From contig JAUXGM010000018.1 in the NCBI GenBank assembly GCA_030622125.1, positions 1 through 21,611 on the forward strand: a DNA stretch of 21,611 bases. The letters are read 5' to 3'. This document shows positions 1 to 21,611 of this stretch, piece by piece. The notes under the pieces were generated by a model, which saw only the letters and a program-made list of their open reading frames with translations, did not search any database and was not told the origin of the DNA. Origin of the DNA: a bacterium. Lineage in GTDB: Bacteria > AUK180. Both the position numbers and the translations under genes were made by a program. Within the stretch, counting starts at the first letter, position 1, and every line of letters begins with the position of its first letter.

Positions 1-69
1 AAGCTTGAATCCAAAGCAACTTTCCCGATGGCAAATCGGGATGCTCTAACCAGCTTGAACTACGCCCCC
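1..69 (-). tRNA. truncated tRNA-like gene (Gly GCC or Ala UGC, unusual anticodon arm)
   Basis: Read on the minus strand, this has a tRNA-like 5' half: acceptor GGGGGCG, then TA, then a D arm GTTC...GAGC. A hairpin follows with perfect 6-bp stem TCCCGA/TCGGGA and loop TTTGCCA. With a normal 5-bp stem the loop would have 9 bases. With a 7-base loop the stem has 6 bp and the anticodon reads UGC (Ala, but C at position 37), while alignment to Gly tRNAs puts GCC in the anticodon. The T arm, near GGATTCAAGC, does not form a clean 5-bp stem and the gene runs off the window start. It could be a real atypical tRNA, a decaying copy, or an artefact at the HindIII-like AAGCTT that forms the window edge. 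It sits 20 bases downstream of the tRNA-Val body (16 from its CCA) and would be co-transcribed with it. Confidence 0.45.
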
Positions 70-85
70 GTAATTAGCCTTGTAA

Positions 86-162
86 TGGTGGGCGAAGCAG
101 GACTTGAACCTGCGACTTCATGCGTGTAAGGCATGCGTTCTAGCCAACTGAACTATCCGCCC
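86..162 (-). tRNA. tRNA-Val (anticodon UAC), CCA encoded
   Basis: The minus strand folds into a full cloverleaf. The acceptor stem is GGGCGGA (156-162) with TTCGCCC (90-96). The anticodon arm is CATGC-CTTACAC-GCATG, giving anticodon UAC. The T arm is GCAGG-TTCAAGT-CCTGC. The discriminator A (89) is followed directly by CCA (86-88), so the 3' end is genome-encoded. A strong promoter lies just upstream at 181-208. Confidence 0.95.
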
Positions 163-180
163 TTAATACAGATATTTTGT

Positions 181-208
181 ATTATATCATATTTTTTTTT
201 AAAGTCAA
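181..208 (-). promoter_or_regulatory. sigma70-type promoter for the tRNA pair
   Basis: On the minus strand, -35 TTGACT (203-208) and -10 TATAAT (181-186) are separated by 16 bases. The predicted start lies a few bases before the tRNA-Val 5' end. It sits just after the terminator of the lpxC operon, so the tRNAs look independently transcribed. Confidence 0.8.
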
Positions 209-227
209 GATTTTTTTCTTTTTTTCT

Positions 228-256
228 TGCGAAAAGGCAGGTTTATTCAACCTGCC
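228..256 (-). terminator. Rho-independent terminator after lpxC
   Basis: On the minus strand, GGCAGGTT (249-256) pairs perfectly with AACCTGCC (236-243) around a 5-base loop and is followed by TTTTC. It starts about 30 bases after the lpxC stop codon. It is the only convincing intrinsic terminator found for the long minus-strand gene run. Confidence 0.8.
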
Positions 257-287
257 TCTTGCAGATATGTAATTGGGTAATTTGGGG

Positions 288-1154
288 TTACTTATTGAAA
301 TGCGGTAGAAATTGATACCCGGGTTTTGGAATAGCATATACTGTTCTTTGATGGTTTGAAATAGCTCGTATTGCTTTCACATCAAGCGTATGTCCACTTT
401 TATATGCTACTATTCTGCCCATAAATGGCTTTCCCAATAAGTATATATCTCCAATAAGATCAAGCACTTTATGTTTAAGCCATTCATTTTCTATTCTAAG
501 ATCTCCATTAACTATACCATCGTCATCCAAAACAATTGCGTTATCAAGTGATCCACCTTTTATTAATCCTTTTTCTCTTAGTCCCTCTATCACATTAACA
601 AAGGTAAAGGTTCTTGAAAAACAGATCTTTGATTCATAACTTTTTTTATTTAAAATAAATTCTTCCGTAACTTTATCCAAAAGCGGATGGTTGAAAGAGA
701 TCGTATATTTTACTTCAAACTTCTTTGACGGCAAAAATAATAAATATTTATCATCCATATCTACCTGAAAAGGTTCCGTTACGGTAAAATAGGTTCTTTT
801 TTCATCAATATCCATTGTACCAATCGATTTTATCGCATCAACAAATATCCGTGCACTTCCTTCAAAGATAGGTATCTCGGGACCATCAATTTCTATGTAA
901 ATACTATCTATACCGAAGATATGTAGAGCGGATAATAAATGTTCCACAGTAGATATTGAGACACCCGATCTGCCTAATGTAACGGCAAAATTTGTGGATA
1001 TAACATTATCATAATGTGCATCGATATTAATACCTTTTGAAATAAATGTAACCTTTCCATGATCCGATGGTATAAAATGAAGATTTACTTTTTTACCGGT
1101 ATGAAGACCGATCCCGTTCAATGTAAATTCTTTTCTAATTGTTTGCATATTCAT
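288..1154 (-). CDS. lpxC: UDP-3-O-acyl-N-acetylglucosamine deacetylase
   Basis: LpxC is the zinc-dependent deacetylase that makes the committed step of lipid A synthesis in the cytoplasm, so its presence argues for an outer membrane with lipid A. The 288 residues cover both LpxC domains. EHLLSALH at 71-78 carries the catalytic Glu71 and zinc ligand His72. KHKVLDLIGD at 227-236 carries ligands His228 and Asp232. SGH ends at His255, the expected acid/base histidine. DGPEIPIFEGSA (90-101) is the family's conserved strand-loop. The length is slightly short of the usual ~305 residues and there is no FabZ fusion. No clear Shine-Dalgarno precedes either the first ATG or the second one two codons later. 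It is last in the long minus-strand run, 61 bases after the glycosylase stop, and is followed by a terminator. Confidence 0.96.
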   Translation of the reverse strand: MNMQTIRKEFTLNGIGLHTGKKVNLHFIPSDHGKVTFISKGINIDAHYDNVISTNFAVTLGRSGVSISTVEHLLSALHIFGIDSIYIEIDGPEIPIFEGSARIFVDAIKSIGTMDIDEKRTYFTVTEPFQVDMDDKYLLFLPSKKFEVKYTISFNHPLLDKVTEEFILNKKSYESKICFSRTFTFVNVIEGLREKGLIKGGSLDNAIVLDDDGIVNGDLRIENEWLKHKVLDLIGDIYLLGKPFMGRIVAYKSGHTLDVKAIRAISNHQRTVYAIPKPGYQFLPHFNK

Positions 1155-1215
1155 AACAACATATATTGCAAATTGTGTGCCAGTTTTTATTTTTAGTTAT
1201 ATTCGCACTTTATAA

Positions 1216-1935
1216 TTATATTGTTTGAGAAGCGTTGTGTTTTTTACTACGGGGGATCTCCTTCGCCGGCCTGTGCGTGCCGCACGCAGACAGGCAATGA
1301 CACTCTTTTTTTTCATTCTTCCCCCATTTAACAATAAGTGCGTGATATTCGTTATATATCTTATGATCCTTTGGTAATTGGGATTGAAAGAAATTTTGTA
1401 ATGTTTCATATTTCAAATCGGGAACAGACAGGCAATAATATTTTACAAACCTTTTTGTATACGCATCAATAACAAATACGGGAATTTTAAATCCATACAG
1501 AAGAATTGAATCACAGGTTTCCGGACCTATTCCTTTCACATTAAGAAGTTTTTTTCTAAATTCCGTCGGATCTTTTATTTTAAAATGTTCAAAATCCTTA
1601 CATCCTTCGTTTTTAAAAAATTCTATTAAAAGTTTCAATCGCAATGCCTTCTGCCTAAAATACCCCGATGATCTTATAAGTGTTTGAAGTCTTTCGGTAT
1701 TTAATGCTAATATTTTTTCAGGGGAAAGTAATTTCTCTTCTTTTAACTTTTTTATTGCTTTTTCAACATTTCCCCAATTAGTGTTTTGTGTAAGCAACCC
1801 ACCGATTACTATTTCAAAAACAGAATCACCGGGCCACCAATGTTGCGGTCCATACTCCTTTAAAAGTATGTTATATAATTGCAAAATGTTCTTTGTTTTA
1901 GGCTTTATTTTAAAGAGATCCATTCCTTTTTTCAT
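1216..1935 (-). CDS. endonuclease III-related HhH-GPD DNA glycosylase (MagIII-like), C-terminus rewritten by a repeat
   Basis: This is a base-excision DNA glycosylase of the HhH-GPD superfamily. HWWPGDSVFEIVIGGLLTQNTNW (residues 32-54) is typical of the endonuclease III-related branch that includes the Helicobacter 3-methyladenine glycosylase MagIII. The helix-hairpin-helix is NVKGIGPETCDSIL (132-145) and the catalytic Asp is D157 in VFVIDAY. The Lys that gives endonuclease III its lyase activity is replaced by Glu139, so a monofunctional glycosylase is likely. After residue ~209 the family resemblance stops. The last ~30 residues are encoded by a GC-rich hairpin repeat (see 1240-1305), and no canonical Cys-x6-Cys-x2-Cys-x5-Cys Fe-S motif is present. 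The start overlaps the upstream glycosyltransferase gene; Met5 (1923) is an equally possible start. The exact lesion recognised cannot be told. Confidence 0.85.
   Translation of the reverse strand: MKKGMDLFKIKPKTKNILQLYNILLKEYGPQHWWPGDSVFEIVIGGLLTQNTNWGNVEKAIKKLKEEKLLSPEKILALNTERLQTLIRSSGYFRQKALRLKLLIEFFKNEGCKDFEHFKIKDPTEFRKKLLNVKGIGPETCDSILLYGFKIPVFVIDAYTKRFVKYYCLSVPDLKYETLQNFFQSQLPKDHKIYNEYHALIVKWGKNEKKECHCLSACGTHRPAKEIPRSKKHNASQTI
1240..1305 (-). repeat. GC-rich palindromic repeat inserted in the 3' end of a coding gene
   Basis: A GC-rich block interrupts very AT-rich DNA. Its core, 1269-1295, is a long imperfect palindrome: GCCTGT...ACAGGC arms around TGCGTGC/GCACGCA. It is flanked by segments resembling the GTCATTGC...GATCCCCC type of short dispersed repeat seen in many bacterial genomes. 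It lies in frame within the final ~30 codons of the glycosylase. The boundaries are approximate and only one copy is in this window. Confidence 0.7.
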
Positions 1936-2899
1936 GATAAATTAACAGCATTTTATTTTTATATGATTCCCAATTTGGTTTTGCAGCAATAACCTCTATA
2001 TCCTCCGGTCCATACGAAAGTCCATGTAATTTCTGTAAAGAGTATGAAACGGGAGAATATCTTCCTTTCAGGTATTCCACATATCCACCGTAATCGGTTG
2101 CAATTACAGGGATACCATAATCAATTGCCTGAAAGATCGTAATTCCATACGCCTCTGAACTACTCAATTGAACATAACAATCAGAGGATTGCAAAAGAAG
2201 TTGTATATCCGTATCGCTATAATACTCATCAATGATCTTGATATTATTTAGGTCTTTATACTCATTCTTTATTTGTGTTACCGACTCTTCCCAATGCTTC
2301 AATTTTCCCGATCTTTTTTCCGGAAGGGTTTTCAATATAAATTCTACTTTTTCATTATTTCCAAATGCCTCCAAAAAACCATGCAGCATAAAAGAGATAT
2401 TTTTTCGTTTATGCGGGGTTGCTATTGAAAGAAATGTAAATTTTTCTTTTTTTCCTTTGCCATTCTCTTTCAATATTTCATAAGGAAGAGGTTCAACCGT
2501 TATTATTTTTTTTACTCCGGATCTTATACAGAGCTCCTTTACAAAATTGGAAGGTACCGTTAAAAGATCAAGATATTTGTTTATATTTTCTACCCAGATA
2601 TTTGGTAATGGATAGGTCTCATATACCAATATTCCTATTTTATCTCGTCCATTTATGTTCTTGTAGAGAGAGGGGTGTATAAAAGCAATCTCTTTTTCCG
2701 CAACATAATTTCGGGGAACGATCCTTTCTCTCAATTCATCACTTAACGGAAAATTGGGATCGAAACCGATACCTTTTTTCATTTTAATCCCAAAATCTAT
2801 ATTTTTGCGGATCATTTTTGCAGCATACTGTCTTAAAATATATGACCATGAGTAATAGGATTGGAACATGCCGTAAAGAACTACTTTTGGAGAGTTCAT
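1910..2899 (-). CDS. GT4-type glycosyltransferase
   Basis: A GT-B fold glycosyltransferase of 329 residues with a GT4-like C-terminal half. FTFLSIATPHKRKNISFMLHGF (154-175) is the loop where the nucleotide-sugar domain begins. SSSEAYGITIFQAIDYGIPVIATDYGGYVEYL (246-277) is the donor-binding signature. The second Glu of the usual E-x7-E pair is Gln257 here, with Glu249 kept. No signal peptide or membrane segment is seen, so it should act in the cytoplasm or at the membrane face. Its start overlaps the preceding membrane-protein gene in an ATGA arrangement and lpxC lies two genes on. This suggests a role in surface polysaccharide or glycolipid synthesis, but donor and acceptor are unknown. Confidence 0.85.
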   Translation of the reverse strand: MNSPKVVLYGMFQSYYSWSYILRQYAAKMIRKNIDFGIKMKKGIGFDPNFPLSDELRERIVPRNYVAEKEIAFIHPSLYKNINGRDKIGILVYETYPLPNIWVENINKYLDLLTVPSNFVKELCIRSGVKKIITVEPLPYEILKENGKGKKEKFTFLSIATPHKRKNISFMLHGFLEAFGNNEKVEFILKTLPEKRSGKLKHWEESVTQIKNEYKDLNNIKIIDEYYSDTDIQLLLQSSDCYVQLSSSEAYGITIFQAIDYGIPVIATDYGGYVEYLKGRYSPVSYSLQKLHGLSYGPEDIEVIAAKPNWESYKNKMLLIYHEKRNGSL

Positions 2900-3540
2900 A
2901 ATAACCCGAATATTGAAAAGATCCTTTCCCTGAACATATCAACTACCTCAATTAAAAGGGAAAGTCTTCCCATTATCGTATATCCGAAAGAAGCACCGAA
3001 TCCTATCATCATAAAAAAAATTCCGATATTTGCAATAAAATTTTCTCTCTTTTTATTCCCACGAACAATGAACAAAAAATAATACATTGTAGTTACAATT
3101 GCAATGAGAATAATAATATAATTAAATATCTCAAAAAGAGATAAATTACTGAAATCTACAACGGAGGAATTTATTTGTCTCATAATAGATGTTTCTATCC
3201 GTGGACCAATCTCTACACCTGCCCCTGTTCCGAGCAAAAAAGCGAGCGGGTATTTTGCAAGAAAGCCGTATTTCTTTGAAAAAGAGGTAAAGAATAATAA
3301 TCCCAAAAGACAGGGAAGAATAATATTCATTACTTGAAAAAAATTGTTTGTTCCGGTAGAGTAAAATAACGGTATCCATATTTTTTTTATAAATCCGGCA
3401 TTAAAAATAATTAAAAAACCGTACCCGGCGGAAACACCTACCAATAAGCGTTCCGTAAACTTAAAAAAATGATTATCTTTAAATACGAATGATAAGACCG
3501 ACAACATAAGAAGGATCACTATGATATTAATTATTCCCAT
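2896..3540 (-). CDS. polytopic membrane protein of unknown function (DUF6754 cassette)
   Basis: An unrecognised integral membrane protein of 214 residues from the chosen start. Hydrophobic stretches suggest about six or seven membrane segments, the first covering IINIIVILLMLSVLSFVF. A conserved-looking loop, LGTGAGVEIGPRIE, sits between two segments. The start at 3540 is preferred over the longer reading from 3573 because AAGGG lies 8 bases before this ATG and the overlap with the upstream gene drops from 47 to 14 bases. It ends in an ATGA overlap with the glycosyltransferase. Together with the next three upstream genes it forms a tight cassette, so the products probably work in one membrane complex. 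That is inference from gene order only. Confidence 0.75.
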   Translation of the reverse strand: MGIINIIVILLMLSVLSFVFKDNHFFKFTERLLVGVSAGYGFLIIFNAGFIKKIWIPLFYSTGTNNFFQVMNIILPCLLGLLFFTSFSKKYGFLAKYPLAFLLGTGAGVEIGPRIETSIMRQINSSVVDFSNLSLFEIFNYIIILIAIVTTMYYFLFIVRGNKKRENFIANIGIFFMMIGFGASFGYTIMGRLSLLIEVVDMFRERIFSIFGLL

Positions 3541-4333
3541 GCCTTTTTCCCTTAAAATACTCATAATTTCCAATTATTATCAGAATAAATATAAGAATAT
3601 GAGCAAATGTTTGTGCCGACATACCTCTTCTTGCTTTTGCGGACATATCAAGAAGTGTTTCATATTCAGCGGCACCACGAAGCCCACCCAATAAGCCCAA
3701 AAGCTGTCCGGAATTAAGATAGGGATAGTATTCGCTTGCCATAACAGCCGTTACTCCACTTGCCATCGGTACTCCATACTTTGTGTTTATGTATGTCAAT
3801 AAATCTAATGTACTGTTGCCGTCGGCTAAGTCGATCAAAAGGCTAAAATCCGAGATCTTTTGAATATTTTTAAAGATATTAAAATTTTCAAGATCTTTTC
3901 CGTCAAAGGTTTTTTTATAAACACTGTAAAAATCCTCGCCCATATCCTGTAATGCGGATTTATCCCCGGGAACAAATCCGAGATAGTAATAATCCGAATT
4001 TTCTTTTTTCTTCATTTTTCTCGCAATTTTTTTTATGGAAAGATAACCAAGATTGGTAACATTTGCATTTAGCGGATTCATATAAACAGGAATAATATCA
4101 TTTTTAAATAAATGATAGGTAAGAGCATCGAGCATCGGTAATAGTTCAGCTTTGGTAGAAGGGTCAAATGAAATAGTAACCACTATAAAACTACCCTTTT
4201 TTAAAGAATTTATCTCCTGAAAAAAGTTGATTACGGGCTCGGTCGGTTTAATTTTAAAAGAAATTCCGAATATCAAAGGAAGTATAATAACAAGAAGAAG
4301 TAAAAAATAAATTACCTCTTTTTTAATTTTCAT
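3527..4333 (-). CDS. bitopic membrane-anchored protein of unknown function (DUF6754 cassette)
   Basis: 268 residues with one N-terminal membrane segment or uncleaved signal (about 8-28) and one C-terminal segment (about 243-258). Between them is a soluble domain of ~210 residues, probably extracytoplasmic. This domain is rich in beta/alpha-like pattern (GSFIVVTISFD, DALTYHLFKNDIIPVYMNP, FSLLIDLADG) and ends in a Gly-rich stretch, LLGLLGGLRGAAEYE. I do not recognise a catalytic motif. It overlaps both neighbours (4 bases upstream in an ATGA junction, 14 bases downstream), so it is translationally coupled within the membrane cassette. Its role is unknown; a periplasmic sensor or scaffold subunit would fit the topology. 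Confidence 0.75.
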   Translation of the reverse strand: MKIKKEVIYFLLLLVIILPLIFGISFKIKPTEPVINFFQEINSLKKGSFIVVTISFDPSTKAELLPMLDALTYHLFKNDIIPVYMNPLNANVTNLGYLSIKKIARKMKKKENSDYYYLGFVPGDKSALQDMGEDFYSVYKKTFDGKDLENFNIFKNIQKISDFSLLIDLADGNSTLDLLTYINTKYGVPMASGVTAVMASEYYPYLNSGQLLGLLGGLRGAAEYETLLDMSAKARRGMSAQTFAHILIFILIIIGNYEYFKGKRHGNN

Positions 4334-4986
4334 TTAAGCCAACCCCTTTCAATACCGAATATTACCTTTAAGGAAGTTGAAATGATCCCCAGTGTAATAC
4401 CAAATATAAAAGCTCTTTTTATCCCGACATTAGGTACATTCAATATCCATTTTGTCCATGCGGGAAAATCAATAAGAGAAATAACGCTACCGTTTATATG
4501 CAGTGTGGTAATTTTTGCAATAAAATCTCCTAATGGAATTCTACCGATTATTACAATTGAGCCGGAAATTAAAAGTACGGTAGATGAAAAATTCTTTGCC
4601 CTAAATGCCCTGTATGCTGCTGAGGAAATGTAAAATGCAAGCAAAGAAAAAACGGTTGCTTGAAGAGGAACCTGTATATTCTGGTAAATAAAATCTACCG
4701 GCGTTTTTTCTCCGATCCCAAAGATAAGTCCTAATATAACTACCGTAAAAAATGAGATTATCGTTGTTAATGGAAAGATAGATTTAACTTTTTTAAATTT
4801 TAAATCCTGAAATTGTCTTGCAAGTAATGAGCGGATTGCAAGCAGCAATGCAAATGTTGATATAACAATACTCCAATCAAGAACATTCTTATAGATCAAA
4901 TCCAGTACCGGTATATTTAAAAAGTATTGCAATGTCATAATAACACCACCGATCAAAACAATGAGAAGAGCGATCAATTCTTTCAT
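4330..4986 (-). CDS. six-segment membrane protein of unknown function (DUF6754 cassette)
   Basis: 218 residues, almost entirely hydrophobic, with about six membrane segments (near 3-23, 37-54, 71-92, 107-127, 135-152 and 193-212). A short basic loop, RQFQDLKFKKVKS, after segment two is probably cytoplasmic. No transporter signature or charged residue cluster within a membrane segment stands out. Both ends overlap neighbours by 4 bases (ATGA), so it is made together with the DUF6754-type protein before it and the bitopic protein after it. Function unknown. Confidence 0.75.
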   Translation of the reverse strand: MKELIALLIVLIGGVIMTLQYFLNIPVLDLIYKNVLDWSIVISTFALLLAIRSLLARQFQDLKFKKVKSIFPLTTIISFFTVVILGLIFGIGEKTPVDFIYQNIQVPLQATVFSLLAFYISSAAYRAFRAKNFSSTVLLISGSIVIIGRIPLGDFIAKITTLHINGSVISLIDFPAWTKWILNVPNVGIKRAFIFGITLGIISTSLKVIFGIERGWLK

Positions 4987-5750
4987 AAATTTTTACTTAA
5001 AAGCCTTATAATTATATATAAAATTATGCCTATCTTTGCAATATCCTGCATTAAAACACCCTTTAAAGAATTCAAATCTTTTTTAATATATGCGGATGCT
5101 GTAAAAAGTTCTTCGCCCATAAGCAGATAGTCGCAGGAAGTAATAAAAAATGGTATCTGTGCGACAGAATCGGTGCCGGCGATCTGAATTGCACCGGTAG
5201 ATTGCCCATGTTCCGTTAAGATCAATGATTCCGCATAAAATGTTCCCATATAAAAGATTGCACCCGGTTTTACTTCGTTTGTTAAACTATTTATACTTGC
5301 CGCATAAGGAAATTGTGAATCGGTAATATAAAATATTTTACTTGAATTGATAAGCTCGGGGTTTCCAGCTCTTAGGAATCCGCTTTTTATCTCTTCACGA
5401 GCAGAGATCATAGTGATAGAATTATTATGAGGAGATATTATCGGTGTGCCGTAATTCGCAGCAACCTCTGCGATCTTACCGAGAACATTTATTCCGGCAA
5501 TGGCAGAAACAGCAGGAACCGGCTTTAAACCTGCTACATAGAGAATCGGACTTCCCATCTCTGTTGATCGTCCTATTGCTTCCTCTATTGCCTCTATCCC
5601 GCTTAATTTCCTTGTTGGTAAATGTTTGATTTTTAACAGATACGAAAGAGTAAATAAGATCAGAACGAATATAAAAAAAAGTAGGGATTCGCCTCTTCCC
5701 GATTTTATTATTCCATTACTATCGGCAAAGATATATGCATTGTTGAACAA
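4983..5750 (-). CDS. DUF6754-type membrane protein; probably starts upstream at a non-standard ATA
   Basis: I recognise the pattern of the DUF6754 family: EEAIGRSTEMGSPILYVAGL, then a domain containing AREEIKSGFLRAGNPE, SQFPYAAS, GTFYAESLILTEHGQSTGAIQIAGT and LLMGEELFTASAYI. A membrane segment near residues 23-39 precedes this domain and another ends the protein. Function is uncharacterised. The coordinates given use the only standard start, TTG, which has no Shine-Dalgarno. The same frame stays open upstream: AAGGAG at 5791-5796 sits 7 bases before an ATA codon at 5781-5783. Starting there gives 266 residues with an N-terminus KNKLIGFLCLLFNNAYIFA that looks like a signal peptide and overlaps the preceding foldase gene by 11 bases. 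The 3' end overlaps the next gene by 4 bases. It is the first gene of the four-gene membrane cassette. Confidence 0.8.
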   Translation of the reverse strand: MFNNAYIFADSNGIIKSGRGESLLFFIFVLILFTLSYLLKIKHLPTRKLSGIEAIEEAIGRSTEMGSPILYVAGLKPVPAVSAIAGINVLGKIAEVAANYGTPIISPHNNSITMISAREEIKSGFLRAGNPELINSSKIFYITDSQFPYAASINSLTNEVKPGAIFYMGTFYAESLILTEHGQSTGAIQIAGTDSVAQIPFFITSCDYLLMGEELFTASAYIKKDLNSLKGVLMQDIAKIGIILYIIIRLLSKNL

Positions 5751-5772
5751 AAGGCAGAGAAACCCAATAAGT

Positions 5773-6804
5773 TTATTTTTTATTCTCAGACTCCTTAATA
5801 GGATCCGCAGAGGTATTTCCCTTTACTGTTTCCTCAACTTTTTTCATATTACCTCTTACATATTCATTCAACGGTTGTAAATAGATATCTCTCTTGTAGG
5901 GCTTTAATATTTTTTGCTTTGTTGGAATATTCATTCTGCCGACCATCTTATCGTAATAAACACTTTTTACATAGTTATATCTTTCTTTGAATTTTTCTAC
6001 TTTTGAAACATAAATAATAACCCAGCCTTCCGGGGTTAAAAATGGTTCCGAAAAAGTCTTCGGCTTTAATTTTTCGAGATTATAATCATAGACCTTTGTG
6101 TTATCTCCAAGATTCGTCCAGCCTATCAACCCGCCGCTTGCGACCCATTGTGGATTTCCTTCGGTGTACATCCTGGCAACCTTAATAAAATCATTACCGT
6201 TCTTTAATAATTTATATGCTTCTTCTATCTTCTTTTTTGCTTTTAATACCTCTTCTTTGGTGCTGTTAGGAAAGCATTGGGTCTTTATTATATATACAAA
6301 ATAACGATCAATATCCAATCTATTTTCTTTGTAAAATCGCTTTATTGCCGTTTGCGACATATCTATTCGCTTATCAATTTCTATTGTAATGAGTTTCTTT
6401 ATTAAGTTTACTTCTGCTTGAATTTCATAGTGTTTCTTCAAGCGCCTCATTGCATTTATATAATCAGGCTCCCTATCATATCCTCTTTTTTTTGCAATAT
6501 AAACACCTATTTTTTGTTCTAATATTTTTGAGATCAATTTTTCCATTTCAGCCTGATCGGTCAGTATGATCGCTTTTTTATTAGGATAGTATAGATATAT
6601 CCAATCATAAACATCTTCTACGGTAACGATTATTCCATTTGCTGTTTTCCCAACTATGAGATCTTTTTTAATATCTTTGCTTGATGGATAATCATTTATA
6701 TCCAATCTTGTCATTTTCTCCGGTATTTCGCCCTCTTTCTTACATGCATAAGTAAATAATAATAAGAGCGTCAAAATGAGCATAAACATTTGTTTTGCTT
6801 TCAT
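5773..6804 (-). CDS. PpiC/parvulin-type peptidyl-prolyl isomerase, probable lipoprotein
   Basis: 343 residues. An N-terminal signal (KAKQMFMLILTLLLLFTYAC) ends at Cys21 in a loose lipobox, so a lipid-anchored periplasmic protein is likely. Residues ~55-160 form a helical SurA-like chaperone region. Residues ~167-271 form a parvulin domain, seen in the phrases AYKLLKNGNDFIKVARMYTE, SGGLIGW and EPFLTPEGWVIIYVSKVE. The usual active-site His at the first strand is missing (RYFVYIIK instead of xxSHILI), so isomerase activity is doubtful and a chaperone role is more likely. Its ATG directly follows the stop of the nuclease-GGDEF gene. The coding end carries the Shine-Dalgarno of the DUF6754-type gene. 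It probably folds or delivers envelope proteins. Confidence 0.85.
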   Translation of the reverse strand: MKAKQMFMLILTLLLLFTYACKKEGEIPEKMTRLDINDYPSSKDIKKDLIVGKTANGIIVTVEDVYDWIYLYYPNKKAIILTDQAEMEKLISKILEQKIGVYIAKKRGYDREPDYINAMRRLKKHYEIQAEVNLIKKLITIEIDKRIDMSQTAIKRFYKENRLDIDRYFVYIIKTQCFPNSTKEEVLKAKKKIEEAYKLLKNGNDFIKVARMYTEGNPQWVASGGLIGWTNLGDNTKVYDYNLEKLKPKTFSEPFLTPEGWVIIYVSKVEKFKERYNYVKSVYYDKMVGRMNIPTKQKILKPYKRDIYLQPLNEYVRGNMKKVEETVKGNTSADPIKESENKK

Positions 6805-8370
6805 TTATTTCTCCTTTGTATAAATATTTATTTGATTTTTGCCATTAGTTTTTGCTCTATATAGTGCTTTATCACAATTTTCAATGAGATCTATCTTGTT
6901 CTTCCCATCGTTCGGATATGATACTACGCCTCCGGAAACAGTAATATTAATCTTTTTGTCGTCAATTGAATAAAATGTTGTTTTTTCCAGTTCTTTTCTT
7001 ACCCTTTCCGCTACGGTGAACATCATCTTTTTACTGACATTTTTCATTAAAACGGCAAATTCTTCGCCACCGTATCTTGATATAATATCGCCTGTTGATA
7101 GGCGAGTATTTTTTCTTAATATGTCTGCATATCCAATAAGAACAATATCTCCCGTTTGATGACCATAAGCATCATTTACATTTTTAAATTTGTCAAGATC
7201 AAAGATTATCATTGAAAATTTATCATTATTTTTAATGAGATCCCCAATATAATTTTTGAGATAGGTCTGATGATAAAAATCAGTCATTCTATCCGTATTT
7301 GCCTTATGATAGAGTATTGCATTATTTAAAAAAATTCCTGCCTGTGAAAGAAATGATTCAATGATCGCTTCTTTTTTTAACGACAAATTCGGCATATTAT
7401 ATACTTTTAGTACGGCAATATCTTCTATGCCGTTGTTAATAAGATATTTATCTTCACCATCGATCTTTTTCTTGATATTTTTTGTTTTATCAAGAAGTAT
7501 AAGCTTGGCATCTGAGCAATTTGATAATATTTTAAAATTGGTAGTAATATTTTTTATTAACTTCTCGGTATTTAAAACACCGGAAAGATCTCTAATAATC
7601 CCATTTAATTGGTATAATTCTCCCAATATCGGATCATCATTTACCACATTTTTAAGTTCATCTTCTATATATGGACAGATTACTTTGAAATCACAAAATC
7701 TACAGTGACTGCCCGAATTATGAGAAAATCCATTCTTTTTTGAGTAGATTAATTTGTTATTAACTTTTTTTACTATTTCTTTTATCTTTTCGTTGCTTGG
7801 CAATTCTTCTCTTTTAATAATTAATTCTTTCCCAATTGTTAGATTTTGCCATACTACCGATTTCACCGCTTTTTTAAATTTCTCTTCCACTAATATTCGG
7901 TATAGACCTAATTGAATATCATTTTGAAGTTCAATATCACTTGGAAAATATGTTCCTGTTTTATAATCAACAATGGTAAGAAGATCGTCATCAATATCGA
8001 TTCTATCAATCATAACATAAAAATCATAGCCTGCCCATTTCACTTTTACGGTCTCATTATTTCGATAGACCTTTCCAAAACTATTGCTCTTATTAAGATA
8101 ATCATTAATCGCATTATTTCCTTTTTCTATAATCTCTCTATCGGTTATACCAAATTGCACTGCGAGAACAGTTATTACTTTTCTTATATATTTTGGTTTC
8201 TCCGACCATTCATTTTCAAGTATCTTGAAAAGGGATTGATGGATCAAATTTGAATATGTGGCTTTGATGTTATTTTGTTTATAAACATTTCCGAGCTGTT
8301 GAACATAATGATATTTATATTTTAAGGGGCACTGCAAATAAGTTTTTAAGCTGCTTGCCGATATTCTCAT
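6805..8370 (-). CDS. fusion protein: Fe-S PD-(D/E)XK (Cas4/AddB-like) nuclease domain + GAF-like region + GGDEF domain
   Basis: 521 residues in one open frame (start 8370, ATGA overlap with the MEMO gene; the reading from 8391 adds 7 residues). Residues ~1-240 match the PDDEXK_1 / RecB-type nuclease fold: SASSLKTYLQCPLKYKY with Cys14, His44, Asp122 in MIDRID, then Asp135 and Lys137 in IVDYKTG, and Gln153/Tyr157 in QLGLY. Cys223, Cys226 and Cys232 (HCRFCDFKVIC) complete a Cas4/AddB-style 4Fe-4S set with Cys14. Residues ~250-355 look like a GAF-type sensory region with helical linkers. Residues ~385-521 are a GGDEF domain with IIFDLDKFKNVND and intact GGEEF (434-438), so diguanylate cyclase activity is expected. 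The RxxD inhibitory site is absent (STGD). The fusion couples DNA cleavage or an Fe-S sensor to cyclic-di-GMP, an arrangement I do not know from characterised proteins. Confidence 0.88.
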   Translation of the reverse strand: MRISASSLKTYLQCPLKYKYHYVQQLGNVYKQNNIKATYSNLIHQSLFKILENEWSEKPKYIRKVITVLAVQFGITDREIIEKGNNAINDYLNKSNSFGKVYRNNETVKVKWAGYDFYVMIDRIDIDDDLLTIVDYKTGTYFPSDIELQNDIQLGLYRILVEEKFKKAVKSVVWQNLTIGKELIIKREELPSNEKIKEIVKKVNNKLIYSKKNGFSHNSGSHCRFCDFKVICPYIEDELKNVVNDDPILGELYQLNGIIRDLSGVLNTEKLIKNITTNFKILSNCSDAKLILLDKTKNIKKKIDGEDKYLINNGIEDIAVLKVYNMPNLSLKKEAIIESFLSQAGIFLNNAILYHKANTDRMTDFYHQTYLKNYIGDLIKNNDKFSMIIFDLDKFKNVNDAYGHQTGDIVLIGYADILRKNTRLSTGDIISRYGGEEFAVLMKNVSKKMMFTVAERVRKELEKTTFYSIDDKKINITVSGGVVSYPNDGKNKIDLIENCDKALYRAKTNGKNQINIYTKEK

Positions 8371-9173
8371 TTTTTGAATAGAATGCTGCAATAGGCAACA
8401 ACCTCGGAATTATCACCGGTTACCTCACCTGATGATGTATATTCAACAAGTTCCGGTACCCATTTCAGTTCTTTTGCAAGATACAATAACACATATATCG
8501 GTCCGCTGCCGCAGATTGAAATATTGTTTTCCTTTACGGTAGTCAAAAAACCATCATAATCAAGTGCCATAATATTATCTATCGCTTTAAAATCAACCTT
8601 TTTAGCATACTCATAAGGGACATAATGTGAAAAATCACTGCTTGCAATAATCCCTATCTTCTTTGAGGATTTCATAATTACTTCTAACAAAATTTTTCCA
8701 ACTTTCAAGAGATTTTCCCGTTTGTAATCCCACATTGAAAGCGGAACGATCTTAAAATCACTGCCATAATTTTCTATCATCAAAGGAAGTTCTACCTCTA
8801 TTGAATGTTCCCTATTATGAGCAGCATTATCGCTCCTTATAATATTGCAGTTTTTTAATATACCCTGTGTAAGTTCACTATCAATATCGATCTCACCGTT
8901 TGGCAGAAGCCATTTTGAATCCGGTTCATAGAGGGATATAGGTTTCCCAAAACCATTATGATTAGGACCGATTATTATAAATGTATCCGCTTTTTCTGTT
9001 CTTTTCAATGCCTTAACAGCTGTTTTTCCCGAATAGATCCATCCTGCATGCGGAATTATACAACCAATTCCATTATTTAACTTTTGCCCCTCAACAGAAT
9101 TATAAAATTTTGAAATTTCTCTTTTATTAAATGGATAAAAAGCTCCCGCGACAATAGGCTGCCTTATAACCAT
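8367..9173 (-). CDS. amrB: MEMO1 family protein (AmmeMemoRadiSam system protein B)
   Basis: 268 residues, full length for the MEMO/extradiol-dioxygenase-like family. Family motifs are all present: PHAGWIYSG (His42), GPNHNG (His72), NREHSIEVELP (His123), ASSDFSHY (His183) and ISICGSGP (Cys221). His and Cys residues at the positions of His42, His72 and Cys221 bind metal in human MEMO1. In bacteria this protein usually sits beside an AMMECR1 protein and a radical SAM enzyme; neither is in this window, so it is an orphan here. The biochemical role of the bacterial system is unsettled. It is co-transcribed with cheC before it (3-base gap) and the nuclease-GGDEF gene after it (4-base overlap). The symbol follows the AmmeMemoRadiSam naming. 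Confidence 0.9.
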   Translation of the reverse strand: MVIRQPIVAGAFYPFNKREISKFYNSVEGQKLNNGIGCIIPHAGWIYSGKTAVKALKRTEKADTFIIIGPNHNGFGKPISLYEPDSKWLLPNGEIDIDSELTQGILKNCNIIRSDNAAHNREHSIEVELPLMIENYGSDFKIVPLSMWDYKRENLLKVGKILLEVIMKSSKKIGIIASSDFSHYVPYEYAKKVDFKAIDNIMALDYDGFLTTVKENNISICGSGPIYVLLYLAKELKWVPELVEYTSSGEVTGDNSEVVAYCSILFKK

Positions 9174-9176
9174 TTT

Positions 9177-9785
9177 TTATACCTTCATTGCTTCAAATAT
9201 TAATTCCAAACTGTTCTTGTTCGGAAAAAGAAAAAAATCACCGGAAATCTTTCTTTCATCACTTACAAGTTCGGTTTCTATCCATAATCCATTTTGAATT
9301 ACACCGGTAAAATGGACGGCAAAATAGGTTAAAATACCATTCAAAGAATCAATTGAGATCAATGGTATGGATGGTAAGAGTACGCCGTCAATAATCTGAG
9401 AGACCGCATTTAAATACGATGCTGCGAGAATGTTTCCAACTTCTTTTAATGCCGATTCTTCTACTTCCTTTATGATAGTAATACTTCCATTTTTTTTACC
9501 TAAAAGTATTTCCGATAATCTTAGAGCATTGGAATATTCAAAAAACAGCAGGATCTTTCCTTTAAGTTTTCCATATAAATTGGTATAAATACCAATGCCG
9601 GATTTATTCTTGAATTTTTTCCGCATTGCAAGCTTTTCGGGATCAATAATTTGTACCTTCGGAACAGTCATTTTAATTTTATGATGAACCATTTGAGAAA
9701 GAGCGGTCGCAGCGTGTGCGGCACCGATATTTCCTAATTCCCTTAAAGCATCTTTTTGTTTTTCATTTAGATTTTTGACATTCAT
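9177..9785 (-). CDS. cheC: CheC-family CheY-P phosphatase
   Basis: 202 residues, typical CheC length. Both copies of the active-site signature (D/S)-x3-E-x2-N-x22-P are intact: Asp12, Glu16, Asn19, Pro42 and Ser111, Glu115, Asn118, Pro141. This predicts a two-site phosphatase acting on a phosphorylated response regulator of the CheY type, in the cytoplasm. CheC normally pairs with CheD, but no cheD, cheY, cheA or receptor gene is visible nearby. The partner must be elsewhere, or the phosphatase serves another response regulator. Its start overlaps the end of the SurA-like gene by 4 bases. The nearby GGDEF gene hints at a motility or surface-lifestyle link. Confidence 0.9.
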   Translation of the reverse strand: MNVKNLNEKQKDALRELGNIGAAHAATALSQMVHHKIKMTVPKVQIIDPEKLAMRKKFKNKSGIGIYTNLYGKLKGKILLFFEYSNALRLSEILLGKKNGSITIIKEVEESALKEVGNILAASYLNAVSQIIDGVLLPSIPLISIDSLNGILTYFAVHFTGVIQNGLWIETELVSDERKISGDFFLFPNKNSLELIFEAMKV

Positions 9786-10960
9786 TTGTAAACCTTTAAA
9801 TAATTTTCCTTTTTTGCGGTAAGGATCAATTTATCGTATCTTTCTTTAAACTTTTTATTGTATAATTCCTGATATATCCTGGTATAAACACCTCCGACAT
9901 CTTCATAAATTTTATCATTAACGCTAAGTAATTTAACGATATAATATCCTTTTTGTGCTTTTATTACTTTTAAATCACCAGGATTTAAATTTTCAAATTC
10001 CTTTTGCAGTCCTTTTTTAATGATTGCCGGCAATGTAATTTTACCCGAAGGTAAAAGTTCCTCGGTGTCATTATCTGATTTTGATATAAGATTTTCAAAA
10101 CCGATCCCTTCCTTGTATGCTTTCATTATATCATTTACACTTTTTTCGGCTTTTAAAAATCCCTTATTGGAAGAACGGTACGGGATTGTGTAATAGATAA
10201 CATTCGGCTCAAAACTATCCCATTTTATGATCTTGTAAAAAGAAAGTCCCTTTTTATTAAAGGTATAATTCGTATATTTACATTTCTTATCAAAAAGTGG
10301 TTTTTGGTCCTCGGTTAGGTATTCCAGATAAAGCGGATTAAATTCTTTCTTTATTAACTCTTTTTTTATCTTGTACCCTTTTTTTATTTTGTTATACTCC
10401 GATAACATGCCTTCCTTGTCAACGGCAGAAGTATATATGGAATCAATAGTATAAGTTTTCGGCAATTTTAAATATTTTTCCTTATTATTTTCATAATATT
10501 TTCCTACCTCACCGGTAGAAACGGATATCTTTTTTTTAATCTTATCTTCAATGATCTTTTCTTTTAAGAATTGATTTTTTATCTGTTTCCGATAATTTTC
10601 TTTCAAACCGGCAAGGGTAAGTCCTTCATTTTTCAATGCCTTCATAAACGCTTCATCGGTTGGGAACTGTGATCTTTGATTTGCAATGGTTTGATCAATA
10701 TTATAATCGATCTCCTGATCTACGATCTCATATTCTCTATCCTTAGCCGACGCAATGATCAATTGTTCTTCAATGAGTTTATTTAATACATCTTCATATT
10801 TTAAATTGTGCGCTTTGTCAAATAAAATGTAGATATTTATATCAAAGTCCGTGATTATTTCGTTATTTATTATAGCGACAATCTTATTTACAGTTTCACT
10901 GTATGAAATTACACTTAAAAAAACAGCAATAATGATCAGAAATGTTTTTATTTTTTTCAT
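9782..10960 (-). CDS. SurA-like periplasmic chaperone / peptidyl-prolyl isomerase
   Basis: 392 residues with a clean signal peptide (KKIKTFLIIIAVFLSVISYS, cleavage near 20-22). The SurA N-terminal chaperone region follows: VNKIVAIINNEIITDFDI and then long helices (24-150). The C-terminal part (~270-355) resembles a parvulin domain (AYKEGIGFENLISKSDND, LPSGKITLPAIIKKGLQKEFENLNPGDL, KGYYIVKLLSV), but the first strand reads VIYYTIPYR without the usual His. Catalysis is therefore doubtful. SurA proteins escort outer-membrane proteins through the periplasm. The gene overlaps both neighbours by 4 bases. A second member of the superfamily (5773-6804) lies four genes further on in the same run, so the operon supplies two foldases. 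Confidence 0.85.
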   Translation of the reverse strand: MKKIKTFLIIIAVFLSVISYSETVNKIVAIINNEIITDFDINIYILFDKAHNLKYEDVLNKLIEEQLIIASAKDREYEIVDQEIDYNIDQTIANQRSQFPTDEAFMKALKNEGLTLAGLKENYRKQIKNQFLKEKIIEDKIKKKISVSTGEVGKYYENNKEKYLKLPKTYTIDSIYTSAVDKEGMLSEYNKIKKGYKIKKELIKKEFNPLYLEYLTEDQKPLFDKKCKYTNYTFNKKGLSFYKIIKWDSFEPNVIYYTIPYRSSNKGFLKAEKSVNDIMKAYKEGIGFENLISKSDNDTEELLPSGKITLPAIIKKGLQKEFENLNPGDLKVIKAQKGYYIVKLLSVNDKIYEDVGGVYTRIYQELYNKKFKERYDKLILTAKKENYLKVYK

Positions 10961-11295
10961 TTTTTTCTCCCGATTTCATAGACAGAAGCCTCTATCGTTC
11001 TATCAAGTAAACTTTCATCTATTTTCTTTTCTTTTTCCTTTTTTAAAATTTCTCTTGCAATATTCATAGCAATTTCTTTTTTCTTTTTTCCTTTTATGTG
11101 CGGACTACTATTTTTTGTGATCTGTTCCGCAATCTTAACAGAAAGAAGAGCTGCCTTTAAATATCTATCCGACATAGATTGACCGAATTTTTTTTTAATT
11201 ATTCCTGCAAGATAAAAAATTAAAAATGTTATCAGTACCGTAAATGCCGTTTGAAAAATATTTTGTAATATAACTTGCCAATCCATATCTATCAT
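10957..11295 (-). CDS. small membrane protein, LL-H holin-like pattern
   Basis: 112 residues: one N-terminal membrane segment (about 9-32, LQNIFQTAFTVLITFLIFYLAGII), then a basic, helical cytoplasmic tail. The tail pattern, with AALLSVKIAEQITKN, KGKKKKEIAMNIAREILKK and LLDRTIEASVYEIGRKK, resembles the phage LL-H holin family (Holin_LLH), which is also seen in non-phage genes. There are no phage genes nearby and it sits between phosphofructokinase and surA-like genes with 4-base overlaps. A membrane-associated housekeeping role is therefore more likely than lysis. The family assignment is tentative. Confidence 0.6.
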   Translation of the reverse strand: MIDMDWQVILQNIFQTAFTVLITFLIFYLAGIIKKKFGQSMSDRYLKAALLSVKIAEQITKNSSPHIKGKKKKEIAMNIAREILKKEKEKKIDESLLDRTIEASVYEIGRKK

Positions 11296-12332
11296 CCAAA
11301 AAATATTTTTGCAGTAGTGTATCTTTCCTTTGTTACATGACGTACATTGGAAGCAGCTTCTTTCAATGAAACATTTTTAATACTTGCACCACTAAGGGAA
11401 ACCATATATCCATATTTCTCTTTTAACACAAGTTGTGCCGCTTTTACACCAAATCTTGTCCCCAGTACCCTATCAAAAGCAGATGGACTGCCTCCCCGTT
11501 GTAGATGTCCGAGAACAACCGCCCTTGTCTCCAAACCGGTTCTATCCCTCAATTCTTTTGCAAGAACCTTTCCAATACCAATCCCGCTCCATAATTGTGA
11601 GTGTCCGAACTCATCCTTTTCTGCGGAATGGAGGATATGAGCTCTTAATTTGGGGTCATCTGCGCCCTCTGCAACTGCAATAACGGCGTATCCATTTTGT
11701 TTATATGCTTTTTTTATCTTTCCGGCAAGTTCATCTACATCAAATGGTTCCTCCGGGATCAAAATAAAATGTGCCCCGCCGGCAATACCACCGTGAAGGG
11801 TGATCCAACCTGCTGTTCTACCCATGACCTCTACCACCATTACTCTTCTGTGTGCCTTTGTTGTAGTATGAAGCCAATCCATCATTTCCATTACCCGATT
11901 GATCGCCGTATCGAACCCGAAGGTATAATCGGTTGCATTGACATCATTATCTATTGTTTTCGGAACCCCGATTACATTCAGACCTTCTGTTGAAAGTTTA
12001 TATGCAACACCAAGCGTATCATCTCCACCAACTGCGATCAATGCATCAAGATTGAGTTTTTTATAGTTCTTTTTAACGATCGCAACACCATTTTCCCTCT
12101 TATAAACATTGGTTCTTGAGCTTCCAAGTATCGTTCCGCCAGCTCTATGGATATCAAAAACCTTTTTAATGGTCAAGGTTTCATAATCATTCTCCAGCAC
12201 TCCTTTCCAGCCAAGATGAAATCCCAGTACCTCATAATTATTTTGGATAAGAGGATATGTTATACCTCTGATAACTGCGTTTAATCCTGGGGCATCTCCA
12301 CCACCGGTTAAGATACCGACTCTCTTTGCCAT
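11292..12332 (-). CDS. 6-phosphofructokinase, PPi-dependent type by signature
   Basis: 346 residues of the PfkA family, catalysing phosphorylation of fructose 6-phosphate in glycolysis. Motifs: GILTGGGDAPGLN at the phosphoryl donor site (6-18), VGGDDTLG (101-108), PKTIDND (124-130) with catalytic Asp128, EVMGRTAGW, and HLQRGGSPSAFDR. Asp105 replaces the Gly of ATP-dependent enzymes and Lys125 replaces the Gly of the PGTIDND motif. Both are the known signature of pyrophosphate-dependent members, so PPi rather than ATP is the likely donor and the step may be reversible. The start at 12332 has GGAGG upstream. A longer reading from 12371 is ruled out because its first codons lie inside the promoter at 12353-12381. 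It is the first gene of the long minus operon. Confidence 0.93.
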   Translation of the reverse strand: MAKRVGILTGGGDAPGLNAVIRGITYPLIQNNYEVLGFHLGWKGVLENDYETLTIKKVFDIHRAGGTILGSSRTNVYKRENGVAIVKKNYKKLNLDALIAVGGDDTLGVAYKLSTEGLNVIGVPKTIDNDVNATDYTFGFDTAINRVMEMMDWLHTTTKAHRRVMVVEVMGRTAGWITLHGGIAGGAHFILIPEEPFDVDELAGKIKKAYKQNGYAVIAVAEGADDPKLRAHILHSAEKDEFGHSQLWSGIGIGKVLAKELRDRTGLETRAVVLGHLQRGGSPSAFDRVLGTRFGVKAAQLVLKEKYGYMVSLSGASIKNVSLKEAASNVRHVTKERYTTAKIFFG

Positions 12333-12352
12333 ATCAGCCTCCACTATAAGAT

Positions 12353-12381
12353 ATTTTAGTTTTTTTTTCATTTTAAGTCAA
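12353..12381 (-). promoter_or_regulatory. sigma70-type promoter of the long minus-strand operon
   Basis: Minus strand -35 TTGACT (12376-12381), 17-base spacer, -10 TAAAAT (12353-12358). It is followed by GGAGG and the ATG of phosphofructokinase at 12332. No comparable promoter was found between the following genes, so it probably drives the whole run, though internal promoters cannot be excluded. Confidence 0.75.
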
Positions 12382-12394
12382 GTTTTTGTCATGA

Positions 12395-12611
12395 ATGTGT
12401 CCCGGACTCGATTAGTCTATTCGTATTCGCTCAGCGAACTCTGTTCGCTTCTTAATTTATACGGTAGAGGGACGCAGTCTTGGGACACACCTCTGCGAGG
12501 AATGTCCCGCTTGTTTTCGGTATATTTTCTTTTGAACCTCTTTATCTATTTTCTTTGGCTATATTGTTCTCGGGTGGTTTATCGTTATCTAAGGAAGAGT
12601 CCGGGACACAT
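12395..12611. mobile_element. 217-bp MITE/REPIN-like element with perfect 15-bp terminal inverted repeats
   Basis: ATGTGTCCCGGACTC at 12395-12409 is the exact reverse complement of 12597-12611. Inside are further palindromes: AGCGAAC/GTTCGCT (12433-12449) and a hairpin at 12482-12508 with GGGACA...TGTCCC outer arms and CCTC/GAGG inner arms. No transposase is encoded. The GGGACA/TGTCCC hairpins are of the type moved by IS200/RAYT-like tyrosine transposases, but this is an inference. The right half (about 12537-12611) has a diverged inverted copy at 21504-21570. Confidence 0.7.
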
Positions 12612-12648
12612 CTCAACAAAAAAAAGTCTCTTTGTTGAGGTATGTCCC
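12603..12648. repeat. REP-like long hairpin adjoining the 217-bp element
   Basis: The inner stem CTCAACAAA (12612-12620) pairs perfectly with TTTGTTGAG (12631-12639). The outer arms are GGGACA (12603-12608) and TGTCCC (12643-12648). It shares the plan GGGACACAYCTC-loop-GAGGWATGTCCC with the hairpin at 12482-12508, but with a longer insert in the loop, so the two appear to be variants of one repeat unit. It overlaps the right terminal repeat of the element. Confidence 0.65.
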
Positions 12649-12669
12649 TCTTTTGTTTGGAACGGAGAT

Positions 12670-12708
12670 TAATATTGTTTTTAACTAACCTCTAACCTCC
12701 AACCTCTG
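12670..12708 (-). repeat. heptamer-rich 3' flanking repeat, inverted copy at 21272-21314
   Basis: On the minus strand, just after the PLP-enzyme stop codon, three AGGTTAG-type heptamers are followed by TTAAAAACAATATTA. The 30 bases 12670-12699 are an exact reverse complement of 21285-21314, which lies just after the stop of the aconitase-family gene. No transposase or known element name can be given. Confidence 0.7.
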
Positions 12709-12711
12709 TTT

Positions 12712-14178
12712 TTACCTATATTTCTTCAGTAGTCCGGTTCTTTCATTGAATTCTTTGATCTTCTCATCCCATTCTATATAAGAATGAAAATGTTCCGTCC
12801 AATAGTTTTCATCATACCATTGAGCATTGAGTTCTTCTACCGTTTTTCCCTGCTGTTCTATCCAGGTAAAATATTTTAAGTTATGCATCCTTTTTTTATC
12901 ATAGTAAGAAAGTTCAAGCATATTGTCTTTATCCACACCATCAAGATATTTTCCATAATGAAGTTCGGCATCACCGATTTTATACTCTCCGTATTTTTCT
13001 CTTTCCTCTTTAAGGCGGCTTTGATAAAGTTCCATTGAATCCGTCGCAACGGTAAAAATGATATCGTTTTCATTCATTTCATAGTATTTTGCTATCTTAA
13101 TTGCACTTAATACATTGGCGATTGAGGAGATTCCTAAAAGATCGAGTTGATCAACAATTTTTTGTGAAATACCAAGTTCTTTTAAGAATTTATGCCCTAT
13201 CTGCTCATTAAATAATCTCATAAGCGACATACACGCTTGATCATCGATATCCACGACCATATCAGTATTTTTCATATTGTGTATCCATGGTACATGTTTA
13301 TCCCCGATCCCTTCAATTCGGTGTCCGCCGTATCCATTTAGAAGAAGTGTCGGGCATTGTAATGCTTCGCCTGCTACAACCTTGATCTTCGGAAATTTTT
13401 CCCTCAAATATTCTGCGCTTCCCAATGTGCCCGCCGAACCTTGTGTAAGGCATACTGCCGACATTCTTTGTCCTTCTTTTTTGATATTATTATAAACCTC
13501 TTCCATTGCAGCACCGGTTGCGACATAGTGCCATATTGCATTTCCAATCTCATCAAACTGATTTAGAATAACTATTTTATCGCCTCTTTCTTTTGTGAGT
13601 TCATGACATTTATCATATATCTCTTTTACATTACTTTCACATCCCGGGGTTGCAAATATCTCGGCATCAACTGTTTTAAGCCAGTCAAATCGCTCTTTTG
13701 ACATTCCTTCCGGAAGTATTGCAATGGTCGGACATGCTAAAAGATATGAATCATAAGCTCCGCCGCGGCAGTAATTTCCGGTTGAGGGCCAAACTGCTTT
13801 TTGTGTTGTAGGATCAAATTCACCTGAAACCAGTCTCGATACAAGCGGTCCGAAGGTTGCACCGACCTTATGTGATCCGGTTGGAAAAAATTTTCCGATC
13901 AATACAACTATCCTTGCTTTAACACCGGTAATTTCAGATGGAAACTCAATATAATTAATATTCCCATAGCCACCGCCAAACTTTTTGGGCTCATTTTTCC
14001 ATGTTATACGAAATAAATTCCGTGAATTAAGATCCCATAAGCCTATGTTTTTCAATTCTTTCTGAATTCCTTCGGGGACGGTTTCGGGATTTTTCATCTC
14101 TTCATAAGTTGGAAGGATAATATCTCTTTCCCTGCATCTTTTAACTATGTTTTCCAAGATTTTTTCTTTTCGACTCAT
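12712..14178 (-). CDS. fold-type II PLP-dependent enzyme of unknown substrate
   Basis: 488 residues of the tryptophan synthase beta / cysteine synthase superfamily. FPTGSHKVGATFGPLVSRL (98-116) carries the Schiff-base Lys104. PSTGNYCRGG (131-140) is the substrate-binding Ser-Thr-Gly-Asn loop. LTQGSAGTLGSAEYL (244-258) is the glycine-rich PLP phosphate loop. The length is above the ~310-400 residues of simple cysteine synthases, with an added C-terminal tail (KYFTWIEQQGKTVEELNAQW). It belongs to a conserved subgroup often listed only as a pyridoxal-phosphate-dependent protein; a lyase or synthase acting on a beta-substituted amino acid is plausible. GGAGG (14187-14191) lies 8 bases before the ATG. 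It is transcribed alone, divergently from the 14282 operon. Confidence 0.85.
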   Translation of the reverse strand: MSRKEKILENIVKRCRERDIILPTYEEMKNPETVPEGIQKELKNIGLWDLNSRNLFRITWKNEPKKFGGGYGNINYIEFPSEITGVKARIVVLIGKFFPTGSHKVGATFGPLVSRLVSGEFDPTTQKAVWPSTGNYCRGGAYDSYLLACPTIAILPEGMSKERFDWLKTVDAEIFATPGCESNVKEIYDKCHELTKERGDKIVILNQFDEIGNAIWHYVATGAAMEEVYNNIKKEGQRMSAVCLTQGSAGTLGSAEYLREKFPKIKVVAGEALQCPTLLLNGYGGHRIEGIGDKHVPWIHNMKNTDMVVDIDDQACMSLMRLFNEQIGHKFLKELGISQKIVDQLDLLGISSIANVLSAIKIAKYYEMNENDIIFTVATDSMELYQSRLKEEREKYGEYKIGDAELHYGKYLDGVDKDNMLELSYYDKKRMHNLKYFTWIEQQGKTVEELNAQWYDENYWTEHFHSYIEWDEKIKEFNERTGLLKKYR

Positions 14179-14211
14179 ATATAAGTCCTCCGTAAATTTT
14201 TGTAGGGTTGC

Positions 14212-14240
14212 ATTTTATCACTATTTTAAAAAAAAATCAA
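14212..14240 (-). promoter_or_regulatory. promoter of the PLP-enzyme gene
   Basis: Minus strand -35 TTGATT (14235-14240), 17-base spacer, -10 TAAAAT (14212-14217). It lies about 34 bases upstream of the ATG, with a good Shine-Dalgarno between. It lies back to back with the promoter at 14247-14275, leaving six bases between the two -35 boxes. Confidence 0.65.
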
Positions 14241-14246
14241 CCTATT

Positions 14247-14275
14247 TTGACTAAAACCGTATTCTACTGTATAAT
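14247..14275 (+). promoter_or_regulatory. strong sigma70-type promoter giving a leaderless transcript
   Basis: -35 TTGACT (14247-14252), 17-base spacer, perfect -10 TATAAT (14270-14275). The expected start point, 6-7 bases after the -10, falls on or next to the ATG at 14282, leaving no room for a ribosome binding site. Confidence 0.8.
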
Positions 14276-14281
14276 AACAGT

Positions 14282-14809
14282 ATGGATTTGGCAAAAGGGA
14301 TGTTCTACTTTTTCCTAATTGGTTTTATAATAATGATTGCAAATTCCATTAGTATATACCATCTGGAATTTTCTCAAAGGAAAATTTTAAATATTTCGGT
14401 TTCCGAAAAAAAACTTTTTTCTAAAGCAGTAAAATTATTTAAAAAATATCATGTATATAAAATGAATTCCATCAATATAAAAGTTAAAAATACCCATATT
14501 CAAAGAGCAACCTTTTACGCTAATAAATCAAACCCTTCTTTTTTTGAAAAATATTTTCTTTACAATTCCTCCTATCTACTTCGTCTTGATTATAAAACGG
14601 GGAAAATTAAGGATATTACAATGGAACAATGTAAAAATATTCGCCCGTCCCGTTATTTTTCAAGAAAATATTCACTCACAAAAATTGTAAAAAATATTTC
14701 AAAGATGTATAATATAAACAAATTCAATTTTTTAATTGATTTTGAGGATGGCGTTATCTTTTTAAACGGTAATGAGAATCATATTATTTTGTTAGGAGAT
14801 GTCTTATGA
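14282..14809 (+). CDS. unknown protein with one N-terminal membrane segment
   Basis: 175 residues that I do not recognise. A hydrophobic stretch at about 8-28 (FYFFLIGFIIMIANSISIY) is a membrane anchor. The rest is basic and mixed alpha/beta, probably exported. Phrases such as LLRLDYKTGKIKDITME and FLIDFEDGVIFLNGNENHIILLG suggest a small beta-rich domain. The start ATG lies at the predicted transcription start, so translation may be leaderless. A second ATG at 14300 has AAGGG immediately before it, which is too close to work well. It ends in a 4-base overlap with the next gene, so the two are coupled and upstream of nadE. Function unknown. Confidence 0.7.
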   Translation: MDLAKGMFYFFLIGFIIMIANSISIYHLEFSQRKILNISVSEKKLFSKAVKLFKKYHVYKMNSINIKVKNTHIQRATFYANKSNPSFFEKYFLYNSSYLLRLDYKTGKIKDITMEQCKNIRPSRYFSRKYSLTKIVKNISKMYNINKFNFLIDFEDGVIFLNGNENHIILLGDVL

Positions 14810-15879
14810 GAAAACTTTTTTTCATTCTCTTTTTTGCTTTTGCGGTCTCTTTTTTTGCTGCTGATCTTGGAAAAATAGATAATTTAGATCTTATGCTTTC
14901 TTCCGATTGGGATAAATTAACCTCGTATATTTCAGAGGATCCGGGGCTTTTACCGCTTATCGGTTCAAGGATAAGGATAGATATCCCTCAAGAAAATCTT
15001 TCCAAATATATAATTATTCTCGGGCATTTTAGGTACAAAAATTCTTTTTTCCCGGTAAAAATTGTCTTTGAGACCATTTTAAGTGAAAGAATAAAAGCTT
15101 CCTGTATAACATATTTTTTAAGCATCTTTGATAGGGATTCCATCGCAATCCTGAAAAAATATTTGATCGATGGTGAAAAATTTAATCAAGTTCATTATAT
15201 CATTCTGGAAAAATTATTAAGGGAAAGGAAGACGATAGACAAGTTCTTTGATGCTCTCTATACAGAAAAAGGCGATAAAAATCTAAATGCAATACTTGCA
15301 GCATCTTATCCGATCATTTTTAAGGAAAGACTCGTCAATAATTTCATAAACGGAACGGGAGATATTGAGAATGTCGCCTATTCGCTTTTTTATATTACCC
15401 ATTTTTTAGATAAAAAAGATATTGTGGAAATTTATAAAAAAATAAAAAATGACAGCAGTAAATTATTTTATTTTATTCCTATCATTGAAAAAAATGGTGA
15501 AAAAGCAGGGTTTAAGATATTGAAATCATTAAAAATATCCAAGGATGAGAATCTAAAAAAATTAGCAATGGCAAAGATCGATGAGATTAAAAAAGTTTTG
15601 GAAGTTCCATGGATAAAAGATAAGATCCAGACAGCAGATATTCCACATGAAGATTTTCAAAATTTGTTTAACGACCTCATAAAGGATCCATATACAAACT
15701 ATGATATTCAAAGAATTGTAAAGTTGAGCAGTAGTAATGAAATAAATAAATTAAAAGACTTGAATGTTCATATTGCAAAATCAATGAATCCGAACGATCT
15801 AATTAAAATAGACCGTATCAATAATCTTATATTTATATTAAAGATCGCAAATTTTTATTCTTATATAGTCGGATTGTAA
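14806..15879 (+). CDS. exported, helix-rich protein of unknown function
   Basis: 357 residues with a clear signal peptide (MRKLFFILFFAFAVSFFAAD, cleavage near 18-19). The mature part is made of repeated amphipathic helices (SILKKYLIDGE-like units, KKDIVEIYKKIKNDSSKLFYF, GFKILKSLKISKDENLKKLAMAKIDE) reminiscent of HEAT-type solenoids, though no repeat is regular enough to define. There are no catalytic motifs. It is translationally coupled to the preceding membrane protein (ATGA) and nadE follows after a single base. An envelope scaffold or interaction protein is a reasonable guess only. Confidence 0.72.
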   Translation: MRKLFFILFFAFAVSFFAADLGKIDNLDLMLSSDWDKLTSYISEDPGLLPLIGSRIRIDIPQENLSKYIIILGHFRYKNSFFPVKIVFETILSERIKASCITYFLSIFDRDSIAILKKYLIDGEKFNQVHYIILEKLLRERKTIDKFFDALYTEKGDKNLNAILAASYPIIFKERLVNNFINGTGDIENVAYSLFYITHFLDKKDIVEIYKKIKNDSSKLFYFIPIIEKNGEKAGFKILKSLKISKDENLKKLAMAKIDEIKKVLEVPWIKDKIQTADIPHEDFQNLFNDLIKDPYTNYDIQRIVKLSSSNEINKLKDLNVHIAKSMNPNDLIKIDRINNLIFILKIANFYSYIVGL

Positions 15880-15880
15880 A

Positions 15881-17641
15881 ATGAAGGTTATAGCCGGGCA
15901 ATTAAATTTTACAGTAGGAGCTTTACAAAGAAACTATGAAAAGATATGTAAGGTTCTATCAAAAAATAAAAAATATGATATTATTGCATTTCCCGAGCTT
16001 GGCTTAATGGGTTATCCACCGTTTGATCTTTTGTTTAAAAGATCGTTTCTAAAGGAAGAGGAAAAATATTTACTAAGGCTTGCAATGAAATTTCCGGAAA
16101 AACCAATAATTATCGGAAGTGCGGTTAAGATTAAACAATTACCAAAAAACAAATATGACAGTACCGCGGTAAATGATTTCCCATATAAATTATACAATGT
16201 TGTAAAAATACTTTTTAAAGGAAAGGTAATCGGATTTCAAACCAAATTTAATTTGCCGACCTATGATGTTTTTAATGAATACAGATATTTTTCATCCGGC
16301 AAAGATGTAAAACTTTTCTACCTTATAGAAAAAAATGGTTGTGTTGATGATATTATTCCATTTACGATTTCCGGTAAAAAATTGATAAACAGCAAATTTA
16401 AAGAACCGATGACAAAAAAGGAAATTGAAAATTTTTACAAAGGCAAAGGGAAATGGTTAGGTCTTTCTATCTGTGAAGATCTTTGGATCAAAGAAAGTGT
16501 TCCGTACATACAGGGGAAGTTCGGGGTTGATCTTCTTATCAATGTTTCTGCTTCACCATACTATAAAGGCAAAAAAGAAATAAGAGAAAAAATCCTTAAA
16601 AATATCTCAAAGAAATATGCCACCGATGTGATCTATGTAAATCCTGTCGGAGCTCAGGATTTTCTTATATATGATGGCGAAAGTTATCATTATAAAAATG
16701 GAATACTGATGGACAGATCCGAGTCATTTAAAGAACAGATCAAGGTATTTAATACAAAAAAAAGATCAAACTATATCCCCGTAAGATCAGATCACAATGA
16801 AGAAATATTTCAAGCACTTACACTTGGAATAAGTGATTATTTTAAAAAGAATGATTTTAAAAAGGCACTCATAGGACTTTCAGGCGGCATTGATTCCGCA
16901 ATAGTTGCTCTACTTGCCTCTGCTTCATTGGACCCCAAAAATATATTGGGGATACTTATGCCCGGACCCTATTCATCGGAACACTCGGTAAAGGATGCCG
17001 TGAAGCTCAGTAAAAATCTCGGAATAGGTTATGAAATCATAAATATCACAAGTATATACGAGGAATATATTGAGACAATATCCAAATATGAGAAAATAAA
17101 AAAATATTCTGTAACGGAACAGAATATTCAAGCAAGGATAAGAGGAAATATCCTAATGGCTTATGCAAATAATATGGGTGGTATTGTACTTTCAACCGGC
17201 AATAAATCAGAACTTGCGGTTGGATATTCTACGCTTTATGGCGATCTTGCCGGTGGTATAGCAGTTATATCCGATCTTTATAAAACGACAGTCTATAAAC
17301 TCGCACGATATATAAATAAAATTTACGATTGGAAAATTATTCCTGAAAATATTATTGAAAAACCCCCGTCCGCAGAGTTGAAACCGGATCAAATGGATCA
17401 GGATGATCTGCCCCCCTATCCGATTCTTGATCAAGTATTAAAATTTTACATAGAGAAACATTTATCCGCAAATGAAATTTCACAAAAGGGTTTTGATAAA
17501 AAAATGGTTCTATCGATTATTAAAAAGGTTGATAGGAATGAATATAAACGAAAACAAGCTCCTTTTGGTTTTAAACTCACACCGAAATCCTTTGGTTTCG
17601 GCAGAATTATGCCTATAACTCAAAAATATGAGCAGAGATAA
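15881..17641 (+). CDS. nadE: glutamine-dependent NAD+ synthetase
   Basis: 586 residues with two domains. Residues ~1-290 form a nitrilase-type glutaminase with the Glu-Lys-Cys triad visible: Glu39 in FPELGLMGYPP, Lys122 in QTKFNLPTYDVFNEYRYF, and Cys198 in LSICEDLW. Residues ~310-586 form the ATP-pyrophosphatase synthetase with SGGIDSA (334-340), GILMPGPYSSEHS, and STGNKSELAVGYSTLYGDLAGG. The enzyme amidates nicotinic acid adenine dinucleotide with ammonia channelled from glutamine, the last step of NAD+ synthesis, in the cytoplasm. The length is as expected for the two-domain form. It is the third gene of a plus-strand operon, one base after the preceding stop. Confidence 0.95.
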   Translation: MKVIAGQLNFTVGALQRNYEKICKVLSKNKKYDIIAFPELGLMGYPPFDLLFKRSFLKEEEKYLLRLAMKFPEKPIIIGSAVKIKQLPKNKYDSTAVNDFPYKLYNVVKILFKGKVIGFQTKFNLPTYDVFNEYRYFSSGKDVKLFYLIEKNGCVDDIIPFTISGKKLINSKFKEPMTKKEIENFYKGKGKWLGLSICEDLWIKESVPYIQGKFGVDLLINVSASPYYKGKKEIREKILKNISKKYATDVIYVNPVGAQDFLIYDGESYHYKNGILMDRSESFKEQIKVFNTKKRSNYIPVRSDHNEEIFQALTLGISDYFKKNDFKKALIGLSGGIDSAIVALLASASLDPKNILGILMPGPYSSEHSVKDAVKLSKNLGIGYEIINITSIYEEYIETISKYEKIKKYSVTEQNIQARIRGNILMAYANNMGGIVLSTGNKSELAVGYSTLYGDLAGGIAVISDLYKTTVYKLARYINKIYDWKIIPENIIEKPPSAELKPDQMDQDDLPPYPILDQVLKFYIEKHLSANEISQKGFDKKMVLSIIKKVDRNEYKRKQAPFGFKLTPKSFGFGRIMPITQKYEQR

Positions 17642-18061
17642 ATTTTGTTATTCCAACATCAAATTGTTATTTTTTTATTCCGTTAAAAAAAATATTGTAA
17701 ATGTCTTTTCTAACGACATTTGAAGATTTAGTAAATTAAAGATAAATTCTAAAGATTTTTCCCATTTCAATAAATTTTTTATTCCTCAATCAGAAAGATT
17801 GAAGTTAAAGATGAAATATAGTTTCATCTTTAAAAAAGTAAATAAATTAAAAGGTAGAAGATGAGAATTTCAATCTTCTATACTAAACATTTATTACTTT
17901 TAATGAAAAAAATTTATTATTTTTAATCTGTTAAATCCGTCTAATCTGTGGTTAATATTCTTACTTAAATTCCGGATTTTTTTTCCTTTGCGTTCTTTGC
18001 GTCTCTGCGGTGATATTTTTTCTTTTGTCTGAATCACAAACAAAAAAACAAAGATAAATTT
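17642..18061. repeat. gene-free spacer with a cluster of palindromes and a dispersed-type repeat
   Basis: No coding region is supported here. Four palindromes lie within 190 bases: AAATGTC/GACATTT (17699-17721), TCAATC/GATTGA (17786-17802), a perfect 12-bp stem TTAAAGATGAAA/TTTCATCTTTAA with a 5-base loop (17805-17833), and TAGAAGAT/ATCTTCTA (17855-17880). None has a proper U-tract, so none is a convincing terminator. Segments 17925-17955 (AATCTG...GTGGTTAA) and 17985-18013 (CCTTTGCGTTCTTTGCG then TCTCTGCGGTGA) match a type of short intergenic repeat I recall from many environmental genomes. Their function is unknown. Confidence 0.6.
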
Positions 18062-18089
18062 TTGATTTTTATTGAATTTATGATAGAAT
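18062..18089 (+). promoter_or_regulatory. putative promoter of the 18118 gene
   Basis: -35 TTGATT (18062-18067), 16-base spacer, -10 TAGAAT (18084-18089). This is followed by GGAGG (18109-18113) four bases before the ATG. The spacing is slightly short, and an overlapping TTGAAT at 18072 offers an alternative -35. Confidence 0.5.
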
Positions 18090-18117
18090 AATATTATTAA
18101 AGCTATTTGGAGGAAAG

Positions 18118-18795
18118 ATGGAGAAGATTCTACTGAAAGAAGCCGACAGAACTGATATTTTTTTCCCGTTTAAATATGATGCCGTTACAGATGATCCGAT
18201 AAAAGCGTTTAAATACAATGAGCATCTTATTGCTTTTGACGGGCGATCCGAAAAGAATAAATTTTATATCCTTATCTATGATTATTCATTAAAAAATGTT
18301 CTAAATTATAGAACAATACATTATCCGGATAGATCAATTACGGATAGGTATCTTCTACATAAAAGATTGAGAAAAGAGAATGATACAAAGATAAAAAAAT
18401 TGTTTTCTATTTTTAATGAAACTATTTTTGATTTTAAGAATAAAGAAATTGAAGAACTCATTAAAAAAGAGAATGATTTTCTAATATATTTAAAGGGACT
18501 TACCCCTTATTTTATACCCAATTTAAATGAGATAAAAGTTCTTTATAATTATTTTCTCGAGGCAAAAGCGAAGGGGAAAAAAATACAAAAACCAATGTTT
18601 TCTGAAAAAGATAGAAAAAGGAATTTTCAGCGGTTGATATTGGAGTATAAAAAAATATTGTCGCCGAGTATAGTGGAGATTGAGAAAAAAGCAAGAAAAA
18701 TGGCACAAGATTATTCCAAAACAATAGGGGAAAATATTGCCTATAAAATAAAAGACGGTGAAATAGAATTTGTTTTAAAAAAGAAAAGCTATTAA
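18118..18795 (+). CDS. soluble protein of unknown function
   Basis: 225 residues, highly charged and lysine-rich, with no signal peptide or membrane segment. Nothing in it matches a family I know. The N-terminal ~100 residues look beta-rich (EHLIAFDGRSEKNKFYILIYDY). The rest is helical (FSIFNETIFDFKNKEIEELIKKEND, KARKMAQDYSKTIGENIAYKIK) and could bind nucleic acid or another protein, but that is a guess. A strong GGAGG precedes the ATG. It stands alone, between the repeat-rich spacer and the promoter of the dehydrogenase gene. Confidence 0.7.
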   Translation: MEKILLKEADRTDIFFPFKYDAVTDDPIKAFKYNEHLIAFDGRSEKNKFYILIYDYSLKNVLNYRTIHYPDRSITDRYLLHKRLRKENDTKIKKLFSIFNETIFDFKNKEIEELIKKENDFLIYLKGLTPYFIPNLNEIKVLYNYFLEAKAKGKKIQKPMFSEKDRKRNFQRLILEYKKILSPSIVEIEKKARKMAQDYSKTIGENIAYKIKDGEIEFVLKKKSY

Positions 18796-18813
18796 TATTT
18801 CAGGAATAAATAT

Positions 18814-18841
18814 TTGACTTAAAATTATATTATGGTAAAAT
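18814..18841 (+). promoter_or_regulatory. promoter of the dehydrogenase/aconitase-family operon
   Basis: -35 TTGACT (18814-18819), 16-base spacer, -10 TAAAAT (18836-18841). AGGAG (18860-18864) follows, six bases before the ATG at 18871. It begins 19 bases after the stop of the previous gene. Confidence 0.65.
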
Positions 18842-18870
18842 ATAAAAAATGAAACGAAAAGGAGAGTAGT

Positions 18871-19989
18871 ATGGCAAAATACAAAATAGCAGTATTACCC
18901 GGAGATGGTGTTGGAAAAGAGGTTATTGAAGCAGCAATGATCGTTTTAAAAAGATCGGGATTTGATGCAGAGTATACCTATGGGGATATAGGTTGGGAAT
19001 TCTGGAAAAACGAAGGCGAGGCATTGCCGGAAAGAACACTTGATCTTATAAGAAATTCCGATGCAACCCTATTCGGAGCAATAACATCAAAGCCGAAAGA
19101 TGAGGCACAGAAAGAACTTTCAGCAGAACTTCAGGGGAAAGGATTTGTTTATTTTAGTCCGATAGTACGACTAAGACAGGCACTTGATCTCTATGTGAAT
19201 ATGAGACCGGCAAAGGCATACAAGGGAAATCCATTGAACTACCGTGATGATATTGACCTTGTAATATTCAGAGAGAATACGGAAGGAATGTATGCAGGCG
19301 TAGAATTCTATCCAATACCGGAGGATCTAAAGGAATATTTATTAAAAAACCATAAAAAAATGGGGAAATTTAAAGATATTCCTGCAAGGGATATTGCAAT
19401 CTCAACAAGGATTATGACCAAAAAGGGATGTAAGAGGATCATTAGAGCTGCCTTTGAGTTTGCAAAGAAGAATAATCGCAGGAATGTTACAATTGTTGAA
19501 AAACCAAATGTTTTAAGAGAAACCGGTGCTTTGATGGTAGGAACGGCAAGGGAAATAGCAAAAGAGTATCCGGAAATACCTTACTATGAAACGAATATCG
19601 ATGCAATGGCAATGTGGCTTATCAAAAACCCACAGGATTATGATGTTCTGATCGCTGAAAATCTTTTTGGTGATATCATTTCCGATGAAGCAGCTCAATT
19701 GATCGGTGGTCTCGGCTTTGCCTGTGCAGGAAATATCGGTGATAATATCGCTGTATTTGAACCGACACATGGTTCCGCCCCTAAGTATGCGGGTTTATAC
19801 AAAGTAAATCCGATCGCTACCATTCTTGCTGCAAAAATGATGGTTGAATGGCTCGGTGAAAAGGAGATCGGTGAAAAAATCGGAAAAGCAATTACTGAAA
19901 ATATTGCAGCAGAAAAGGTAAAAACCTATGATATGAAAGGAAATAACACCACGCTTGAGGTTGCAGACGATATTGCAAAAAGGTTGTAA
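18871..19989 (+). CDS. isocitrate/homoisocitrate/isopropylmalate dehydrogenase family enzyme
   Basis: 372 residues of the metal-dependent beta-decarboxylating dehydrogenase family, which oxidises and decarboxylates 2-R-malates. Conserved residues by alignment to E. coli isocitrate dehydrogenase: Ser96, Arg102, Arg112, Arg134, Tyr141, Lys211, Asp244, Asp268 and Asp272. Substrate choice is uncertain. The SPIVRLRQALDLYVNMRP stretch (96-113) resembles homoisocitrate dehydrogenases more than LeuB, while NTEGMYAGVEF is shared by several subfamilies. In the cofactor pocket HGSAPKYAGLYKVNP, Lys305, Tyr306 and Val312 match the NADP-binding residues of the E. coli enzyme, but its Arg395 position is Gly here. 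It is followed one base later by an aconitase-family gene, so the two enzymes act in sequence in the TCA, leucine or homocitrate-type pathway. Confidence 0.9.
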   Translation: MAKYKIAVLPGDGVGKEVIEAAMIVLKRSGFDAEYTYGDIGWEFWKNEGEALPERTLDLIRNSDATLFGAITSKPKDEAQKELSAELQGKGFVYFSPIVRLRQALDLYVNMRPAKAYKGNPLNYRDDIDLVIFRENTEGMYAGVEFYPIPEDLKEYLLKNHKKMGKFKDIPARDIAISTRIMTKKGCKRIIRAAFEFAKKNNRRNVTIVEKPNVLRETGALMVGTAREIAKEYPEIPYYETNIDAMAMWLIKNPQDYDVLIAENLFGDIISDEAAQLIGGLGFACAGNIGDNIAVFEPTHGSAPKYAGLYKVNPIATILAAKMMVEWLGEKEIGEKIGKAITENIAAEKVKTYDMKGNNTTLEVADDIAKRL

Positions 19990-19990
19990 G

Positions 19991-21247
19991 ATGGGAAAGA
20001 CAATTATTGAAAAGATATTTGAAGGACATTCAAGGGATACCGTCAAGCCGAAAGAGATAATCTGGCTTGATATGGATATTGCAACTGCTCGTGATTTCGG
20101 CGGACCGAATGTTGTTAAGAATTTAGAAAAATATTATCCTAATGATCCGATTCCTAAGGATAACAAAAAATTTATATTTACATTTGATCTTGTTGCACCT
20201 GCAAACAGCAAGAAATATGCAAACAATCAGCAGATATGCAGAGATTATGCAAAAAAAACAGGCGTAGAGGTATGCGATGTTGATAAAGGGATCGGCTCAC
20301 ATCTTTTGTATGATTATGGAATAATAACTCCGAATATGACGGTTGTCGGAACAGACAGTCATTATAACATTCTCGGTGCTTTTGGAGCATTCGGACAGGG
20401 AATGGGTGATATTGATGTTGCATATATCGTAAAAAAAGGCAGAACATGGTTCGAGGTTCCCGAAACGGTTAAGATCACTATCAAAGGAAAATTTGAATTC
20501 CCCGTAACTTCAAAAGATCTCACTCTTTTTATATTAAGAAAGATACAGACAAAATTTGCACTTGGAAAGGCAATTGAATTTTATGGAGAGGTCTTTGATA
20601 ATTTCACAATGGCTGATAGGATCACCCTTTGCAGCATGGTAACGGAGATGGGTGGAATAATCGGATTTATACCCTTTAATAAAGAAAATATCGATGATAT
20701 GAGAAATAGATCGCAGAGAGAATTTCAGATGCCGTTTGAAGCGGATAGCGATGCCGGTTATAAAGATGAGATAACGATTGATATTCAAGGATTAAGTCCG
20801 CAAGTTGCATCTCCCCCGTATCCTCACAATGTTTTTGATGCATCGGAACTTGGTGATATTAAGATCGATTCGGGATTTATAGGAAGCTGTACAAATGGAA
20901 GGTACAAAGATTTTGAGTTAGCATACAAAATACTTGAAAAACATAGCATGAAACCCGGAGTTGTTCTCTCCCTTGTTCCTACTACTCGTGAGGTATTTGC
21001 AAAGATGCTTGAAACAAGGCTGTTAAATAAATTCTTTGAAAAAGGGGTTATCATTTCCAATCCCGGGTGCGGCGGATGTGCAGAAGGGCACATCGGAATG
21101 ACGGGTAAAGGGCAATTTCAGATATCTACGGGGAATAGGAACTATCCGGGAAAACAGGGAGCGGGAAAGACATATCTTGCCTCTCCTGCAACTGTTGTAG
21201 CATCGGTAATTACCGGAAAAATCACAGATCCGAGAGAGTTGCTTTAA
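19991..21247 (+). CDS. aconitase-superfamily large subunit (LeuC/homoaconitase type)
   Basis: 418 residues from ATG 19991; the open frame extends back into the previous gene but this ATG has AAAGG upstream and the normal N-terminus (GKTIIEKIFEGHS). The 4Fe-4S ligands are Cys300 (GSCTNGRYKDFE), Cys360 and Cys363 (NPGCGGCAEGH). TDSH at 121-124 is the usual active-site motif. The length matches stand-alone large subunits, which need a separate ~165-residue small subunit carrying the swivel domain. None follows within the remaining 364 bases or lies elsewhere in the window. The enzyme isomerises a hydroxy-tricarboxylate (isopropylmalate, homocitrate or citrate); the substrate cannot be chosen from the sequence alone. 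It is coupled to the dehydrogenase gene. Confidence 0.9.
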   Translation: MGKTIIEKIFEGHSRDTVKPKEIIWLDMDIATARDFGGPNVVKNLEKYYPNDPIPKDNKKFIFTFDLVAPANSKKYANNQQICRDYAKKTGVEVCDVDKGIGSHLLYDYGIITPNMTVVGTDSHYNILGAFGAFGQGMGDIDVAYIVKKGRTWFEVPETVKITIKGKFEFPVTSKDLTLFILRKIQTKFALGKAIEFYGEVFDNFTMADRITLCSMVTEMGGIIGFIPFNKENIDDMRNRSQREFQMPFEADSDAGYKDEITIDIQGLSPQVASPPYPHNVFDASELGDIKIDSGFIGSCTNGRYKDFELAYKILEKHSMKPGVVLSLVPTTREVFAKMLETRLLNKFFEKGVIISNPGCGGCAEGHIGMTGKGQFQISTGNRNYPGKQGAGKTYLASPATVVASVITGKITDPRELL

Positions 21248-21261
21248 AGACGGGAAAAAGG

Positions 21262-21314
21262 GAATACGGAGAGGTTAGAGGCTTGAGGTTAGAGGTTAGT
21301 TAAAAACAATATTA
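21262..21314 (+). repeat. heptamer array (AGGTTAG type), inverted copy of 12670-12708
   Basis: Four head-to-tail heptamers (AGGTTAG, AGGCTTG, AGGTTAG, AGGTTAG) at 21272-21299 are followed by TTAAAAACAATATTA. Bases 21285-21314 match the reverse complement of 12670-12699 exactly. Like that copy, it sits just downstream of a gene's stop codon. Confidence 0.7.
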
Positions 21315-21360
21315 AAATCAGTGAATAGTTAATAGTGAAAATGCAAAAACAAAAAAATTC

Positions 21361-21389
21361 TGTCATTCCTGCGAAAGCAGGAATCTATC
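21361..21389. repeat. REP-like GNRA hairpin repeat
   Basis: TGTCATTCCTGCGAAAGCAG followed by GAATC. The perfect 8-bp stem ATTCCTGC/GCAGGAAT (21365-21384) closes on a GAAA tetraloop. Sequences of this exact type are common dispersed intergenic repeats in unrelated bacteria. A second perfect hairpin, GCCTTTGAT/ATCAAAGGC with loop GTGA, lies at 21419-21440. Confidence 0.65.
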
Positions 21390-21503
21390 TTTTAACCTTC
21401 AAAACATGAGATTATTACGCCTTTGATGTGAATCAAAGGCTCATAATGACTTCGTCACTTTTGACCTTGAACCTTTGAACTTTTTAACCTTTTAACCCTT
21501 TTT

Positions 21504-21570
21504 ATGTGTCCCGGATTCTTCCCTAGATGACAATAGACTACCCGAAAACGATATAGACAAGGAAATAAGA
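21504..21570 (+). repeat. diverged copy of the right half of the 12395-12611 element
   Basis: Starting ATGTGTCCCGGATTCTTCC, this aligns base for base with the reverse complement of about 12537-12611 for over 60 bases, with differences that are nearly all transitions. It runs toward the window end, so the element may continue outside. The preceding 60 bases (21445-21503) are degenerate AACCTTTT-type simple repeats. The spacer 21248-21611 holds no gene. Confidence 0.65.
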
Positions 21571-21611
21571 GAATAAGGGAATAAGTAAAAAAATATTAAA
21601 TTCAAAAAACA

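Follow-up and report, generated by a model that had tools for sequence, protein, structure and literature searches.

A conserved fusion of a PD-(D/E)XK nuclease fold with GAF and GGDEF domains, a candidate sensory diguanylate cyclase

The fusion gene and its neighbours

The window, by which we mean the whole 21,611-nucleotide stretch of DNA that was analysed, carries on its minus strand a gene (6805..8370; ATG at 8370, TAA at 6805-6807) whose 521-residue product joins a PD-(D/E)XK nuclease domain, a GAF domain and a GGDEF domain. The minus-strand frame to which it belongs, 6805..8391, is uninterrupted throughout, and relatives share the start at 8370, an ATG (M-x-I-S), in agreement with an earlier, sequence-only reading that had placed the nuclease, a GAF-like region and a GGEEF motif in one frame with this start. 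Residues are numbered here from that ATG, and Pfam envelopes are given on the form that starts at a TTG.

The start codon overlaps the stop of the gene directly upstream as ATGA. This neighbour (8367..9173, minus strand) encodes a Memo-like protein (PF01875, E 9.2e-63) and lies next to a gene for a CheC-like protein (9177..9785, minus strand; PF04509, E 4.9e-19), while the next gene downstream (5773..6804, minus strand), beginning at 6804 straight after the fusion stop, encodes a PpiC-type peptidyl-prolyl isomerase that is predicted to be a lipoprotein (PF00639, E 9.6e-12). The window neighbours are housekeeping and signalling genes; no DNA-repair gene was found in the operon (PFK, SurA-like, CheC-like, Memo, PpiC, DUF6754), and no cas or argonaute gene was noted among the neighbours in the window. 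In each of the two families of the class the CheC-like and Memo genes (8367-9785) stay near the fusion although the remainder of the operon differs. Four consecutive membrane-type genes (window 2896-5750) are kept within the family, one being DUF6754 and the other three (2896-3573, 3527-4333 and 4330-4986) having no Pfam family, and a 112-residue holin-like protein (PF09682, E 2e-8) is encoded at 10957-11295 in an otherwise housekeeping operon.

Domain architecture of the fusion protein

Residues 1-238 (7657..8370, minus strand) constitute a predicted Fe-S-type nuclease domain of the RecB/AddB/Cas4-like kind, with a match to PF12705 (E 3.5e-26; 93.1 bits, cut-off 22) at residues 9-240 in TTG-start numbering. 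The AF2 model covers residues 1-361 and was computed from 31 sequences, among them 28 viral nuclease relatives and two homologues taken from public contigs. Its mean pLDDT is 82.9, but only 59-73 at residues 221-260, such that the joint between nuclease and GAF domains is poorly predicted. When the model was compared with known structures using VIA-align, residues 1-235 matched AdnA with Z 21.1 (rmsd 2.5, 222 residues aligned), and residues 1-238 matched ACE1 with Z 18.1 and AddB with Z 17.1 (rmsd 2.7 over 230). ACE1, an Argonaute-associated Cas4 family protein (PDB 9iac, 9iab), is the closest hit to the domain both in Foldseek and among PDB sequences. On this model, the N-terminal domain has the nuclease fold that had been proposed for it.

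The four cysteines expected of such a domain are present in the order C...C-x2-C-x5-C, with C14 at 8329..8331 and the triplet C223-x2-C226-x5-C232 at 7675..7704 (both minus strand). So is a complete catalytic set, comprising H44 (8239-8241, minus strand) and the active site D122 ... D135-x-K137 (7960..8007, minus strand), and the cysteines and D...D-x-K residues named in the sequence-only reading are thus all in place. We infer that the domain carries an Fe-S cluster, binds DNA and has nuclease activity; the cysteines may be purely structural.

Two more specific identities were considered for this domain and rejected. The TIGR00372 equivalog model for CRISPR Cas4 scores 29.9 bits, far below its cut-off of 65, and AddB has a helicase-like N-terminal part followed by a C-terminal nuclease, whereas here the nuclease occupies the N-terminus from residue 1, with the GAF and GGDEF domains behind it. 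PADLOC matches reflect weak Cas4/DruK nuclease-fold similarity and do not sustain a defence reading. No defence or CRISPR link of the fusion was found in the Cas4 model score or among the window neighbours.

The region that follows, residues 244-361 (7288..7641, minus strand), has the predicted structure of a small GAF domain, matching those of PDE6 (Z 11.7), PDE2A (Z 11.4), KdpD (Z 10.0), PDE5A (Z within 9.9-11.7) and a phytochrome-linked diguanylyl cyclase (Z 9.4) by VIA-align on the AF2 model. The window protein itself has no Pfam GAF match, and relatives have weak ones; the earlier description of a GAF-like region holds on the structural matches, with Z of 9-12.

The C-terminal domain is a GGDEF diguanylate cyclase domain (6832..7302, minus strand), with a PF00990 match (E 1.3e-38) of 132.8 bits against a cut-off of 23.8 over residues 364-520 of the TTG-start form, and TIGR00254 also over its cut-off. 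AF2 did not fold this part well, but the PF00990 match is enough for its identity. The metal and substrate residues D391, N399 and D400 and the GGEEF motif (7057..7071, minus strand) are present, the domain is predicted to be an active cyclase, and the earlier reading of an intact domain stands. Just upstream of the motif the I-site, an optional feature of such cyclases, reads RLSTGD and not RxxD, with a two-residue insertion that is specific to the window's family (window 7057-7100). The RxxD motif is kept in the other family of the class and in the G219 phylum, and is absent in the G215 phylum. The sequence-only reading had concluded that product feedback of the usual kind is missing; this holds for the window protein and its family and fails for the architecture, the missing feedback site being a quirk of one family.

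Distribution, conservation and origin

The sequence-only reading had raised the possibility that relatives lack the fusion; it is present in all seven genomes of the class that were examined, and is genuine. Five genomes outside the class also carry it, three in one family of the G219 phylum (a phylum of 16 genomes) and two in the G215 phylum (2/2 genomes, G215 and G074), giving 12 genomes in three phylum-level groups with four neighbourhoods. About 780 other genomes, among them 398 sampled from one large phylum, were covered by a profile search for homologous fusions, with none among the matches listed. The sequences are MAG data, and three copies are broken (G002 and G005 by contig ends, G006 by a run of N within the coding sequence), as might be expected of an assembly or frameshift artefact. 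Nine frames, however, are uninterrupted, in three lineages and separate assemblies, such that an artefact is vanishingly improbable and can be regarded as already refuted. A separate-gene model for G006 was rejected, the frame there being split by the N run.

Within the class, the window's family (five genomes) has the CheC-like and Memo genes, then the fusion, then the PpiC lipoprotein and DUF6754 genes, wherever the contig was read and is long enough. In the second family (two genomes) Memo, and in G005 also the CheC-like gene, lies upstream, an RNase E/G-like gene precedes the fusion, and a TrmFO-like gene follows it in G006, the RNase E/G-like and TrmFO-like genes being named by reading their sequences and not by profile. 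The G219-phylum fusions sit between MltG-like and TldD-like genes (also named by reading), and downstream of the fusions in G215 and G074 are a Wzy_C gene, a histidine kinase and an NtrC-type regulator, with an HD-GYP gene two genes upstream in G215.

The nuclease and GAF part of the window protein has no match among plasmids and phages, and with full-length queries no plasmid (among the best 5000) or phage record has one place covering 80% of the query. A nuclease and GAF query of the G219 type matches phage exonucleases, the single case of 82% cover corresponding to two adjacent phage genes. No GGDEF domain was found in the viral nuclease ORFs retrieved, nor in another twelve long frames that match PDDEXK, which are tandem nucleases or other long frames. 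The top viral structure match is an unnamed 609-residue protein (BFVD A0A3Q9JJK9) aligned over the nuclease and GAF parts; with an rmsd of 21.7 it is not one rigid match, and it is a possible viral relative of the architecture.

We compared ten full or near-full fusion proteins, the others being 23-48% identical to that of the window. The nuclease part has few invariant positions, and these include the four cysteines, D122 and Y157. H44 and D135 are each present in nine of the ten and K137 in eight, the exceptions being the G215-phylum proteins (L159 1489-3039 and L163 1501-3087), in which D135-x-K137 is E-x-H in one, and K is replaced by V and H44 by R in the other. Both of these retain the four cysteines and a cyclase motif (GGEEF, GGEEM), and the full catalytic set is kept in 10 of the 12 fusion genomes, those of the class and of the G219 phylum. 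The persistence of cysteines and cyclase motif where D-x-K has decayed suggests that cutting is dispensable for whatever is selected, although that lineage might instead have taken on an entirely different function. Purifying selection acts on all three domains, with dN/dS of 0.15 for the nuclease, 0.11 for GAF and 0.11 for GGDEF in one close pair with few changes (L008/L009).

The closest stand-alone nuclease relatives are single-domain proteins of 262 residues in G134 (L088/L295) and 321 residues in G660 (L283), genomes in which no fusion was found. Fused nuclease domains cluster in trees, with 3 changes compared with 11.3 for shuffled labels. The GGDEF tree is compatible with one origin (p-AU 0.50); in the nuclease tree a fused-only clade is marginally rejected (p 0.044) and a clade of fusions together with the stand-alone G134 protein is kept (p 0.26). 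These trees would fit either one origin of the fusion or more.

Possible functions of the fusion

The window's genome has seven GGDEF, five HD-GYP and two PilZ matches, and both PilZ effectors and HD-GYP phosphodiesterases are found in 7/7 genomes of the class; with GGDEF, HD-GYP and PilZ present, the cell has the means to synthesise c-di-GMP, break it down and respond to it. The same genome encodes two side-by-side long PDDEXK frames resembling AddB and AddA (named by length and reading) and, immediately behind a ZapA-like gene, a 488-residue protein whose two halves are both of PD-(D/E)XK type (L012 739-2205, contig 67), similar tandem-nuclease frames occurring in relatives and in other phyla. 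Given the AddB/AddA-like pair and the tandem nuclease, the fusion is unlikely to be the general end-processing nuclease of the cell.

The reading that we favour, tentatively and at a little short of an even chance, is that the protein is a cytoplasmic diguanylate cyclase whose input is an Fe-S PD-(D/E)XK domain of the AddB/AdnA/COG2887 kind that senses DNA ends or single-stranded DNA. The Fe-S domain would bind such DNA and, in the window's protein and most lineages, would probably cut it too; binding would alter the nuclease domain and the helices joining it to GAF, and the GAF dimer would relay the change to the GGDEF domains so as to raise or lower c-di-GMP. An input-GAF-GGDEF order is that of ordinary regulated cyclases, and this order, the c-di-GMP machinery, and the decay of the active site with the cysteines kept together favour the nuclease fold as sensory input. 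The proteins that the input domain resembles in fold (AdnA, AddB, Dna2, Cas4) are Fe-S nucleases acting on DNA ends or on single-stranded DNA. The AddB cluster has a role similar to that in human DNA2. The tunnel in which human DNA2 binds DNA owes its shape to the Fe-S cluster and is distorted when the cluster is lost (PMC7311471).

It is because the cluster holds the DNA-binding architecture in this fold that DNA sensing is preferred, with redox sensing second. A sensor of redox state or of O2/NO, in which oxidation or loss of the cluster controls the cyclase and the nuclease fold serves only as a scaffold, would explain why the four cysteines are foremost among the functional side chains that the nuclease domain retains in all lineages, even without an active site. 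We consider it unlikely, in that the full catalytic set kept in most genomes would be needless for a pure redox sensor, and the human DNA2 cluster is structural, the redox response being independent of it (PMC7311471). The reverse direction of control, a working nuclease with cutting switched by its own c-di-GMP or GGDEF state, agrees with the retention of all nuclease catalytic residues at about 22-30% identity between lineages and with the purifying selection on the nuclease part. It sits poorly, however, with the two genomes in which the fusion persists although its nuclease site is ruined, with the lack of a product-binding I-site in the window protein, and with the usual position of input domains N-terminal to GGDEF, and we regard it as improbable. 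The sequence-only reading had offered both a DNA- or redox-gated cyclase and a nuclease gated by c-di-GMP synthesis, and the former is favoured over the latter since one lineage has lost the nuclease site and kept the cysteines and cyclase. Equally improbable in our estimation is that a repair-type nuclease sits on one polypeptide with a cyclase merely for co-expression or localisation, with no allostery. Stand-alone nuclease relatives are common in housekeeping contexts and no computation here shows coupling, but the fusion is kept in every genome of the class despite operon reshuffling, and a GAF transmitter domain stands between nuclease and cyclase.

Each half of the protein has known counterparts. 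AddB, AdnA, Dna2 and stand-alone RecB-like (COG2887-type) nucleases share the fold, D...D-x-K and the four-cysteine pattern but are parts of helicase-nucleases or stand alone, and we know of none joined to a cyclase. ACE1 and CRISPR Cas4, as the best structure and PDB-sequence match of the nuclease domain, differ in the Cas4 model score and in the gene neighbourhood. Cyclases of the sensor-GAF-GGDEF type (e.g. phytochrome-linked) have the same output half and domain order, whereas here a nuclease fold takes the input position. Type III CRISPR Cas10 also has a nuclease-type domain and a GGDEF-related Palm in one chain (PMC3150331), but the former is HD and not PD-(D/E)XK, and the Palm is of another family and lies within an RNA-guided complex. 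No description of a PD-(D/E)XK-GAF-GGDEF architecture was found in the open-licence papers searched, and we provisionally regard the pairing as undescribed. Few GGDEF proteins have a known signal, and to our knowledge there is no GGDEF protein whose own domain reads broken DNA.

The nearest functional analogue is DisA, a DNA-scanning diadenylate cyclase and the precedent for DNA-structure-gated cyclic-dinucleotide synthesis, in which a synthase carries a DNA-structure-binding module and the state of DNA sets the output, as in the logic proposed here (PMC6547438, PMC8227628); DisA is inhibited by its DNA ligand (PMC8227628). The fusion is not a DisA, which makes c-di-AMP with an unrelated cyclase domain and DNA-binding module and has no Fe-S nuclease; there is no DAC (DisA_N) family among the Pfam matches up to E 1. 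It is possible, if doubtful, that the fusion does for c-di-GMP what DisA does for c-di-AMP. An Fe-S nuclease fold would then have been turned into a detector of DNA damage with direct control over c-di-GMP synthesis, and one lineage would have given up cutting and gone on sensing. If so, it would be a direct protein link from DNA integrity to the c-di-GMP lifestyle switch. The occurrence of intact- and decayed-site lineages within one architecture makes the question of sensor or enzyme directly testable, and the fusion, kept in three deep bacterial lineages, may be an undescribed sensor that turns the state of DNA (or redox state) into a c-di-GMP signal.
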